From NCBI RefSeq assembly GCF_027497195.1, contig NZ_CP114905.1, positions 7,017,001 through 7,081,000 on the forward strand: DNA of 64,000 nt, given 5' to 3'. This document shows positions 1-64,000 of the stretch, piece after piece; position 1 is the first letter of the stretch; each line of letters begins with the position of its first letter. Both the position numbers and the translations under genes were made by a program. This DNA comes from Streptomyces sp. WMMC500 (lineage in GTDB: Bacteria > Actinomycetota > Actinomycetes > Streptomycetales > Streptomycetaceae). The notes under the pieces were generated by a model. That model saw nothing but the letters and a program-made list of their open reading frames with translations. It was not told the origin of the DNA and did not search any database.

Positions 1-77
1 TCGAAGTCATACGCCTCGAGCATGCGGACGAGACCGTCCCTCAGAAGGAAGAGGTCTTCGGCGATGACAGCGCGCAC
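1..77 (-). CDS. Response regulator, N-terminal fragment (runs off the window)
   Basis: Only the first 25 codons are present. Read from a GTG at 77, the peptide begins MRAVIAEDLFLLRDGLVRML, which is the typical first strand and helix of a NarL/LuxR-type receiver domain, with the acidic pair (E-D) that helps hold Mg2+. The start lies 37 bases inside the 3' end of the histidine kinase gene, so the two are translationally coupled and form a cognate two-component pair. The phosphorylated Asp and the DNA-binding HTH lie outside the window. The family call is good; the signal and target genes cannot be told. Confidence 0.8.
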   Translation of the reverse strand, partial: MRAVIAEDLFLLRDGLVRMLEAYDF

Positions 78-1333
78 GGAATCTCCAGGGTGACCATCGT
101 GGGGCCGCCGACCGGGCTGTTGACGGCCAGTACGCCGTCGAATGTACCGAGCCTGCGCTCCAGCCCCGCGAGCCCGGAGCCCTTGCCCACCGCCGCGCCG
201 CCTCGGCCGTCGTCCGTGATCGCGATCCGCAGCATGCCGTCGCGGTGCCCCATGTCCAGCCACACGCGCTGCGCCTCCGCGTGCTTGACCGCGTTCGTCA
301 GCACCTCGCTGACCGCGAAGTACGCCGCCGACTCCACCGGCTCGGCCGCCCGCCCCGGCGGCGTGCCCAGGTCGATGTCCACCTCGACCGGCACCGGCAT
401 GCGCAGCGCCAGCGCGCGCACCGCGTCGGCGAGCCCCCGCTCGGCCAGCACCGGCGGGTGGATGCCCCGTACCAGGTCGCGCAGCTCCGTCAGCGCCTCC
501 GCGGACTCGCCGCGGGCCCGCGACACCAGCTCCTTCGCCTTGGCCGGATCCTTCTCGATGAGCGCCTCGATGGTGCCGAGGCTCATGCCCATGGCGACCA
601 GCCGGGCCTGCGCGCCGTCGTGCAGGTCGCGCTCGATGCGGCGCAGCTCGGCGGCGGAGTTGTCGACGGCGTCCGAGCGGGTCTCGGTGAGCCGCGCGAC
701 CCGCTGGGCGAGCTCGACCTCGCGCGGGGCCAGCACGCCCTTGGTCATCTGGAAGTGCAGCCCCAGCAGGCGGTGGCTGGTGAAGAGGCCGACGACGAGC
801 AGCGCGGTGCCGAGTCCGGCGGCCATCAGCGCGGTGCTCTGCGAGGAGACGGGCACGAAGCCGTACCAGTAGGTGTGGTCGCCGCCGGAGGTGATCGGGT
901 CCCAGACGCCGGCGGCGAGCACGTACCCCTCCAGCGGGTAGAAGGTCAGCGCGACCGTCACGACGGCGAGCACCGTGCCCGCGATCATGTCGGTGAACAG
1001 CCAGCGCACGTCGCGCCAGGTCGCCGGGTCGGTGAGCATGTGGCGGGTGCGCTGCGCCTGGCCGACGAGCCCGCCGTGCAGGTTCGGCGGCCAGGGGCGG
1101 TACGTGGCGGGGATGCGCACGTCCGACCACTGCGCGGCGAGCAGCCGGCGCAGGTTGGCCTGCATCCGCACGCCCTCCAGCACCCAGGGCGTGGTGATCA
1201 GGCCGATGCCGAGCACGGGTATCAGCACGACGGAGACGAGGGTCAGTACGAAGAGCGTGATCGAGGCCGCGGTGCACAGCACCGTCAGCGCCAGCGCCCG
1301 TGCGCCGGTGAGCGCCCAGTTCCGGAAGATCAT
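41..1333 (-). CDS. Two-component sensor histidine kinase (NarL-partner type)
   Basis: A 430-residue membrane kinase. Residues 1-190 form the actinobacterial putative sensor domain with hydrophobic segments near 10-48, 112-135 and 165-187. A dimerisation and phosphoacceptor segment of the HisKA_3 kind follows, with the motif ERDLHDGAQARL and His238 as the expected phosphorylation site. The C-terminal ATPase part shows the N box (SEVLTNAVKHA) and a G box (DDGRGG, GSGLAGLERR). The gene overlaps the start of the downstream response regulator by 37 bases. The chosen ATG at 1333 has a purine-rich stretch (AGGGGAC) upstream. The signal sensed is unknown. Confidence 0.92.
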   Translation of the reverse strand: MIFRNWALTGARALALTVLCTAASITLFVLTLVSVVLIPVLGIGLITTPWVLEGVRMQANLRRLLAAQWSDVRIPATYRPWPPNLHGGLVGQAQRTRHMLTDPATWRDVRWLFTDMIAGTVLAVVTVALTFYPLEGYVLAAGVWDPITSGGDHTYWYGFVPVSSQSTALMAAGLGTALLVVGLFTSHRLLGLHFQMTKGVLAPREVELAQRVARLTETRSDAVDNSAAELRRIERDLHDGAQARLVAMGMSLGTIEALIEKDPAKAKELVSRARGESAEALTELRDLVRGIHPPVLAERGLADAVRALALRMPVPVEVDIDLGTPPGRAAEPVESAAYFAVSEVLTNAVKHAEAQRVWLDMGHRDGMLRIAITDDGRGGAAVGKGSGLAGLERRLGTFDGVLAVNSPVGGPTMVTLEIPCALSSPKTSSF

Positions 1334-1479
1334 CTCCGTGTCCCCTCTGCTCCTGCGGGTGCCTGCCGGCTACGTGCCCGTCCCGAGTCACAGTCTGCCG
1401 CGTGGACCTGACGCGGGCACGGGGCCGTACCCCCGGGCCGGGGTGTAGCTAGCACCACCCCGTCGTACGGGAGGCGGGG

Positions 1480-1517
1480 GACACACCGGGTTTACATCCG
1501 GGCAACGGACGGGAAAC
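1480..1517 (+). promoter_or_regulatory. Putative GlnR operator upstream of glnII
   Basis: The 38 bp read GACAC-N6-TTTAC-N6-GCAAC-N6-GAAAC, with every spacer exactly six bases. This is the periodicity of the Streptomyces GlnR box (gTnAC-N6-GaAAc repeated). The last three half-sites match reasonably, the first poorly. It lies 86 bases upstream of the glnII GTG. glnII is a known GlnR target in Streptomyces; binding here is inferred. Confidence 0.6.
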
Positions 1518-1603
1518 GGCGGCTTGCGAGGCTGCCGGCAGGACGACACCGCACACCGGCGGGACGACCGCGCCCGCCCGCACAGGTACGAAGGACGGCG
1601 ACC

Positions 1604-2647
1604 GTGAGCCACGCATCGAGCCACCCCGCGAGCTACAAGGCCGAGTACATCTGGATCGACGGCACCCAGCCCACCGCCAAGCTGCGCTCGAAGACGAAGA
1701 TCGTCGCGACCGGCGCGGAGCCGCCGGTGTGGGGATTCGACGGCTCCAGCACCAACCAGGCCGAGGGCAGCTCCTCCGACCGCGTCCTGAAGCCCGTCTT
1801 CACCTGCCCCGACCCGCTGCGCGGCGGCTCCGACGTGCTCGTGCTGTGCGAGGTCCTCGACACGGACCTGAGCCCGCACGCCTCGAACACCCGCGCCGAG
1901 CTGCGCGAGGTCGCCGAGCGCTTCGCCGGCCAGGAGCCGGTCTTCGGCATCGAGCAGGAGTACACGTTCTTCCGCGGCTCCCGCCCCCTCGGCTTCCCCG
2001 AGAACGGCTTCCCGGCCCCGCAGGGCGGCTACTACTGCGGCGTCGGCGCCGACGAGATCTTCGGCCGCGAGGTCGTCGAGGCGCACCTCGACAACTGTCT
2101 GAAGGCGGGCCTCGGCCTCTCCGGCATCAACGCCGAGGTCATGCCGGGGCAGTGGGAGTTCCAGGTCGGCCCGCTCGGCCCGCTGGAGGTCGCGGACCAG
2201 CTCTGGGTCGCGCGGTGGCTCCTCTACCGTACGGCCGAGGACTTCGGCGTCTCCGCCACCCTGGACCCCAAGCCGGCGAAGGGCGACTGGAACGGCGCGG
2301 GCGCGCACACCAACTTCTCCACCCGGCGGATGCGCGAGAGCTACGAGGCGATCGTCGCCGCGTGCGAGTCGCTGGGGGAGGGCGACAAGCCGCTGCAGCA
2401 CGTGCGCGCGTACGGCGCGGGTGTGGAGAGCCGGCTGACCGGGGCGCACGAGACGGCGCCGTGGGACGAGTACTCCTACGGGGTGTCGGACCGCGGCGCG
2501 TCGGTGCGGATCCCCTGGCAGGTGGAGAAGGACGGCAAGGGGTACATCGAGGACCGGCGGCCGAACGCGAACGTGGACCCGTACGTGGTGACGCGGCTGA
2601 TGGTGGACACGTGCTGCGCGGCGCTGGAGAAGGCGGGCCTGGACTGA
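1604..2647 (+). CDS. glnII: Glutamine synthetase type II (eukaryotic-like GSII)
   Basis: Makes glutamine from glutamate, ammonia and ATP in the cytoplasm. At 347 residues it has the size of GSII, about 120 residues shorter than the GSI encoded at 17191-18606. Recognisable motifs are the N-terminal beta-grasp segment WIDGTQPTAKLRSKTK, the GFDGSSTNQAEGSSSD loop, the metal-binding EQEYTFF, the ATP-site GAGAHTNFST and the C-terminal SDRGASVRIPW. It lacks the adenylylation tyrosine loop of GSI. The GTG start at 1604 is preceded by GAAGGACGG. A GlnR-like operator lies upstream, so expression under nitrogen limitation is expected. Streptomyces usually carry both enzymes. Confidence 0.96.
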   Translation: MSHASSHPASYKAEYIWIDGTQPTAKLRSKTKIVATGAEPPVWGFDGSSTNQAEGSSSDRVLKPVFTCPDPLRGGSDVLVLCEVLDTDLSPHASNTRAELREVAERFAGQEPVFGIEQEYTFFRGSRPLGFPENGFPAPQGGYYCGVGADEIFGREVVEAHLDNCLKAGLGLSGINAEVMPGQWEFQVGPLGPLEVADQLWVARWLLYRTAEDFGVSATLDPKPAKGDWNGAGAHTNFSTRRMRESYEAIVAACESLGEGDKPLQHVRAYGAGVESRLTGAHETAPWDEYSYGVSDRGASVRIPWQVEKDGKGYIEDRRPNANVDPYVVTRLMVDTCCAALEKAGLD

Positions 2648-3118
2648 GGACGGGCCGGGGGCCGCGGGGGCGGCCGGGGCCGTCGGATGCCGGGGTGCGG
2701 AGCGTGGGGAGCGCGGGGGGATTGCGGAGCGGCGCGCGGCGGTGGGCGGAGTCCGCGTAGCCGCTGCGCCCGGAGCCCCTGGCCGTGGCGGGGCTCGCCG
2801 GGTCGCGGTCGCCGCGGATCCCGTTCGCGTCGTGCGCGGCGGGACTTCGGGTGCCCCGGGCGGCGACGGCGGCGCTGAAGCCCTTGCCGGGGGTCCTCCG
2901 GCGGTGATTCCAGCCCGGCGGTCGGGGGGTCGGGCGGCAGCAGGGCCGAGCGCGCAGCCCCGCGCGCTCGTCGGGTCGTACGCGTACCTCATCGGGCACC
3001 GCGCGCTCTCCGGCGGCCGTACGGACTGGTGCAACCGGATTGTCCCCTCGCCCGTTCGGCTCGCTCGTTCGGCCGCGCTGCGCTGGCTCGGGGCCCCGGA
3101 GATGCCGAGGCTGAGTGC
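2648..3118. other. 471-bp gap after glnII with no recognised gene
   Basis: Very G-rich on the plus strand. Close to the glnII stop a short hairpin (GGCCGC, loop GGGG, GCGGCC at 2660-2675) could end transcription. The open frames here look like composition artefacts: they lack ribosome sites and resemble nothing I recognise. The 3' part must hold the promoter of the next gene, but no convincing -10/-35 pair is visible. Confidence 0.5.
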
Positions 3119-6100
3119 ATGTCAGGGGCGCGGCGGGTCTGGACGGCGATCGCCGCCGCGCTGCTGGGCGCACTGACGGTGCTGCTGCTGTGCCGGTACA
3201 CGGTGGCCGACCCGGCGTACTACACGAGCGCGGTCCGGGAGGCCGACGGCTACCAGCGCGTGTACGACGAGGTGCTGCCGGACCCCGCCGTCCGCCGGGC
3301 GCTGCGCACCGGCGCGCTGGGCATCCCGCTGCGCAGCGACGCGGTGGTCGACAACCTGCCGCTGCTCGTGCCGCGCCCGGCGCTGGAGCAGGCGGCGCAC
3401 CGGCAGGCGCGGGCCCTGGTCGCGGCGCTGACCGGCACCGGGGGGCCGGCGCCGGGCGACGACTGGCGCGGCCCGGTCACCGAGAGCGCGACGGAGGCGG
3501 GCAGCGACCAACTGCGCGCCCTGCGCGCCGACGCGGACCCGGCCGCGGCCCGCGGCCTCACCCAGCTCATCAACCGCCTCCGCGAGTACGTGAACCCCTC
3601 GCGGCCGGCGGCGACCCCGGCGTCGGCGCTGCGGGCGGCGGTGGCGGGCTTCGTCCACGAGACGTGGCCACCGGATACGGCACGGCGCATCATGACGGCC
3701 CTGGACGAGGTTCTGCCGGGGGCGAGGGAGAACCGGCACGCGCCGGCGGCGGGGGCCGGGACGCGGGCGGAGGCGGGGGCGCTGTTGGTGGGGCGGGGGG
3801 ATGTGGTGGGGCGGCCGGAGCTGTGGTCGGTGGCCGGGGGGTCCGGGGCGGGGGTGCCGGAGGGGGGCGGGGCGCGGTCGGTGGGGCCGCAGGCTGTCGG
3901 CGTGCACGGGGCGGAGACGGGGGCGCCGTTGGTGGCGCGCCGGGACGCCGTGGGGCCGCCGGGCTCGTCTTCGGACGCGTGGGAGGAAGGGCGGGGAGCG
4001 CTGGTTGCGGGCGGGGGTGCCGGCCCGGACGGAAGGGTGCAGGCGGTGGGGGAGGCGCGGGCGCCGTCCGTGGCGGAGACCGGTGCCGGGCCGGGTCCGG
4101 CGGCCGGGGCCGCCCCGAAGCTGTCGGGGTGGGTGCCGGAGCGGGGGGCGGTCGTACGGATCGTGCTCGCCGCGTCCGCGTCGTGGTGGGCCGTCGCCGC
4201 GGTGGCCGCCGCCGCGGCGGGGGCCGTGGTGCCGGCGCTGCGTGCGGCGGCCCGGGCCCGGCGCCCCCGGGCGCGTACCGCCGCCGCGGCGTGCGCGGGC
4301 GCCGCGGTGCTGACCGCCGCCGCGGGGACGGCGGTGTGGGCGGCGCTTCCGGCGTCCGCGCGGCTGGTGCCCGACGGCCTGCCGCCCAGCGTGTCGGCGC
4401 TGCTCACGGACGTGGTGGCCGGCCTCTACCGCGAGGCGGCCCTGACCTGGGCCGGAGCCCTGCTCACCCTGGCCCTCGCCGCCGCCGCCCTGGCCCTCAC
4501 CGCCTCGACCGCCGCCCGCGGAGCACTGCGCCGCACGCTCGCCGCGGTCACGGACACCGCCGTTACGGACGCTGCGGCCATGAACGCCGCGGTGACGGGG
4601 ACGGCGGTGACAGGCACCGGGGTGACGGACGCGGCGGCCCCGCACACCGCGGCCCCGTACACCGCGGCCCCGTACACCGCGGCCCCGCACACCGCGGCCC
4701 CGCACACCGCGGTCACGGACAGCGCGGGCGCCGACAGCGCGGGCTCGACGGCGGCCACCGGCCCGGGTCGCCCGGCCTCCGGCCCCGCCCGCGCACACCG
4801 GCACCGCACCCCCGCGCCGGCCGCGGGCCGCGCCGCGACGGCGCCGCCCCCCGCCACCGACCCGCGCCCCCGGGCCCCGAAGACCGCTCCCCACCCCGCG
4901 ACACCGCCCCCACCGGCCCGTACGACCGCCGCCACCCCGAAAACGCCGCGCGCCCACCGCCCGGACGCCGCGTCCGCCGCCGCGTCCCGAACCCCCGCCG
5001 CCCCACCGCTCGATCCGGTCCCGGCCGGGCGGGCGCCCTCCCACCCGGGCGCCGCAGCCGCCCTGCCGACGGCCCCCGCGGTCCGCCGACTCCCGGCCGC
5101 CGCCCCGCCGCCCGACGGCGCCTGCGCCCCGCCGCCGAAGGCGTCCCGCTCCCGCCGGGTCCGGCGCGTCGGTGTCGGGGCCGCGGTCGTCGCCGCGCTC
5201 GCGCAGGTCTGGGTGCTCGTCGGGGTGCCCTCCGCGGACGCGCTCGCCTGCAACGGTGACGTCGCCCTCTGCGACCGCCCCTACGACCGCGTCGTGCAGG
5301 TCGGGTCGCACAACGCCATGGCCACGGTCCCCGACGGATTCCTCGGGGCACACCAGGACGTCTCCCTCACCGGCCAGCTCGACCGCGGTGCCCGCGCGCT
5401 CCTCCTCGACACCCACTACTGGGAGACCGCCGAGCGGCTCGTGCCGCCCGCCGGCACCGCGGGGCTCGACGCCGCCGCGCGGGCGACCCTCGTGCGGGCG
5501 GTGGACTCCGTCGTGCGGCCCCGGCCCGGGACGTGGCTGTGTCACGGGCCGTGCCGGATGGGTGCCACCCCGCTCGCCGCGCAACTGCGCGAGCTGCGCG
5601 GCTGGCTGGAGGCGCACCCGCGGGACGTGGTGACGCTGGTCGTGCAGGACGGCATCTCCCCCCGCGACACCGCCCGCGCCTTCCGCGCCGCCGGCCTCGG
5701 GCCGTACCTGCACCGGCCCGATCCCGATCCCGCCGCGCCCTGGCCGACGCTCGGCGAGATGGCCGACTCCGGGCGGCGGCTCGTGGTCTTCGCCGAGGAG
5801 GCCGACGGGCCGGCGCCCTGGTACCGCAACTTCTACGACTACGCCGTCGAGACCCCGTACCGCGCGCGCAGCGCCGACGAGTTGAACTGCGCGCCCCACC
5901 GCGGCGGCAGCGACCCGCGCAAGCGGCTCTTCCTCCTCAACCACTTCGTCACCCACGGCATGGGCGCCCCCCGCACCGAGGCCGCCGCCGTCAACGACGC
6001 CGACGTCATCGTCCGCCGCGCCAGGACGTGCGCCCTGCTGCGCGGCCGGCTGCCGACCATCGTCGCCGTGAACCACATGACCCTCGGCGACGCCGTCGGC

Positions 6101-6133
6101 GCCGTACGCCGCCTCAACTCGGAAAGCCCGTGA
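3119..6133 (+). CDS. Membrane protein fused to a PLC-like phosphodiesterase domain
   Basis: A 1004-residue protein starting at the ATG at 3119 (MSGARRVW), chosen because a signal-anchor helix follows directly. Further hydrophobic stretches lie near residues 346-380, 385-415 and 440-465, and another near 680-705. Residues 707-1004 resemble the PI-PLC X family: the VGSHNAM segment supplies the first catalytic His, LDTHYW a conserved acidic/His strand, and LCHGPC the second His. Cysteines in this domain suggest it is extracytoplasmic. Between about 205-345 and 465-680 the chain is Gly/Ala/Pro-rich low-complexity sequence, including five tandem AAPxT repeats. It looks like an N-terminal membrane module joined by a linker to an enzyme. 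Substrate unknown. Confidence 0.8.
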   Translation: MSGARRVWTAIAAALLGALTVLLLCRYTVADPAYYTSAVREADGYQRVYDEVLPDPAVRRALRTGALGIPLRSDAVVDNLPLLVPRPALEQAAHRQARALVAALTGTGGPAPGDDWRGPVTESATEAGSDQLRALRADADPAAARGLTQLINRLREYVNPSRPAATPASALRAAVAGFVHETWPPDTARRIMTALDEVLPGARENRHAPAAGAGTRAEAGALLVGRGDVVGRPELWSVAGGSGAGVPEGGGARSVGPQAVGVHGAETGAPLVARRDAVGPPGSSSDAWEEGRGALVAGGGAGPDGRVQAVGEARAPSVAETGAGPGPAAGAAPKLSGWVPERGAVVRIVLAASASWWAVAAVAAAAAGAVVPALRAAARARRPRARTAAAACAGAAVLTAAAGTAVWAALPASARLVPDGLPPSVSALLTDVVAGLYREAALTWAGALLTLALAAAALALTASTAARGALRRTLAAVTDTAVTDAAAMNAAVTGTAVTGTGVTDAAAPHTAAPYTAAPYTAAPHTAAPHTAVTDSAGADSAGSTAATGPGRPASGPARAHRHRTPAPAAGRAATAPPPATDPRPRAPKTAPHPATPPPPARTTAATPKTPRAHRPDAASAAASRTPAAPPLDPVPAGRAPSHPGAAAALPTAPAVRRLPAAAPPPDGACAPPPKASRSRRVRRVGVGAAVVAALAQVWVLVGVPSADALACNGDVALCDRPYDRVVQVGSHNAMATVPDGFLGAHQDVSLTGQLDRGARALLLDTHYWETAERLVPPAGTAGLDAAARATLVRAVDSVVRPRPGTWLCHGPCRMGATPLAAQLRELRGWLEAHPRDVVTLVVQDGISPRDTARAFRAAGLGPYLHRPDPDPAAPWPTLGEMADSGRRLVVFAEEADGPAPWYRNFYDYAVETPYRARSADELNCAPHRGGSDPRKRLFLLNHFVTHGMGAPRTEAAAVNDADVIVRRARTCALLRGRLPTIVAVNHMTLGDAVGAVRRLNSESP
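4634..4708 (+). repeat. Five tandem 15-bp repeats inside the PLC-like gene
   Basis: Unit GCGGCCCCGCACACC, with a C/T variant in copies two and three (GTAC instead of GCAC). It encodes A-A-P-[HY]-T five times in frame in the low-complexity linker. Units are in multiples of three, so copy-number change would keep the frame. Confidence 0.95.
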
Positions 6134-6305
6134 CGGACGCCCCGGCGGGCGCGCCTCGGTGAACCAGCCCCGGCCCGCTCGACGTCCCCGCGGTGCCGGA
6201 CTCCCGACCGCTCGACTTCCGTACCGCCGTACAACCTTCACCCCGTCCCACGGGTCTCTCCCACGCCCGCGGACCGCTCGTCCGCCGCCGAACCGGGAGG
6301 CCCAC

Positions 6306-7742
6306 GTGACCGCTCAGCCCCGCCACCGTGCCCTCGTGGCACTCGCCACCTCCGTCGTCCTCGCCGCCGGCGGCGTGACGGTGACGGTCGCGACGCCCGC
6401 GGCGGCGGCCCCGAGCGGGCTCAAGGGCGACTTCGACGGCGACGGCTACCGCGACCTGGCGATCGGCGACCCCGCCGCCACCGTGTCGGGCAAGTCCCTC
6501 GCCGGGGCCGTGGTCGTGCTCTACGGTTCCGCGGCCGGCCCGGACGGGAGCCGGCGCGCCGTGTTCCACCAGGCCACCGCCGACGTCCCGGGGTCACCGG
6601 AGGACGACGACCGGTTCGGCCACAGTCTGGTCTTCGACGACTTCGACCGCGACGGCTACTCCGACCTGCTGGTCGGCGCGCCGCGCGAGAACGTGAGCGG
6701 TGACGTCGACCGCGGCACGCTGACCATGCTCTGGGGCGGGCCGCGCGGGCTGAGCGGCGCCGCCGCCGTGAAGGTGGCGAACCCCCCGGACACCGGTTGC
6801 GCCCTCGCCGAGGGGCTCTACGCCGGTGACGTGGACGGCGACGGCGCGCCCGACGTGAGCGTGGCAGGCCGCTGCAGGCCGTTCCACCTCCGCGGCCCCT
6901 TCACCCGCGCCGGCCGGCCGCTGAGCCAGCAGCGCGACCCCCTGCTCGGCACCACCCGCGGCGGTGTCCACGGGAACGTCGACGCGGACCCGGAGGCCGA
7001 GCGCATCGTGTTCGCCGGCCTGGTCAGCGGTGATCCGGGCGGCCGGATCTACGTCGACGACTGGACCGGCGACGGCTACGCACGCACCCGCCTGACCGAC
7101 GCCGGCGGGCTGACCGGCGGCGTCGGGGACGTCGACGGCGACGGCTACGGCGACCTGGTGACGGGGTATCCGGAAGAGCCGCGGAACGGGGAGTCCTGGC
7201 CCGTCGGCGGTGCCGTCGACGTCTGGTACGGCGGCCCGGACGGCATCGACTCCGCGCAGCGGCCGCAGCGGATCCACCAGGGCACCGCGGGCGTTCCGGG
7301 CAGCGGAGAGTCCGGGGACGGTTTCGGCGGGTCGGTCGGCGTCGCGGACACGGACGCCGACGGCCACGCCGACGTGGCCGTCGGCGTGGCCGGTGAATCC
7401 TTCGGCGGCGTGGCCGCCGCCGGGACCGTCACGCTGCTGCGGGGCACGCCGACGGGGCTGACCGGTGCCGGCGCGCGGCTGCTCCACCAGAACACCGAGG
7501 GGGTGCCGGGGGCGCCCGAGACATACGACCTGTTCGGTGCCGAGGTCGCGCTGGGCGACCGCAACCGCGACGGCCGGCCAGACCTCACCGTGGGCGTGCC
7601 GTGGGAAAACGGCCGGGGCATGGTCTGGCACGCCCGGGGCACCGCCGGCGGCATCACGACGGCCGGCTCCTTCAACGTCACCGCCGCGGGCGCCGGGGTC
7701 GACGGCGACATCGCCGGCTTCGGCGAGGCCATCGCCCGGTAG
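6306..7742 (+). CDS. Secreted FG-GAP (integrin alpha-like) repeat protein
   Basis: A 478-residue exported protein. The GTG at 6306 is preceded at five bases by GGAGG. Residues 1-35 form a classical signal peptide ending in ATPAAAA. The mature part is built from FG-GAP beta-propeller blades, seen as repeated Ca2+-binding loops of the form D-x-D-G-D-G-Y/A-x-D-L (DFDGDGYRDLAIG, DFDRDGYSDLLVG, DVDGDGAPDVSVAG, DVDGDGYGDLVTG, DTDADGHADVAVG, DRNRDGRPDLTVG). No catalytic domain is visible. Such proteins are common in streptomycete secretomes; their ligands are mostly unknown. It is likely transcribed separately from the PLC-like gene 172 bp upstream. Confidence 0.92.
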   Translation: MTAQPRHRALVALATSVVLAAGGVTVTVATPAAAAPSGLKGDFDGDGYRDLAIGDPAATVSGKSLAGAVVVLYGSAAGPDGSRRAVFHQATADVPGSPEDDDRFGHSLVFDDFDRDGYSDLLVGAPRENVSGDVDRGTLTMLWGGPRGLSGAAAVKVANPPDTGCALAEGLYAGDVDGDGAPDVSVAGRCRPFHLRGPFTRAGRPLSQQRDPLLGTTRGGVHGNVDADPEAERIVFAGLVSGDPGGRIYVDDWTGDGYARTRLTDAGGLTGGVGDVDGDGYGDLVTGYPEEPRNGESWPVGGAVDVWYGGPDGIDSAQRPQRIHQGTAGVPGSGESGDGFGGSVGVADTDADGHADVAVGVAGESFGGVAAAGTVTLLRGTPTGLTGAGARLLHQNTEGVPGAPETYDLFGAEVALGDRNRDGRPDLTVGVPWENGRGMVWHARGTAGGITTAGSFNVTAAGAGVDGDIAGFGEAIAR

Positions 7743-7798
7743 CCGGGCCCCGCGCCGGCCGCGCACGGGTCGGGCGGCGCGGTCCGCTCCGGGCCCCG

Positions 7799-8191
7799 CT
7801 ACGTGCCCGGGGGTGTCCGGTGGCGTTCGCCCGGCCAGTCGAGGGCCAGGCGGCGGGCGCGGGGGAGCTTGGCCACCACCAGGTCGTACGAGTCCTCGAT
7901 CATCTCCAGCACGAGGTCCTCGGGCACGGCGCCGTCGAGGCGGACGGTGTTCCAGTGGCGCTTGTTCAGGTGGTACCCGCCGACGATCTCCGGGTGCGTC
8001 GCGCGCAGTTGCACCGCCAGGTCCGGCTCGCACTTCAGGCTCACGGACAGCGGCGTGGCCGCCAGCTCGCTGAGCGCGAACATCTTGCCGCCGACCTTGA
8101 AGACGGAGACGGCCCGGTGGCGGTCGAAGGGCCACTCCTCGACGGCCCCGTTCGGCTCCAGGCAGGCGGCGCGAAGCTGGTCAGGTGTCAT
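7799..8191 (-). CDS. MmcQ/YjbR family protein
   Basis: A 130-residue protein of the YjbR (DUF419) family, with the expected N-terminal MTPDQLRAAC, central FKVGGKMFALSEL and VSLKC strands, and the diagnostic NKRHWNTVRLDG followed by a C-terminal helix pair. Family members have a double-wing DNA-binding-like fold, but their role is not established. A -10-like CATACT ends only six bases before the ATG at 8191, so the transcript may be leaderless. The upstream bases also resemble a PafBC-type promoter (see separate entry). It is convergent with the FG-GAP gene. Confidence 0.9.
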   Translation of the reverse strand: MTPDQLRAACLEPNGAVEEWPFDRHRAVSVFKVGGKMFALSELAATPLSVSLKCEPDLAVQLRATHPEIVGGYHLNKRHWNTVRLDGAVPEDLVLEMIEDSYDLVVAKLPRARRLALDWPGERHRTPPGT

Positions 8192-8197
8192 GCGCCC

Positions 8198-8220
8198 AGT
8201 ATGGGAGCCCCTACTGACAC
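8198..8220 (-). promoter_or_regulatory. Near-match to a PafBC (RecA-NDp) promoter upstream of the YjbR gene
   Basis: Reading the minus strand: GTGTCAGTA, eight bases, CATACT. The consensus is tTGTCRgtg-N8-TAnnnT, so the spacing is exact, with mismatches at the first base, at the last base of GTG, and at the first base of TAnnnT. The -10 lies six bases from the ATG. Suggestive rather than firm. Confidence 0.4.
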
Positions 8221-8275
8221 CGCCGGCGAGCGCGCCCGCCCGCGCCGCCCCCGCGCAACCCCACGGCCGCTCCCG

Positions 8276-9034
8276 CTACAGTCCCGCCGCGATCGCCGCG
8301 CCCGTCAGCACCTCCCGCAGCATCGCCGGCGTCAGCCGTCCCGTGAAGGTGTTCTGCTGGCTGACGTGGTAGCACCCGTACAGCTCCAGCGGCGTGCCCC
8401 CGTCCGCCCGGTGCAGCGTCGTGTGCGCCCCGTGCCCGAACACCGGCCGCGGGCGCGGCACTTCCCAGCCGGCCGCGGCGAGCGCCGGCAGCGCCGCCTG
8501 CCAGCCGAAAGCGCCGAGCACCACCGCCGAGCGCAGCGTCGGCCGCAGCAGCTCGATCTCGCGGACGAGCCAGGGCCGGCACGTGTCCCGCTCGGCGGGC
8601 GTCGGCTTGTTCTCCGGCGGGGCGCAGTGGACGGGGGCCGTGATACGGACGCCGCGCAGGGTCAGGCCGTCGCCGCGGTGGGTGGCGACCGGCCGGCTGG
8701 CGAGGCCGGTGGCGTGCAGGGCCGCGTACAGGACGTCCCCGGAGCGGTCGCCGGTGAACATCCGGCCGGTGCGGTTGGCGCCGTGGGCGGCGGGCGCGAG
8801 GCCGACGATCAGCATGGCGGCGTCCGCGGGGCCGAAGCCGGGTACGGGGCGGCCCCAGTAGTCCCAGTCGGCGTACGCCCTGCGCCTGGTCGCGGCGACC
8901 TCCTCCCGCCAGGCGACGAGCCGCGGGCAGGCGCGGCAGTCGCACAGCCGCCCGTCCAGTTCGGCGACGGTGCGGGTGCGGGGGGCGGTGACGGCGGGGA
9001 GCGGGGGTGGCGAGGTGGTCATCGGTGCCAGCAT
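8276..9034 (-). CDS. Uracil-DNA glycosylase, family 5 (UdgB-like, Fe-S type)
   Basis: Removes uracil or related deaminated bases from DNA at the start of base-excision repair. The roughly 250-residue chain has the N-terminal Fe-S cysteine pair (CDCRACPRL), the active-site stretch GRPVPGFG then GLAPAAHGANRTGRMFTGDRSG, further Cys ligands around HCAPPENKPTPAERDTC, and the C-terminal YHVSQQNTFTGRLT DNA-intercalation motif. In this family the first motif carries Ala rather than the Asp of family 1. The start is ATG 9034, or ATG 9022 four codons later; the choice is uncertain. It is divergent from the 83-residue gene that carries a DNA-damage-type promoter. Confidence 0.9.
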   Translation of the reverse strand: MLAPMTTSPPPLPAVTAPRTRTVAELDGRLCDCRACPRLVAWREEVAATRRRAYADWDYWGRPVPGFGPADAAMLIVGLAPAAHGANRTGRMFTGDRSGDVLYAALHATGLASRPVATHRGDGLTLRGVRITAPVHCAPPENKPTPAERDTCRPWLVREIELLRPTLRSAVVLGAFGWQAALPALAAAGWEVPRPRPVFGHGAHTTLHRADGGTPLELYGCYHVSQQNTFTGRLTPAMLREVLTGAAIAAGL

Positions 9035-9125
9035 GCCCCACCGCGGCGGGTGGTGGTGAACGGGGTCCCCGGCCACCGCTGAGCATTCGAACTGGTATCC
9101 CGAAATGACCTTTGACCAGGCGTGT

Positions 9126-9148
9126 TTGTCAGTGGGTGGCGGTATCAT
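9126..9148 (+). promoter_or_regulatory. PafBC-dependent (RecA-NDp type) DNA-damage promoter
   Basis: TTGTCAGTG at 9126-9134, eight bases, then TATCAT at 9143-9148. This matches every fixed position of the actinobacterial LexA-independent damage promoter tTGTCRgtg-N8-TAnnnT. It faces the small gene at 9193, whose AGGAGG ribosome site follows 32 bases after the -10. Confidence 0.8.
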
Positions 9149-9192
9149 AGAGGGAGTGAAGACGGGCCAAGACGAGGCCGAGGAGGTCGCCC

Positions 9193-9444
9193 ATGCCAGT
9201 GGCGTACGCCCCGACACCCCTGCCCAAGAAGCCGCTTCCGGCAGGCATGCCGCGTGAGTGGTATGTCGCGCACAATCGGATGCTGAAGGCCATGCGCATC
9301 GCCATCGCCCTGCTCGACTCCGGGGTCTACACCCCGCAGCGCGCCCGCGACGAGGTGATACGCCACATCGCCGAGCGCATCGGCGTCCACCCGCCCTCGC
9401 TCACCACCTGCCGGCTGGTGCGCAGCCTGCTCCCGCTCATCTGA
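9193..9444 (+). CDS. Small conserved basic protein behind a DNA-damage promoter
   Basis: An 83-residue protein beginning MPVAYAPTPLPKKPLPAG. AGGAGG at 9181-9186 sits six bases before the ATG. The Pro/Lys-rich N terminus leads into a predicted mostly helical body (PREWYVAHNRMLKAMRIAIALLDSG, then a second and third helix) with no signal peptide or membrane span. I do not recognise a named domain. The last part (ERIGVHPPSLTTCRLVRSLL) could be HTH-like, but that is a guess. The gene is preceded by a perfect PafBC-type promoter, divergent from a uracil-DNA glycosylase, and 285 bp upstream of a MoxR/VWA operon, so a role in the DNA-damage response is inferred. Confidence 0.85.
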   Translation: MPVAYAPTPLPKKPLPAGMPREWYVAHNRMLKAMRIAIALLDSGVYTPQRARDEVIRHIAERIGVHPPSLTTCRLVRSLLPLI

Positions 9445-9729
9445 CCCCGCCCCGACCCCGCCCGACCGTTCCCGACTCCTTCCCGAGCGCGTCCCGACCC
9501 GCCCCGAGCGCGTCCTGACCGCGTCCCGGGCGCGGGGCCCGGCCCGTAAGCCGTGAGCACCCGGCCGTACGCCCCGCGCCCGCGCGCACGCGTCCGTACC
9601 CCGACCCGCACGCCCGCCCCCCGAAAACCGGCTGCGCCGCGGCCCGTCCAGCGCCCACACTGGACACCCGACACGGCGCACACCCCCTGCGCGCGCCGCA
9701 CCCCCGACCGAGAACCAGGAGCCCGCCGC

Positions 9730-10791
9730 GTGCAGGCAGCCGTCACCGTCACCCCCGCCCGGATCCCCGAGCTGCTGCTCGGCCTCGCCACCGTGCGTCC
9801 GGTCTTCCTCTGGGGCGCCCCCGGCATCGGCAAGTCCTCGCTGGTACGGAAGTTCGCCGACTCCCTCGGCCTCGACTGCGTCAGCCTCATCGGCACGCAG
9901 CTCGCCCCCGAGGACCTCATCGGCGTGCCGCAGATCCGCGACGGGCGCAGCGTCTTCTGCCCGCCGCGGACCATCGCCCGCGACGAGGCGTACTGCCTCT
10001 TCCTCGACGAGCTGAACGCCGCCACCCCCGACGTGCAGAAGGCGTTCTACTCCCTCATCCTCGACCGCCGCATCGGCGACTACGAGCTGCCCGAGGGCAG
10101 CATCGTCATCGGCGCCGGCAACCGCGCCACCGACAACGCGCTGGCCCGCCCCATGGCCTCCGCCCTCGTCAACCGCCTCGCCCACGTCCACTTGGAGGCC
10201 TCCGCCGCCGACTGGCTCGTCTGGGCCGGCGAACACGGCATCCACCCCTGGGTGACGGAGTACCTGACCGACCGCCCCGACCACCTGTGGTCCAAGCCGC
10301 CGAAGACCGAGGAGCCGTTCTCCACCCCGCGTTCGTGGCACATGCTCTCCGACGCCCTGCACTCCTTCGGCCCGGCGCTCGACGACGCCACCCTCAAGAC
10401 CGTCGCGCACGGCACCCTCACGCCCGCGCACGCCGTGTCCTTCTGCGGGTACGTCAAGATCGTCCGGCACCGCTACGGCGTCGAGGCCATCCTCAAGGGC
10501 GACGCCTCCTGGCCCCGCCGCACCGAGGACCGCGACCTGCTCTACTACCTCGCCGAGGCGTTCCGCGGCCGGCTCGTCAAGGAACTGCCCGCGAGCAAGG
10601 AGCACGCCTCGCCGGCCGTGCGCGAGACCGCGTACCGCGCGAAGGCACTCCTCGTCCAACTGGCCGAGATCTCGGTGGAGGTGGCCCAGACGGTCATCGC
10701 CGAGGACGCGGACGGGCAGCCGGTGCTGCCCGCCTGGTTCCTGGTGGAGGCGGCCCGCGACATGCCCCGTCTGGTGGAGGCCCGCCGGTGA
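9730..10791 (+). CDS. MoxR-family AAA ATPase
   Basis: A 353-residue AAA+ protein, probably a chaperone-like ATPase that acts with the VWA protein encoded directly downstream. Walker A is GAPGIGKSS at residues 29-37, Walker B is CLFLDELN near 89-96, and sensor 1 is IVIGAGNRATDN; an Arg-rich region and C-terminal lid follow. The GTG start at 9730 is 13 bases after an AGGAG. The stop overlaps the next start by four bases (GTGA), so the two are translationally coupled. MoxR-VWA pairs are widespread, and usually one member presents substrate to the other; the substrate is unknown here. Confidence 0.9.
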   Translation: MQAAVTVTPARIPELLLGLATVRPVFLWGAPGIGKSSLVRKFADSLGLDCVSLIGTQLAPEDLIGVPQIRDGRSVFCPPRTIARDEAYCLFLDELNAATPDVQKAFYSLILDRRIGDYELPEGSIVIGAGNRATDNALARPMASALVNRLAHVHLEASAADWLVWAGEHGIHPWVTEYLTDRPDHLWSKPPKTEEPFSTPRSWHMLSDALHSFGPALDDATLKTVAHGTLTPAHAVSFCGYVKIVRHRYGVEAILKGDASWPRRTEDRDLLYYLAEAFRGRLVKELPASKEHASPAVRETAYRAKALLVQLAEISVEVAQTVIAEDADGQPVLPAWFLVEAARDMPRLVEARR

Positions 10792-12710
10792 GCCGTACGC
10801 GCCGCACCCGGCGCGGCAGGGCCGGGGCGGAGCGGCGCGACGACCCGGCCACCCGCGCCTTCTCCGCCGGGCTCGCCAAGGCCATGCAGAACCCCGCGCT
10901 GCGCGCTCTCGGCGCGCGGGTGGTCCGCCCGGGCGCCCCGGCCGCCGCGGGCACCGCGGGAAGGGGCGGTACGGCCGGCGGCACACCGGGCCCTCCGGGC
11001 ACGGGCGTCACGGCCACCACCGGCACCGGGCTCGCCCCCGCCCACGGGCTCGCCCGGGTCGACTCCCACGGCACCGTCCACGCCCACCCCACCCGCCGCG
11101 CCGAGCCCGCCGAGTGGACGTGGGCGCTGGCCCACTGCCTGCTGCACCTCGGCTTCGGCCACGCCCCCGCCGCCCGCGGCGAGCGCACCCAGCCCGACCG
11201 GTACGAGCAGGCCGCCCGCTGCGCCGTCGTCAACCGCTTCCTCGTCACCTTCGGCACCGGCCGCCCGCCCGCCGAACTGCCCGAGCACTACCCCGGCGGC
11301 AGCGAGGAGGAACTCGCCGCGCGCTGGCGGCGCGACGGCGTTCCCGCGGAGTACGAGCGCTGCGGCGCGGCCGGCGACGAGGCCGACGTGCTGCTGCTGC
11401 CGTGGGACGGCTGGGCCGGCAGCACGCCGCCGGACTGGCAGAAGGACTTCGCGCACGCCCTCGCCCGTACGGTGTCGGCCGCCATGGAGGTCGCCGGCGG
11501 CCGGCGCGACGCGCTCACCGGCGAGCGGGCGCCGCGGCGGCCGTGGGAGCGGGCGCTGGAGTGGTTCGTCTCCTCGTACCCCCTGCTCGGCGGGATCGCC
11601 GCCGGCATGACCGTCGTCGCCGACGCCGAACTCGCCCGCGCGCACGACATCTCCGTCGCCGCCGTCGACGCCGCCGCCGGCGAGATCTACGTCAACCCGC
11701 TCAAGGAGCACTCCGACGACGAGTGGCGCTTCGTCCTCGGCCACGAGATGCTGCACGCCGCCCTGCGCCACGGGGAGCGCCGCGGCGCGCGCGACCCGTA
11801 CCTCTTCAACATCGCCGCCGACTTCGTCGTCAACGGCTGGCTGCTGGAGATGCGCGTCGGCGAGATGCCCGCGGGACTGCTGCACGACCCGCGGCTCGCC
11901 GGCCTGTCCACCGAGGAGGTCTACGACCGCCTCGCCGCCGACCTGCGGCTGCAGCGCCGCCGGCTCGCCACGCCGCGCGGGCGCGGGCTCGGGGACGTGC
12001 TCGGCGAGCCGCTGGTGCCGCGGGATCCCGCGGCGGCGTACGTCGACCTCGACGAGTTCTACCGCCGCGGGCTGCAGCGCGGGCTCGACCTGCACGAGCG
12101 CGACCACGGCCGCGGGCTGCTGCCGGCGGGGCTGGTCGAGGAGATCCGGGCGCTCGCGCAGCCGCCGCTGCCGTGGGACGCGCTGCTGGCCCGCTGGTTC
12201 GACGAGTACGTGCCCCGCGCCGAGCCGGTGCGCACCTTCGCGCGCCCCGCCCGCCGGCAGGCCGCCACCCCCGACATCCCGCGCGCCGGCCGCTACTTCC
12301 CGCCCGAGGAGGTCGCCCGCTGCACCTTCGGCGTCGTCCTGGACACCTCGGGCTCGATGGACCGCACGCTGCTCGGCAAGGCGCTGGGCGCCATCGCGTC
12401 GTACGCCGAAGCGCGCGACGTGCTGGCGGCGCGCGTCGTCTTCTGCGACGCCTCGCCGTACGACGCCGGCTTCCTGCCGGCGACGGAGATCGCCGGCCGG
12501 GTGCGGGTCCGGGGCCGCGGCGGCACGGTCCTGCAGCCGGGGCTCGACCTCCTGGAGCGGGCGGACGACTTCCCGCGTGCGGCTCCGGTGCTGGTGATCA
12601 CCGACGGCATGTGCGACGTGCTGCGGGTGCGCAGGGAACACGCGTATCTGATCCCCGCGGGGGCGTCGCTGCCGTTCGTCGCGCGGGGACCGGTGTTCCG
12701 CGTGCGGTGA
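10788..12710 (+). CDS. DUF2201-type metallopeptidase-like / VWA domain protein
   Basis: A 640-residue partner of the MoxR ATPase. The N-terminal two thirds match the putative metallopeptidase domain of DUF2201 proteins, with a clear HExxH zinc motif HEMLH at residues 319-323. The C-terminal domain is von Willebrand A-like, with the MIDAS start DTSGS at 519-523 followed by the Rossmann strands of that fold. Residues 1-80 are basic and low in complexity (RTRRTRRGRAG). No signal peptide is present, so it probably acts in the cytoplasm. The GTG at 10788 overlaps the ATPase stop. Whether it is an active protease is unknown. Confidence 0.88.
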   Translation: MSRTRRTRRGRAGAERRDDPATRAFSAGLAKAMQNPALRALGARVVRPGAPAAAGTAGRGGTAGGTPGPPGTGVTATTGTGLAPAHGLARVDSHGTVHAHPTRRAEPAEWTWALAHCLLHLGFGHAPAARGERTQPDRYEQAARCAVVNRFLVTFGTGRPPAELPEHYPGGSEEELAARWRRDGVPAEYERCGAAGDEADVLLLPWDGWAGSTPPDWQKDFAHALARTVSAAMEVAGGRRDALTGERAPRRPWERALEWFVSSYPLLGGIAAGMTVVADAELARAHDISVAAVDAAAGEIYVNPLKEHSDDEWRFVLGHEMLHAALRHGERRGARDPYLFNIAADFVVNGWLLEMRVGEMPAGLLHDPRLAGLSTEEVYDRLAADLRLQRRRLATPRGRGLGDVLGEPLVPRDPAAAYVDLDEFYRRGLQRGLDLHERDHGRGLLPAGLVEEIRALAQPPLPWDALLARWFDEYVPRAEPVRTFARPARRQAATPDIPRAGRYFPPEEVARCTFGVVLDTSGSMDRTLLGKALGAIASYAEARDVLAARVVFCDASPYDAGFLPATEIAGRVRVRGRGGTVLQPGLDLLERADDFPRAAPVLVITDGMCDVLRVRREHAYLIPAGASLPFVARGPVFRVR

Positions 12711-12851
12711 CGCCTCGCGGCGGCCGGGGGACGGCGGGGGCGGCGGGGTCCACGGGGACCGCCGGTGGGGCCGTTCATCGCCCGCGGGCTCCTCTTCCGC
12801 GTACGGTGATCCTGACGTGCGGCAGTCGGCAGGCGGCGGGAGGCGGCGGAC

Positions 12852-13691
12852 GTGGCGGAGAGCGCGGGGACCCCGGAGTGGGACGGCGCGACCGGTGACC
12901 ACTGGGTCGCGTACGAGGAGAAGTACAACGCGGCGATGTTCCGCTACGGCGAGCGGCTCTTCGCGGGCGCCGGCGTGCGCCCCGACGACCGCGTGCTCGA
13001 CGTCGGCTGCGGCTGCGGCCAGACCACCCGGGTCGCCGCGCGGCTCGCCGCGGAGGGCTCCGTGCACGGCGTCGACCTGTCCGCCGCGATGCTCGCGCGG
13101 GCGCGCGAACGCGCGGCGGAAGAGGGCGTCGGCAACGTGCGCTTCGAGCAGGCCGACGCGCAGGTCCACGACTTCGACGCGGGCGCGTACGACCTGGCGA
13201 TCAGCCGCAACGGCGTGATGTTCTTCGCGGACCCGGTGGCCGCGTTCGCCAACGTACGGCGTGCGCTGCGGCCCGCCGGGCGGCTGGTGTTCGTCTGCTG
13301 GCGGGCGCCGGAGGAGAGCGCGTACTCACTGGTGCCGCGCGCCGCCCTCGGCCGGTACGTCACCGTGCCGGGCCCGCCCGGCGCCGACGAGCCGGGCCCG
13401 AACTCGCTGGCCGACCCCGACCGCGTACGCGACGTGCTCGGCCGCGCGGGTCTGGCCGACGTGCAACTGGAGCCGGAGGACGAGCCGATGTACGTCGGCG
13501 CCGATCTCGACGAGGCGGTGGACTTCGTCCTCAACCGGCAGAGCCTGCGCGAGCCGATGGCGGAACTGGACGCGGCCACGACGGCCAAGGCGACCGAGGA
13601 ACTGCGCGAGGCCCTGGCCTCGTACGTCACCCCGGAGGGGGTGCTGCTGCGCTCGCCGGCGTGGCTGGTCACGGCCCACGCCCCGGCGTGA
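12852..13691 (+). CDS. Class I SAM-dependent methyltransferase
   Basis: A 279-residue cytoplasmic enzyme. The SAM-binding glycine loop is VLDVGCGCGQTTRVA near residues 48-62, with the acidic residue after beta 2 (GVDLSAAML) and motif DLAISRNGVMFFADP further on, as in the UbiE/Methyltransf_11 group. The GTG at 12852 follows AGGCGGCGGA. Streptomycetes carry many such enzymes on small molecules, and the substrate cannot be deduced. It stands alone between the VWA gene and a convergent PucR-type regulator. Confidence 0.9.
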   Translation: MAESAGTPEWDGATGDHWVAYEEKYNAAMFRYGERLFAGAGVRPDDRVLDVGCGCGQTTRVAARLAAEGSVHGVDLSAAMLARARERAAEEGVGNVRFEQADAQVHDFDAGAYDLAISRNGVMFFADPVAAFANVRRALRPAGRLVFVCWRAPEESAYSLVPRAALGRYVTVPGPPGADEPGPNSLADPDRVRDVLGRAGLADVQLEPEDEPMYVGADLDEAVDFVLNRQSLREPMAELDAATTAKATEELREALASYVTPEGVLLRSPAWLVTAHAPA

Positions 13692-13766
13692 CGGCGGACC
13701 GAACCGATCGCACCCCCCTGAACCCGGCGAACCCGCTGAACCCGCCTAACCCCCGCCCCCCGGCCG

Positions 13767-14990
13767 TCAGGCCCGCAGGGTGCGGCGGGCCACCAGTGCC
13801 GCGCTCAGGCGGCGGGCGTCCGCGGGGGTCGTCGGGTGCAGGCCCGTGAGGAGGGCGATGCGGCGGATGCGGTAGTCGACGGTGTTGGGGTGGACGTGCA
13901 GCGCGGCGGCGGTGCCCCGGCGGTCGAGGTCGCGGGCCAGGTACGTCTCCAGGGTGTGCAGCAGCTCCGGCCTCCCGGCCAGCGGTCCGAGGAGCTCCGC
14001 GAGCCCGGTGAGGGCTTCGCTGGGGCGGCTGAGCTGGTAGTCGAGGAGCACGTCGGCCAGCCGGTACAGGCCGGGCGGCCGGTCCGTACGCCGTACCAGC
14101 TCGACGATGTCCGCCGTCTGCGCCACCGCCGCCGGCAGCCCCTCCGGCGCGGCCCCTGCCGCCGCCGCGGTCACCGGCGCCCCGACGGCCGTCTCCGTAC
14201 GAGCGATGAGCCCGCACAGCGCCGCCCACGCCGGCTCTTCAACCACCGGCAGCAGCGCGGTGCCGCCGCCGGCGTCGAGCGCGGTGAGCGCCGGTTCGCC
14301 GGCGAAGCCGTTCAGCGCCGTCTGCAGCCGGCGGATCTTGCGCCGGGCGGCGATCCGTGAGCGGGGGCCGGGGGAGTCCTCGTCGGGGTGCGGGGCGACG
14401 TGCAGCGTCATCGCGACGTACCGCGGTGCGGGCCGCAGCCCCGTGCGGCGGGCGATGTGCTCCAGCGGATCGCCGGCGAGCAGCGCGGCGAGCAGCGCGT
14501 GCCGCGGCGCGTGCTCCTGGACGTCGAGGACCTGTCTGGCCTCCAGATACGCGGCGCTGACCGCCGCCACCAACTGCCGCTGCAGGCCGAAGAGATGCCT
14601 CAGCACCTCCTGCGCGTCGGCGAAGTCCGCGGGACGCGCTTCGGCGGAGATCTCCTCCCAGCCCATCGCGGTGCCGATCTGGTACGCGCTGAGGATGGCG
14701 TCCAGCGGCACGCCCTCCTCGGCACGCTGGGCGGCCGACTCCCGCTGCCGCACGAGCTCGTGGTCGTGCGCCGGGCCGCGGCGCTGGAGCACGTCGGCGA
14801 GGAGGCGCAGGGTGCGCTGCACGATGTCGGCGATGTCCCCCGTGACCTCCTCGGGCGGCAGGGTGGCGTACACGGGCAGTTCGGTGAGCAGCCGGTCGAC
14901 GACGCTCTGGCTGAGCGCGGGCACCCGGGCCCGCAGCCACGCGTCGACCGGGCTGCCGCCGATACACAGCGGTGTGTTGTCACGCGTCAC
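13767..14990 (-). CDS. PucR-family transcriptional regulator (CdaR-like)
   Basis: A regulator of about 407 residues. The N-terminal half (roughly 1-190) is the helical RsbRD-like sensor region found in this family (SVVDRLLTELPVYATLP, AYQIGTAMGWEEI). The middle is a GGDEF-like degenerate domain. The C-terminal part is the PucR helix-turn-helix: TLETYLARDLDRRGTAAALHVHPNTVDYRIRRI. I prefer the GTG at 14990 (VTRDNTPL), since the open frame upstream of it would run into the promoter of the divergent esterase gene; ATGs at 15053-15048 remain possible. The effector is unknown. The divergent SGNH esterase is a candidate target. Confidence 0.85.
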   Translation of the reverse strand: MTRDNTPLCIGGSPVDAWLRARVPALSQSVVDRLLTELPVYATLPPEEVTGDIADIVQRTLRLLADVLQRRGPAHDHELVRQRESAAQRAEEGVPLDAILSAYQIGTAMGWEEISAEARPADFADAQEVLRHLFGLQRQLVAAVSAAYLEARQVLDVQEHAPRHALLAALLAGDPLEHIARRTGLRPAPRYVAMTLHVAPHPDEDSPGPRSRIAARRKIRRLQTALNGFAGEPALTALDAGGGTALLPVVEEPAWAALCGLIARTETAVGAPVTAAAAGAAPEGLPAAVAQTADIVELVRRTDRPPGLYRLADVLLDYQLSRPSEALTGLAELLGPLAGRPELLHTLETYLARDLDRRGTAAALHVHPNTVDYRIRRIALLTGLHPTTPADARRLSAALVARRTLRA

Positions 14991-15098
14991 AACGGCCCCC
15001 GGAGAAGTCTGCGTTACTGACCAGTTAAGCGCAGCCCGGCTCCTCTGCATCATGTCCACGGCACAACTTTCCACCACCTCCACCGCCGGGAGCCGCCG

Positions 15099-15983
15099 AT
15101 GAACGTGGTGCCGAAACTCCTCAAGGGCGCGCTGGGCGCCGCCGCGGCGGCCGGCCTCGCCGTCGGCGGCACGGCTGCGCCGGCCGCCGCCGACGCCGCG
15201 GCCGGCGAGGTCTACGTCGCCCTCGGCGACTCGATGGCCTCAGGGCCGCTCATCCCGCTCCCCACCGGGCCGCTCGCCTGCGGGCGTTCCACCGAGAACT
15301 ACCCGCACGAACTGGCCGACCGGCTCGACGTCGCGGAACTGCGCGACGTCACGTGCAGCGGCGCCGAGACCGACCACATGACGCAGCCGCAGTCGCTGTC
15401 GTTGCTCGGCGTGGATATGGGCGAGGCACCGCCGCAGTTCGACGCGCTCAGCGCGGACACCACCCTGGTCACCCTGACGATCGGCGGCAACGACGCCGGG
15501 CTCGTCGGCGTCGCCCAGGACTGCATGCAGCTCAACCCGGCCGCCGACCCGTGCAAGGACGGCTTCATGGAGGGCGGCGTCGACACCGTCGCGCAGCGCA
15601 TCGAGGCCATGGGCCCCAAGCTCGGCGCCGTACTCGACGGCATCCACGCCCGCGCCCCGCAGGCCCGCGTCCTGGTCACCGGCTACGGCGACTACATCAA
15701 GCCGGGCGGCTGCTGGCCGTACCAGCCGGTGCTCGCCCCCGACGCCGACTGGCTGCAGGGCAGCGTCAACCACATGAACCGCGTCATCGCAGACCGCGCG
15801 GCGGCCCACGGCGCCGAGTACGTCGACGTCTTCACCCCGAGCCGCGGCCACGACGCCTGCCAGTCCCCGGGCAGGAAGTGGGTCGAGGGCTACGTCCCCA
15901 CCGCCCCGGCCGCCCCGCTGCACCCCAACGCCCGGGGCGAGGAGGCGTACGCGGGCATCATCCACAGCCGGCTGACCGGCTGA
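15099..15983 (+). CDS. Secreted SGNH/GDSL-type esterase or lipase
   Basis: A 294-residue hydrolase with a signal peptide (residues 1-33, ending PAAADAAAG). The four SGNH blocks are visible: GDS with the nucleophile Ser in VALGDSMASG, the conserved Gly in the CSGAETDHM region, Asn in LTIGGNDAG, and the catalytic Asp/His segment PLHPNARGEEAYA near the C terminus. Several cysteines suggest disulfides, as in the secreted streptomycete esterase family. It probably cleaves acyl esters outside the cell. A strong hairpin follows the stop. Confidence 0.93.
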   Translation: MNVVPKLLKGALGAAAAAGLAVGGTAAPAAADAAAGEVYVALGDSMASGPLIPLPTGPLACGRSTENYPHELADRLDVAELRDVTCSGAETDHMTQPQSLSLLGVDMGEAPPQFDALSADTTLVTLTIGGNDAGLVGVAQDCMQLNPAADPCKDGFMEGGVDTVAQRIEAMGPKLGAVLDGIHARAPQARVLVTGYGDYIKPGGCWPYQPVLAPDADWLQGSVNHMNRVIADRAAAHGAEYVDVFTPSRGHDACQSPGRKWVEGYVPTAPAAPLHPNARGEEAYAGIIHSRLTG

Positions 15984-16065
15984 CCCGGCTTTCAGGCCGG
16001 CCGGCCCGACCGGCGGGGAGGGGCCGGCCCCCGACGTCCCCAACCCCCGAGGGGACGCACACACG

Positions 16066-16098
16066 CCGGCCCGGCGCGGAACTCCCGCGCCGGGCCGG
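16066..16098. terminator. Bidirectional hairpin terminator
   Basis: Perfect 14-bp inverted repeat (CCGGCCCGGCGCGG and its complement) with loop AACTC, lying between the convergent esterase and methyltransferase genes. There is no U-run, as is usual in this group. Confidence 0.85.
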
Positions 16099-16210
16099 TC
16101 GTGTCGTGCCACGACGGTCCACGACGCACGGGAGACCGGGCGGTGGCCGCGCCGGGGGCGTTCTGCCGGGCCCGCGCCGGTCTCCGCAGGGGCCGGAGGC
16201 CCCGGGCGGC

Positions 16211-17044
16211 TCAGCCGCCGCTGAGGCGGCCCACACCGCCGTAGAGCCACACCTCGTCGAGGAGCCGTGGCCGCACGGGTCCGTCCGGGTGCCAGAGGGG
16301 CAACTGGACGACACCGGGCTCGACGACGTCGAAGCCGTCGAAGAACGCCTCCACCTCGCGCAGGGGCCGCGGCACCATCGGCGCCGCGGCCCGCCGCTCG
16401 CCGTACACGGCGGCGGCGTCGGCGGCCTGGCGGGGCTGGATGTCGTTGGTGGTGTGGGACAGGGCCAGCCAGCTCCCCGGCGGCAGGGCGTCCCGGAAGG
16501 CGGCGACGATGCGGCCTGGTTCCTCTTCGTCGCGTACGAAGTGCAGGACCGCGGAGAGCATCAGCGCCACCGGCCGGTCCCGGTCCAGGGTCTCCCACAG
16601 CGCCCGCGCCTGGAGGATCTGCTCCGGCCGGCGCAGGTCGGCCTGGACGTACGCTGTGCGGCCCTCGGCGGAGCTGCTCAGCAGGGCGCGGGCGTGGGCG
16701 AGGACGACGGGATCGTTGTCGGTGTAGACGACCCGGCAGTCCGGGCTGATCCGCTGGGCGACCTCGTGGAGGTTGGGCGAGGTGGGAATGCCCGTGCCGA
16801 TGTCCAGGAACTGCCGCACGCCCTGCCCGACGAGATAGCGGACCGCGCGCCGCATCCAGGCGCGGTTCTCGCGGGCGGACTCTCTGACCTGGGGCGCACG
16901 CCGGACGGTCTCGTCCGCGGCGGCCCGGTCGGCGGCGTAGTGGTCCTTGCCGCCCAGGAGGTAGTCGTAGATCCGCGCGGGGTGGGGAACGTGCGGGTTG
17001 ACCGGGGCCCGCGGCCGGTCGCCTAACGGCGGTTCGTGTGTCAC
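16211..17044 (-). CDS. SAM-dependent methyltransferase, DUF574 (Methyltransf_19) family
   Basis: A 277-residue protein with the hallmarks of the large actinomycete DUF574 group: N-terminal HPARIYDYLLGGKDHYAADRAAAD, the SAM loop FLDIGTGIPTSPNLHE, the acidic residue in VVYTDNDPVVLAHA, and ALMLSAVLHFVRD. The GTG at 17044 follows GGAGAGAGACGGA; an upstream extension in the same frame is basic and unlike the family. Members of this group are abundant in Streptomyces, and their substrates are largely unknown. It is downstream of glnA on the same strand but separated from it by a terminator. Confidence 0.9.
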   Translation of the reverse strand: MTHEPPLGDRPRAPVNPHVPHPARIYDYLLGGKDHYAADRAAADETVRRAPQVRESARENRAWMRRAVRYLVGQGVRQFLDIGTGIPTSPNLHEVAQRISPDCRVVYTDNDPVVLAHARALLSSSAEGRTAYVQADLRRPEQILQARALWETLDRDRPVALMLSAVLHFVRDEEEPGRIVAAFRDALPPGSWLALSHTTNDIQPRQAADAAAVYGERRAAAPMVPRPLREVEAFFDGFDVVEPGVVQLPLWHPDGPVRPRLLDEVWLYGGVGRLSGG

Positions 17045-17124
17045 GTCCGTCTCTCTCCGTCGGTGTCGCCTGGCACGCATCGGCATCTCAACGCGCCCAA
17101 CATAGCCGCTGCCCGGCACACGTG

Positions 17125-17156
17125 AGGGCCGGCATCCGTCGGGGGATGCCGGCCCT
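17125..17156 (-). terminator. Hairpin terminator after glnA
   Basis: A 13-bp perfect stem (GGGCCGGCATCC and its complement, plus an A-T closing pair) with loop GTCGGG. It starts 35 bases past the glnA stop and ahead of the next minus-strand gene. Confidence 0.85.
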
Positions 17157-17190
17157 GTGCGTCCCGGCCGCCGCGGGCCGGAGCGGAGAC

Positions 17191-18606
17191 TCACACGTCG
17201 AAGTACAGCTCGAACTCGTGCGGGTGCGGGCGGAGCTGGATCGGGGCGATCTCCTGGGTGCGCTTGAAGTCGATCCACGTCTCGATGAGGTCCGCGGTGA
17301 AGACCCCGCCCTGGAGCAGGAACTCGTGGTCGGCCTCCAGGGACTCCAGCACGGCCGGGAGGTTCGTCGGGACCTGGGGGACCGCGGCGTGCTCCTCGGG
17401 GGCCAGCTCGTAGAGGTCCTTGTCGACCGGCTCGGCGGGCTCGATCTTGTTCTTGATGCCGTCCAGGCCGGCCAGCAGCATCGCGGAGAAGGCCAGGTAC
17501 GGGTTGCCGGAGGAGTCCGGGGCGCGGAACTCGATGCGCTTGGCCTTCGCGCTGGCGCCGGTGATCGGGATGCGGATCGCCGCGGAGCGGTTGCGCTGGG
17601 AGTAGACCAGGTTGACCGGGGCCTCGAAGCCGGGGACCAGGCGGTGGTAGGAGTTCACCGTCGGGTTGGTGAAGGCCAGCAGCGCCGGCGCGTGCCGGAG
17701 GATGCCGCCGATGTAGTAGCGGGCGGTGTCCGACAGGCCCGCGTAGCCCTGCTCGTCGTAGAAGAGCGGCTCGCCGCCGGCCCAGAGGGACTGGTGGCAG
17801 TGCATGCCGGAGCCGTTGTCGCCGAAGATCGGCTTGGGCATGAACGTCGCGGTCTTGCCGTTGCGCCAGGCGACGTTCTTCACGATGTACTTGAAGAGCA
17901 TCAGGTCGTCGGCGGCGGCGAGCAGCGTGTTGAACTTGTAGTTGATCTCGGCCTGGCCGGCCGTGCCCACCTCGTGGTGCTGGCGCTCGACCTGGAGGCC
18001 GGACGCGGCGAGTTCGAGGGTGATCTCCGCGCGCAGGTCGGCGAAGTGGTCGACGGGCGGGGCGGGGAAGTAGCCGCCCTTGTAGCGGACCTTGTAGCCG
18101 CGGTTGCCGCCGTCCTCGATGGCACCGGTGTTCCAGGCGCCGGCCTCGGAGTCGATGTGGTAGTAGCCCGCGTTCGCCTTGGTCTCGAAGCGGACGTCGT
18201 CGAAGACGTAGAACTCCGCCTCCGGACCGAAGTACGCGGTGTCGGCGATGCCGGAGGAGGCGAGGTACGCCTCGGCCTTCTTGGCCACGTTCCGCGGGTC
18301 ACGGCTGTACTGCTCGCCGGTGATCGGGTCGTGGATGAAGAAGTTGATGTTGAGCGTCTTGTCCTTGCGGAACGGGTCGAGGCGGGACGTGGAGAGGTCC
18401 GGCACGAGCGCCATGTCGGACTCGTGGATGGCCTGGAAGCCCCGGATCGACGAGCCGTCGAACATGAGCTGGCCGTCCGGCTCGAAGACCTCCACGGGCA
18501 CCGTGAAGTGCTGCATGATGCCCGGCAGATCGCAGAAACGCACGTCGACGAACTTCACGTCGTTGTCCGCGATGTACTGCTGGACCTCGTCGGCGTTCTG
18601 GAACAT
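17191..18606 (-). CDS. glnA: Glutamine synthetase type I
   Basis: The main ammonia-assimilating enzyme, a dodecamer of 471-residue subunits. Visible signatures are the N-terminal [17 protein letters not shown], the metal-binding EAEFYVFDD, the ATP-site motif [29 protein letters not shown], and the adenylylation loop [11 protein letters not shown] with Tyr399 as the expected AMP acceptor (Tyr397 in enteric numbering). It should therefore be controlled by a GlnE-type adenylyltransferase. AGGAG precedes the ATG. A complete four-half-site GlnR box lies 115 bases upstream, shared with the divergent RDD gene. It ends in its own terminator. Confidence 0.98.
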
Positions 18607-18720
18607 CCCACTCCTCCTATGTCCCGCCGCGAGGGGACGGGTGAGCCTGCGGAGCCTGCGCGAGGTGCGCCTGCGGCGTGCCGGCCTCCCGGAACGCTCG
18701 CCCGAGCCTAGGCACCCGGG

Positions 18721-18758
18721 ATTTCTCGGGCATGACCCGTTTGTTTCGCCGATGTTAA
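18721..18758 (-). promoter_or_regulatory. GlnR operator of glnA
   Basis: On the minus strand: TTAAC-N6-GAAAC-N6-GTCAT-N6-GAAAT, the full four-half-site GlnR arrangement with exact six-base spacers. It is 115-152 bases upstream of the glnA ATG, where GlnR acts on glnA in Streptomyces. Confidence 0.85.
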
Positions 18759-18886
18759 CCGCATCCCCTCACCAGGCCCGGGAACCTGGCCCCCGCGGCC
18801 CTTCGGGTGGCCGGAATCGTATGCGGTCCGGGGCCGCCGGCAGGGGGCGGGGAGGGGCTTTCCGCGCCTGGCAGTACCGTGGATAC

Positions 18887-19363
18887 GTGGATGATGCGGA
18901 GAAGCGGCAAGCAATCGGATCGTGGCTCTCCGGCCCCCGCTCGGCGGCCGAGGACATGGGCGCCGACTTCGGGTACCGGGGCCAGCGACTCGGGCTGCCC
19001 GAGACCGGGCCCGGCTCGGTCGCGCCGGTCGGCAGGCGCATCGCGGCGCTGGTCATCGACTGGCTGATGTGCCAGCTCATCGCCTACGGCCTGTTCGTCG
19101 GCGGCGACGGCAGGACGCTGGGGCTGTGGACCATGGGCGTCTTCTTCGTGATGTCCCTGCTGCTGGTCGGCACCCTGGGGCTCACGCCGGGCAAGCGGAT
19201 CATGCGTATCCGCGTCGTCGCCCAGAACGGCGCACGGCTCGGCTTCGGCGCGGTCGTCGCCCGCTCCGTGCTGCTCTGCCTGGTGATCCCCGCCGTCATG
19301 ATGGACCGCGACACCCGCGGGCTGCACGAGCGCGTCGCCCGCGCCGTCGAGGTGCGGTTCTGA
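18887..19363 (+). CDS. RDD family membrane protein
   Basis: A 158-residue membrane protein. The soluble N terminus (about residues 1-45, GSWLSGPRSAAEDMGADFGYRG) leads to an RDD domain: RRIAALVIDWLMCQ (Arg-Asp signature), a second hydrophobic segment near 77-100, the conserved GLTPGKRIMRIRVV, and a last span before a basic tail. The GTG at 18887 (VDDAEKRQ) is in frame; the nearby GTG at 18879 is not. It is divergent from glnA, a pairing conserved in actinobacteria. Molecular function is unknown. Confidence 0.92.
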   Translation: MDDAEKRQAIGSWLSGPRSAAEDMGADFGYRGQRLGLPETGPGSVAPVGRRIAALVIDWLMCQLIAYGLFVGGDGRTLGLWTMGVFFVMSLLLVGTLGLTPGKRIMRIRVVAQNGARLGFGAVVARSVLLCLVIPAVMMDRDTRGLHERVARAVEVRF

Positions 19364-19476
19364 GCCCGCGCCGAGCCCGTTCCCCGCGGGAGCCGGGGCC
19401 GCGGGCCGAGGCGTCCCCCGGGGGCCGTCTCCGTACCCGTACGTGAGCGAACGCGCCCGTACCCCCGAGGCCGCGC

Positions 19477-20172
19477 TCAGCGCATCTTGCCGCCGCCCTT
19501 GGGCATGCGCATGCCCTTGGGCATCGGGCCCTTCGGGACCGGCATGTTGCTCATCAGGTCGCCCAGCGCCTTCAGCCGGTCGTTGACCTGCGTCACCTGG
19601 TGGCCCTGCAGCACCCGCGGCAGCTTCACCAGCGTCGCCCGCAGCTTCTTCAGCGGCACCTGGCCCTCGTCGTTGCCGACGACGACGTCGTGGACGGGCA
19701 CGTCCGCGACGACCCGGTTCATCTTCTTCTTCTCGGCCGCCAGCAGGCCCTTCAGCCGGTTCGGGTTTCCCTCGGCGACCAGGACGATGCCCGCCTTGCC
19801 CACGGCCCGGTGCACGACGTCCTGCTGCCGCGTCATCGCCACCGCGGGGGTGACGGTCCAGCCCCGCTTCATGTTGTCCAGCACCGCCGCGGCCGCGCCC
19901 GGCTGGCCCTCCATCTGCCCGAACGCCGCCGCCTCCGCGCGCCGCCCGAAGACGATCGCCATGCCGAGCAGCGCCAGCAGGAATCCGACGATGCCCAGGT
20001 AGATCGGGTGCCCGATGAGGAAGCCGATGCCCAGGGCGGCGCCGAGGACCAGGATGCCCACGCCCGCGACGATCAGACCGACCTTCGGGTCGGCCCGCCT
20101 GGTCATCTTGTACGTGAGGGCGATCTGCTTCAGACGCCCCTTGTTCTCGGGGGTGGGTTCACTGCTGGCCAT
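19477..20172 (-). CDS. DUF4191 membrane protein
   Basis: A 231-residue protein with two adjacent transmembrane helices (about residues 30-75: VGLIVAGVGILVLGAALGIG, then IYLGIVGFLLALLGMAIVFG) after a short cytoplasmic N terminus containing YKMTRRADP. The remainder is cytoplasmic and ends in a Met/Lys/Gly-rich tail (PMPKGMRMPKGGGKMR). This is the conserved neighbour of lipA in Streptomyces and Mycobacterium. Its role is unestablished. It lies downstream of the small protein and lipA on the same strand. Confidence 0.93.
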   Translation of the reverse strand: MASSEPTPENKGRLKQIALTYKMTRRADPKVGLIVAGVGILVLGAALGIGFLIGHPIYLGIVGFLLALLGMAIVFGRRAEAAAFGQMEGQPGAAAAVLDNMKRGWTVTPAVAMTRQQDVVHRAVGKAGIVLVAEGNPNRLKGLLAAEKKKMNRVVADVPVHDVVVGNDEGQVPLKKLRATLVKLPRVLQGHQVTQVNDRLKALGDLMSNMPVPKGPMPKGMRMPKGGGKMR

Positions 20173-20276
20173 GCCGCGAATCCTACGGCCAGCCGGGCCC
20201 GAGGTCAGACCGGGCCCGGCACCCGGTGGCCGGATCGGGACATCGCCGGGGCGGCGGCGTCGTCGGGTCGCGGCGG

Positions 20277-20510
20277 CTATCGGGGCAGAGCGGACGTACC
20301 GCCCGCCGGCGGGTCCGCCCGGCCCACCGCCGACTCCGACTCCAGCCGGGCCCTGGCCCGGCGGCGGTCCTCCAGAACGGCGTCCCAGGCGTTACGCCGT
20401 GCGGTGCGCTGCTCGCCGCGCAGCAGCACTCCCTCGATCGTGCGCAGCACCCCGGCGACGGTGGGCCGGGGCGGCGGCCAGGACGGTAACGACGACGGTG
20501 ACGACGGCAC
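20277..20510 (-). CDS. Small conserved protein between lipA and the DUF4191 gene
   Basis: A 77-residue cytoplasmic protein. The conserved part is the helical segment AGVLRTIEGVLLRGEQRT followed by ARRNAWDAVLEDRRRARARL; both ends are low in complexity. I recall a similar small protein at this position in other Streptomyces, but no function. The GTG at 20510 is preceded by GAGGGGGG at normal spacing; a longer in-frame start would read into the TTTGAC repeats upstream. It is probably a stand-alone gene with its own promoter in the repeat-bearing gap after lipA. Confidence 0.75.
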   Translation of the reverse strand: MPSSPSSLPSWPPPRPTVAGVLRTIEGVLLRGEQRTARRNAWDAVLEDRRRARARLESESAVGRADPPAGGTSALPR

Positions 20511-20533
20511 GACGGCCCCCCTCGGCGGTCGAG

Positions 20534-20592
20534 AAGTCAAAGCGGTCAAAGCAGTCAAACGGTCAAAATGGTCAAACGTGCAAAGCGGTCAG
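20534..20592 (-). repeat. Tandem TTTGAC array upstream of the small gene
   Basis: On the plus strand GTCAAA occurs at 20536, 20545, 20554, 20562 and 20571 (8-9 bp period), with degraded copies after that. On the minus strand this is TTTGAC repeated like a row of -35 boxes, 25-70 bases upstream of the GTG at 20510. A single GTCAAAG recurs near 20654. Confidence 0.85.
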
Positions 20593-20700
20593 GCCGGCCG
20601 GAGGCCGGTCGGCCTCCATGCTCACTCCACGGTGTTACCAGCGCGTGGCCCGGCGGTCAAAGCGGGGTGAAGACCGCCGGGGGCGGCGTCCGGGCGCGGC

Positions 20701-21639
20701 CTACGCGGCGGCCTGCGCGCGCTTCTCCATGGCCTGCTTGTACAGCCGTCCCGCCCGGTACGAGGACCGCACCAGCGGCCCGGACATGACGCCCGCGAAG
20801 CCGATCTCCTCGGCCTCCTGCTGCAGCTCCACGAACTCGTGCGGCTTCACCCACCGCTCCACCGGGTGGTGCCGCGGCGACGGCCTCAGGTACTGCGTGA
20901 TGGTGATCAGCTCGCAGCCCGCCTCGTGCAGGTCCCGCAGCGCCTGGCTGACCTCCGCGCGCTCCTCGCCCATGCCCAGGATGAGGTTCGACTTCGTCAC
21001 CAGGCCGGCCTCGCGGGCGCGCGTGAGGACCTCCAGGGAGCGCTCGTAGCGGAAGCCGGGGCGGATGCGCTTGAAGATCCGCGGGACCGTCTCGACGTTG
21101 TGCGCGAGCACCTCGGGGCGGGCGGAGAAGACCTCCGCGAGCTGCTCCGGCTCGGCGTTGAAGTCGGGGATCAGCAGCTCGACGCCGGTGCCGGGAGCGG
21201 TGGCGTGGATCTGGCGCACCGTCTCCGCGTACAGCCAGGCGCCGCCGTCCTCCAGGTCGTCGCGGGCGACGCCGGTGATCGTGGCGTACCGCAGCTCCAT
21301 CTGCTGGACGGACTCGGCGACCCGGCGCGGCTCGTCGCGGTCCAGCTCGGCCGGCCGGCCGGTGTCGATCTGGCAGAAGTCGCACCGCCGGGTGCACTGC
21401 TCGCCGCCGATGAGGAAGGTCGCCTCGCGGTCCTCCCAGCACTCGAAGATGTTGGGACAGCCGGCTTCCTGGCAGACCGTGTGCAGGCCCTCGTCCTTGA
21501 CGAGCTTGCGCAGCGCGTTGTACTCGGGCCCCATCTTCGCGCGGGTCTTGATCCACTCGGGCTTGCGCTCGATGGGGGTCTGGCTGTTGCGGACTTCCAG
21601 GCGGAGCAGCTTGCGACCGTCGGGTGCGACAGCGGACAC
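20701..21639 (-). CDS. lipA: Lipoyl synthase
   Basis: A radical-SAM enzyme that inserts two sulfurs into octanoyl groups on lipoyl domains. The 312-residue chain has both cluster motifs: the auxiliary CX4CX5C set ([12 protein letters not shown]) and the radical-SAM CX3CX2C (CTRRCDFC), plus the C-terminal RSSYRAG serine that ligates the auxiliary cluster. The GTG start gives [18 protein letters not shown]. It lies 61 bases after lipB on the same strand. Targets in this window are the E2 protein SucB (two lipoyl domains), and by inference the complexes using AceE and Lpd. Confidence 0.98.
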
Positions 21640-21700
21640 GTCCGGGCTCCTAGCTTTCGATTCCTCGGCGTTCTCCAGCGTACGCCTCTGAAATGGGGAG

Positions 21701-22483
21701 TCAGACCGCGCGGGGGAGGGGCTCGGCCGTCTCCAGGATCTCGCGCAGATGCTTCTCCACGACAGGGAGAACCTCCGACACCGGCACGTCTCTTCCCAGC
21801 TCGCCGGAGAGCGAGGCCACGCCCGCGTCGCGGATGCCGCACGGCACGATCCGGTCGAACCAGGTGTTGTCCGGGTTGCAGTTCAGGGAGAAGCCGTGCA
21901 TGGTCACGCCCCTGGCGACGCGGATGCCGATCGCGGCCAGCTTGCGGTCCTCGCGCCGCTGGCCTGCGTTGGACGGCGCGTACTCCGGACCCGCGAGGCG
22001 CGGGTCGTACTCCTCGTCCGACAGCCGGGGGTCGAAGTCCAGCGCCAGCCCGCCCAGCTCGGCGCGCTGCTCCACGGGGTCGCCCAGGACCCAGACGCCG
22101 CTGCGGCCCTCGATCCGGGTGGTCGCCAGGCCGAAGTCGGTGCAGGCCCGGATGAGGGCCTCCTCCAGCCGGCGTACGTGGGCGACGACGTCGACGGGGC
22201 GCGGCAGCTTCAGGATCGGGTAGCCGACGAGCTGACCCGGGCCGTGCCAGGTGATCTTGCCGCCGCGGTCCACGTCCACGACGGGGGTGCCGTCGAGCGG
22301 GCGCTCGTCCTCGGCCGTGCGGCGGCCCGCGGTGTAGACCGGCGGGTGCTCCAGCAGCAGACAGGTGTCGGGGATCTCCTCGGCGAAGCGGGCGGCGTGC
22401 ACGCGCCGTTGCTCCTGCCAAGCCTCCAGGTACTCCACGGCGTTCTCGCCGAACCCCAGGTGAACGAAGCGCAGCTCGCCCAC
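21701..22483 (-). CDS. lipB: Octanoyl-(acyl carrier protein) transferase
   Basis: Transfers octanoate from ACP to lipoyl-domain lysines, the step before LipA. The 260-residue enzyme has the family motifs [31 protein letters not shown] (substrate His), the catalytic Lys in KLAAIGIRV, and the catalytic Cys in [17 protein letters not shown]. The GTG at 22483 ([12 protein letters not shown]) is preceded by GAGGAGGG and fixes the start; the longer open frame is spurious. An Asp/Glu-rich insert (residues about 150-185, [17 protein letters not shown]) is seen. Confidence 0.97.
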
Positions 22484-22718
22484 GGTGCCCTCCTCGCGCT
22501 GTTCGCGCTCGTCTCGCCGGCCGGCGTGCGTGCGCCGCCCGGCATATGCGGCTGGCGGTGTTCCAGCCGACCCTAGCCACTGTACGGCGGTATACGTTCC
22601 CGCCCTGCACCCAGGTCTCCTCACACGATCGAATGAAGCTGGGACGAAAGCGGCGAGTGAGGCTTGTTTCGCCGCTACATTCGCGCCGTTCCCGGAGGCC
22701 AGGCAGGAGACCCCACAG

Positions 22719-24329
22719 GTGACGACGGAACGACCTTCACAGCGACCTCCCAACCGCCAGCTCGCGGCCCTCATCTCCGAGGCCGGGTTCTCCAACGCGG
22801 GGCTCGCCCGCAGAGTCGATCAGCTCGGGCTCGAACACGGCCTCGACCTGCGGTACGACAAGACGTCGGTGACCCGGTGGCTCCGCGGCCAGCAGCCGCG
22901 CGGCACGACGCCCGCGCTGATCGCCGAGGTGTTCACCCGGCGCCTGGGCCGCCGGCTGACCGCGCAGGACCTCGGTCTCGACGCGTGCGCACCGGTGTAC
23001 GCCGGACTGGAGTTCGCCGCGACGCCGACAGAGGCGATCGACATCGTGAGCGGGCTGTGGCGCAAGGACACGGGCAGCCAGGCGGAGCTGCGGAAGATTG
23101 CGTTCACTCCTGCGGGTCTGGTGGTGCCGAGCCGGGATTGGCTGATCGGCAGGCCGGACGAGAAGGTCGCGCGCGAGCTCCAGCAGCGCGGCACGGGAGC
23201 GCCCGGGGCGCCGGGAGGTGCGGCGTCCGGGGCGCCGGGTGCGGTGCGGGTGCCGGCGCAGGGGCGCGGTCCGGTGCTGAACGCGGGCGGCGGCGGGGTC
23301 GCCGTCGGTACGGGTCCCGGGCCGGGGCCGGCGGGTGGCCCCGGGGGCGGGCCGGCCGGTGTGGCCGGCGGGCGCGTCGACGGAGCGCCGGGATGGGGCG
23401 GGCCGGGAGCGCGGGTGCCGGGGCAGCGCGTCACCCAGGGGGACATCGGGGCCATGCGGTCGGTCGCCGAGATGTTCCGGGCGCTGGACAACGCGTACGG
23501 CGGCGGGCACGCCAGGCAGGCGCTCGTGCGGTATCTGGAGCACGAGGTCGAGCCGATGCTGCGCGGCACGTACAACGAGGTCACGGGGCGGCGGCTGTTC
23601 TCCGCCGCGGCGGACCTGACGCGGCTGGCGGGCTGGACGTCGTACGACATCGCGGCCCACGGGCTCGCGCAGCGGTACTTCGTCCAGTCGCTGCGGCTGG
23701 CGCAGGCGTCGGGCGACCGCGCGTACGGCAGCTACGTGCTGGTCACGATGAGCCGCCAGGCCGTCTACCTGGGGCACGGCCGCGAGGCGGTGCAGTTGAC
23801 CCGGGTCGCGCAGCAGGGCGTCGGCGGGGGCGCGCCGCCGGTGGTGCAGGCGCTGCTGCACGCCGCGGAGGCGCGCGGGCACGGGCTGCTGGGCGAGGTG
23901 CGGGCCTGCACGACGTCGCTGGCGCGGGCGGAGCGGGCGCTGGAGTCGGCGCGGCCGGGGGAGGAGGCGCCGCACTGGGCGCGGTTCTTCGACGAGGCGC
24001 AGCTCGCGGACGAGTTCGGCCACTGCCACCGCGACCTCCAGCAGTACCGGGCGGCGGCGCAGCACGCGGAGCGCTCGCTGCAGTTGCGGGCGGCGGGGTT
24101 CGCGCGCAGCCGGGTGTTCTGCCGGCTGGTGCTGGCCACGGCGCGGCTGGGGCTGGGTGAGGTGGAGCAGGCGTGCGTGCTGGGGGCGGAGGCGGCGCAG
24201 CAGGCGGCGGAGATGCGGTCGGCGCGGGCGGCGGAGTACGTCCGCGACTTCGAACGGCGCCTGGAGCCGTACCGCGACGCACCTCCGGTGCGGGCGTACC
24301 GGGAGCGGGTCGCGGCGCTGGCGGTGTGA
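22719..24329 (+). CDS. NsdA-like regulator (N-terminal HTH, C-terminal TPR)
   Basis: A 536-residue protein. The first 75 residues resemble the N-terminal DNA-binding region of streptomycete NsdA-type regulators ([26 protein letters not shown], then [14 protein letters not shown]). Residues about 150-245 are Gly/Pro/Ala-rich. The C-terminal 270 residues are helical, with TPR-like pairs ([31 protein letters not shown]-type segments, [20 protein letters not shown]). The GTG at 22719 has GGAG 9 bases before it. It is divergent from lipB. A role in developmental or secondary-metabolism control is a family-based inference only. Confidence 0.78.
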
Positions 24330-24403
24330 GGCGGGGGCGGTCGCGCCGGTGGCGGTGCGGGCGGTGGGCGGCGGGCCGCGTAGGCGGTCGTCCACGTCGG
24401 AGA

Positions 24404-24550
24404 GAGCACCGCTCTCTCGGTGCGGTGATCTCGCGTCGGAGCACCGCTCTCGTGGGTGCGGAGCAGTGCTCGCCGTCCGTAGCGGTGCTCTCCTTCTGGA
24501 GCGGCGCTCTCACCCCGGAGCGCCGCTCGCGCCACAGCGCGGTGCTCTCG
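24404..24550. repeat. Cluster of short GAGC-NNN-GCTC hairpin repeats
   Basis: At least six related dyads lie in 147 bp: GAGAGC-ACC-GCTCTC at 24402-24416, GAGC-ACC-GCTC at 24439-24449, an inverted copy at 24481-24492, GAGC-GGC-GCTC at 24499, GAGC-GCC-GCTC at 24517, and GCGCGGTGCTCTC near 24538. They fill the gap between two convergent genes. Confidence 0.8.
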
Positions 24551-24569
24551 GGGTGGAGAACCGTTCCTG

Positions 24570-26159
24570 CTATGCCACCGCCGGGACCGCGGCGGTCCCC
24601 GAGGCGGGGGTGAGGCCGAAGTCGCGGAGGAGGGCCCGGGCCGCGCGGCGGCCCGAGTACAGGGCGCCCTGGGGGGTGCTCGTGTCGCGGTGGTCGCCGC
24701 AGACGTACAGCCCGCACAGCACCCGCACCGGCCGGCTCAGGTCGTGCGGTGCCGGCATCGCCGGTATCGCCTCCGGGTCGTGGTGCGCTCCCACCAGTTC
24801 CCAGTCGAACGCCGACGTCCCGTACAGCTCGCTCAACTGCCGCCGCGCCGACTTGTCCAGCACCCGCGCCGGCCGTACCGCGTCCTCGCCCAGCACCACC
24901 GAGCTGACCAGCGCGCGCCCCCGCGGCGCCCGCGAGGTGTCCGCGCCGCTGACCACGGCCGTGTGCGACACCGGGCCGCACGCCCCCTCCGCGTCCAGCA
25001 GCAGCGCCGCCTCCCGCAGGCCCGCAGGTCCCGGGCCGCCCCGCCCCGCACTGTTCCGCCCTCCGCCGTGACGCGACCCGCTGCCCCGCGACCCGCTGCC
25101 CCGCGACCCGCTGCCCCGCGGCCCGCCGTCCCGCGCCGGGCCGCCCCCTGCCGGGCCGCTCCGTGCCGCGTCGTCGCGGGCCTGCGCGCCGCCCTCCCCG
25201 TCTCCGCCGCCCCCCGCCACCGGATCCCCGGCCGGGCCCGCCACACCCCCGCCGCGTTCCGCTCCCGCACTGCCCGGCAGCGACTCCGCCGGGGCGCTGT
25301 GGTGCAGCACCGTCACCGGGTGGAACCCCGGCAGCCGCAGCCCCGGCAGGAGCCCCGCCGCCGCCCGCGCGCCCGTGGCCACCAGCACCGACCGGCACCG
25401 CAGCACCCCGTGACCCTCCGTCCGCACCGCGGTCGTCGACACCGACACCGCCCGTACCCCCGTGCGTACCGTCCCCCGCGGCAGCCCCGCCGCCAGCCGG
25501 CGCGGCACCGTCGCCGCCCCGCCCGCCGGCAGGCACAGCCGCCCCCGCGCGAACGCCCGCAGCGCCAGGTCCGCCGAGCGGCTCGACGTGGTCAGCGCCG
25601 GGTCGCCGAGCAGCGCCACCAGCAGCGGCCGCAGGAAGCCCGCCGCGATCCGCGGCGGCAGCCCGCGCGCCGCCAGCGCGTCCGCGGCCCGGCGCTCCGG
25701 CCGGGCCAGCAGCCGCGCCGTGGGTACGGCGGCCAGCCGGGCCAGCGCCGCGGAGAGCCACGCCTGGTCGATGAGGCCGCCGCGGGGGGCACGCGCGGCG
25801 CTGGCGAAGGCGCTCGCCGTCGTGAACGCGCCCCCCGTGCCCCTCGATCCGCCGATACGCTGCCGCCGCCCGCCCGCGCACACGACCACGTCGCCGTCGA
25901 GCGGGCACAGCGGCACCTCCGCGAGGCCCGGCAGGCGACGCAGTTCCGGGTACGAGGTGTTGAGCAACTGCAGCGAGCGGTCCAGCCGGAAACCGTCGAC
26001 GTGGTCGGTGCTCATCCGCCCGCCGACCTGCTCGTCCGCCTCCAGCACGGTCACGTCGAGGCCAGCTCCGACCAGGTGCTGGGCCGCGGAGAGACCGGCG
26101 AGTCCGGCGCCTACGACGACGACGTCGACGGGGTCCGTGCTTCCTGCGGCGTGGGGCAC
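24570..26159 (-). CDS. FAD-dependent amine-oxidase/phytoene-desaturase-like oxidoreductase
   Basis: A 529-residue flavoprotein. The N-terminal Rossmann motif VVVVGAGLAGLSAAQHL with the acidic residue in VTVLEADEQVGGRMSTD binds FAD. The C-terminal segment CGLYVCGDHRDTSTPQGALYSGRRAA is the second FAD-binding region of this superfamily. The substrate is unknown. A Gly/Ser/Arg-rich insert of about 70 residues, roughly residues 290-365 and encoded partly by 15-bp repeats, is unusual for the family and lengthens the protein. The GTG at 26159 follows GGGAGG. Confidence 0.87.
   Translation of the reverse strand: MPHAAGSTDPVDVVVVGAGLAGLSAAQHLVGAGLDVTVLEADEQVGGRMSTDHVDGFRLDRSLQLLNTSYPELRRLPGLAEVPLCPLDGDVVVCAGGRRQRIGGSRGTGGAFTTASAFASAARAPRGGLIDQAWLSAALARLAAVPTARLLARPERRAADALAARGLPPRIAAGFLRPLLVALLGDPALTTSSRSADLALRAFARGRLCLPAGGAATVPRRLAAGLPRGTVRTGVRAVSVSTTAVRTEGHGVLRCRSVLVATGARAAAGLLPGLRLPGFHPVTVLHHSAPAESLPGSAGAERGGGVAGPAGDPVAGGGGDGEGGAQARDDAARSGPAGGGPARDGGPRGSGSRGSGSRGSGSRHGGGRNSAGRGGPGPAGLREAALLLDAEGACGPVSHTAVVSGADTSRAPRGRALVSSVVLGEDAVRPARVLDKSARRQLSELYGTSAFDWELVGAHHDPEAIPAMPAPHDLSRPVRVLCGLYVCGDHRDTSTPQGALYSGRRAARALLRDFGLTPASGTAAVPAVA
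25076..25135 (-). repeat. Tandem 15-bp repeats inside the flavoprotein gene
   Basis: Three perfect copies of ACCCGCTGCCCCGCG (plus strand) at 25076-25120, then one degraded copy. On the coding strand they give repeated R-G-S-G-S, an in-frame low-complexity insertion. Confidence 0.93.
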
Positions 26160-26224
26160 GGGTGCCTCCCGGGGGTTGTGCGTCCGCGACCGAGCGCTCT
26201 CGCATGCCACTGGACGCCTGTTTG

Positions 26225-26240
26225 ATGCCCAACTGGGCAT
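26225..26240. promoter_or_regulatory. Palindrome upstream of the flavoprotein gene
   Basis: ATGCCCA-AC-TGGGCAT, a perfect 7+7 dyad 66 bases from the GTG. A 10-bp direct repeat TCGGAACGCG (minus strand) lies just further upstream. Possible operator; the regulator is unknown. Confidence 0.4.
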
Positions 26241-26436
26241 GGCCGTATCCGCGTTCCGACGTGGACGCGTTCCGATGACGATAGGTCGGATGGTGACTCC
26301 GGCCAGGTGCGCACCACAAGGGCACGGACGCACACCCGGCGCAACCAGCCGCGACATCGCCCGCCCGCCGACCCCGGCCGACCCCCGGATCAGCCCGCCG
26401 GGTCCTCCCGGACCGTCGGCACACCGGCCCCGGCCG

Positions 26437-27330
26437 TCACCCCCGCAGCGCCGCCCGCAGCGCGTCCTCGATCCCCGGGAACGCGAACGTGAACCCCGAG
26501 TCGAGCAGTCGGCGCGGCACCACCCGCTGGCTGCCGATCACGTCCTCCGCGAACCCGCCCAGCGCCAGCCGCAGCGCCGCGGCCGGCACCGGGAACGGCG
26601 TCGGCCGGTGCAGCACCCGCCCCATCGCGGCCGTCACCTCCCGGTTCGTCAGCGGCTCGGGACCGGTGAGGTTCACCGGCCCGGCGAGGGACTCCGTGTC
26701 GATGAGGTGCCGCAGCGCGGCGACGTGGTCGTGCAGCGAGATGAAGCTCCAGTACTGCCGCCCGTTGCCGAGCCGGCCGCCCAGCCCCGCCCGGAAGATC
26801 GGGAACAGCCGTCCCCATGCCCCGCCCTTGCGGGAGACCACCAGGCCCGTACGCGCGTGGACGGTACGGACCCCGGCCTCCTCCGCGGCGGCCGTCGCCC
26901 CCTCCCACTCCTGGCACAGGTCGGCGAGGAAGCCGCGTCCCGGCGGCGCGGTCTCGTCGGTGCGGCGGTCGCCGGTGTCGCCGTAGTAGCCGATCGCGCT
27001 GCCGCAGACGAGGACGGCCGGCGGCCGGTCGAGGGAGGCGACGGCGTCGGCGACGGCCGCGGTGCCGAGCACCCGGCTGTCGCGGAGCACCCGCTTGTAG
27101 CGCGCGGTCCAGCGCCGGTCGGCGATGCCGGCGCCGGCGAGGTGCACGACGGCGTCGCAGCCGCGGAGCCGCGCGGTGTCGACGTACCCCTTCTCCGGAT
27201 CCCACCGCGCCTCGTCCGGCGCGGTCGCCTCCCGCCGCACCAGCCGCAGGACGTCGTGCCGGTCGGTCCGCAGGGAGCCGACGAGGGCGGAGCCGATGAG
27301 TCCGGAAGAGCCGGAGACCGCGATACGCAT
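26437..27330 (-). CDS. TIGR01777-family NAD(P)-dependent epimerase (YfcH-like)
   Basis: A 297-residue extended SDR protein. Features are the N-terminal MRIAVSGSSGLIGSAL dinucleotide loop, HLAGAGIADRRWT, the SAIGYYGD stretch that replaces the usual YxxxK in this subfamily, RTGLVVSRKGGA, and the C-terminal DUF1731 region ending VPRRLLDSGFTFAFPGIEDALR. Substrate not established for the family. It lies on the same strand as the flavoprotein, 277 bp upstream of it, and is divergent from a GNAT gene. Confidence 0.93.
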   Translation of the reverse strand: MRIAVSGSSGLIGSALVGSLRTDRHDVLRLVRREATAPDEARWDPEKGYVDTARLRGCDAVVHLAGAGIADRRWTARYKRVLRDSRVLGTAAVADAVASLDRPPAVLVCGSAIGYYGDTGDRRTDETAPPGRGFLADLCQEWEGATAAAEEAGVRTVHARTGLVVSRKGGAWGRLFPIFRAGLGGRLGNGRQYWSFISLHDHVAALRHLIDTESLAGPVNLTGPEPLTNREVTAAMGRVLHRPTPFPVPAAALRLALGGFAEDVIGSQRVVPRRLLDSGFTFAFPGIEDALRAALRG

Positions 27331-27385
27331 GTGCCCATCCTGCCCTCATGTGCCTCCCGCCGGCAGCTCGTGCCACAGTGAGCGC

Positions 27386-27925
27386 ATGACTGACGCGCAC
27401 GGCGGCGGGGCGGTCGGCGGCGAGCTGTGCATACGCCCCGCGAGCGCCGCCGACGGGGATCGGCTCCGCGACCTCGACGTGGCCACCTGGTCGCATCTGC
27501 ACGCGGTGACCGCGCGGCCCAGCTCCGACGCCCCGTTCTTCGACGAGCGTCACCACCCCCGCGACTACCTCGTCGCCGAGCTGCCCGCGGCGGGCCCCGC
27601 GGGCCCCGCCCGCGTCGTCGGCTACATCTGCGTCGTCCCTCCGTCGTCGCTCGCGGTCAACGGGCACGTGCGCCAGATCCAGGGCCTCGTCGTCGCCCCC
27701 GAGGCCCGCGGGGCCGGCGTCGCGCGGGCGCTGCTGCGGGCGGGCGCGGAGCACGCCCGGGCGGCGGGGGCGCGGCGGCTGACGCTGCGCGTGCTCGGGC
27801 ACAACGCGCCGGCGCGGCGGCTGTACGAGTCGGAGGGGTTCGCGGTGGAGGGGGTGCTGCCGGAGGAGTTCCTGCTGGACGGCAGGTACGTGGACGACGT
27901 GCTGATGGGGCGCACACTCCTCTGA
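27386..27925 (+). CDS. GNAT family N-acetyltransferase
   Basis: A 179-residue acetyltransferase. The acetyl-CoA-binding motif A is GLVVAPEARGAGVARALLRAG and motif B is LRVLGHNAPARRLYESEGFAVEG, typical of GNAT enzymes acting on small molecules or protein N termini. The ATG at 27386 is chosen because the sequence upstream belongs to the shared divergent promoter region with the epimerase gene. No clear ribosome site is seen. Substrate unknown. Confidence 0.9.
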   Translation: MTDAHGGGAVGGELCIRPASAADGDRLRDLDVATWSHLHAVTARPSSDAPFFDERHHPRDYLVAELPAAGPAGPARVVGYICVVPPSSLAVNGHVRQIQGLVVAPEARGAGVARALLRAGAEHARAAGARRLTLRVLGHNAPARRLYESEGFAVEGVLPEEFLLDGRYVDDVLMGRTLL

Positions 27926-27971
27926 AGCGCGCGCCCCCGCCAAGCCCGCGCACGCCCCGGCCTCCGACGCC

Positions 27972-28496
27972 TCAGTCCTCCCGGTACAGCGCCCACAGCT
28001 TCGGGAACCGCCGCGCCAGCACGCGTTCGTCCTCGAAGTCGATCGGCTCCCCCAGCGGCTCCTCGGGCCCCTCCGGCAGCTCCAGCTCCGGCAGCTTCAG
28101 CCCCGTCAGCCGCTCGTACGCCTCGTCCGCGACGTACGCCAGGTCCTCGGCCTCCCCGTCCGTCTCCTCGTCGAAGTCCTCCAGCAGGTCCGCGAGGTCG
28201 TCCGGCTCGTGCAGCGCGCCCTCGAAGACCGTCCGGCCCTGCCCGACGAGCCAGCCGCGGAAGGAGTCGAAGGCGTCGTCGCTGACCCCGTCGAGCAGCA
28301 CCCACGCCGCGCCCCACAGGTCCATGCGGTACGCGCGGTTCATGCGCGACTCGACGTGGCAGGCGAAGTCGGTCACGGCGTCCGGGTCCAGACCGGTCAG
28401 CCGGTCGACGAGCAGGTCGGCCTGCTCCGCGGGGTCGCCTTCCGCGGCCTCGCGGGTGCTGTCGATCAGCTCCCAGAACTCCGACTCCTCCATCAC
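27972..28496 (-). CDS. DUF4240 domain protein
   Basis: A 174-residue, strongly acidic cytoplasmic protein. The N terminus EESEFWELIDSTREAAEGDPAEQADLLVDRL matches the DUF4240 pattern (FWxLID start, then helices), followed by AYRMDLWGAAWVLLDGVSDDAFDSFRGWLVGQG, the most conserved block. The last 60 residues are Glu/Pro-rich. Start is GTG 28496 or the adjoining ATG at 28493. Function unknown; convergent with the GNAT gene and divergent from an SDR gene. Confidence 0.9.
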   Translation of the reverse strand: MMEESEFWELIDSTREAAEGDPAEQADLLVDRLTGLDPDAVTDFACHVESRMNRAYRMDLWGAAWVLLDGVSDDAFDSFRGWLVGQGRTVFEGALHEPDDLADLLEDFDEETDGEAEDLAYVADEAYERLTGLKLPELELPEGPEEPLGEPIDFEDERVLARRFPKLWALYRED

Positions 28497-28624
28497 GGGT
28501 CCAGCATCTGCCCTACGCCGCGCGCGCGCACGCGGAGCGGCGGGATCGGAACTCCCGGATCCCCTTTCGCAACCCGCCGGAAAACCAGACAGAAGATGTC
28601 CGGTTTCGCTGTCACGGTGTGCGC

Positions 28625-29605
28625 ATGAGCGAAGAGCAGAACAGAAACAAGGTCGGAACCGCCGGAACCGCCGGAACCGCCGGGCCGCAGCCGCTGCGCG
28701 GAAAGGTCGCCCTGGTCGCGGGCGCCACGCGGGGCGCGGGCCGGGCCATCGCGGTGGGGCTGGGCGCCCTGGGGGCCACCGTGTACGCCACGGGCCGTAC
28801 GACCCGGGAGCACGTCAGCGAGGTCGGCCGCACCACCGAGACCATCGAGGAGACCGGGGAGCTGGTCACCGCGGCCGGCGGCGAGGGCGTCGCGGTCCGC
28901 GTCGACCACCTCGAACCCGATCAGGTACGGGACCTGATCGCCCGCGTCGAGCGCGACCACGGCCGGCTCGACGTCCTGGTGAACGACGTGTGGGGCGGGG
29001 AACACCTCGTCGAGTTCGGCAAGAAGATGTGGGAGATCGACCTCGACCGCGGCCTGCGCATGCTGGAACTCGGGGTCAAGACCCACATCGTCACCAGCCA
29101 CTGCGCGCTCCCGCTGCTGCTGCGCACCGGCGGCGGGCTGCTGGTCGAGATCACCGACGGCACGGCGGAGGCCAACAAGCCGTACCGCGAGATGTTCTTC
29201 TACGACCTGACCAAGAACGCCCCGATCCGGATGGCGTTCGGCCTCAGCCACGAGCTGAAGGACGCCGGCGCCACCGCCCTCTCCCTCACCCCGGGCTTCC
29301 TGCGCTCCGAGCAGATGCTCGACCACTTCGGGGTGACGGAGGAGAACTGGCGCGACGCGATCGCCAAGGAGCGGCACTTCGCGCTCTCCGAGACGCCCGC
29401 CCTCGTCGGCCGCGCGGTGGCGGCGCTGGCGGCCGACCCGGACAAGGCGCGGTGGAACGGCGCGTCGCTGTACAGCGGGCAGGTCGCCCAGGAGTACGGG
29501 TTCACGGACACCGACGGCACCGTGCCGGACAGTTGGCCGTACTTCCAGCGCGTCATGGCCGGCGAGGACCCCGGCGACCCGGAGAGCTACCGGCTCCGCC
29601 CGTAG
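28625..29605 (+). CDS. Short-chain dehydrogenase/reductase
   Basis: A 326-residue SDR oxidoreductase. The NAD(P) loop is ALVAGATRGAGRAIAVGLG, with the YATGRTTRE segment often linked to NADP. The catalytic Tyr/Lys pair is likely in EMFFYDLTKNAP (YxxxK replaced by Y-x-L-T-K), and GFLRSEQML follows, as in the large SDR subgroup of about 300 residues. Residues 10-18 are a GTA repeat from a 9-bp tandem repeat. The ATG at 28625 is used; a GTG six bases earlier is possible. The last 53 bases overlap the convergent WYL regulator gene. Confidence 0.88.
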   Translation: MSEEQNRNKVGTAGTAGTAGPQPLRGKVALVAGATRGAGRAIAVGLGALGATVYATGRTTREHVSEVGRTTETIEETGELVTAAGGEGVAVRVDHLEPDQVRDLIARVERDHGRLDVLVNDVWGGEHLVEFGKKMWEIDLDRGLRMLELGVKTHIVTSHCALPLLLRTGGGLLVEITDGTAEANKPYREMFFYDLTKNAPIRMAFGLSHELKDAGATALSLTPGFLRSEQMLDHFGVTEENWRDAIAKERHFALSETPALVGRAVAALAADPDKARWNGASLYSGQVAQEYGFTDTDGTVPDSWPYFQRVMAGEDPGDPESYRLRP

Positions 29606-30605
29606 GGCCCCGCCCGTACAGCTCCGCGCTGCGGGCCGCCGCCTCCGCGAACCGCGCGCGCAGTTCCGGCGGCCCGAGCAGCTCCGCGTCCGGGCCGAGG
29701 GCGAGGAGCTGGGTGTACGCGACGTCCGCGGACTCCACCCGCAGCCGGACGGCCGTCCAGCCCCGGTCGTCCGGCTCCCCGGCACCGGCCACGGCGTCCT
29801 CCGCGGCGAGCCGGTCCGTGACGTACGGCAGCCGCCGCAGGCCGCCGGGGGAGAGCCGCAGCGTCACCTCGTCCCGCAGGATCGACCGCGCGAACGCCTC
29901 GGCCCGCTCCGCCCAGAAGGCCGGCAGGTCGAAGTCCTCCGCCCGCTCGAAGCCGGCTTCGCCGGGCACGGGCCCGACCCGCTCGAAGCGCTCCACGCGG
30001 TAGACCCGGTACGCACCCCCCGCCCCCGGCAACCGCGCCACCAGGTACCAGACCCCCGCCTTCAGCACGAGCCCGTACGGCTCCACCTCCCGCTCCACCG
30101 CCGCCGCCCCCGGCTGCCGCCGGTACGTCACCGCCAGCGTCCGGTCCGTCCACACCGCCTCCGCGACCGCCGGCAGCAGCTCCGGCGCGTCCGGCTCCCG
30201 CCACCACCCCGGCGCGTCGAGGTGGAACCGCTGCGCCGCGCTGTCAGGGGCGCCGCGCAGCTCCGGCAGCAGCGCCGCCGACACCTTCAGCCGCGCCGCG
30301 GACGCCGCGTCCGCCAGCCCCATCTCCCGCAGCGCGCCCGGCACCCCGGACAGGAACAGCGCCTCCGCCTCGGTCCGCCCGAGCCCGGTGAGCCGGGTGC
30401 GGTAGCCGCCGACGAGCCGGTAGCCGCCGGTCCGCCCGCGGTCGGCGTAGACCGGCACGCCCGCCTCCGCGAGCGCCTGCACGTCGCGCGCGACGGTCCG
30501 CTCGGAGACCTCCAGCCGCTCCGCCAGCTCGGCGGCGGTCATCGCCGCGCGTGACTGGAGCAGCAGGACCAGGTGAATGAGGCGGGCGGCGCGCATGGTG
30601 GCCAT
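29553..30605 (-). CDS. WYL-domain transcriptional regulator with DeoR/HTH_11 N terminus
   Basis: A regulator of about 350 residues. The N-terminal winged HTH (RLIHLVLLLQSRAAMTAAELAERLEVSERTVARDVQALAEAGVPV) is followed by YADRGRTGGYRL. The WYL domain spans about 145-215 (VEPYGLVLKAGVWYLVARLPGAGGAYRVYRVERF), with the WCX extension at the C terminus. Several in-frame ATGs lie between 30608 and 30596 and the exact start is uncertain. A TTGGTG/TATCAA promoter 16 bases apart on the minus strand would give a very short leader. Divergent from an NSS transporter gene and overlapping the SDR gene at its 3' end. Confidence 0.9.
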   Translation of the reverse strand: MATMRAARLIHLVLLLQSRAAMTAAELAERLEVSERTVARDVQALAEAGVPVYADRGRTGGYRLVGGYRTRLTGLGRTEAEALFLSGVPGALREMGLADAASAARLKVSAALLPELRGAPDSAAQRFHLDAPGWWREPDAPELLPAVAEAVWTDRTLAVTYRRQPGAAAVEREVEPYGLVLKAGVWYLVARLPGAGGAYRVYRVERFERVGPVPGEAGFERAEDFDLPAFWAERAEAFARSILRDEVTLRLSPGGLRRLPYVTDRLAAEDAVAGAGEPDDRGWTAVRLRVESADVAYTQLLALGPDAELLGPPELRARFAEAAARSAELYGRGPTGGAGSSPGRRGPRRP

Positions 30606-30649
30606 CATGCAGCGCCTTGATAGCGTCCTTCGGTACTACACCAAGAACT

Positions 30650-30662
30650 AAGAGAGTCTCTT
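30650..30662. promoter_or_regulatory. Palindrome abutting the NSS transporter start codon
   Basis: AAGAGA-G-TCTCTT, a perfect 6+6 dyad ending directly before the ATG at 30663 and covering its ribosome site. Could be an operator; unproven. Confidence 0.35.
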
Positions 30663-32210
30663 ATGCCCAAAGAGCCTCGCGAGCGGTGGGGAAACCGGAC
30701 CGGCTTCCTCTTCGCCGCGATCGGATCCGCGGTCGGCCTCGGCAACATCTGGCGCTTCCCGTACATCGCGTACGACAACGGCGGCGGCGCCTTCCTCGTG
30801 CCGTATCTGCTCGCTCTGCTGACGGCCGGGCTGCCGCTGCTGATCATGGAATACGTCATCGGCCGGCGCTACCGCTCCTCGCCGCCCGGCGCCTACCGGC
30901 AACTGTCCCGGCCCGCCCAGGCCATCGGCTGGTGGCAGGTGGCGATCTGCTTCGTCATCGCCGCCTACTACGCCGTCATCCTGGCGTGGGCGGTGCGCTA
31001 CGTCGGCTTCTCGGTCAACGAGTCCTGGGGCGACGACCCGAACGCCTTCTTCGCCGAGGACTTCCTCAAGGCCGGCGAGCCGGGCACCTTCTCGGAGTTC
31101 GTCCCCGGCGTGATGTGGCCGCTGCTCGGCGTGTGGCTCGTCACCCTCGTCATCCTCTGGTTCGGCGTGCGGCGCGGCATCGAGTGGGCGAACCGGGTCT
31201 TCATCCCGGCGCTGCTGCTCTTCTTCGGCATCCTCGTGGTCCGCGCGGTCACGCTGGACGGAGCGGGCGAGGGCCTGGACGCGCTGTTCAAGCCGGACTG
31301 GGGGGCGCTGGGCGAGGGCAGCGTGTGGGTCGCCGCCTACGGGCAGATCTTCTTCTCGCTGTCCATCGGCTTCGGCATCATGATCACGTACGCCTCCTAC
31401 CTGGGCCGCAAGTCGGACCTGTCCGGCTCCGCGCTCGTCGCCGGCTTCGCCAACAGCTCGTTCGAGATCCTCGCGGGCATCGGCGTGTTCTCCGTCCTCG
31501 GCTTCATGGCCGCCCAGCAGGGCATCGGCGTCAACGAACTGGCGACCTCCGGTGTCGGGCTGGCGTTCGTGGCGTTCCCGGCGATCATCTCCAGCATGCC
31601 GGGGGGCGCGTTCTTCGGCGTGATGTTCTTCCTGTCGCTGGTGGTCGCCGGCCTCACCTCGCTGGTGAGCATCGTGCAGGTGCAGGTCGCGGCGGTCGAG
31701 GACCGTACGGGCCTGTCCCGCAGGGCGGCCGTCCTGCTGGTCGGCGGCGTGCTGACCGTGGTGTCGGTGGTGGCGTTCGCCAACGACGGCGGGCTCACGC
31801 TGCTCGACGCCTCGGACCACTTCATCAACCAGTACGGCATCGTGCTGGCCGCCCTGGTGTCGGTCGTCGTGGTGGCCTGGGTGCTGCGCCGGCTGCCGCT
31901 GCTGCAGCGGGACGCGAACGCGACCTCCGCCGTGCGGCTGGGCCGCTGGTGGCAGTTCTTCCTCGGCATCGTCACGCCGCTGGTGCTGGGCTGGATGATG
32001 GTGGACAGCCTGCGCACGGAGTTCGACGAGAACTACGAGGGCTACCCCACGTCGTTCCTCGGCTGGGCCGGCTGGGGCGTCGCCGGCGGCGTCCTGGTCG
32101 TCGCCGTGCTGCTCTCGCTGATCCCGTGGCGGCACCACGGGGACATCGGCGGCCGGGCGCCGGAGGCGGAGCCCGTGGAAGATTCCGAGCCGGCGAAGGG
32201 GGGCAACTGA
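30663..32210 (+). CDS. Sodium-dependent NSS/SNF-family transporter
   Basis: A 515-residue inner-membrane secondary transporter with about 12 predicted helices. The helix-1 signature WGNRTGFLFAAIGSAVGLGNIWRFPYIAYDNGGGAF is diagnostic of bacterial neurotransmitter:sodium symporters and contains Na+ and substrate ligands. A second signature, SLSIGFGIMITYASYL, lies in helix 6. Family members import amino acids. The following 35-residue gene encodes the small subunit typical of MetPS-like methionine/alanine importers, which favours such substrates here. The stop overlaps the next start by one base. Confidence 0.95.
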   Translation: MPKEPRERWGNRTGFLFAAIGSAVGLGNIWRFPYIAYDNGGGAFLVPYLLALLTAGLPLLIMEYVIGRRYRSSPPGAYRQLSRPAQAIGWWQVAICFVIAAYYAVILAWAVRYVGFSVNESWGDDPNAFFAEDFLKAGEPGTFSEFVPGVMWPLLGVWLVTLVILWFGVRRGIEWANRVFIPALLLFFGILVVRAVTLDGAGEGLDALFKPDWGALGEGSVWVAAYGQIFFSLSIGFGIMITYASYLGRKSDLSGSALVAGFANSSFEILAGIGVFSVLGFMAAQQGIGVNELATSGVGLAFVAFPAIISSMPGGAFFGVMFFLSLVVAGLTSLVSIVQVQVAAVEDRTGLSRRAAVLLVGGVLTVVSVVAFANDGGLTLLDASDHFINQYGIVLAALVSVVVVAWVLRRLPLLQRDANATSAVRLGRWWQFFLGIVTPLVLGWMMVDSLRTEFDENYEGYPTSFLGWAGWGVAGGVLVVAVLLSLIPWRHHGDIGGRAPEAEPVEDSEPAKGGN

Positions 32211-32317
32211 TGTCGGCGAGCGCCATCGTCATGATGATCGTCGCGATCGTGATCGTCTGGGGCGGCCTGATCGCGGCGCTGCTCAAGCTGCGCAGCTTCC
32301 CGGACCAGCCGGACTAG
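32210..32317 (+). CDS. MetS-like NSS transporter small subunit (35 aa)
   Basis: A tiny single-span membrane protein: MSASAIVMMIVAIVIVWGGL, then IAALLKLRSFPDQPD. Its size, single helix and position match the MetS small subunit required for full activity of MetP-type transporters in Corynebacterium. The ATG shares its A with the TGA of the transporter gene (TGATG), so translation is coupled. It is easily missed by gene callers. Confidence 0.87.
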   Translation: MSASAIVMMIVAIVIVWGGLIAALLKLRSFPDQPD

Positions 32318-32346
32318 ACCGCCCGGCGGTCCCGTCCGCCGGCCGT

Positions 32347-32385
32347 GTACGGGCCCGCCCGCGCCCCCCGCGGGCGGGCCCGTAC
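32347..32385. terminator. Strong bidirectional hairpin terminator
   Basis: Perfect 17-bp inverted repeat (GTACGGGCCCGCCCGCG and its complement) around a CCCCC loop, between the convergent transporter and aceE genes. A third related arm follows at about 32391-32407, allowing an alternative stem. Confidence 0.9.
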
Positions 32386-32428
32386 GCCGTGCGGGCGGGG
32401 CCCGTACGACGTTGCGGCTGCGGCGGGC

Positions 32429-35140
32429 TCAGGCGAGGCCGTACTTCGCCGCCGCCTCCGCGACCGTCTCCTTCTTCACCTCGCCGCGCCGCGCCAGCCG
32501 GTCCAGCACCGCCACCGCGACCGACTCCGCGTCGACCCCGAAGTGCCGGCGGGCCGCCTCGCGGGTGTCGGAGAGGCCGAAGCCGTCGGTGCCCAGCGAG
32601 GTGTACTCCTGCGGGACCCACTGCGCGATCTGGTCCGGCACCTGTCGCATCCAGTCGCTGACGGCGAGAACCGGGCCCGGTGCGCCTTCCAGAGCACGGG
32701 TGACGTAGGGGACCCGGTCCTCGCCGCGAAGCTGCGCCGCGTCACAGGACAGGGCGTCACGGCGCAGCTCGCTCCAGGAGGTGGCGGACCAGACGTCGGC
32801 CGCGACACCCCAGTCCTCGGCGAGCAGTCGCTGGGCGTCGAGCGCCCAGTGGATGGCGGTGCCGGAAGCCAGCACCTGGGCGCGCGGGGCGTCGGCGGCG
32901 GCCCCGGCGGGGAGTTCGGCGGTGCGGTAGCGGTAGAGGCCGCGGACGATGCCGTCCGCCACGCCCGCGGGCATGGGCGGCTGCACCTTCGGCTCGTTGT
33001 AGACGGTGAGGTAGTAGAAGACGTCCGGGTCCTCGCCGGGGGCGGCCTGCCCGTACATGCGGCGCAGCCCGTCCTTGACGATGACCGCCACCTCGTACGC
33101 GAACGCGGGGTCGTAGATCAGCGCCGCGGGGTTGGTGGCGGCCAGCAGCGGGGAGTGGCCGTCCGCGTGCTGCAGGCCCTCGCCGGTCATGGTGGTGCGC
33201 CCGGCGGTGGCGCCGACGACGAAGCCCCGTCCCAACTGGTCGGCGAGCGCCCAGAACTGGTCGCCGGTGCGCTGGAAGCCGAACATCGCGTAGAAGATGT
33301 AGAACGGGATCATCGGCTCGCCGTGCGTCGCGTACGACGTGGCCGCGGCCGTGAAGGACGCCAGCGAACCGGCCTCGGTGATGCCCTCGTTGAGGATCTG
33401 GCCGTCGGCCGCCTCCTTGTAGTACAGGAGCTGGTCGCGGTCGACCGGGTCGTAGTTCTGGCCGCGCGGGGAGTAGATCCCGGCGCTCGGGAAGAGGGAC
33501 TCCATCCCGAACGTACGGGCCTCGTCCGGCACCACCGGCACCCAGCGCCGGCCGGTCTCCTTGTCCCGCATGAGGTCCTTGACCAGGCGTACGAACGCCA
33601 TGGTCGTCGCGATCTCCTGGCTGCCAGAACCCTTTTCGAGCGCCTCGAACGGCTTGGCCGCGGGCTCCGGCAGCGCCACCGGCTGCACCCGCCGGGCCGG
33701 CGCGGGGCCGCCGAGCGCGGCGCGGCGCTCCTGGAGGTAGCGCACCTCGGGGGAGTCGGGGCCCGGGTGGGCGTACGGCACGAGGTCGCCGGTGAGCGCG
33801 CTGTCCGGGATGGGCAGCTCCAGCAGGTCCCGCATGTCGCGGAACTCCGCCATCGTGAGCTTCTTCATCTGGTGGTTGGCGTTGCGCGACTCGAAGCCCT
33901 TGCCGAGGCTGTAGCCCTTGACGGTCTGCGCCAGGATCACGGTCGGCGCGCCCTCGTGCGCGAGGGCGGCGCGGTACGCGGCGTAGACCTTGCGGGGCTC
34001 GTGGCCGCCGCGGGAGACGTGGAAGCACTCGAGGATCTTGTCGTCCGTGAGCAGCTTCGCCAGCTCGGCGAGCGCGGGCTCCGCGCCGAAGAAGTGCTCG
34101 CGTATGTACGCGACGTCGCGCGTGGCGTACGTCTGGAACTGCGCGTCAGGCACGGCTCGCAGCCGGCGGGCGAGCGCGCCGGTGGTGTCGAGCGCCAGCA
34201 GCTCGTCCCAGGCGGAGCCCCACAGCGACTTGACGACGTTCCAGCCGGCGCCGCGGAACTGCGCCTCCAGCTCCTGCACGACCTTGAAGTTGGCGCGTAC
34301 GGGCCCGTCGAGGCGCTGGAGGTTGCAGTTGATGACGAAGGTGAGGTTGTCGAGCTGCTCGCGGGCGGCGAGGGCGAGCGCGGCGGTCGACTCGGGCTCG
34401 TCCATCTCGCCGTCGCCGAGGAAGGCCCACACGTGGCCGGCGGAGGTGTCCTTGATGCCGCGGTGGGTCAGGTACCGGTTGAACCGGGCCTGGTAGATCG
34501 CGGAGATCGGGCCGAGGCCCATGGAGACGGTCGGGAACTCCCACAGCCACGGCAGCCGCCGCGGGTGCGGATACGAGGGCAGCCCCTCGACGGCACCGGG
34601 GGAGCCGGGGGCGGCGGCTCGGGGTGCTTCCTGGCGGAACCGGTCGAGGTGGGCCTCGGAGAGCCGGCCGTCGAGGAAGGCGCGGGCGTAGATGCCGGGG
34701 GAGGCGTGGCCCTGGAGGTAGAGCTGGTCACCGGAGCCGGGGGCGCGGGGGTCGTCCTTGCCGCGGAAGAAGTGGTTGAAGCCGGTCTCGTACAGCCAGG
34801 CCGCGGAGGCGAAGGTGGCGATGTGCCCCCCGAGCCCGTACCGCGACCCGCGGGTCACCATGGCGGCGGCGTTCCACCGGTTCCACGCGGCGATCCGCCG
34901 CTCCAGCCCGGGGTCCCCGGGCGGCTCGGGCTCCGCGGCGGTGGGGACGGTGTTGACGTACGGCGTCTCCAGCAGCGCGGGAACGTCCAGACCGGCGTCA
35001 CCGGCGTGCGCGACGGTGCTGCGGAGCAACTGCGCGGCCCGGTCGGGGCCGGCGTGCCGGGCCACCGCGTCCAGGGACTCGCGCCACTCGGCGGTCTCCT
35101 GGGGGTCGCGGTCCGGGAGCTGGTCGAGCTGACTCTGCAT
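32429..35140 (-). CDS. aceE: Pyruvate dehydrogenase E1, homodimeric type
   Basis: Decarboxylates pyruvate and passes the acetyl group to a lipoyl-E2. The 903-residue length and the colinear transketolase-like domains fit the AceE (alpha2) type. The TPP/Mg2+ motif is [12 protein letters not shown] with the distal [40 protein letters not shown] and [26 protein letters not shown] are characteristic. GAGGAGG precedes the ATG. A GATCGAT-rich palindrome lies 34-50 bases upstream, below a GntR-type regulator gene on the same strand. Partner proteins E2 (42505-44337) and E3 (44388-45776) are encoded in this window. Confidence 0.97.
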
Positions 35141-35173
35141 GGCAACTACCTCCTCGACCGCATGCTAAATCTC

Positions 35174-35190
35174 CGATCGATGATCGATCA
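35174..35190. promoter_or_regulatory. Candidate operator upstream of aceE
   Basis: CGATCGATGATCGATCA contains the 10-bp perfect palindrome TGATCGATCA (35181-35190) and a direct GATCGAT repeat. It is 34 bases from the aceE start. The GntR regulator gene just upstream is the natural candidate to bind it. Confidence 0.45.
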
Positions 35191-35347
35191 AAGCTTCCCG
35201 GGCAAAATCAGCCCGGACGCCGAAAGTAGGCATGCCGTGCCACCTCCCCCTGCACGGAGTGCCTGCCGCAGGCCCGTCAGGACGACCCGGGGCCGGGGTG
35301 GGGGCGCCGGGGTGGCGACCCCCGGGTACCGGGGTGGTGCTCGGGGG

Positions 35348-35388
35348 CCGGGGCCTAGCCCCGGTGGGGGGCGGGGGCGACGCCCCCG
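35348..35388 (-). terminator. Two stacked hairpins after the GntR gene
   Basis: CCGGGGC-CTA-GCCCCGG (35348-35364) and CGGGGGCG-A-CGCCCCCG (35372-35388). The second begins at the base after the regulator stop codon. They probably insulate aceE from the regulator transcript. Confidence 0.6.
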
Positions 35389-36012
35389 TTACGCCGGGGC
35401 GCAGCCCAGGACGTGGGCTTTTACCAGGTCCGCGATCGCCGGGTCGCGGCGGCGGAAGGCCGCCACGATGTCCGCGTGCTCCTCCGCGTACGACTGCTGG
35501 CGCGTGCCCAGCCAGCGGATCGCCAGCGACGTGTAGATCTCGATGCCCAGCGACTCCCACGTGTGCAGCAGCACGCTGTTGCCCGAGGCCCTGACCAGCT
35601 CCCGGTGGAACGCCACCGTGTGCCTGACCTGCGCCCCGCCGTCGCCCTTCGCGTCCGCCTCCCGCAGCGCCGCCACGTGCGGCTCCAGCGCCGAGACGTC
35701 CGCCGCCAGCCGCGGCGCCGCCAGCTCCGCCGCGATCTGCTCGAGGCCGGCCCGTACCGGATAGATCTCCTCCAGGTCCGCCGCTGTCAGGTCGCGGACC
35801 CGTACGCCCTTGTTCGGCGCCGACTCGATCAGCCGCAGGCTCTCCAGCTCGCGCAGCGCCTCGCGCACCGGCGTCTGGCTGACCTCCAGCTCGACCGCGA
35901 TGCGCCGTTCCACGATCCGCTCGCCCGGCTTCCACCGGCCGCTGACGACGCCCTCCACGATGTGCTCGCGGATCTGCTCGCGCAGCGACGGGTGGATGAC
36001 GGAAGGGGGCAT
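35389..36012 (-). CDS. GntR-family (FadR subfamily) transcriptional regulator
   Basis: A repressor-type protein of about 207 residues. The N-terminal winged HTH reads LREQIREHIVEGVVSGRWKPGE then VERRIAVELEVSQTPVREALRELESLRLIE, the standard GntR motif. The C-terminal FCD domain carries the metal/ligand pattern (HTVAFHRELVRASGN, EEHADIVAAF). GAGGAG lies six bases before the ATG at 36012, favouring MPPSVIHP over the longer open frame. Upstream of aceE on the same strand, it is a plausible pyruvate dehydrogenase regulator sensing an organic acid. That role is inferred. Confidence 0.9.
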   Translation of the reverse strand: MPPSVIHPSLREQIREHIVEGVVSGRWKPGERIVERRIAVELEVSQTPVREALRELESLRLIESAPNKGVRVRDLTAADLEEIYPVRAGLEQIAAELAAPRLAADVSALEPHVAALREADAKGDGGAQVRHTVAFHRELVRASGNSVLLHTWESLGIEIYTSLAIRWLGTRQQSYAEEHADIVAAFRRRDPAIADLVKAHVLGCAPA

Positions 36013-36135
36013 CGGCATCTCCTCGGGATCGCTCACGCGGACGCGCGGGGGTGCAGACGAGAATACGGCGCCCCCGCCCGGACCGTATCCGGACGGGGAC
36101 GCCGCGGGGTGTACGTCGGGCGGGGCGCCGCCCGC

Positions 36136-37533
36136 TCAGTCGAAGGGATCGCCGTTGTACTGCGGCTTGCGCAGCCGGTCCGGGGTGAGGGGGCTCATGT
36201 CCGTCACGTCGCGCGGCGAGAGCTGGAAGCCCTGCCAGTGCACCGGCATCGGCGTCTGGTCCTCGTCGCGGGCGATGTGGTGGAAGCCCACGTTCACCCA
36301 GACGATCGGGTGCTTGAGCTGCTCGCCGTTGTTGGCGGCCACGATGTCCTTCGCGCAGTTCTGGTCGAACTCACGGTTGTGGTTCGGGAACTTCTCGCAC
36401 TTCTTGTACTGCGTGAACCACACGTCCTTGCTCGTGAACTTGCGCCCCGTGTAGCGCGCGCTGTTGCTGTGCACCAGCTCCCAGGAGCGCGTGTGCCCGT
36501 CGCCGTTCTTCCCCGCCGTGCCGCTCACGCGCCACCAGCGGTGCTGGTCGGAGTTGCCCGCGGTCTCCTTGGTGACGTTCTTGCGGGTCGTCTCCTGCGC
36601 CGGGTAGCCCCCGGAGCCGGTGCCGGAGCGCTTCGTGTCGTACTGCTGGATCTTGGCCGGGCGGGAGCTGTCCGTCTGGAAGTCCAGCCGCCAGAAGACG
36701 TTGTGCTGGTGGCTGGTCGCGCGGTCGCGCGACTCCTTGCCGATCGGCCAGCCCTGCTTGTCGGAGGCGTCGAAGTCACCGGGGGAGAGGTTGCCGGTGG
36801 CGCCCTCCTTGGCGGTGATGGTGCCGTCGTCGGAGAAGTTCCACTGGGTGATGTAGTAGTAGTAACCCGCCGAGTGGATCGTGTAGACGACGAGGTCGTC
36901 GCCCTGCGCGCTGTCGTTGCGGCCGTTCTCCTCGCCGACGTCCATGCTGTTGCCGAAGTGCGCGAAGCCGCGCGGCTGCTGGGTGACGCAGACCGCGTCG
37001 TACGTCTCGCGGCCGACCTTGACCGGGCGGCGGGTGCCGCCGGGGCAGTCCTTCTCCTTCAGCGACACGGGTGCGGAGCCGAGGGCGATCTCGGTGACGT
37101 CGTAGTACTCGATGTCGCCGTCGTCGTAGGGCACGTGTATCTGGCCGAGGCGGGCGCTGTTGAGCACCGGGACGGCGTTGTTCGCGCCCTTCGGCTTGTA
37201 CGAGATGTCTTCCAGGACCAGGCCCGCGTAGTCGTTGTTGCGGTAGCACATCTGCCACTCGGTGCCGTTGGGCAGCTTGTGCGTGATCCGGTACTCCTCG
37301 CTGCAGTCCGGCGCCGCCGCCTGCGGCGCGTGCGGCGTCGCGGCGCCGGCGGAGGGCAGCGCCGCCGGGGCGGCGGCCGGGAGCAGCAGGACGAGGGCGG
37401 CGACGGCGCCCCCGCGCCAGGTCGCGGGGCGGCGCCAGAAGGCGCCTGCCCGCCGGCCGTCGGCGGGCGCCTCCGGGCCGGCGTGCGAGCCGGCCTCCGG
37501 CGCGTCCGGCCCGTGGGTCGTGGCGTTACGCAT
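36136..37533 (-). CDS. Secreted copper amine oxidase-like catalytic-domain protein
   Basis: A 465-residue exported protein, signal peptide near residues 40-65. The rest matches the C-terminal catalytic domain of copper amine oxidases: VPYDDGDIEYYDVTEIALG (Asp145 at the catalytic-base position), WNFSDDGTITAKEGATG, the Cu ligand pair HQH at 275-277, and NVGFHHIARDED with His419 as third ligand. The tyrosine that would become TPQ aligns with Tyr225, but the consensus N-Y-[DE]-Y is replaced by four tyrosines (224-227). It lacks the N2/N3 domains, which appear to be encoded by the overlapping upstream gene. Activity is therefore uncertain. Confidence 0.75.
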   Translation of the reverse strand: MRNATTHGPDAPEAGSHAGPEAPADGRRAGAFWRRPATWRGGAVAALVLLLPAAAPAALPSAGAATPHAPQAAAPDCSEEYRITHKLPNGTEWQMCYRNNDYAGLVLEDISYKPKGANNAVPVLNSARLGQIHVPYDDGDIEYYDVTEIALGSAPVSLKEKDCPGGTRRPVKVGRETYDAVCVTQQPRGFAHFGNSMDVGEENGRNDSAQGDDLVVYTIHSAGYYYYITQWNFSDDGTITAKEGATGNLSPGDFDASDKQGWPIGKESRDRATSHQHNVFWRLDFQTDSSRPAKIQQYDTKRSGTGSGGYPAQETTRKNVTKETAGNSDQHRWWRVSGTAGKNGDGHTRSWELVHSNSARYTGRKFTSKDVWFTQYKKCEKFPNHNREFDQNCAKDIVAANNGEQLKHPIVWVNVGFHHIARDEDQTPMPVHWQGFQLSPRDVTDMSPLTPDRLRKPQYNGDPFD

Positions 37534-38332
37534 GGTGCACCTTCCGCTCGCTCAGGTCGATGACGAAGTCGCGGGTGTCGATCCACGGGCCGTCCTTGAC
37601 CCGGGTGAAGAGCCGCACGCAGCGGTGCTCCCCGCACTGCTCCAGGCCGCCGGAGTCGCCCGGCCGTGCCGTGTACGTCATCCCCTGGACCTGCAACTGC
37701 CGCGCGCCGGTGAGCTCTTCGCCGGTCGCCGCCTCGTAGTCCTGCCGCAGGCCGGCCCCGACGGGGCTGTCCACCAGCAGGTCGGCGGCGGCCTCCGCCT
37801 CCGGCGCGGCCGGCGGGGGCTGGGCGCCGGTGGACTCGACGGTGTCCACGACCTCGTCGCTGGTGAGGTTGACGCTCTTCTGGACGAGCGTGTCCCGCGC
37901 GTAGTCGTAGAAGTACACCTCGGCGATCCGGTCGTCGCCCCGGCTCACCGACGTGTCGGCGAGGTCGGTGTTGACGAGCTGCGGCACACCCTCGCGGCCC
38001 CGGACGCCCTCGCTCTCCGTACGCAGCGCCCGGTCCCCCGCGAGCGCCAGCTCCTCCGCGCGCCGCTCCTCGTCCGGCGTCAGCGGGTCGCTGCCCGAGC
38101 CGGTCTTCCCTTCCGGCAGCGGCGCGGTGCCCGGCCCCCCGGTGCCCGGTGTCCCCAGCGCGCCCGGCGCCGGCGAGGACGCGGACGTCCCCGGGTCCCC
38201 CTCCTGTCGGTCGTCGCCGGACGCGCCGAGCGGCACGGCCACGACGACGGCGGCCGCGGTGCCCGCGACGGCCGTCAACGCCCCCCACACGATGCGCTGT
38301 CGCATGCGGCGGCCTCCCCCCGATGTGCTCAT
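37526..38332 (-). CDS. Exported protein resembling amine oxidase N-terminal domains
   Basis: A 268-residue protein with an N-terminal hydrophobic segment (residues 12-34) acting as signal or anchor, then a Gly/Pro/Ser-rich stretch. The body contains AEVYFYDYARDTLVQKSVNLTSDEVVDTVESTGAQPPPA and TYTARP...CGEHRC...DFVIDLSERKV, which resemble the N2/N3 accessory domains that precede the catalytic domain in full-length copper amine oxidases. GAAGGGA precedes the ATG. The last eight bases overlap the start of the catalytic-domain gene, so both are made together. A split enzyme is the simplest reading; the domain match is by eye. Confidence 0.65.
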   Translation of the reverse strand: MSTSGGGRRMRQRIVWGALTAVAGTAAAVVVAVPLGASGDDRQEGDPGTSASSPAPGALGTPGTGGPGTAPLPEGKTGSGSDPLTPDEERRAEELALAGDRALRTESEGVRGREGVPQLVNTDLADTSVSRGDDRIAEVYFYDYARDTLVQKSVNLTSDEVVDTVESTGAQPPPAAPEAEAAADLLVDSPVGAGLRQDYEAATGEELTGARQLQVQGMTYTARPGDSGGLEQCGEHRCVRLFTRVKDGPWIDTRDFVIDLSERKVHHA

Positions 38333-38348
38333 GGGAAGTCCCTTCGTT

Positions 38349-38417
38349 TTGTTCGGTCTCGACCGATTAGATCGCTCGGACCGTTGTTCAGCACCCCGTT
38401 CCAGCCGTTCTGAACAA
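38349..38417. promoter_or_regulatory. Inverted TTGTTC repeats in a divergent promoter
   Basis: TTGTTCAG at 38384-38391 and its exact complement CTGAACAA at 38410-38417, 18 bases apart, with a further TTGTTCGG at 38349-38356. They lie between the amine oxidase-like pair and the HTH-NTPase-WD40 gene, so could control both. Confidence 0.5.
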
Positions 38418-38502
38418 TCGCGCGGGGGCGTCGGGCGGCGTCGGTGGCGCGGTTTATCGTGGGGGACGACCTGGGGGAGCAGGGGAACGAGGGGGTCCGC
38501 CC

Positions 38503-41500
38503 ATGGGGCGGCGGGAGAAGCCCGTGGATCCGTCCGCGGGCCCGGTCCAGCGCTTCGCGTACGAGCTGCGCAAGCTGCGGGCCGAAGCAGGAGGACCGAC
38601 CTACCGGCAGCTCGCCGCGCGCGGGCCGTACTCGGTGACGGCGCTGTCGCAGGCCGCCGCCGGCGACCGGCTGCCGTCGCTGCCGGTGGCGCTGGCGTAC
38701 GCGGAGGGCTGCGGCGGCGATCCGGGCGAGTGGGAGTGGCGCTGGCGGCAGGCGGCGGCGGAGGAGGCGGAAGAGCCGCTGCAGCAGAGCGACGCGGCGC
38801 CGCCGTACCGCGGTCTCGCGCGCTTCGAACCGGGCGACCGCGACCGGTTCTTCGGCCGCGACCGGCTCACGGCGGACCTCGTGGAGCTGGTGAGCGCGCG
38901 CCGCTTCGCGGCCGTCTTCGGCCCGTCGGGCAGCGGGAAGTCGTCGCTGCTGCGCGCGGGGCTCGTACCGGCGCTGCAGGCGGGGGGCGTGCGGGGTGCG
39001 GCGGGGGAGGGGGACGGACGGGACCCCGGGGAGCCGGCAGCGGAGGCCGGCGAACGGGGAGCGGATGTCGGCGAACGGGGAGCGGACGCCGGCGGGCCGG
39101 GAGCGGATCCGGGGGAGCCGAGTGCGGAGCCGGTCTGCCCGCCGCCCGCCGCGCTGCGCATCCTCACGCCCGGCGAGCACCCCCTGCGCACGCACGCCGA
39201 CGTGCTCGACGCGGCCTCCGCCGAGGGCGACACGTACCTCCTCGTCGACCAGTTCGAGGAGGTCTTCACCCTCTGCCAGGACCCCGAGGAGCGCGCCGCC
39301 TTCGTCGACCGCCTCGTCGCCGCCCGCGACCCCGCGCGCCGCCTGCGGGTGGTCATCGCCGTCCGCGCCGACTTCTACGGCCGCTGCGCCGAACACCGCG
39401 CGCTGACCGAGGCGCTGCGCGACGCCCAGTTGCTCGTCGGCCCCATGTCGCCGGCGGAGCTGCGCGAGGCGGTGGTCAAGCCCGCGGCGGCGGAGGGCCT
39501 GATCGTGGAGCGGGCGCTGACGGCGCGCATCCTCAAGGACGTCGACGGCGAGCCGGGCGCGCTGCCGCTGATGTCGCACGTCCTGCTGGAGACCTGGCAC
39601 CGGCGGCGGGGCCGCGCGCTGACGGAGGAGGCGTACGAGGCGGCGGGAGGCGTCCGCGGCGCGATCGCCGGCACGGCGGAGCGGGTCTACGGCGAACTGA
39701 CGCCGGACCGGCAACAGGCCGCCCGCCGCGCACTGCTCCGCCTGGTCTCGCCGGGCGAGGGCTCCCAGGACACCCGCCGTCCGGCACCGCGGGCGGAGCT
39801 GGCGGAGATCACATCGGGGAGGCCGGCCGCAGATGGCGCGGGCGCGGGGAATCCCTCCCACAACCCGCCCTCCGGCTCCGCCGACGTCGGGCACGTGCTC
39901 GAACGGCTCGTCGAGGCCCGGCTGCTGACCCTCGACGACGACGTCGTCGACCTCGCCCACGAGGCCCTCCTCACCGCCTGGCCGCGGCTGCACGGCTGGA
40001 TCGAGGAGGACCGCGAGCGCATGCGCGCGCTGCGGCGGCTCACCGAGGCCGCGCACGGCTGGGAGGAGCTGGACCGCGATCCCGGGGCCCTCTACCGGGG
40101 GAGCCGGCTCGCCCAGGCCGAGGAGTTGTTCGCCGGCAGGCCGCAGGAGCTGACCGGCCGCGAGGCCGCGTTCCTCGCCGCCAGCACCGCCGCCCGCGGC
40201 CGGGAGCGGCGGCGCTTTCGCGGGCTGCTCACCACGCTCGTGGCCCTGCTCGTGCTCGCCCTGGTCGCCGGTTCCTTCGCCTGGCAGCAGGACCGCGCCG
40301 CCGACGCCGAGCACCGCCGCGCCGAGGCCCGCCGCGTCGCGGCCGTCGCCGGAAGCCTGCGGTTCACCGATCCCGTACGGGCCATGCAGCTCAGCGTCGC
40401 CGCCTGGCGGCTCGCCGACACCCCGGAGACCCGCGGCGCCCTGCTCGGCGCGCTGCACCAGCGCGAGTCCGACTCGTTCGCCCTCCCGCAGTCCGGCGAG
40501 CCCCGCGCGCAGCGCTTCCTCGACGCCGACGGCCGCACGGTCACCAGCGTCGGCAGGGACCGCGTCGAGCGCTGGGACGTCGCCACCCACCGCCGGCTCG
40601 ACTCCGGTCCCGGCCTCGGCCACCCGGCCGACGAGTCCGACTTCCAGCTCTCCCCCGACGGCCGCACCCTCGCGGTCGCGCAGGGGGACGGCGGCGTGCG
40701 GCTGCGCCCGGGCGGCGGTGACATACCGGGCACCACCGGCTGGTTCGGCCCCAGCGGCCGGACGTACCTGTCGCACACCTGGTCCTTCGACGGCGAGCGG
40801 ACGCACCTCGCGCTCTACGACGTACGCACCCGCGAGAAGCTCTTCTCCTACGAGACGGGCACCGGGGACACCGGCTGGTTCAGCAGCGTCAGCCCCGACG
40901 ACCGCCTCGTCGTCGTGTGCCCGTCCAGCGGCCCGCCCGAGGTGTGGCGCACGGGCGAGCGGCAGCGCATGCTGCGCGCGTACCCCGAGGCCCGCGACGC
41001 CTGCGGCGGCGACACGACGGCGCTGGAGTTCACGCCCGACAGCCGCGGGATCGTCGTCATGAACGACTCCGGCTTCCGCGTGCTGGACGTGGCGACCGGC
41101 CGGAAGCGGCTGGAGGTGGAGCGCGAGGGGCTGTCGGAGATCCAGTTCAGCCGCGACGGCTCGCTGGTCGCCGCCGTGGGCCCGGACGAGCTGATCGTCT
41201 GGCGCACGGCCGACGTCTCGGCGCCGGTGCTGCGCCACCCGCTGGTCAGCGAGTACGCCACGGAGCTGCGCGTGACGCCGGGCAACGGGGAGCTGCGGTA
41301 CCTCAGCGGGCTGTCCGGGCACGTCGTCCGCACCGTGCGGCTGGACGGCATCGCCGGCCCCGGCTGGCACGAGCGGCGGCTGGAGGGCGCGGTGTTCAGC
41401 CCGGACGGCGGCAAGCTGGTCACCGCCCGCCGCTCGGGGGCGCGCGGCGTGTTCGAGGTGCGCGACATGCGCGGCGGCCGGACGCCGCAGGCGCCGCCGC

Positions 41501-42411
41501 CGCTGCCGTGCCGGGTGCCGCGGGGGCTGGATCCCGTCGCCGACTTCTGCATTCCGCTGATGGCGTTCAGCCCCGACGGCCGGCGGCTGGCGTACGCGCT
41601 GCCGAGCGTCATGGGCGACGAGCCGGAGCGCGTGCGGGTGTGGGACACCCGGACCGGGCGGATGGTGCGGACCATGGACGTCACCCCGGACCCGTCGCGG
41701 GTCAACCCGCTGAACAGCCTCGCCTTCGGGGCGGGCGGCAAGCTGATCCTCTCGCGCATACCCGACCGGGAGTCCCTGGAGGTGTGGGACGTCGCGCGCG
41801 GCGAGCGCGTGCGCCGGCTGCGCGACACCGGCGGCGACCCGCTGGCCCTGCACCCCGCCGGCAGGCTGCTGGCCACCGGCGACGACCAGCTCGTCGCGCT
41901 GCGCGGCGGCCGGGTCACGCCGCGCCCGCTGGCGCAGGACGGCGTGCGCTCCGTGGAGTTCAGCCCGGACGGCCGCTTCCTCGCCGCGGGCGACGACTCC
42001 GGCCGGGTCACGCTGTGGGACGGCGAGGGCCGGCGCCGCCTCGGGGTCCTGCCCGGTACGTACCGGGGGATGCAGACGGGCGCCGCGGAACCGGCGACGG
42101 CGCTGGCGTTCTCGCCGGACGGCCGCACGCTGGCGGTCGCGGGGCACTCGGGGACGCTGCGGCTGTGGGACACCGCGTCGAACCAGTCGCTGGGCGGCAG
42201 TCTGCCCACGGCCGGCGACGAACTGCTGGCGGTGTCCTTCAGCCCCGACGGCAGCGAGGTCTACGCGGTCGGCCGGCACACCTCGCCACGCGCGTACCCG
42301 GCGGATCCGGAGCGGGCGCGGCAGGCGGTGTGCGCCCGCGCGGGCGGGGGTCTGTCGCGCGCGGACTGGGAGGCGTACCTGCCGGGAACGGCGTACCGGG
42401 ACACCTGCTGA
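38503..42411 (+). CDS. HTH / STAND-type NTPase / WD40 repeat protein
   Basis: A 1302-residue multidomain protein. Residues about 10-70 form an XRE-like helix-turn-helix (FAYELRKLRAEAGGPTYRQLA, VTALSQAAAGDRLPSLPVALAYAEGCGG). The NTPase domain has Walker A GPSGSGKSS at 140-148 and Walker B YLLVDQFEEVF, as in nSTAND1 proteins, with a low-complexity insert of seven-residue repeats between. A transmembrane helix lies near 573-592. The remainder is a WD40/YVTN-like propeller with repeated FSPDGRxLA motifs. Such proteins are signal-integrating scaffolds in actinomycetes; ligand and target are unknown. Divergent from the amine oxidase-like pair. Confidence 0.9.
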   Translation: MGRREKPVDPSAGPVQRFAYELRKLRAEAGGPTYRQLAARGPYSVTALSQAAAGDRLPSLPVALAYAEGCGGDPGEWEWRWRQAAAEEAEEPLQQSDAAPPYRGLARFEPGDRDRFFGRDRLTADLVELVSARRFAAVFGPSGSGKSSLLRAGLVPALQAGGVRGAAGEGDGRDPGEPAAEAGERGADVGERGADAGGPGADPGEPSAEPVCPPPAALRILTPGEHPLRTHADVLDAASAEGDTYLLVDQFEEVFTLCQDPEERAAFVDRLVAARDPARRLRVVIAVRADFYGRCAEHRALTEALRDAQLLVGPMSPAELREAVVKPAAAEGLIVERALTARILKDVDGEPGALPLMSHVLLETWHRRRGRALTEEAYEAAGGVRGAIAGTAERVYGELTPDRQQAARRALLRLVSPGEGSQDTRRPAPRAELAEITSGRPAADGAGAGNPSHNPPSGSADVGHVLERLVEARLLTLDDDVVDLAHEALLTAWPRLHGWIEEDRERMRALRRLTEAAHGWEELDRDPGALYRGSRLAQAEELFAGRPQELTGREAAFLAASTAARGRERRRFRGLLTTLVALLVLALVAGSFAWQQDRAADAEHRRAEARRVAAVAGSLRFTDPVRAMQLSVAAWRLADTPETRGALLGALHQRESDSFALPQSGEPRAQRFLDADGRTVTSVGRDRVERWDVATHRRLDSGPGLGHPADESDFQLSPDGRTLAVAQGDGGVRLRPGGGDIPGTTGWFGPSGRTYLSHTWSFDGERTHLALYDVRTREKLFSYETGTGDTGWFSSVSPDDRLVVVCPSSGPPEVWRTGERQRMLRAYPEARDACGGDTTALEFTPDSRGIVVMNDSGFRVLDVATGRKRLEVEREGLSEIQFSRDGSLVAAVGPDELIVWRTADVSAPVLRHPLVSEYATELRVTPGNGELRYLSGLSGHVVRTVRLDGIAGPGWHERRLEGAVFSPDGGKLVTARRSGARGVFEVRDMRGGRTPQAPPPLPCRVPRGLDPVADFCIPLMAFSPDGRRLAYALPSVMGDEPERVRVWDTRTGRMVRTMDVTPDPSRVNPLNSLAFGAGGKLILSRIPDRESLEVWDVARGERVRRLRDTGGDPLALHPAGRLLATGDDQLVALRGGRVTPRPLAQDGVRSVEFSPDGRFLAAGDDSGRVTLWDGEGRRRLGVLPGTYRGMQTGAAEPATALAFSPDGRTLAVAGHSGTLRLWDTASNQSLGGSLPTAGDELLAVSFSPDGSEVYAVGRHTSPRAYPADPERARQAVCARAGGGLSRADWEAYLPGTAYRDTC
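39043..39105 (+). repeat. Three 21-bp tandem repeats in the NTPase gene
   Basis: Imperfect copies of GAGGCCGGCGAACGGGGAGC+G encode seven-residue units (EAGERGA, DVGERGA, DAGGPGA) in the linker between Walker A and Walker B. Confidence 0.9.
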
Positions 42412-42433
42412 GCGGGCCCGGCCCGAAACGCCG

Positions 42434-42474
42434 CCGCGCCCCCGCCCGAGCTGCTGCTCGGCGCGGGGGCGCGG
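42434..42474. terminator. Bidirectional hairpin terminator
   Basis: A 12-bp stem (CCGCGCCCCCGC and complement) continued by CCGAG/CTCGG with one bulged C and loop CTGCTG, between the convergent WD40 and sucB genes. Confidence 0.85.
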
Positions 42475-42504
42475 CCGGGTCGTACGGCTAGCGGACCGCT
42501 CGCC

Positions 42505-44337
42505 TCACAGGCCGATCTCGCTCTCGAACTCGCCCGCCTCCAGCAGGCCCTTGACCGCCCCCAGGTAGCGGGCGGCGTCGGCGCCGTCCACCAGGCGGTG
42601 GTCGTAGGAGAGCGTCAGATACGTCATGTGCCGCACGGCGATCGTCTCGCCCAGGTCCGGGTGGTCGACGACCTGCGGGCGCTTGACGGTGGCGCCGAGG
42701 CCCAGGATGGCGACCTGGTTCGGCGGCACGATGATCGTGTCGAACAGGGCGCCGCGCGAGCCGGTGTTGCTGATGGTGAAGGTCGCGCCCGACACCTCGT
42801 CCGGGGTGATCTTGTTGTTGCGGACCTTGTCCGCCAGCTCCGCCGTCTTCCTGGCGATGCCCGCGATGTTGAGGTCGCCCGCGCCCTTGATGACCGGGGT
42901 CATCAGGCCCTTCTCCGTGTCCACCGCGATACCGACGTTCTCGGTGTCGAAGTAGCTGATCGTGCCCTCGTCCTCGTTGATACGGGCGTTGACGACCGGG
43001 TGTGCCTTCAGCGCCTGGACGGCGGCCTTGACGAAGAACGGCATCGGCGAGAGCTTCACGCCCTCGCGCTGCGCGAACGCGTCCTTGGCCCGTGCCCGCA
43101 TCCGCATGATGCGGGTGACGTCCACCTCGACCACGGTGGACAACTGGGCCTGGTCGTGCAGGGCGCGCATCATGTTGTCGCCGATGAGCTTGCGGATGCG
43201 CGGCATCTTCACGGTCTGGCCGCGCAGTGGCGACGCCTCCAGCACGGGCGCCGCGGGCCGGCCCGCCGACGGCGCCGCGGGGGCGGCGGCCGGGGCGGAG
43301 GCGGCGGCGCGGGCGGCCTGCTCGGCGGCGGCGACGACGTCCTGCTTGCGGATACGGCCGCCGACGCCGGAGCCCTTCACGGTGGTCAGGTCGACGCCGG
43401 ACTCGGCGGCGAGCTTGCGCACCAGGGGGGTGACGTACGCGCCCTCGGCGGCGGGCGCCGTCGGGGCGGGCGCCGGAGCCGCGGCGGCGGGAGCCGGAGC
43501 GGCCGGGGCGGGACGGGCCGGCTGCGCCGGCGGGGCGGGCTGTGCCGGAGCCGGGGCAGGAGCCGGAGCGGCGGGCGCGGCGGCCGGGGCGGGCGCCGCT
43601 GCCGCCGGCTGCTGGGCCGGCGCGGCCGGGGCCGCCTCCTGCGGAGCGGCCGGGGCGGGCGCCGCGGCCGCCGCCGGGGCGGCGGCGCCGCTGCCGATGA
43701 CCGCCAGCTTGGCGCCGACCTCCGCCGTCTCGTCCTCCTGGACCACGATCTCCAGCAGCGTGCCGGACGCCGGGGAGGGGATCTCGGTGTCGACCTTGTC
43801 GGTGGAGATCTCCAGCAGCGGCTCGTCGGCCTCGACCTGCTCGCCGACCTGCTTCAGCCAGCGGGTCACCGTGCCTTCGGTGACCGACTCGCCCAGCTCG
43901 GGCAGCGTGACGTCGGTGCCCTGGGCGCCGCCCGCGGCCTGCGCGGGGGCGGGCTGCTGGGGCGCGGGCGCGGCCTCCGCCGGAGCCTGCGCGGGCGCCG
44001 GTGCCTGGGCGGGCTCCGGCGCCGGTGCGGCGGCCGGCGCGGGCGCCGGTGCCTCGGCCTGCTCGGCGGCCGGCGCGGGTGCCGCCGCGGCGCCGCCGGT
44101 GCCGTCGTCGATCACGGCCAGCTCGGCGCCGATCTCGACGGTCTCGTCCTCGGCCACCTTGATGGAGGACAGCACTCCGGCGGCGGGGGAGGGGATCTCG
44201 GTGTCGACCTTGTCGGTGGAGACCTCAAGCAACGGCTCGTCGGCCTCGACACGCTCGCCCTCGGCCTTGAGCCAGCGCGTGACGGTGCCCTCGGTGACGC
44301 TCTCGCCGAGCGCCGGCAGGGTTACGGAAACCGCCAT
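42505..44337 (-). CDS. sucB: Dihydrolipoamide acyltransferase (E2)
   Basis: Core of a 2-oxoacid dehydrogenase complex. The 610 residues contain two lipoyl domains, each with the STDKVDTE motif (Lys43 in the first, the second near residue 190), separated by Ala/Pro-rich linkers. A peripheral-subunit-binding domain follows around residues 300-335 ([24 protein letters not shown]), then the acyltransferase domain with catalytic [16 protein letters not shown] near the C terminus. In actinobacteria this protein can serve both pyruvate and 2-oxoglutarate complexes, so the sucB name is by convention. lpdA lies 50 bases upstream on the same strand. Confidence 0.95.
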
Positions 44338-44387
44338 GGTTTCGGTTGCTCCTCACGTTCTTTGCGGTTGGTGGGCGTGTCCGTCGC

Positions 44388-45776
44388 TCAGTCGTGAGCG
44401 TGGAGCGGCTTGCCGGCCAGCGCCAGGTGGGCTTCGCCGAGTGCCTCGTTCTGCGTCGGGTGCGCGTGGATGAGCTGGGCCACCTCGGCCGGCAGCGCCT
44501 CCCAGTTGTAGATGAGCTGCGCCTCACCGACCTGCTCGCCCATGCGGTCGCCGATCATGTGCACGCCGACCACGGGGCCGTCCTTCACCTGGACGAGCTT
44601 GATCTCGCCCGTGGTCTTGAGGATCTTGCTCCGGCCGTTGCCCGCCAGGTTGTACTTCAGCGCCACAACCTTGTCGGCACCGTAGATCTCCTTCGCCTTC
44701 GCCTCCGTCACGCCGACGGACGCGACCTCCGGGTGGCAGTACGTCACCCGCGGCACGCCGTCGTAGTCGATCGGCACCACGTCGAGGCCGGCCAGTCGCT
44801 CCGCGACCAGGATGCCCTCGGCGAAGCCGACGTGCGCGAGCTGGAGGACCGGGGTCAGGTCGCCGACGGCGGAGATCGTGGGCACGTTCGTGCGCTTGTA
44901 CTCGTCCGTCAGGACGAACCCGCGCTCCATGGCCACGCCCTGCTCCTCGTAGCCAAGGCCCTCCGAGACCGGGCCGCGGCCCACCGCGACCAGCAGGATC
45001 TCCGCCTCGAACTCCTTGCCGTCGGCGAGGGTGACCTTGACGCCGTCGGCGGTGTACTCCGCCTTCTCGAAGAAGGTGCCCAGGTTGAACCCGATGCCGC
45101 GCTTGCGGAAGGCGCGCTCCAGCAGCTTGGAGCTGTTCTCGTCCTCCGCGGGGACCAGGTGCTTCAGGCCCTCGATGATCGTCACGTCGGTGCCGAAGGA
45201 CTTCCACGCGGAGGCGAACTCCACGCCGATGACGCCGCCGCCCAGCACGATCGCCGACTTCGGCACCCGGTCGAGGACCAGCGCCTGCTCCGAGGCGATG
45301 ATGCGGTCGCCGTCGATCTCCAGGCCCGGCAGCGACTTCGAGTACGAGCCGGTGGCGAGCAGCACGTGCCGCCCGGTGTACCGCCGGCCGTTCACGTCCA
45401 CCGACGTCGGCGAGGACAGCCGGCCCTCGCCCTCCACAACGGTGACCTTGCGGGAGGCGATCAGTCCTTGCAGGCCCTTGTAGAGGCCGGCGACCACGCC
45501 GTCCTTGTACTTGTGCACGCCGGCCATGTCGATGCCGTCGAGCGTGGTGTTCACTCCGAAGGATGCGCCTTCGCGCGCCTGGTCGGCGAGCTCCCCGGCG
45601 TGCAGCAGCGCCTTCGTCGGGATGCATCCGCGGTGCAGGCAGGTGCCGCCCACCTTGTCCTTCTCGATCAGGGCGACGTCGAGACCAAGCTGAGCGCCTC
45701 GCAGGGCGGCGGCATAGCCACCGCTGCCGCCTCCGAGGATCACCAGGTCGAAAACGGTGCTGGCGTCGTTCGCCAC
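44388..45776 (-). CDS. lpdA: Dihydrolipoyl dehydrogenase (E3)
   Basis: Reoxidises dihydrolipoamide and reduces NAD+. The 462-residue flavoprotein has the FAD loop LVILGGGSGGYAAALRGA, the redox disulfide in GGTCLHRGCIPTKALLH, the NAD-binding IVLGGGVIGVEFASAW, TISAVGDLTP, and the C-terminal catalytic pair HAHPTQNEALGEA from the partner subunit. The GTG at 45776 is chosen because GGAGG lies seven bases upstream; the earlier in-frame start has none. It is upstream of sucB and downstream of pepA, with a terminator between it and pepA. Confidence 0.97.
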   Translation of the reverse strand: MANDASTVFDLVILGGGSGGYAAALRGAQLGLDVALIEKDKVGGTCLHRGCIPTKALLHAGELADQAREGASFGVNTTLDGIDMAGVHKYKDGVVAGLYKGLQGLIASRKVTVVEGEGRLSSPTSVDVNGRRYTGRHVLLATGSYSKSLPGLEIDGDRIIASEQALVLDRVPKSAIVLGGGVIGVEFASAWKSFGTDVTIIEGLKHLVPAEDENSSKLLERAFRKRGIGFNLGTFFEKAEYTADGVKVTLADGKEFEAEILLVAVGRGPVSEGLGYEEQGVAMERGFVLTDEYKRTNVPTISAVGDLTPVLQLAHVGFAEGILVAERLAGLDVVPIDYDGVPRVTYCHPEVASVGVTEAKAKEIYGADKVVALKYNLAGNGRSKILKTTGEIKLVQVKDGPVVGVHMIGDRMGEQVGEAQLIYNWEALPAEVAQLIHAHPTQNEALGEAHLALAGKPLHAHD

Positions 45777-45915
45777 GTCACGTCCTCCATGCATGTGCGC
45801 CGGTGGCCGGCCATGGTGCGGCCGGGCGGCGGCTCCTTGTCGGCCGCTCTACTACTGAGGCCCTGTCCTGCCATCAGCCATCTTCGCACTTGTCGTCGGA
45901 AGGCGGGGACGCGGG

Positions 45916-45958
45916 CCGCACCCCGCCGGCCGGGAGACCCGTCGCCGGCGGGCTGCGG
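45916..45958 (-). terminator. Hairpin terminator after pepA
   Basis: CCGCA-C-CCCGCCGGC, 13-base loop, GCCGGCGGG-C-TGCGG: 14 pairs broken by one C-C mismatch, seven bases downstream of the pepA stop. Confidence 0.8.
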
Positions 45959-45964
45959 TGCACG

Positions 45965-47551
45965 TCAGACCAGGTCCCCGTGGGCCGCCTCCTCGGCGAT
46001 GGCGACCAGCGTGCGCACCGCCGAGCCGGTGCCGCCCTTGGGTGTGTAGCCGAACGGGCCGGCGGTGTTGAAGGCGGGGCCCGCGATGTCCAGGTGCGCC
46101 CACGTGATGCCGTCGCCGACGAACTCCTCCAGGAAGAGCCCGGCCACCAGCCCGCCGCCCATCCGCTCGCCCATGTTCGCGATGTCGGCGATCGGCGACT
46201 CCATGCCCTTCTTCAGCTCCGGCGGCATCGGCATGGGCCAGGACTGCTCGCCCGCCGCCTCGGCGAGCATGTGGATCCGGGTCCGGAAGGCGTCGTCGTT
46301 GGCCATGATCCCGAAGGTGCGGTTGCCCAGGGCCAGCACCATGGCGCCCGTGAGGGTCGCCACGTCGATCATGTAGTCGGGCTTCTCCTCCGAGGCCCTC
46401 GTCAGCGCGTCGGCGAGGACGAGCCGGCCCTCGGCGTCGGTGTTCAGCACCTCGACGGTCTTGCCGCTGTACATCCGCAGCACGTCGCCGGGGCGGGTGG
46501 CGGAGCCGGACGGCATGTTCTCGGCGAGCGCCAGCCAGCCGGTGACGTTCACCGGCAGCTCCAGCCGGGCGGCGGCGGAGACGGCGGAGAGCACGGCCGC
46601 GGCGCCGCTCATGTCGCACTTCATCGTCTCGTTGTGGCCGGCGGGCTTGAGCGAGATGCCGCCCGAGTCGTACGTGATGCCTTTGCCGACCAGCGCGATC
46701 GTCTGCTCCGCCTTCGGGTGCCGGTGCTCCAGCCGGACCAGCCGCGGCGGGGTCTGCGAGCCCTGGCCGACGCCGAGGAGGCCGCCGTACCCGCCCTTGG
46801 CGAGCGCCTTCTCGTCCGTCACCGCGACCTTGAAGCCGTGCTCCTTGCCGGCCTGCTGGGCGAGCGCGGCGAAGCCGGTGGGGTCGAGGTCGTTGGAGGG
46901 GGTGTTGACCAGGTCCCGGGCCCGGTTGACCTCCTCGGCGAGCACGGCGGCGCGCTCGACGGCGGTGCGGTGGGCCTTGTCGCGCTTGCCGCCGAGGAGG
47001 GCGATCTCGGCGAGCGGGGCCTTCACGCCGTTGCCGTTCGCCTTGCCCTTGGCGCCCTTGCCGTTCTTCGCGCCCTTGGCCTCCTTGGCGTCGTCGGCAG
47101 CGGTGTCCGCGCGGCCGTCGCGGTAGGTGTGGAAGGCGTACGCGCCGAGCAGCGCGCCTTCCGCCACGGCGGCGGTGTCGTCGGCGACGTCCATCGGCAG
47201 CGCGAACGCGGCCTTCTTCACGCCGGCCAGCGCGCGGGCGGCGCCGCCCGCCGCGCGGCGCAGGGTCTCCGTGTCGTAGCCGACCCCCTTCTCGGGCACG
47301 GCGCCGAGGCCGACGGCGACGACGAGGGACGCCTTGAGGCCCTCGGGCGCGGGCAGCTTCGTGACCTCGCCCTCGCCGCCGGACGCCCCGAGGGCGTCCA
47401 GTACGGCGCCCAGCTTCCCGCCGTACGCCTCGTCGACCGCCTCCGCGCCGGGGGCCGGCACGGGACCCTTGGGGCCCTTGGCCACACCCACGACGACGGC
47501 GTCCGCGCGCAGACCCGCGGCGGACGAGGAACTGAGAGTGAGAGCAGTCAC
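45965..47551 (-). CDS. pepA: Leucyl aminopeptidase (M17)
   Basis: A cytosolic hexameric aminopeptidase with two metal ions. The 528-residue chain shows the catalytic C-terminal domain: LVGKGITYDSGGISLKP (Lys and Asp ligands), MKCDMSGAAAVL, and the signature NTDAEGRLVLADAL with the metal-binding Asp/Glu and catalytic Arg. The N-terminal domain contains a Lys/Gly/Asn-rich insert (AKEAKGAKNGKGAKGKANG) around residues 165-185 that is not part of the core fold. The GTG at 47551 (VTALTLSSSSAAG) has only a weak ribosome site; the frame extends further but loses family resemblance. Confidence 0.95.
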   Translation of the reverse strand: MTALTLSSSSAAGLRADAVVVGVAKGPKGPVPAPGAEAVDEAYGGKLGAVLDALGASGGEGEVTKLPAPEGLKASLVVAVGLGAVPEKGVGYDTETLRRAAGGAARALAGVKKAAFALPMDVADDTAAVAEGALLGAYAFHTYRDGRADTAADDAKEAKGAKNGKGAKGKANGNGVKAPLAEIALLGGKRDKAHRTAVERAAVLAEEVNRARDLVNTPSNDLDPTGFAALAQQAGKEHGFKVAVTDEKALAKGGYGGLLGVGQGSQTPPRLVRLEHRHPKAEQTIALVGKGITYDSGGISLKPAGHNETMKCDMSGAAAVLSAVSAAARLELPVNVTGWLALAENMPSGSATRPGDVLRMYSGKTVEVLNTDAEGRLVLADALTRASEEKPDYMIDVATLTGAMVLALGNRTFGIMANDDAFRTRIHMLAEAAGEQSWPMPMPPELKKGMESPIADIANMGERMGGGLVAGLFLEEFVGDGITWAHLDIAGPAFNTAGPFGYTPKGGTGSAVRTLVAIAEEAAHGDLV

Positions 47552-47915
47552 GGTGGTGGCAATCCATTCTCGGGTGAGGGTTTCGGAGGGGTACGCCGCA
47601 TCGTATGCGGTAGGCCGCCCGCCGGGGGCGGGGGGTTGACGGCGGGTTTCCCCGCGTACGGGCAGGTGGCGGGGACCCGCCGCGGGGCGCCGCGGGTGCC
47701 GCGGCCCGTCGCCGGTCTCGCGGAGTCCACCCTCCGGGGGGTGGTTCCCCGCACGGTGCGGGGGTGCGGGTGGGCGGTGCCGCCGGTCGCCGGTGCGTGC
47801 GACCGCGGGGCGGCGGGCGGCCGATCCCGACAAACCAGCGAGGGGTGAGTGCCGGGTCCCCCGCGGGGAGCGCTGCGCGCGTGGGGGACGCGGGGCCGCG
47901 GACGGGCGACAGGTG
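47552..47915. other. 364-bp gap between cobS and pepA without a recognised gene
   Basis: The side next to cobS holds a hairpin (GTCCCCC at 47856-47862 pairing with GGGGGAC at 47883-47889) likely ending the cob transcript. The side next to pepA must contain the pepA promoter, but no clear hexamers stand out. I looked for B12-riboswitch signatures and saw none. Confidence 0.5.
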
Positions 47916-48830
47916 CTAGGCGGGGCCCAGGACGGCGGCGAGCAGGGCGGCGGTCGCGGCGGTCTCGGCCAGCGCGCCGAAGACGTCGCCGGTGACCCCG
48001 CCGAGACGGCGGACGCAGTGGAGCCGCAGCAGCTCGGCGGCGGCCAGCGCGGCGGCGACCGCGAGCGCGGTGTGCAGCGCGGCGTACGGGCCGGCCAGGA
48101 GCCCGGCCGCCGCGGCGAGGACGGCGGTGGCCAGCGCCGCGCAGGCGACGGCCGTACGGGCGGACAGCACCCCCGCCACCGCGGCGCCCAGGCCCTCCGG
48201 GCGGGCCGGCGGGACGCCGGTGCGGGCGGCGAGGGCGAGGGCCGCGCGGGCGGCGACGGCGGCGGCGGTGACGGCGAGCGCGGCGCGGGCCCGGGAGCCG
48301 TCGTCGTACAGCTCGTACACCGCGGCGATCTGCCCGAGCAGCACCAGCAGCAGCGTGATCACGCCGAACGGGCCGATGTCGGAGCGCCGCATGACCGCCA
48401 GCGCCCCGGCGGCGGGCCGCCCGCTGCCCAGCCCGTCGGCGGTGTCGGCGAGCCCGTCGAGGTGCAGCCCGCGGGTCAGCACGGCGGGCACGGCGACCGT
48501 CCCCACGGCGGCGACCCCCGCCCCGCCCCCGGCGAGCAGCAGCAGCACGCCGGCCCCGGCGGCGAGCCCGCCGAGCACGAGCCCGACGACGGGCGCGGCG
48601 AGCATCCCCCCGCGGGCGGCACCGCGGTCCCAGCGGTGCACGCGCACGGGCAGGACGGTGAGGGTGCCGAAGGCGAACCGCAGCGCGGCACGGAGTCCGG
48701 CGGAGCCGGAGGACGCCACGGGGCCGGACGACCCCGCGGGGCCGGCCGGGTCCGGCGGACTCCCAGGACCAGGCGGTTCCGGTTGCCCGTCGGGCCCCGC
48801 ACCGGCGGCGGGGTCAGGTGATGTCGTCAA
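47916..48830 (-). CDS. cobS: Adenosylcobinamide-GDP ribazoletransferase (cobalamin synthase)
   Basis: Joins GDP-cobinamide with alpha-ribazole in the membrane, the last step of the nucleotide-loop pathway. The chain is up to 304 residues with five or six hydrophobic segments. Key motifs are GLHLDGLADTADGLGSG and MRRSDIGPFGVI, which bind the substrate phosphates and metal. The likely start is a TTG at 48830 that overlaps the cobT stop by 17 bases, implying coupled translation. The first 40 residues are Pro/Gly-rich and unlike other CobS proteins, so a later start is possible. Confidence 0.92.
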   Translation of the reverse strand: MTTSPDPAAGAGPDGQPEPPGPGSPPDPAGPAGSSGPVASSGSAGLRAALRFAFGTLTVLPVRVHRWDRGAARGGMLAAPVVGLVLGGLAAGAGVLLLLAGGGAGVAAVGTVAVPAVLTRGLHLDGLADTADGLGSGRPAAGALAVMRRSDIGPFGVITLLLVLLGQIAAVYELYDDGSRARAALAVTAAAVAARAALALAARTGVPPARPEGLGAAVAGVLSARTAVACAALATAVLAAAAGLLAGPYAALHTALAVAAALAAAELLRLHCVRRLGGVTGDVFGALAETAATAALLAAVLGPA

Positions 48831-49896
48831 CCGCGTGCTCGGCCGGTCCCGCCGTGTTCTCCGGCAGGTCCGCCCACAGGTCCGCCGCCGCCTGCAGGAA
48901 CGGCAGGGCCAGCAGGGCGCCGGCGCCCTCGCCGGTCGTCACGCCGTGGTCGAGCAGTGGGTCGATCGCGATCCGGTCCAGCGCCTTCTCCTGCGCCGGC
49001 TCGCCGCTCGCCTGGCCGGCCAGCCACCAGTCGGGCGCCCGGAACGCCACCCGCTGGGCGACCAGTGCCGCCGCCGCCGAGACGACGCCGTCGAGGACGA
49101 CCGGGGTGCGCCGCGCCGCCGCCTGGAGCAGGAAGCCCGTCATCGCGGTGAGGTCCGCGCCGCCGACCGTGGCGAGCAACTGCAACTGGTCGCCCAGCAC
49201 CGGCCGGGTGCGGCGCAGCGCGTCGCGGATCGCGGCGCACTTGCGCATCCAGGCCAGGTCGTCGATGCCCGCGCCGCCGCGGCCGGTGACCACGGAGGCG
49301 TCGGTGCCGCACAGGGCGGCGATGATCGCGCCGGCCGCCGTGGTGCCGCCGACGCTGAGGTCGCCGAGGAGCAGCAGGTCCGTACCGGAGTCGGCCTCCT
49401 CGTCCGCGACCGCCATGCCGGCCCGGAACGCCGCCTCGGCCTCCTCGACGGTGAGCGCGTCCTCGACGTCGATACGGCCGGACCCGCGGCGTACGCGATG
49501 GCGGGTGACCTCCTTCGGCAGCGACTCCGGGTCGCAGTCGAGCGCCATGTCGACCACCCGCAGCCCGGCGCCGAAGCGGCGGGCGAGGATCGCCGAGGCG
49601 CTGCGGCCGTCGAGCGCGTCGCGGACCAGCGCGTCGGCGGTGCCCGCGGCGCGGCCGGACACGTCCAGCTCGGCGACGCCGTGGTCGCCGGCGAAGAGCA
49701 CCAGGCGGGGTTCCGCGACCGGCTTGGCGGGCACGCCGCCCTGCGCCGTCGCCAGCCACTCGCCGAGGTCGTCCAGGCGGCCGAGCGCGCCGGGGCGCGG
49801 GCCGTGGATCGCCCGCCACTTCTCGGCGTTCCGCCGGACGGACGAGTCGGGGCGGTCGATGTCGTTGATGAAGTCGTCCAGATTCAGGCCGCTCAC
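48814..49896 (-). CDS. cobT: Nicotinate-nucleotide-dimethylbenzimidazole phosphoribosyltransferase
   Basis: Activates 5,6-dimethylbenzimidazole to alpha-ribazole phosphate for the lower loop of B12. The 360-residue enzyme has VLFAGDHGVAE, LLLLGDLSVGGTTAAGAIIAAL, GGADLTAMTGFLLQAA, and the catalytic Glu in HGVTTGEGAGALLAL near residue 325. The GTG start gives MSGLNLDDFINDID. It sits between cobU and cobS on one strand, 136 bases from cobU and overlapping cobS, so the three form an operon for late cobalamin assembly. Confidence 0.96.
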   Translation of the reverse strand: MSGLNLDDFINDIDRPDSSVRRNAEKWRAIHGPRPGALGRLDDLGEWLATAQGGVPAKPVAEPRLVLFAGDHGVAELDVSGRAAGTADALVRDALDGRSASAILARRFGAGLRVVDMALDCDPESLPKEVTRHRVRRGSGRIDVEDALTVEEAEAAFRAGMAVADEEADSGTDLLLLGDLSVGGTTAAGAIIAALCGTDASVVTGRGGAGIDDLAWMRKCAAIRDALRRTRPVLGDQLQLLATVGGADLTAMTGFLLQAAARRTPVVLDGVVSAAAALVAQRVAFRAPDWWLAGQASGEPAQEKALDRIAIDPLLDHGVTTGEGAGALLALPFLQAAADLWADLPENTAGPAEHAVDDIT

Positions 49897-50032
49897 GGGC
49901 GCAGGTTACCCGCCGGGCGCACCGCCGGCTCCGCTGCCCCCGGGGTTGGCCGCCGGGCGGGCACGGGGGAGGGCGGTCCGGCGGGTCGTCTCCGTGCGGA
50001 ACGGCCGTGTCCGGTCCGCGCCGCGGCGTCGC

Positions 50033-51235
50033 TCACCCCCGCAGGGTCAGCACCTGCCCCGCCACCACCAGCAGCACCTGCTCGCAGTCCGCCGCCACCG
50101 CCGCGTTCAGCCGGCCCAGCTCGTCGCGGAACAGCCGGCCCGCCGGGGTGGCCGGGACGACGCCCGAGCCGACCTCGTTGCTGACCGCGACGACGGTGCG
50201 GCGGGTGGCGCGTACCGCCGCGACCAGCTCGTCGACCCGCGGCCGTACGTCGCCGCCGTCCCACGCCCCCGCCCGGTCCATGACGTCCGTCAGCCACAGC
50301 GACAGGCAGTCGACCAGCAGCGGCGGCGCGCCGTCCGCGGCGAGCAGCGGCACCAGGTCGCAGGTCTCGGTGGTACGCCAGCTCGCCGGCCGGCGCTCGC
50401 GGTGGGCCGCGACCCGCGCCGCCCACTCGGCGTCCCCGTCGCGGGTGCCCCCGGTGGCCGCGTACTCGACCTCGGGGAACGCCGCGAGCCGCCGCTCCGC
50501 CTCCACGGACTTGCCGGACCGGGCGCCGCCGAGGATCAGGGTGCGCCGCGGCACGACGGGGCTCTCCGGGCCGTAGCCGACGACGAGGCTCTGCCCGTCC
50601 GGTACGGCCCTGGCCCCGGCGGCGGCGAGCCGGCGGTGCAGCTCGGGTCCTGGCGGCGGGGTCGGCCCGGAGGCGTCGCCGGAGTGGCCGCCGAGGTGGA
50701 CGGCGACGACGTCGGTGGCGGCGGTGACGGCGCCGTGGGCGCGGAGCCTGGCGAGCGCGTCGGGGCGGCCGCAGACGTCGAGCAGCACCAGGTGGTACGG
50801 CTCCACCGGCCCGTCGAGGCCGGCGGGCGCGGCGCCCGGCGGCAGATACAGCACCCGCCCGCCGCCGGGCCCGGTGATCTCGTACCCGGTGCCGGGGGAG
50901 TCGACCGCGACGGCCCGCACCCGGTGCCCGCTGATCAGCGTCACGACCTGCCCCTCCGGCGCCCGCGACGGCGCCGGCACGCCCGCCGGGGGCGCCAGGG
51001 CCGGGCCGTCGTGCGGGTGGCTGAGCAGCACCTGTATCACGCCGGACAGGGTCCGCCCGGCGCGCGCAGCGGCGAGCGCGGCGCCGGGCGTGAGGTCGAG
51101 CAGCACGATGCCGTCCACGAGCACCGACGTCGCCGCCCGCGCCCCGGGCCCGACGGCGGCGGCGCACGCCGCACAGGGGCAGCCCGGTCGCGGCAGCCCG
51201 GCGGGCGCACCGGTGCCGAGCAGGGTGAGGTCCAC
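50033..51235 (-). CDS. cobU: MBL-fold domain fused to CobU (cobinamide kinase/guanylyltransferase)
   Basis: A 400-residue fusion. Residues about 225-400 are CobU, with the P-loop ILGGARSGKS, a conserved EYAATG strand, the guanylylated His in AAHRERRPASW, and LLVDCLSLWL, SNEVGSGVVP. It phosphorylates cobinamide and transfers GMP to it. Residues 1-215 resemble a metallo-beta-lactamase-fold domain (LTLLGTGAPAGLPRPGCPC), but the usual HxHxDH metal motif is reduced to SHPHDGPAL, so metal binding and activity are doubtful. This arrangement occurs in streptomycetes. It is first in the cobU-cobT-cobS series. Confidence 0.92.
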   Translation of the reverse strand: MDLTLLGTGAPAGLPRPGCPCAACAAAVGPGARAATSVLVDGIVLLDLTPGAALAAARAGRTLSGVIQVLLSHPHDGPALAPPAGVPAPSRAPEGQVVTLISGHRVRAVAVDSPGTGYEITGPGGGRVLYLPPGAAPAGLDGPVEPYHLVLLDVCGRPDALARLRAHGAVTAATDVVAVHLGGHSGDASGPTPPPGPELHRRLAAAGARAVPDGQSLVVGYGPESPVVPRRTLILGGARSGKSVEAERRLAAFPEVEYAATGGTRDGDAEWAARVAAHRERRPASWRTTETCDLVPLLAADGAPPLLVDCLSLWLTDVMDRAGAWDGGDVRPRVDELVAAVRATRRTVVAVSNEVGSGVVPATPAGRLFRDELGRLNAAVAADCEQVLLVVAGQVLTLRG

Positions 51236-51338
51236 GCCCCGATCGTCTCGCGAGCGGCGGGCCCGTGCCCGGGCGGGTCGGCGTCAGCGCTCTCGGTTAC
51301 GCTGCGAGCGCACTATCCGGCGTGGGACGGAGGCAGTC

Positions 51339-51554
51339 ATGGCAGCGTGGACCTGGCGGTTCGAGAAGGCCGACGGCACGGAGGCGGCCCCGGCGGTGGA
51401 GCCGGAGGACTTCACGACCCAGGGGGACGCCGAGTCGTGGATCGGCGAGGTCTGGAAGGAACTGCTGGACGGCGGCGTGGAGCAGGTCAGGCTGCTGGAG
51501 GACGGCGCCGAGGTGTACGGCCCGATGAGCCTGGAAGCGGCAGACGACGCCTAG
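51339..51554 (+). CDS. Small conserved acidic protein
   Basis: A 71-residue cytoplasmic protein starting MAAWTWRFEKADGTEAAPA. It is acidic, with a helix (DAESWIGEVWKELLDGGVEQVRLLEDG) ending in a beta-like EVYGPMSL. No motif of known function. GGACGGAGG precedes the ATG at 51339. It stands between the divergent cobU operon and the convergent DUF3043 gene. Streptomycetes seem to conserve it at this place; its role is unknown. Confidence 0.8.
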   Translation: MAAWTWRFEKADGTEAAPAVEPEDFTTQGDAESWIGEVWKELLDGGVEQVRLLEDGAEVYGPMSLEAADDA

Positions 51555-51648
51555 CGGCGCCACGGGCGCGCAATGGCCCGGTCACCCGGGCGGCGGCGTC
51601 CTGATCACCGGGCGTACGTGGCGGCCCCGCCCCGTACGCCCGCCCGCG

Positions 51649-52245
51649 TCAGGGCCGCTCGCCCCGCTTCACCTGCGGCTTCGGCAGCCGCATGCGGCGC
51701 AACTGCAGGGTGCGCATCAGCGCGTACGCCTTGGCGCCGCGGTGGCTCTCGTCCGGGAAGCGCTTCTTGAGCTGCCGCTTCACCTGGACGGCGATCGCGA
51801 CCGAGTCGATGACGATCAGGACGATCACGAAGAGCCACAGCAGCAGCGAGATGTTCTTCAGCCCCGCCGACGGCGTGATGCTGAGCATGAGGATGACGAT
51901 GGCCATCGGCAGGAAGAACTCCGCCACGCACCACCGCGAGTCCACGTAGTCCCGCACGAACTTGCGCACCGGCCCCTTGTCCCGCGCGGGCAGGTACTTC
52001 TCGTTGCCCGAGGCCAGCGCCTCGCGCTGCCTGGCCATGTCGGCCCGGCGCGCCTCCCGGGCGCGTTTCGACGCCTCCTTGCGTGTCACCGGCGTCTTGG
52101 CCATGGCGCGGCGCTGCGCCTGCGAGTCGCTGCGCTTGGGCGTGGGCCTGCCCTTGGGCGCCTCGGCCGGACGCACATGCTTCGTCTCCACCGCGCTCAC
52201 CTCGGGCTCGGCGGACTGGTCATCCCTGGAACGGCTTCCGAACAC
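51649..52245 (-). CDS. DUF3043 membrane protein
   Basis: A 198-residue membrane protein. The charged N-terminal half is Lys/Arg-rich (AEAPKGRPTPKRSDSQAQRR). RDYVDSRWCVAEFFLP leads into two transmembrane helices (MAIVILMLSITPSAG and ISLLLWLFVIVLIVIDSVAIA), and a basic cytoplasmic tail ends QVKRGERP. This is the DUF3043 signature. The GTG at 52245 (VFGSRSRDDQ) is used. Function unknown; its position near cob and psp genes is conserved in actinobacteria. Confidence 0.92.
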   Translation of the reverse strand: MFGSRSRDDQSAEPEVSAVETKHVRPAEAPKGRPTPKRSDSQAQRRAMAKTPVTRKEASKRAREARRADMARQREALASGNEKYLPARDKGPVRKFVRDYVDSRWCVAEFFLPMAIVILMLSITPSAGLKNISLLLWLFVIVLIVIDSVAIAVQVKRQLKKRFPDESHRGAKAYALMRTLQLRRMRLPKPQVKRGERP

Positions 52246-52518
52246 AAGCCCAAGAATAGGGGCAGTCGCGTGTACGACCCATACCGAGGGGGAACGATCC
52301 GGCAACGGCGTGCGTGTCACTGATTGTGGGGGCGCACGAACCGGGAGCCCCTACGGTCGTCTACTCCCTGGGCGGGAGGGCGGACCCCCGGCGGTTCGTC
52401 CTGCAGGAGGAGCGCATTGGCGCCCAGGCAGTGCGGTAATGGAAGCAGGGCCCGTACTGTGGGTTCTGCAGAGTATGTGCCGAGGCTGAAGTCCGTCAGA
52501 AGGGGGCGCGCGAGGCCC

Positions 52519-53343
52519 ATGAGCGGTGTCATGAAGCGGATGGGGATGATCTTCCGCGCGAAGGCCAACAAGGCCCTGGACCGGGCCGAGGACCCGCGCG
52601 AGACCCTCGACTACTCGTACCAGAAGCAGCTTGAGCTGCTCCAGAAGGTGCGCCGGGGCGTCGCCGACGTGGCGACGTCGCGCAAGCGCCTGGAGCTGCA
52701 GCTCGGCCAGTTGCAGAACCAGTCCACCAAGCTGGAGGACCAGGGCCGCAAGGCCCTCGCCCTCGGCCGCGAGGACCTGGCGCGCGAGGCGCTGTCCCGC
52801 AAGGCGGCGCTGCACCAGCAGGTCACCGACCTGGAGGCGCAGCACCAGACGCTGCAGAGCGAGGAGGAGAAGCTCACCCTCGCCGCCCAGCGGCTGCAGG
52901 CCAAGGTGGACGCCTTCCGGACGAAGAAGGAGACCATCAAGGCCACGTACACGGCGGCGCAGGCGCAGACCCGGATCGGCGAGGCCTTCTCCGGCATCTC
53001 CGAGGAGATGGGCGACGTCGGCCTGGCCGTGCAGCGGGCCGAGGACCGTACGGCGCAGATGCAGGCCCGTGCCGGCGCTATCGACGAGCTGCTGGCCTCC
53101 GGTGCGCTGGACGACCCGACGGGCATGGCGAAGGACGACATCTCCGCCGAGCTCGACCGGCTCTCCGGCGGCGCGGACGTCGAGCTGGAGCTCCAGCGCA
53201 TGAAGGCCGAGCTGGCCGGCGGCCCCGCCGAGCAGCAGCAGGCGATCGAGGGCGGCCAGCAGGGCGCGCAGACGCCTCCGCAGCAGCAGGCTCCGCCGCA
53301 GGCGCAGCCGCCTCAGGACGCCCCGCGGTTCGACAAGCAGTGA
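52519..53343 (+). CDS. pspA: Phage shock protein A (PspA/IM30 family)
   Basis: A membrane-associated, ESCRT-III-like stress protein that coats and stabilises damaged membranes. The 274-residue chain begins with the amphipathic helix MKRMGMIFRAKANKALDRAEDP, then a long coiled coil (about residues 30-215, DYSYQKQLELLQKVRRGVAD, then heptad-rich segments). The last 45 residues are a Gln/Pro-rich tail typical of actinobacterial homologues. The ATG at 52519 is preceded by GGGGGCGCGCGAGG. It is followed at 37 bases by its PspAA partner gene. No PspB/C genes are present. Confidence 0.96.
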   Translation: MSGVMKRMGMIFRAKANKALDRAEDPRETLDYSYQKQLELLQKVRRGVADVATSRKRLELQLGQLQNQSTKLEDQGRKALALGREDLAREALSRKAALHQQVTDLEAQHQTLQSEEEKLTLAAQRLQAKVDAFRTKKETIKATYTAAQAQTRIGEAFSGISEEMGDVGLAVQRAEDRTAQMQARAGAIDELLASGALDDPTGMAKDDISAELDRLSGGADVELELQRMKAELAGGPAEQQQAIEGGQQGAQTPPQQQAPPQAQPPQDAPRFDKQ

Positions 53344-53380
53344 CCGCCCTTCGACGGGCTCGGAAGAACGGGAGAAGGCC

Positions 53381-53659
53381 GTGATCGTACGGATCATGGG
53401 GGAGGGTCAGGTGAAGCTGGACGACGCCCACTTCGCCGAGCTCAACAAGCTGGACGACGAGCTGCTCGCCGAGATGGAGAGCGGTGACGAGGCCGGCTTC
53501 CGGCGGACGCTCGGCGCCCTGCTCGACGCCGTGCGCTCGATGGGCGCCCCCTTGCCGGACGACTCGCTGGAGCCGTCGGAGCTGATCCTCCCGGGGCCCG
53601 ACGCCTCCCTGGAGGAGGTCCGGGAGATGCTCAGCGACGACGGCCTCATCCCGAGCTGA
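53381..53659 (+). CDS. PspA-associated protein PspAA
   Basis: A 92-residue acidic cytoplasmic protein: MIVRIMGEGQVKLDDAHFAELNKLDDELLAEMESGDEAGF, ending in a region with DDSLEPSELILPGPDASLEEVREMLSDDG. These features match the PspAA family, which accompanies PspA in high-GC Gram-positives and is thought to modulate it. GGGAGAAGG lies before the GTG. It probably forms one transcript with pspA. Confidence 0.9.
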   Translation: MIVRIMGEGQVKLDDAHFAELNKLDDELLAEMESGDEAGFRRTLGALLDAVRSMGAPLPDDSLEPSELILPGPDASLEEVREMLSDDGLIPS

Positions 53660-53735
53660 ACCCACGCACGCCCCGGCCGCCCTTCGCCCCGGTCGTACGG
53701 ACCGGGGCCGGCCCTCCTCTGCAGACACCGCTGCC

Positions 53736-55259
53736 GTGACCCACCTCGCCGCTCTGCCCCGCTGGCTGCGGGCGCACCCCCTGGCGGCCGACGCCCTCCT
53801 GGCGGCGGCCGTGCTCGCCGTCATCCTCATCAGCGCCGTCTTCCCCGACCGCGGGGCGAACGCGCCGCCGCCGGCGGACCTCGGCCCCGCCGAGGTGGTA
53901 CTGGCGACCGCGGCCAGCGCCGTCCTCGTGCTGCGGCGGCGGGCGCCGTGGGCCGTGCTCGCCGTGACCATGGCGCTCACCATCGGGCATGTCATCGCCT
54001 CCGCGGGCGACCCGCGAACGCCGATCGCGCTCAGCGCCGTGGTCGCCCTCTACACCGTCGCCGCCCGCACCGACCGGCACACCACCTGGTGGATCGCGCT
54101 CCTCACCATCGGGGTGCTGACGTTCGCGATGATGCTCTTCGGCGACCGCCCCTGGTACGCGGACGAGAACCTCGGGGTCTTCGGCTGGACCGGCATGGCC
54201 GCGGGCGTCGGCGACGCCGTGCGCAGCCGCCGGGCCGTGGTCGACGCCATCCGCGAGCGCGCGGAACGGGCCGAACGCACCCGCGAGGAGGAGGCGCGGC
54301 GGCGGGTCGCCGAGGAGCGGGTACGGATCGCGCGCGAGCTGCACGACGTCGTCGCTCACCACATCGCGCTGGTCAACGTCCAGGCGGGGGTGGCCTCGCA
54401 CGTCATGGAGAGCCGCCCGGACCAGGCGAAGGAGGCGCTGGCGCACGTACGCGACGCCAGCCGCACCGCGCTGGAGGAACTGCGCACCACCGTGGGGCTG
54501 CTGCGCCAGTCCGGCGATCCGCACGCGCCCACCGAGCCGGCCCCCGGTCTGGCGATGCTGGCGGAGCTGGTGGACGGGTTCGTCCGGGCCGGCACGCCGG
54601 TGTCGGTGGAGGTCTCCTCGGAGCTGGGGCCGCGCAGGACGGCGGTGACGACGCGGGTGGAGCGGGCGGCCGAGGTGGTCGGCGGGCTGCCGGCCGCGGT
54701 CGACCTGGCGGCGTACCGGGTGCTGCAGGAGGCGCTGACGAACGTGCGCAAGCACGCGGGGGCCGGGGCGCACGCGGTCGTGAGCCTGTCGCGGGAGGCG
54801 AACGGGCTGGAGATCGCGGTCCGCGACGACGGCCGGGGAACGGACGGGCCGGGGCAGGAGCCCGTACGGGACGGCGGTGGGCGTGACGGCGGCGGCCGGG
54901 AGGACGCCGGACGCGACGGGGACAAGGGGGACGGCGAGGCGGGCGGCGAGCGCGCGGGCGGGCTCGGGCTCGTCGGCATGCGGGAGCGCGCCGCCGCGCT
55001 GGGCGGCCGGTGCACGGCGGGCGAGCGCGCGGACGGCCGGAAGGGCTTCGAGGTACGGGTACGGTTGCCGCTGCGGGTGACCGCGGACGGGGACGCGGCG
55101 GGGGAGGCGGACGCGAGCGCGGGCACGGCCCCGGAGGGCGCGCCCGCCGCCGGTGGCGCGGGTACGGCCCGGGCGCCGCGCGGGACGGGCGGGACGCGGA
55201 CGTCCGGCTGCCTGCGCCGGAGCCCGAGCCCCGGCGATGCGATCAAGGAGCAGGGTTGA
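53736..55259 (+). CDS. Two-component sensor histidine kinase
   Basis: A 507-residue NarL-type kinase. The N-terminal 160 residues contain four or five hydrophobic helices. The phosphoacceptor helix is RIARELHDVVAHHIALVNVQAG, with His203. The ATPase domain has LQEALTNVRKHAG (N box) and RDDGRGTDG (G1), followed by a 45-residue Gly/Asp/Arg-rich insertion before GGLGLVGMRERAAALGG (G2). The C terminus is an Ala/Gly/Arg-rich extension of about 65 residues not needed by the fold. The stop overlaps the response-regulator start by three bases. Confidence 0.93.
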   Translation: MTHLAALPRWLRAHPLAADALLAAAVLAVILISAVFPDRGANAPPPADLGPAEVVLATAASAVLVLRRRAPWAVLAVTMALTIGHVIASAGDPRTPIALSAVVALYTVAARTDRHTTWWIALLTIGVLTFAMMLFGDRPWYADENLGVFGWTGMAAGVGDAVRSRRAVVDAIRERAERAERTREEEARRRVAEERVRIARELHDVVAHHIALVNVQAGVASHVMESRPDQAKEALAHVRDASRTALEELRTTVGLLRQSGDPHAPTEPAPGLAMLAELVDGFVRAGTPVSVEVSSELGPRRTAVTTRVERAAEVVGGLPAAVDLAAYRVLQEALTNVRKHAGAGAHAVVSLSREANGLEIAVRDDGRGTDGPGQEPVRDGGGRDGGGREDAGRDGDKGDGEAGGERAGGLGLVGMRERAAALGGRCTAGERADGRKGFEVRVRLPLRVTADGDAAGEADASAGTAPEGAPAAGGAGTARAPRGTGGTRTSGCLRRSPSPGDAIKEQG

Positions 55260-55978
55260 GCGAGGTCCCGCCGCCGCGGACGCGGCCGATCCGGGTCGTG
55301 CTGGCGGACGACCACGCGCTGATGCGCAGCGCGTTTCGCGTACTGGTCGACTCCGAGCCGGACATGGAGGTCGTCGGCGAGGCGGGGGACGGCGCGGAGG
55401 CGGTGCGGCTCGTCCGCGAGGCGGACGCCGACCTGGTCCTCATGGACATCCGGATGCCCGGCACCGACGGGCTGACCGCGACCCGCACGATCGCCGGGGA
55501 CGACGAGCTGAGCCACGTGCGCGTGGTGATCCTGACGACCTTCGAGGTCGACGACTACGTCATCGAGGCGCTGCGCGCCGGCGCGTCCGGCTTCCTCGGC
55601 AAGGGCGCGGAGCCGGGCGAGCTGCTGGCCGCGATCCGGGTGGCCGCGGACGGCGACGCGCTGCTGTCGCCCACGGCGACGAAGGGGCTGATCGCCCGCT
55701 TCCTGGCGGGCGGCGACACCGCACCGGGCACCGTGCCCGACGCCTCCGGCCGCCCGGCGTCGGCGGACCGCCTTGCCGCCCTGACCAGCCGGGAGCGCGA
55801 GGTGCTGGGGCTCGTGGCCCGCGGCCTGGCGAACGACGAGATCGCCGGTCAGTTGGAGGTCAGCCCGCTGACGGTGAAGACGCACGTCAACCGCACGATG
55901 GCCAAGCTGGGCGCCCGCGACCGGGCCCAACTGGTGGTCCTGGCCTACGAGTCCGGCCTGGTCCGCCCCGGCGGCTAG
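55256..55978 (+). CDS. LuxR/NarL-family response regulator
   Basis: A 240-residue partner of the upstream kinase. The receiver domain shows VVLADDHALMRSAFRVL (acidic pair), the phosphoacceptor Asp64 in DLVLMDIRMPG, and conserved Thr and Lys in ILTTFEVDDYV and GFLGKGAE. The C-terminal LuxR HTH is LTSREREVLGLVARGLANDEIAGQLEVSPLTVKTHVNRTMAKL. The start is a TTG at 55256, supported by AAGGAG five bases upstream and by its overlap with the kinase stop. Located after pspA/pspAA, it may respond to envelope stress, but this is inference. Confidence 0.95.
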   Translation: MSEVPPPRTRPIRVVLADDHALMRSAFRVLVDSEPDMEVVGEAGDGAEAVRLVREADADLVLMDIRMPGTDGLTATRTIAGDDELSHVRVVILTTFEVDDYVIEALRAGASGFLGKGAEPGELLAAIRVAADGDALLSPTATKGLIARFLAGGDTAPGTVPDASGRPASADRLAALTSREREVLGLVARGLANDEIAGQLEVSPLTVKTHVNRTMAKLGARDRAQLVVLAYESGLVRPGG

Positions 55979-56018
55979 GCGTATCGCCCCGGGTCCGGCC
56001 AGCGCTACCGGAACAGCC

Positions 56019-56894
56019 CTACAGGAACAGCGCCGACGGGATGTACGGCGCCGGGGGCCGCATGCCCCGTACGCACACGTAGCCCGCCGTCGTCAGCTCC
56101 AGCCCTGCCGCCAGCCCCACGTCCACCGCCCACTCCTGGTCCGCCGTCAGATCCGCGACCCGCGCCGTGGCGCCCGGCTGCAGGCTCAGCAGCGCCGCCG
56201 TCAGCAGCCGCGCCGCGATCCGCCGCGACGTCGCCGCCAGCAGCTCCACGCGGCCGTCGCGGAGGTAGGCGTACCCGCTGCCCGCGAGGTCGTCGGAGAC
56301 GATGCACTGGTAGTGGCGCAGCAGCTCGGTGTGGTCCGGGCCGTGGGCGCCGCCGCGCAGCCTGCGGTCCACGGAGTCCATGAGGTCGCGCTGCCCGGGG
56401 CCGCCCTCGATGACGGCGCCGGTCGGCGGTTCGAGCCCGGCGTGGTCGACGGTGCCGCGCAGCCGCATCGCGGGATGCAGGGTGAACCCGGCGGCGCGGT
56501 AGGCGCGGGCGGCGTGCGGGTGGCGGGAGCCGCAGATGAGGCCGCGCAGGCAGCCGCTCCCGTACGCGAGCGTGCGCGCGAGCAGCGCCTTGCCGAGCCC
56601 CTTTCCCTGCGCCTCCGGCGCGACGACCAGCAGCGACAGCCCCCAGGTGCCCTCGCGCCTGGTGGACAGCGCCGCGCCCACCGGGCGGCCCGAGTCGTCC
56701 ATGGCCAGCCAGCAGCCGCTGGGGTCGGTGCGCGCCAGGTGCCGTACGACGCTGCGGAAGAGGATCGCGCGGTGCTCGTCCGGCTCCTCCGGCGGATCGC
56801 CCTTCGCGGCGTGCGAGGCGTCGAACGCGGCGTCGGCGGTGAGGCGTACGACCTCGGCGTCGTCCTTCGTGTCGCGGACCTGGCGCAGGATCAT
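56019..56894 (-). CDS. GNAT family N-acetyltransferase
   Basis: A 291-residue protein with one clear GNAT domain in its first 150 residues. Motif A is LLVVAPEAQGKGLGKALLARTLAYG and motif B the AARAYRAAGFTLHPAM stretch. The C-terminal half (GPDHTELLRHYQCIVSDDLAGSGYAYLRDGRVELLAATSRRIAARLL) looks like a second, degenerate GNAT fold without a good acetyl-CoA loop, an arrangement known in two-domain acetyltransferases. Substrate unknown. It lies downstream of nadA on the same strand, 55 bases away. Confidence 0.88.
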   Translation of the reverse strand: MILRQVRDTKDDAEVVRLTADAAFDASHAAKGDPPEEPDEHRAILFRSVVRHLARTDPSGCWLAMDDSGRPVGAALSTRREGTWGLSLLVVAPEAQGKGLGKALLARTLAYGSGCLRGLICGSRHPHAARAYRAAGFTLHPAMRLRGTVDHAGLEPPTGAVIEGGPGQRDLMDSVDRRLRGGAHGPDHTELLRHYQCIVSDDLAGSGYAYLRDGRVELLAATSRRIAARLLTAALLSLQPGATARVADLTADQEWAVDVGLAAGLELTTAGYVCVRGMRPPAPYIPSALFL

Positions 56895-56949
56895 GCGGTC
56901 AATCCTCTGCCCTGCGCCGGGCCCGCGTCACCCCCGCACCCCCGGGACG

Positions 56950-58134
56950 TCAGGGCAGCGCCAGCATCCGCTCCAGCGCGAGCTTGGCGAAGTCCTCTGT
57001 CTCCTCGTCGACTTCGATGCGGTTGACGAGCTTGCCGTCCGCCAGCGACTCCAGCGCCCAGACCAGGTGCGGGAGGTCGATGCGGTTCATCGTGGAGCAG
57101 AAGCAGACGGTGCGGTCGAGGAAGACGATCTCCTTGTCCGGGTGCTGTTTCGCCAGCCGGCGGACGAGGTTCAGCTCCGTGCCGACGGCCCACTTCGAGC
57201 CGGCGGGGGCCGCGTCGAGGGCCTTGATGATGTGCTCGGTGGAGCCGACCTGGTCGGCCGCGGCGACCACCTCGTGCTTGCATTCGGGGTGGACCAGCAC
57301 GTTCACGCCGGGGATGCGCTCGCGCACCTCGTCGACCGAGTCGAGCGAGAAGCGGCCGTGCACGGAGCAGTGCCCGCGCCACAGGATCATCTTCGCGGCG
57401 CGCAACTGCCCGGCGGTCAGGCCGCCGTTCGGCCGGTGCGGGTTGTAGACGACGCAGTCGTCGGGGGCGAGGCCCAGGTCGCGTATCGCGGTGTTGCGGC
57501 CGAGGTGCTGGTCCGGCAGGAACAGCACCTTGCCGGCGCCGGCCTCACGCTGCGCGAACGCCCAGTTCAGGGCCCGTTCGGCGTTGGAGGAGGTGCATAT
57601 GGTGCCGCCGTGTCTGCCGGTGAACGCCTTGATATCCGCGGAGGAGTTCATGTACGAGACGGGGACGGTGACGTCCGCCACACCGGCCTCGGTGAGCACG
57701 TCCCAGCACTCGGCGACCTGCTCGGCGGTGGCCATGTCGGCCATGGAGCAGCCGGCGGCCAGGTCGGGCAGGACGACCGCCTGGGCGTCGGAGGTGAGGA
57801 TGTCCGCGGACTCGGCCATGAAGTGCACGCCGCAGAAGACGATGTACTCCGCCTCGGGGCGGGCGGCGGCCTGCTGCGCGAGCTTGAACGAGTCGCCGGT
57901 CACGTCGGCGAACTGGATGACCTCGTCGCGCTGGTAGTGGTGGCCGAGGACGAAGACCTTCTCGCCGAGCCGCTCCTTGGCCGCGCGGGCGCGCTCGACC
58001 AGCCCGGGGTCGGAGGGGGCGGGCAGGTCGCCGGGACAGTCGACGCCGCGCTCGCTGGAGGGGTCGGCCTCCCGCCCGAGCAGCAGCAGGGCGAGGGGCG
58101 TGGGGGTCACATCAAGGTCCTGGGCGGTGGTCAC
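56950..58134 (-). CDS. nadA: Quinolinate synthase A
   Basis: Condenses iminoaspartate with dihydroxyacetone phosphate to quinolinate for NAD synthesis. The 394-residue enzyme has its substrate-binding His in VLGHHYQRDEVIQFAD and Cys ligands of the 4Fe-4S cluster in VFCGVHFMAESAD, HGRF and HPECKHEVV regions and near TVCFCSTMNRIDLPHL. The GTG at 58134 (VTTAQDLD) follows GGAG. Its promoter contains three copies of CGTCA-N3-TGACG, so specific repression is expected. nadB and nadC are not in the window. The adjacent divergent gene encodes an Fe-S carrier. Confidence 0.96.
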   Translation of the reverse strand: MTTAQDLDVTPTPLALLLLGREADPSSERGVDCPGDLPAPSDPGLVERARAAKERLGEKVFVLGHHYQRDEVIQFADVTGDSFKLAQQAAARPEAEYIVFCGVHFMAESADILTSDAQAVVLPDLAAGCSMADMATAEQVAECWDVLTEAGVADVTVPVSYMNSSADIKAFTGRHGGTICTSSNAERALNWAFAQREAGAGKVLFLPDQHLGRNTAIRDLGLAPDDCVVYNPHRPNGGLTAGQLRAAKMILWRGHCSVHGRFSLDSVDEVRERIPGVNVLVHPECKHEVVAAADQVGSTEHIIKALDAAPAGSKWAVGTELNLVRRLAKQHPDKEIVFLDRTVCFCSTMNRIDLPHLVWALESLADGKLVNRIEVDEETEDFAKLALERMLALP

Positions 58135-58189
58135 AGCGCACTCCACCCTTTCTCTTCGGCTCTCGGCGGGCTGCCGGCGCATCTGTTTT

Positions 58190-58259
58190 CGTCACATTGA
58201 CGTTATTAATCATATCCCCTTCGCGTCAGGTTGACGACTGTGCTTGCGTCAATGTGACG
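58190..58259. promoter_or_regulatory. Three copies of a CGTCA-N3-TGACG operator upstream of nadA
   Basis: Palindromes at 58190-58202 (centre CAT), 58224-58236 (GGT) and 58247-58259 (ATG). The outer two are also a perfect 15-bp inverted repeat of each other. A TATGAT -10-like box for nadA (minus strand, 58209-58214) lies between the first two. Confidence 0.8.
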
Positions 58260-58442
58260 AATGCCGCCCGCGCGGACGGCCCCGGCCCCCGCGTCCCTCC
58301 TCCGACCTTGGGCGGATGACCCGAAGTGGTGGTGTATGCGAGCATGAACGAAGCAAGAATGCGTGCGTCCGGCCGGAATGAATCGGGCGCGCGGCCGGTT
58401 GGACTCGATCGGCAAGCAGTCCACAACCCGGGAGACATGCGA

Positions 58443-58796
58443 ATGACCGTTCAGGGCGAGACCACCGCAGTCGACGGCATCATTCTGTCCGACGCCGCTG
58501 CGGCGAAGGTCAAGAGCCTGCTGGAGCAGGAAGGCCAGCCGGATCTCAAGCTCCGCGTCGCCGTACAGCCCGGTGGCTGCTCCGGCCTGCGCTACCAGCT
58601 CTTCTTCGACGACCGCGACCTCGACGGCGACGTCGTCAAGGACTTCGGCGGCGTCTCGGTGGTGACGGACCGGATGAGCGCTCCGTACCTGACCGGTGCG
58701 TCCATCGACTTCGTCGACACCATCGAGAAGCAGGGCTTCACGATCGACAACCCGAACGCGACCGGCTCCTGCGCCTGCGGCGACTCGTTCAGTTAA
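58443..58796 (+). CDS. erpA: HesB/IscA/ErpA-type iron-sulfur carrier
   Basis: A 117-residue A-type carrier that receives Fe-S clusters and passes them to target proteins. The three conserved cysteines are in VQPGGCSGLRYQLFFD and the C-terminal SCACGDSFS. ILSDAAAAKVKSLLEQEG and SIDFVDT are also typical. The second ATG (58443) is preferred to the one at 58437 because the GGAG then lies eight bases upstream. The name follows common annotation of actinobacterial homologues. Divergent from nadA, whose product needs a 4Fe-4S cluster. Confidence 0.94.
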   Translation: MTVQGETTAVDGIILSDAAAAKVKSLLEQEGQPDLKLRVAVQPGGCSGLRYQLFFDDRDLDGDVVKDFGGVSVVTDRMSAPYLTGASIDFVDTIEKQGFTIDNPNATGSCACGDSFS

Positions 58797-58844
58797 CGGA
58801 CCCGCCCGGAGCGCACGACGGGCCTGCGGCCCGTACCGGCATGA

Positions 58845-58882
58845 GGAAGGCGGCGGAAACCCCCACGGTTCCGCCGCCTTCC
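58845..58882. terminator. Bidirectional hairpin terminator
   Basis: A 14-bp perfect stem (GGAAGGCGGCGGAA and complement) with a 10-base loop between the convergent erpA-like and membrane-protein genes. Confidence 0.9.
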
Positions 58883-58916
58883 GCCTGTGTGGGCGATGCC
58901 GCCCGGCAGGACGTCC

Positions 58917-60668
58917 CTAGTCCTGCCGCACGGCCACCCTCTCCCCGGTGCGCGCGTCCACGACCTTGCGGCCGTCGAGCGGCGCGGACAGCTCCACCGT
59001 CTCCGTGAAGCGCTTCGCGATCTTGATGCAGACCTGGCCCGGCTTCTGCTCCTCACCGGTGAGCCGCACCGTCACCGTGCCGCCCGACTCCTCGGCGGTC
59101 GCCGCGTAGTCGGTGCACACGCCGCCCCAGAAGTGCAGCTTCAGGGTCCGCCCGGCCGCCGAGTACGACTCGACGTCCACGGCCTTCTCCGGCGCGCCGC
59201 CGCTCTCCGGCCGCTCGGCCGGCGCCGACGACGGCGGCTCGGGGGCCGGCTCCGCGGGCTCCGCCTGGCCGGGCGAGCCCGGCGCCGAGCCGCTGCCCGT
59301 GCCGGGGGCGCCGCCCGGGTGGCCGTCGGAGCCACCGCCGCCCGCGCTCGGCTCGGCGCCAGGGGCGGACGTCGGCGGGGCCGGCTCGGGGGTCGGCGGC
59401 GTGTCCGGGTCCACGGAAGTGACGTACTCGGGCGCGACGGCCAGTTGCGGCCACACGATCGTGCCGGGCTTCCCGCCCGGGAACGGGGTCGGCGAGTCGC
59501 CCGTGACCTCGAACAGCCACGACGGCACGAGCGCGAGCCGCCCCTCCACCGACTGCGCGGAGAGCCCGAACTCGGCGCCGCGCACCTTGGTCGGCGCCGT
59601 CTTGCCCATGCACGGGTCCACCTTGCCGGCCGGCGGCCGGCGCGGCCCCGTGTCCTTCTCGTACGGCACGGCCGAGGCGCACGCCGGGGCGACCGCCGGC
59701 TCCTCGGGGGTGCCGTCCGTGCCACCGGAGGGCTTGTTCAGCTCCTTGAGCGCCGCGTCCGCCGTGATCACCGGGTACGTGTCCGCCTCGGCCGGCTCGA
59801 CCAGGTACCCGTTGCCGCCGGTCACCTGCCCGTCCCCGCCTATCTGCACCGACGTCTGCCAGCCCGCCGTCGGCAGCCCGCCGACGACCGGCTCCGCGGT
59901 CACCGTACGCACGGCCCCGAACGGCTCGCCGGCCGCCACCTCGGCGTCCTGCTGGCCCAGCGCCGCGAGCACCGGCTCCGCGGCCTTCTTCGCCGCGGAC
60001 TCCGGCACCGGTTCGCCCTCCGGGTCCGCGGGTGCGGGATCGGGGATCACGCAGGCGGCGGACGAAGACGTAGCCGCGTCCGGATCAGTGCCCTTCTCCT
60101 CCGCCCCCGGGGTGTCGTCGCAGGCGACCGCCCCGGACCGCTGGAACGTCCAGGAACCCGGCGCCTCCCCCTCGACCTGCAGCAGCGGCCCCTGCCCGTC
60201 GCCCGAGACGCCGACGCGCCAGCCGCCGCCCTCCTCCCGGGGCGTGCCGTCGACGCCCAGCGCCTCCGCGAGCCGGGCCACGTCCGCGGCCTCGACCCTG
60301 CCCTCGGGCTTGAACACCGGCGCCTCGTCCGGCCCCTCGGGCAGCTCGCCGACCAGCCGCAGCGGCCCCCTCGCGGACGACGCCGCGGACTCCATGGAGA
60401 GCCCGTCGAGGCGCAGTTGCGGCGGCTCCCCGGTGCCGGAGCCCGCGCCGCCGTCGTCCGTCCGGTCCACCACGTAGGCGACCCCGCCGCCGGTCAGCAT
60501 CACCGCGGCGGCGACGGCCGCGGCCACCAGCACGCCGGGGCGGCGCCTGCCGCCCTCCGGGTGGCCCGGGTCGCCCGGGTCGTCGGCGTCCCGGCCGTGC
60601 GGCCCGGCCGCGCGGGCGTGCGCGGGCTCGGGCTCAGGCACGGGCCCTGGGGTGTCCTCGGTGCTCAC
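58917..60668 (-). CDS. Single-span membrane protein with large extracytoplasmic domain
   Basis: A 583-residue protein. A short cytoplasmic, Pro/Arg-rich N terminus leads to one transmembrane helix (PGVLVAAAVAAAVMLTGGGVAYVV, residues 44-67). The rest is predicted outside the cell: two beta-rich parts with paired cysteines (GAVACDD/SAACVIP, CASAV/CMGKT, GGVCTDY/GQVCIKI) separated by a Pro/Gly/Ser-rich linker at about 425-490. I recognise no catalytic motif. It resembles conserved streptomycete proteins at this chromosomal position. Function unknown. Confidence 0.85.
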   Translation of the reverse strand: MSTEDTPGPVPEPEPAHARAAGPHGRDADDPGDPGHPEGGRRRPGVLVAAAVAAAVMLTGGGVAYVVDRTDDGGAGSGTGEPPQLRLDGLSMESAASSARGPLRLVGELPEGPDEAPVFKPEGRVEAADVARLAEALGVDGTPREEGGGWRVGVSGDGQGPLLQVEGEAPGSWTFQRSGAVACDDTPGAEEKGTDPDAATSSSAACVIPDPAPADPEGEPVPESAAKKAAEPVLAALGQQDAEVAAGEPFGAVRTVTAEPVVGGLPTAGWQTSVQIGGDGQVTGGNGYLVEPAEADTYPVITADAALKELNKPSGGTDGTPEEPAVAPACASAVPYEKDTGPRRPPAGKVDPCMGKTAPTKVRGAEFGLSAQSVEGRLALVPSWLFEVTGDSPTPFPGGKPGTIVWPQLAVAPEYVTSVDPDTPPTPEPAPPTSAPGAEPSAGGGGSDGHPGGAPGTGSGSAPGSPGQAEPAEPAPEPPSSAPAERPESGGAPEKAVDVESYSAAGRTLKLHFWGGVCTDYAATAEESGGTVTVRLTGEEQKPGQVCIKIAKRFTETVELSAPLDGRKVVDARTGERVAVRQD

Positions 60669-60754
60669 CGTTCGGCTCCTTCGTCGGGGATGCCGATGAG
60701 ACGCCGGTCACGCGGATCCGGTTCCCACCGGGGGAGCCGACCGGGCGCAGAAAG

Positions 60755-61006
60755 TCAGTCGCCGTACTCGGACATGCCGCGGAGCAGGTCCGCGGACGCC
60801 GTCGGCACCATGATCCGCGCCAGACCGCTGATCCGCGTGTCCGGCACGTGCCCCGAGGGGGTGCGCGCGTGCCCCGACCAGTGCGGCGCCATCCGGGCGC
60901 AGTCGGTGCGCAGCTCGGCCAGGCCGCCGTCCAGTTCCAGGGGCGCGGTGCTCCGGAAGGCCGGCGGCGGGAGGGGGGTGGCGGAGGCCCGCATATCCTT
61001 CTGCAT
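60755..61006 (-). CDS. Small conserved hypothetical protein
   Basis: An 83-residue protein beginning MQKDMRASATPLPPPAFRST and containing PLELDGGLAELRTDCARMAPHW and PDTRISGLARIMVPTASADLLRGMSEYGD, which do not look like random high-GC translation. No known domain, signal peptide or membrane span. It lies 86 bases upstream of the single-span membrane protein gene on the same strand, possibly co-transcribed, and is divergent from the adenosine kinase-like gene. I rate it real but unassigned. Confidence 0.65.
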   Translation of the reverse strand: MQKDMRASATPLPPPAFRSTAPLELDGGLAELRTDCARMAPHWSGHARTPSGHVPDTRISGLARIMVPTASADLLRGMSEYGD

Positions 61007-61152
61007 GTCTCGACCGTACGCACCCGCGGCGAGGAGGGGTAAGACCTACTATCAGGTAGTTTTGGCCGGCTCGAACCCGTCCGGAGGCGGGTGTTCAGCC
61101 GGTAGCGTGAGTCCTACCCGCGTTACCTGCCCCGCCTACAGGAGCGTACGCC

Positions 61153-62142
61153 GTGCACATTGCCGTTTCCGGCTCCATCGCGACCGACCACCTCATGACC
61201 TTCCCCGGTCGCTTCTCCGAGCAGTTGGTCGCCGACCAACTGCACACCGTCTCGCTCTCGTTCCTCGTCGACAAACTGGACGTGCGCCGCGGCGGAGTCG
61301 GCCCCAACATCTGCTTCGGCATGGGCCAGCTCGGCACCCGCCCCGTCCTCGTCGGCGCGGCCGGCGCCGACTTCGCCGAATACCGCGACTGGCTGGAGCG
61401 GCACGGGGTCGACACCGGCTCCGTACGCATCTCCGAGGTGCTGCACACCGCGCGCTTCGTCGTCACCACCGACGCCGACCACAACCAGATCGGCTCCTTC
61501 TACACCGGCGCCATGAGCGAGGCCCGGCTGATCGAGCTGAAGACCGTCGCCGACCGCGTCGGCGGCCTCGACCTCGTCTCCATCGGCGCCGACGACCCCG
61601 AGGCGATGCTGCGCCACACGGAGGAGTGCCGCACCCGCGGCATCCCCTTCGCCGCCGACTTCTCCCAGCAGATCGCGCGCATGGAGGGCGACGGCATCCG
61701 CACCCTCACCGAGGGCGCCGCGTACCTCTTCTCGAACGAGTACGAGAAGGGGCTGATCGAGTCCAAGACCGGCTGGGACGACGAGGAGGTGCTGAACCGC
61801 GTCGGCACCCGCGTGACCACGCTCGGCGCCCGCGGCGTGCGCATCGACCGCGCCGGCGAGGAGCCGGTCCTCGTCGGCTGCCCGGAGGAGGAGCGCAAGG
61901 CGGACCCGACGGGCGTCGGCGACGCCTTCCGGGCCGGCTTCCTGTCCGGGCTGAGCTGGGGAGTGAGCATGGAGCGGGCCGCGCAGCTCGGCTGCATGCT
62001 GGCGACGCTCGTCATCGAGACCGTGGGCCCGCAGGAGTACGAGCTGCGGCGCAGCAACTTCGTCGCGCGCTTCACCAAGGCGTACGGGCAGGAAGCCGCC
62101 GCCGAGGTGCAGGAGCACCTGCCCGAGACGGTGCGGGGCTAG
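61153..62142 (+). CDS. PfkB-family carbohydrate kinase, adenosine kinase-like
   Basis: A 329-residue ribokinase-fold enzyme closely resembling the mycobacterial adenosine kinase (Rv2202c type): VSGSIATDHLMTFPGRFSEQL, VSLSFLVD, RRGGVGPNICFGMGQLG, GAAGADFAEYRDWL and the catalytic GxGD motif in DPTGVGDAFRAGFLSG. It would phosphorylate adenosine to AMP, which is inferred from family resemblance. AGGAG lies eight bases before the GTG. Its place beside erpA, ctaC and a cysteine desulfurase gene is conserved in actinobacteria. Confidence 0.92.
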   Translation: MHIAVSGSIATDHLMTFPGRFSEQLVADQLHTVSLSFLVDKLDVRRGGVGPNICFGMGQLGTRPVLVGAAGADFAEYRDWLERHGVDTGSVRISEVLHTARFVVTTDADHNQIGSFYTGAMSEARLIELKTVADRVGGLDLVSIGADDPEAMLRHTEECRTRGIPFAADFSQQIARMEGDGIRTLTEGAAYLFSNEYEKGLIESKTGWDDEEVLNRVGTRVTTLGARGVRIDRAGEEPVLVGCPEEERKADPTGVGDAFRAGFLSGLSWGVSMERAAQLGCMLATLVIETVGPQEYELRRSNFVARFTKAYGQEAAAEVQEHLPETVRG

Positions 62143-62178
62143 GACCTCTCGCAGGACCCGTCCGGCGGAGACCCGCGG

Positions 62179-62206
62179 GCGCCCGGCGGACGTACGGACC
62201 GGGCGC
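62179..62206. terminator. Hairpin between convergent genes
   Basis: GCGCCCGG and its complement CCGGGCGC around a 12-base loop, downstream of both the kinase and cysteine desulfurase genes. Confidence 0.6.
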
Positions 62207-62249
62207 CGCGGTGCACGGCCGCCGCCCGGCCCGTACGGACCCGGGCGCC

Positions 62250-63677
62250 TCAGGCCGTGCGGCGCACCCGGTAGCCGGTGCCGCCGCCGGCCGCCGGCTC
62301 CTCGCCGACGTACTCCTGCCCGCGCATCTCGCACCACGCCGGAATGTCCAGCCGCGCCGCCTCGTCGTCCGACAGCACCAGCGCCGTGCCGCCCACCGGC
62401 ACCCGGTCGAAGACCTTCGCCAGCTCTATGACCGGGACCGGGCAGCGCCGCCCGCGGGCGTCGACCAGCAGCTCCCCGGCCACCGCCGCCGCCTCCGCCG
62501 CACCCTGCGCGGGCGCGCCCAGCTCCGCGCGCACCCCGGCGACGGCGCCCTGCAGCGCCCGCAGGAAGCCCTCCACCTCGTCCGCCGTCGTCCCCGGCGG
62601 CAGCGACACGCGCACGTTGCCCTCCGACAACACGCCCATCGCCTTGAGCACATGGCTCGGCGTCAGCGTGCTCGACGTGCACGCGGACCCGGACGAGACC
62701 GAGAACCCCGCCCGGTCCAGCGCGTGCAGCAGCGCCTCCCCGTCCACGTACAGACAGGAGAACGTCACCAGGTGCGGCAGCCGGCGGTCCGGGTCGCCGA
62801 CCACCTCCACGTCCGCGACCGTCTCCGGCACCCGCGCGCGGATCCGGTCCACCAGCGCCCGCAGCCGGGCGTCCTCGGCCCGCGCCTCCGCGCGTACGGC
62901 GCGCAGCGAAGCGGCCGTCGCGACGATCGCCGGGATGTTCTCGAACCCGGACGCGCGGCCCGCCTCCCGCTCGTCCGCCGGGCCCGCGGGCGCGAACCGC
63001 GTCCCCTTGCGCACCACCAGCAGCCCCACGCCGGGCGGGCCGCCCCACTTGTGCGCGCTCGCCGTCAGCAGCGACCACGGGCCGGCGACCCGCCCCCAGC
63101 CCAGCGACTGCGCCGCGTCCACCAGCAGCGGCACCCCGGCGGCCCGGCACTCCTCTGCGGCCTCGGCGACAGGCTGCTCGGTGCCCACCTCGTGGTTGGC
63201 GGACTGCAGGCAGGCCAGCGCGGTATCGGCGCGCAGCGCCTCGGCGTACGCCCCGGGCGCCACCCGGCCGCCGCGGTCGACCGGCACGTACGTCACGTCC
63301 CCGTCGTCACCGCCCGCCGCAGCCTTGCTCCCCTCCGCCACCGCTGCTGCCCCGTGGGCCTCCGCCGCATGCAGGACCGCGGAGTGCTCCACCGCCGAGA
63401 CCACCAGGTGCCGGCCGGTACGGCGCCGGCCCGCCAGCGCCCCCGCCATCCCGTCGTGCACGGCGCGCGTACCCGAGGACGTGAACACCAGCTCGTCCGG
63501 GCGGCAGCCGACGAGTTCCGCGGTGGTCTCGCGCGCGGCGTCCAGCAGCCGCCGCGCCCGGCGGCCCTCCCGGTACAGCCGGGCCGGGTCGGCCCAGCCC
63601 TCGTCGAGCGCGGCGAGCAGGGCCTGCCGGGCGATCGGGTGAAGGGGCGCGGACGACGCGGCGTCGAAGTACGGCAC
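62250..63677 (-). CDS. Cysteine desulfurase fused to a TusA-like sulfur-carrier domain
   Basis: A 475-residue PLP enzyme that takes sulfur from cysteine for Fe-S or thio-cofactor synthesis. The NifS/IscS-like part has QSANHEVGTEQP, LVDAAQSLGW, the PLP lysine in TASAHKWGGPPGVG and the active-site Cys in VSSGSACTSSTLTPSHVL. Residues about 405-465 form a TusA/SirA-type domain, LLVDARGRRCPVPVIELAKV, whose Cys-Pro-x-Pro cysteine could accept the persulfide directly. The GTG start gives MPYFDAASSAPLHP. It is divergent from ctaC and convergent with the adenosine kinase-like gene. Confidence 0.93.
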   Translation of the reverse strand: MPYFDAASSAPLHPIARQALLAALDEGWADPARLYREGRRARRLLDAARETTAELVGCRPDELVFTSSGTRAVHDGMAGALAGRRRTGRHLVVSAVEHSAVLHAAEAHGAAAVAEGSKAAAGGDDGDVTYVPVDRGGRVAPGAYAEALRADTALACLQSANHEVGTEQPVAEAAEECRAAGVPLLVDAAQSLGWGRVAGPWSLLTASAHKWGGPPGVGLLVVRKGTRFAPAGPADEREAGRASGFENIPAIVATAASLRAVRAEARAEDARLRALVDRIRARVPETVADVEVVGDPDRRLPHLVTFSCLYVDGEALLHALDRAGFSVSSGSACTSSTLTPSHVLKAMGVLSEGNVRVSLPPGTTADEVEGFLRALQGAVAGVRAELGAPAQGAAEAAAVAGELLVDARGRRCPVPVIELAKVFDRVPVGGTALVLSDDEAARLDIPAWCEMRGQEYVGEEPAAGGGTGYRVRRTA

Positions 63678-63912
63678 CCGACCACGCTAACCCCTGGTCC
63701 GCGCCGCGGACCGCGACGCCGGGACCCCGACGCGGAACCGGCGGGACCGACTTGACGCCCTCGCCACCCCATCGAGGTGCCCCCGGCGCGCCAGGGCACC
63801 CTCCCCGAGCGACCCCAAATGGCGTCCAGTAGGGTTTGGTCCGCGTAAACATCCAAACCTGCTGCCCGCGCGCCCGAAGGGACCGTGGGCGAGACTCTCG
63901 GGAAGGCGCTAC

Positions 63913-64000
63913 GTGAGTCACAACGGCTCCGACCTCCCCCGCGGCCAGAAGGCAGCCGCGGGAGGTACCCGCTCGCCGCGGCGCACGATGCGGCGAAGGC
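63913..64000 (+). CDS. ctaC: Cytochrome c oxidase subunit II, N-terminal fragment
   Basis: Only 29 codons are present before the window ends. The GTG at 63913 is preceded by GGGAAGG. The peptide begins MSHNGSDLPRGQKAAAGGTR and continues with SPRRTMRRR, a hydrophilic, basic start as expected before the lipoprotein signal of actinobacterial CtaC. The identification rests mainly on position: in Streptomyces the gene next to this cysteine desulfurase and adenosine kinase pair is ctaC. The Cu-A site lies beyond the window. Confidence 0.65.
   Translation, partial: MSHNGSDLPRGQKAAAGGTRSPRRTMRRR

Follow-up and report, generated by a model that had tools for sequence, protein, structure and literature searches.

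Streptomyces sp. WMMC500 carries two overlapping genes that together resemble a copper amine oxidase cut in two, with four consecutive tyrosines at the place where such enzymes form their topaquinone (TPQ) cofactor. The question raised by this locus is whether it could encode a working quinoenzyme, and whether it is one odd protein or part of a branch of the family. The pair lies in a 64,000-nucleotide stretch of contig NZ_CP114905.1, which is called here the window; all coordinates refer to it.

The gene pair

Both genes are on the minus strand, the N2-N3-subunit gene (37526..38332, 268 aa, assigned from the ORF, an AF2 model, PDB fold matches and a family profile) being upstream of the catalytic-subunit gene (36136..37533, 465 aa, assigned from the ORF and a PF01179 match). 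According to the ORF list the two reading frames overlap by 8 bases (37526..37533, minus strand), at the stop of the first gene and the start of the second. A profile search of the genome, a single 8.61-Mb contig, found this PF01179 match only, and the nearest named record found is a Streptomyces aculeolatus protein, 92% identical. Comparison of the window with two close relatives gave dN/dS values of 0.28-0.38 in the catalytic gene and of 0.29-0.44 in its N partner, indicating that both are under constraint. A GntR/FCD regulator gene (35389-36036, minus strand) is found just downstream of the pair and may or may not control it, and a gene encoding an nSTAND1 NTPase with WD40 repeats (38503-42411, plus strand) is divergent from the pair.

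Predicted folds of the two proteins

In the Pfam search the 465-aa protein matched PF01179 over residues 81-448 with 117.8 bits (curated cut-off 27), and amine oxidases of E. coli and Arthrobacter are the solved relatives closest in sequence (best E 5.5e-15); identity to AGAO (Arthrobacter globiformis phenylethylamine oxidase) is 22-25%. PF01186 (lysyl oxidase) was absent from its Pfam matches up to E 1. Both proteins were modelled as single chains and their signal peptides were judged by eye. The model of the catalytic protein has the copper amine oxidase catalytic fold at about residues 76-454, and about 66 low-confidence residues at the N-terminus, including a hydrophobic stretch. A fold of another kind had been named beforehand as grounds for abandoning the initial annotation; going by the prediction, the protein almost certainly has the fold expected.

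The family search suggested at the outset was thus positive for Cu_amine_oxid and negative for the accessory domains, since the 268-aa protein had no N2/N3 Pfam match up to E 1, no Pfam or NCBIfam match above cut-off, and nothing better than E 0.34 among PDB sequences. Its likeness to N2-N3 domains is weak in sequence and lies in the predicted fold. After a hydrophobic N-terminus and an Ala/Gly/Pro-rich linker (about residues 40-74), residues 75-268 form two alpha/beta (cystatin-like) domains in the AF2 model, and the PDB structures that head the list of matches to this model are copper amine oxidases, over their N2-N3 region. In addition, a profile built from 64 of 116 N-family proteins plus the window protein matched 13 of 36 one-gene-type loci at E <= 0.01, in every case in the N-terminal part. 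Because the N model stops at residue 189 on AGAO numbering and the catalytic model begins at about residue 232, the split point falls in the linker. We can therefore state with high confidence, on the strength of the predicted structures and the profile matches, that the split architecture first proposed is correct, and that N2 and N3 are carried by the product of a separate upstream gene and not on the same chain as the catalytic domain.

The putative active site

The TPQ consensus of copper amine oxidases is T-x-x-N-Y-[DE], with an Asn described as strictly conserved (PMC3382800). The window protein departs from it twice, with Tyr for Asn and Tyr for Asp/Glu, in the motif Y224-Y225-Y226-Y227 (36853..36864, minus strand, counted from the ORF start at 37533). 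A profile-profile alignment against 34 one-gene rows (probability 99.9) places Y225 on the TPQ tyrosine and Y224 on the Asn (AGAO N381), so the four tyrosines do occupy the TPQ site, as initially proposed, and are not displaced from it, which would have counted as a refutation. On the same strand and in the same alignment, H275 and H277 of the H275-Q-H277 motif (36703..36711) and H419 (36277..36279) fall on the copper ligands, confirming the three putative ligands named earlier, and Y136 (37126..37128) falls on the equivalent of the conserved AGAO Tyr284, which hydrogen-bonds TPQ. The candidate catalytic base, D145 (37099..37101, minus strand), reaches the catalytic Asp only across a 5-residue gap, a deletion before this Asp that AGAO does not have, and its candidacy is upheld by its invariance among the homologs described below. 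In an alignment without gaps A150 would take this place; this residue was rejected, since its position is not conserved and since the profile alignment, like the fact that D145 never varies, opposes it.

Residues were counted in 227 rows of the catalytic-subunit type, as judged by length and layout, consisting of the window protein and 226 homologs. The first set comprised 121 rows (the window and 120 listed of 515 homologs) and the second comprised 106 new proteins among 120 listed of 419. Asn precedes the TPQ tyrosine in none of the 227 listed rows, its place being taken by Trp (209), Tyr (17) or His (1); the first set has W 103, Y 17 and H 1 (row P0065) at position 224, and the second has W in 106 of 106. 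Position 226 is more varied (E 92, H 21, Y 3, Q 2, V 2 and D 1 in the first 121 listed rows; E 103, Q 2 and V 1 in the 106 further proteins), and 31 of the 227 listed rows, among them the window with its Tyr, have His, Tyr, Gln or Val where Asp/Glu would be expected. The commonest motif among the listed rows is W-Y-E-Y, and YYYY is found in three of the first 121 (the window, P0001 and P0004). By contrast with this variability, Y225, Y227, D145, Y136, H275 and H277 are each present in 227 of 227 listed rows and H419 in 226, the remaining row having a gap. The same residues were invariant in 14 chosen sequences from several families (identity to the first 39-48%), where position 224 is W in 12 and Y in 2. 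The site was therefore rightly called abnormal as far as the missing Asn is concerned, but it is not the peculiarity of one protein: the whole sampled branch lacks the Asn, and YYYY is a local variant.

Distribution and pairing of the two genes

Among 199 Streptomyces genomes, 94 contained PF01179 matches, 117 in total. Strong matches (23, at 467.8-540.4 bits) represent the one-gene type, and those below 200 bits were taken as the split type (94 matches in 86 genomes, including a few fragments). The N gene is directly upstream on the same strand of 89 of these 94 (84 genomes), when fewer than 900 bases were allowed between match ends; the other five are two fragments (G102 and G001), a match at a contig start (G149), one with no neighbour (G104) and one next to a run of N (G179). 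The N profile itself gave 99 matches in Streptomyces, ten of them unpaired and mostly partial. In a 246-genome sample of the class, split-type matches (E <= 1e-30) occurred in 25 genomes, 14 of them outside Streptomyces, and the N gene was upstream in 13 of these 14 loci. At the exception (L079), where no N gene was found beside it, the split-type catalytic protein has a lipobox-like signal (ITAC, judged by eye). Pairing was thus checked beside 108 catalytic genes (94 plus 14), a set other than the 226 aligned homologs, and the pair is kept in six families. A 296-genome sample of the phylum gave, outside Streptomyces, only matches of at most 80 bits and no full-length split-type match. Some Streptomyces (L046, L047, L048, L049 and L050) have a second, diverged split pair with W-Y-D-Y and its own N gene.

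In public records 'copper amine oxidase' and 'primary-amine oxidase' are the usual names of the catalytic proteins; the partner appears as 'hypothetical protein' or as 'Tat pathway signal sequence domain protein'. No description of the two-gene branch turned up in searches of open-access papers.

Comparison with one-gene enzymes

The one-gene sample consisted of 36 loci, 24 obtained with the split-type profile across the phylum and 12 of the 23 strong Streptomyces matches. With the motif read at the aligned position and not by motif search, N-Y-[DE]-Y was present in 35 of 35 one-gene-type ORFs with a catalytic match, corresponding to 34 distinct genes as two ORFs are the same gene; locus L030 was too short to score. 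In a tree of 59 rows, which is unrooted and flagged for long branches meeting, the one-gene and split sequences are on opposite sides of one branch with support of 100/100. Neither a fused gene with W-Y nor a split gene with N-Y was seen among 120 listed of 419 proteins, and in all 50 of the 106 further proteins that exceed 500 aa (50/50) the catalytic domain lies close to the N-terminus and is followed by the additional residues. Locus L032, where N2-N3 and catalytic parts are in two overlapping frames, was considered as a split N-Y-E-Y pair and rejected: its N2-to-VPY distance is about 171 residues, against 170 in the one-gene locus L031, and we read it as a one-gene N-Y-E-Y enzyme with a frame break.

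Among known enzymes, AGAO, a PF01179 protein, is encoded by one gene and has N-Y-[DE]-Y, whereas the window has two genes and Y-Y-Y-Y; E. coli TynA (ECAO) has the same fold as the window pair in the structure comparison but carries N-Y-D-Y. TynA is extracytoplasmic and has, on its single chain, an additional N-terminal domain.

The pair has to be kept apart from a second family of copper amine oxidases in Streptomyces. HyaS (SCO7657) is described as a copper-binding, probably Tat-exported amine oxidase (PMC10771440) whose gene sits in a two-gene operon, SCO7657-7658 (PMC4021200), and PMC10771440, PMC6767563 and PMC4021200 suggested it as a characterised member of the split pair; those of PMC6414726, PMC2000904, PMC4391728, PMC7356834 and PMC5643529 contain nothing against it. 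Of 382 Streptomyces genomes, two have the published HyaS sigma-E promoter exactly and two more have it with 2 mismatches, and neither split-pair model matches these four regions. In the one of the four regions that was tested, the protein behind the promoter is a lysyl oxidase (PF01186, 51.2 bits), and HyaS, whose identity here rests on the promoter, was therefore rejected as a member. The loci L088 and L089 represent this HyaS locus, by promoter, with its PF01186 protein.

Gene context and location

Beside the non-Streptomyces split pairs, tblastn located a DUF305 (CopM-type) gene downstream on the same strand in 7 of 14 loci (L073, L075, L076, L078, L093, L095 and L097) and a signal peptidase I (Peptidase_S26) gene in 6 of 14 (L075, L076, L077, L078, L095 and L097); Pfam confirmed DUF305 in two loci and S26 in two, and the sequence of L094 ends too soon to score. 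CopM, from Synechocystis, is a copper-binding DUF305 protein that the cell exports (PMC4335983), and it is possible that the DUF305 gene beside the split pair encodes a dedicated copper carrier for cofactor formation. The DUF305 and S26 gene groups were absent from all 13 Streptomyces loci compared, and the two DUF305 genes of the window's genome are both away from the pair. Eight Streptomyces loci had general synteny only, with a HEPN/DUF5919 gene downstream and nothing functional-looking.

An LxxTG-type motif and tail are found at the C-terminus of 30 of the 50 proteins longer than 500 aa, and also in L062 and L075, while other long catalytic proteins carry Ig-like repeats (PF16640). Given these tails and repeats, the split-type protein is very probably surface-located or secreted.

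A two-chain quinoenzyme and its alternatives

We propose that the pair probably encodes a single extracytoplasmic copper amine oxidase in the form of two polypeptides, belonging to an actinobacterial branch in which an aromatic residue has replaced the Asn. The first chain would supply the N2 and N3 domains and the second the catalytic domain; both would leave the cytoplasm by way of hydrophobic segments at their N-termini and come together outside the membrane, and we regard it as likely that the two proteins do assemble. Copper would be held by the three histidines, and copper and O2 would turn Y225 into topaquinone, whose formation on the catalytic protein is likely judging from the residues kept. 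With Y136 and D145 in their usual roles, the predicted enzyme would probably oxidise a primary amine to the aldehyde with release of H2O2 and ammonia. That the catalytic Asp, the Tyr bonding TPQ, the TPQ Tyr itself and the copper ligands do not vary argues for an active quinoenzyme.

What speaks against this reading is that the Asn, credited with keeping the quinone productive (PMC9491219), is costly to lose in known enzymes. In the AGAO N381A mutant (PDB 7wir, 7wis) TPQ formation proceeds at 1/180 of the rate, kcat is 1/160 and the ring is partly flipped (PMC9491219), and in the Hansenula enzyme N404A forms only 5-10% TPQ and biogenesis in E406Q is an order of magnitude slower (PMC3382800). 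The acidic residue after Y225 is, moreover, also lost in the 31 rows mentioned above, those of the window's group included. Slow or poor TPQ formation by Asn mutants and the missing acidic residue would both suit a copper-tyrosine protein without quinone, in which the aromatic blocks the ring motions and Y225 stays Tyr, serving copper binding or a Cu-tyrosyl radical; such a protein is nevertheless unlikely, because the catalytic Asp and the TPQ-bonding Tyr, which serve quinone positioning and amine turnover, are retained in every listed row. A copper-binding non-oxidase had been one of three options offered initially, together with a different cofactor and a new subfamily, and the conservation of the TPQ Tyr, the Asp, the TPQ-bonding Tyr and the three His over deep divergence (with one gap) makes it less likely than was then noted and leaves the new subfamily as the best of the three. 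The N381A mutant lacks the Asn as the split branch does, but it is a laboratory mutant with Ala, whereas the branch has a bulky aromatic; since it still forms TPQ, the Asn is not absolutely needed. As its loss is costly in AGAO and Hansenula, something else must hold the ring, and the aromatic is the obvious candidate: the Tyr found here, or the Trp of most relatives, would pack on the quinone ring and replace the carboxamide that limits ring flipping, a stacking that we infer from its position only.

The same aromatic could instead be part of a different tyrosine-derived cofactor, being itself oxidised or cross-linked to Y225, in agreement with the presence of Trp or Tyr before Y225 in 226 of 227 listed rows. 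Known LTQ uses Lys and Tyr-Cys cofactors use Cys, neither of which is next to Y225 within the motif, one row has His instead (P0065), and we know of no precedent, making this highly improbable. It is also quite unlikely that the N2-N3 protein stays apart from the catalytic protein, for example as a chaperone or wall anchor, with adjacency reflecting co-expression. Its own long flexible linker and the few catalytic genes with no N gene found beside them (five of 94, and L079) would fit such a role, but four of those six are fragments or lie at a contig end or a run of N, six families retain the pair, and in solved one-gene enzymes the catalytic domain follows N2-N3. Returning to the two-chain oxidase, it is conceivable, though doubtful, that secreted two-subunit quinoenzymes form a separate actinobacterial class, having an aromatic-clamped TPQ with altered redox and substrate behaviour, or an undescribed modified cofactor.

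The two-gene form, with an aromatic replacing a supposedly fixed Asn, appears to occur in Streptomyces and many related bacteria. A large natural branch that has dispensed with this Asn and kept the rest of the active site offers a ready test of the purpose of the Asn, as well as of TPQ formation and turnover beside a bulky aromatic, and the two-chain form lets the N2-N3 domains be made separately and their role probed.
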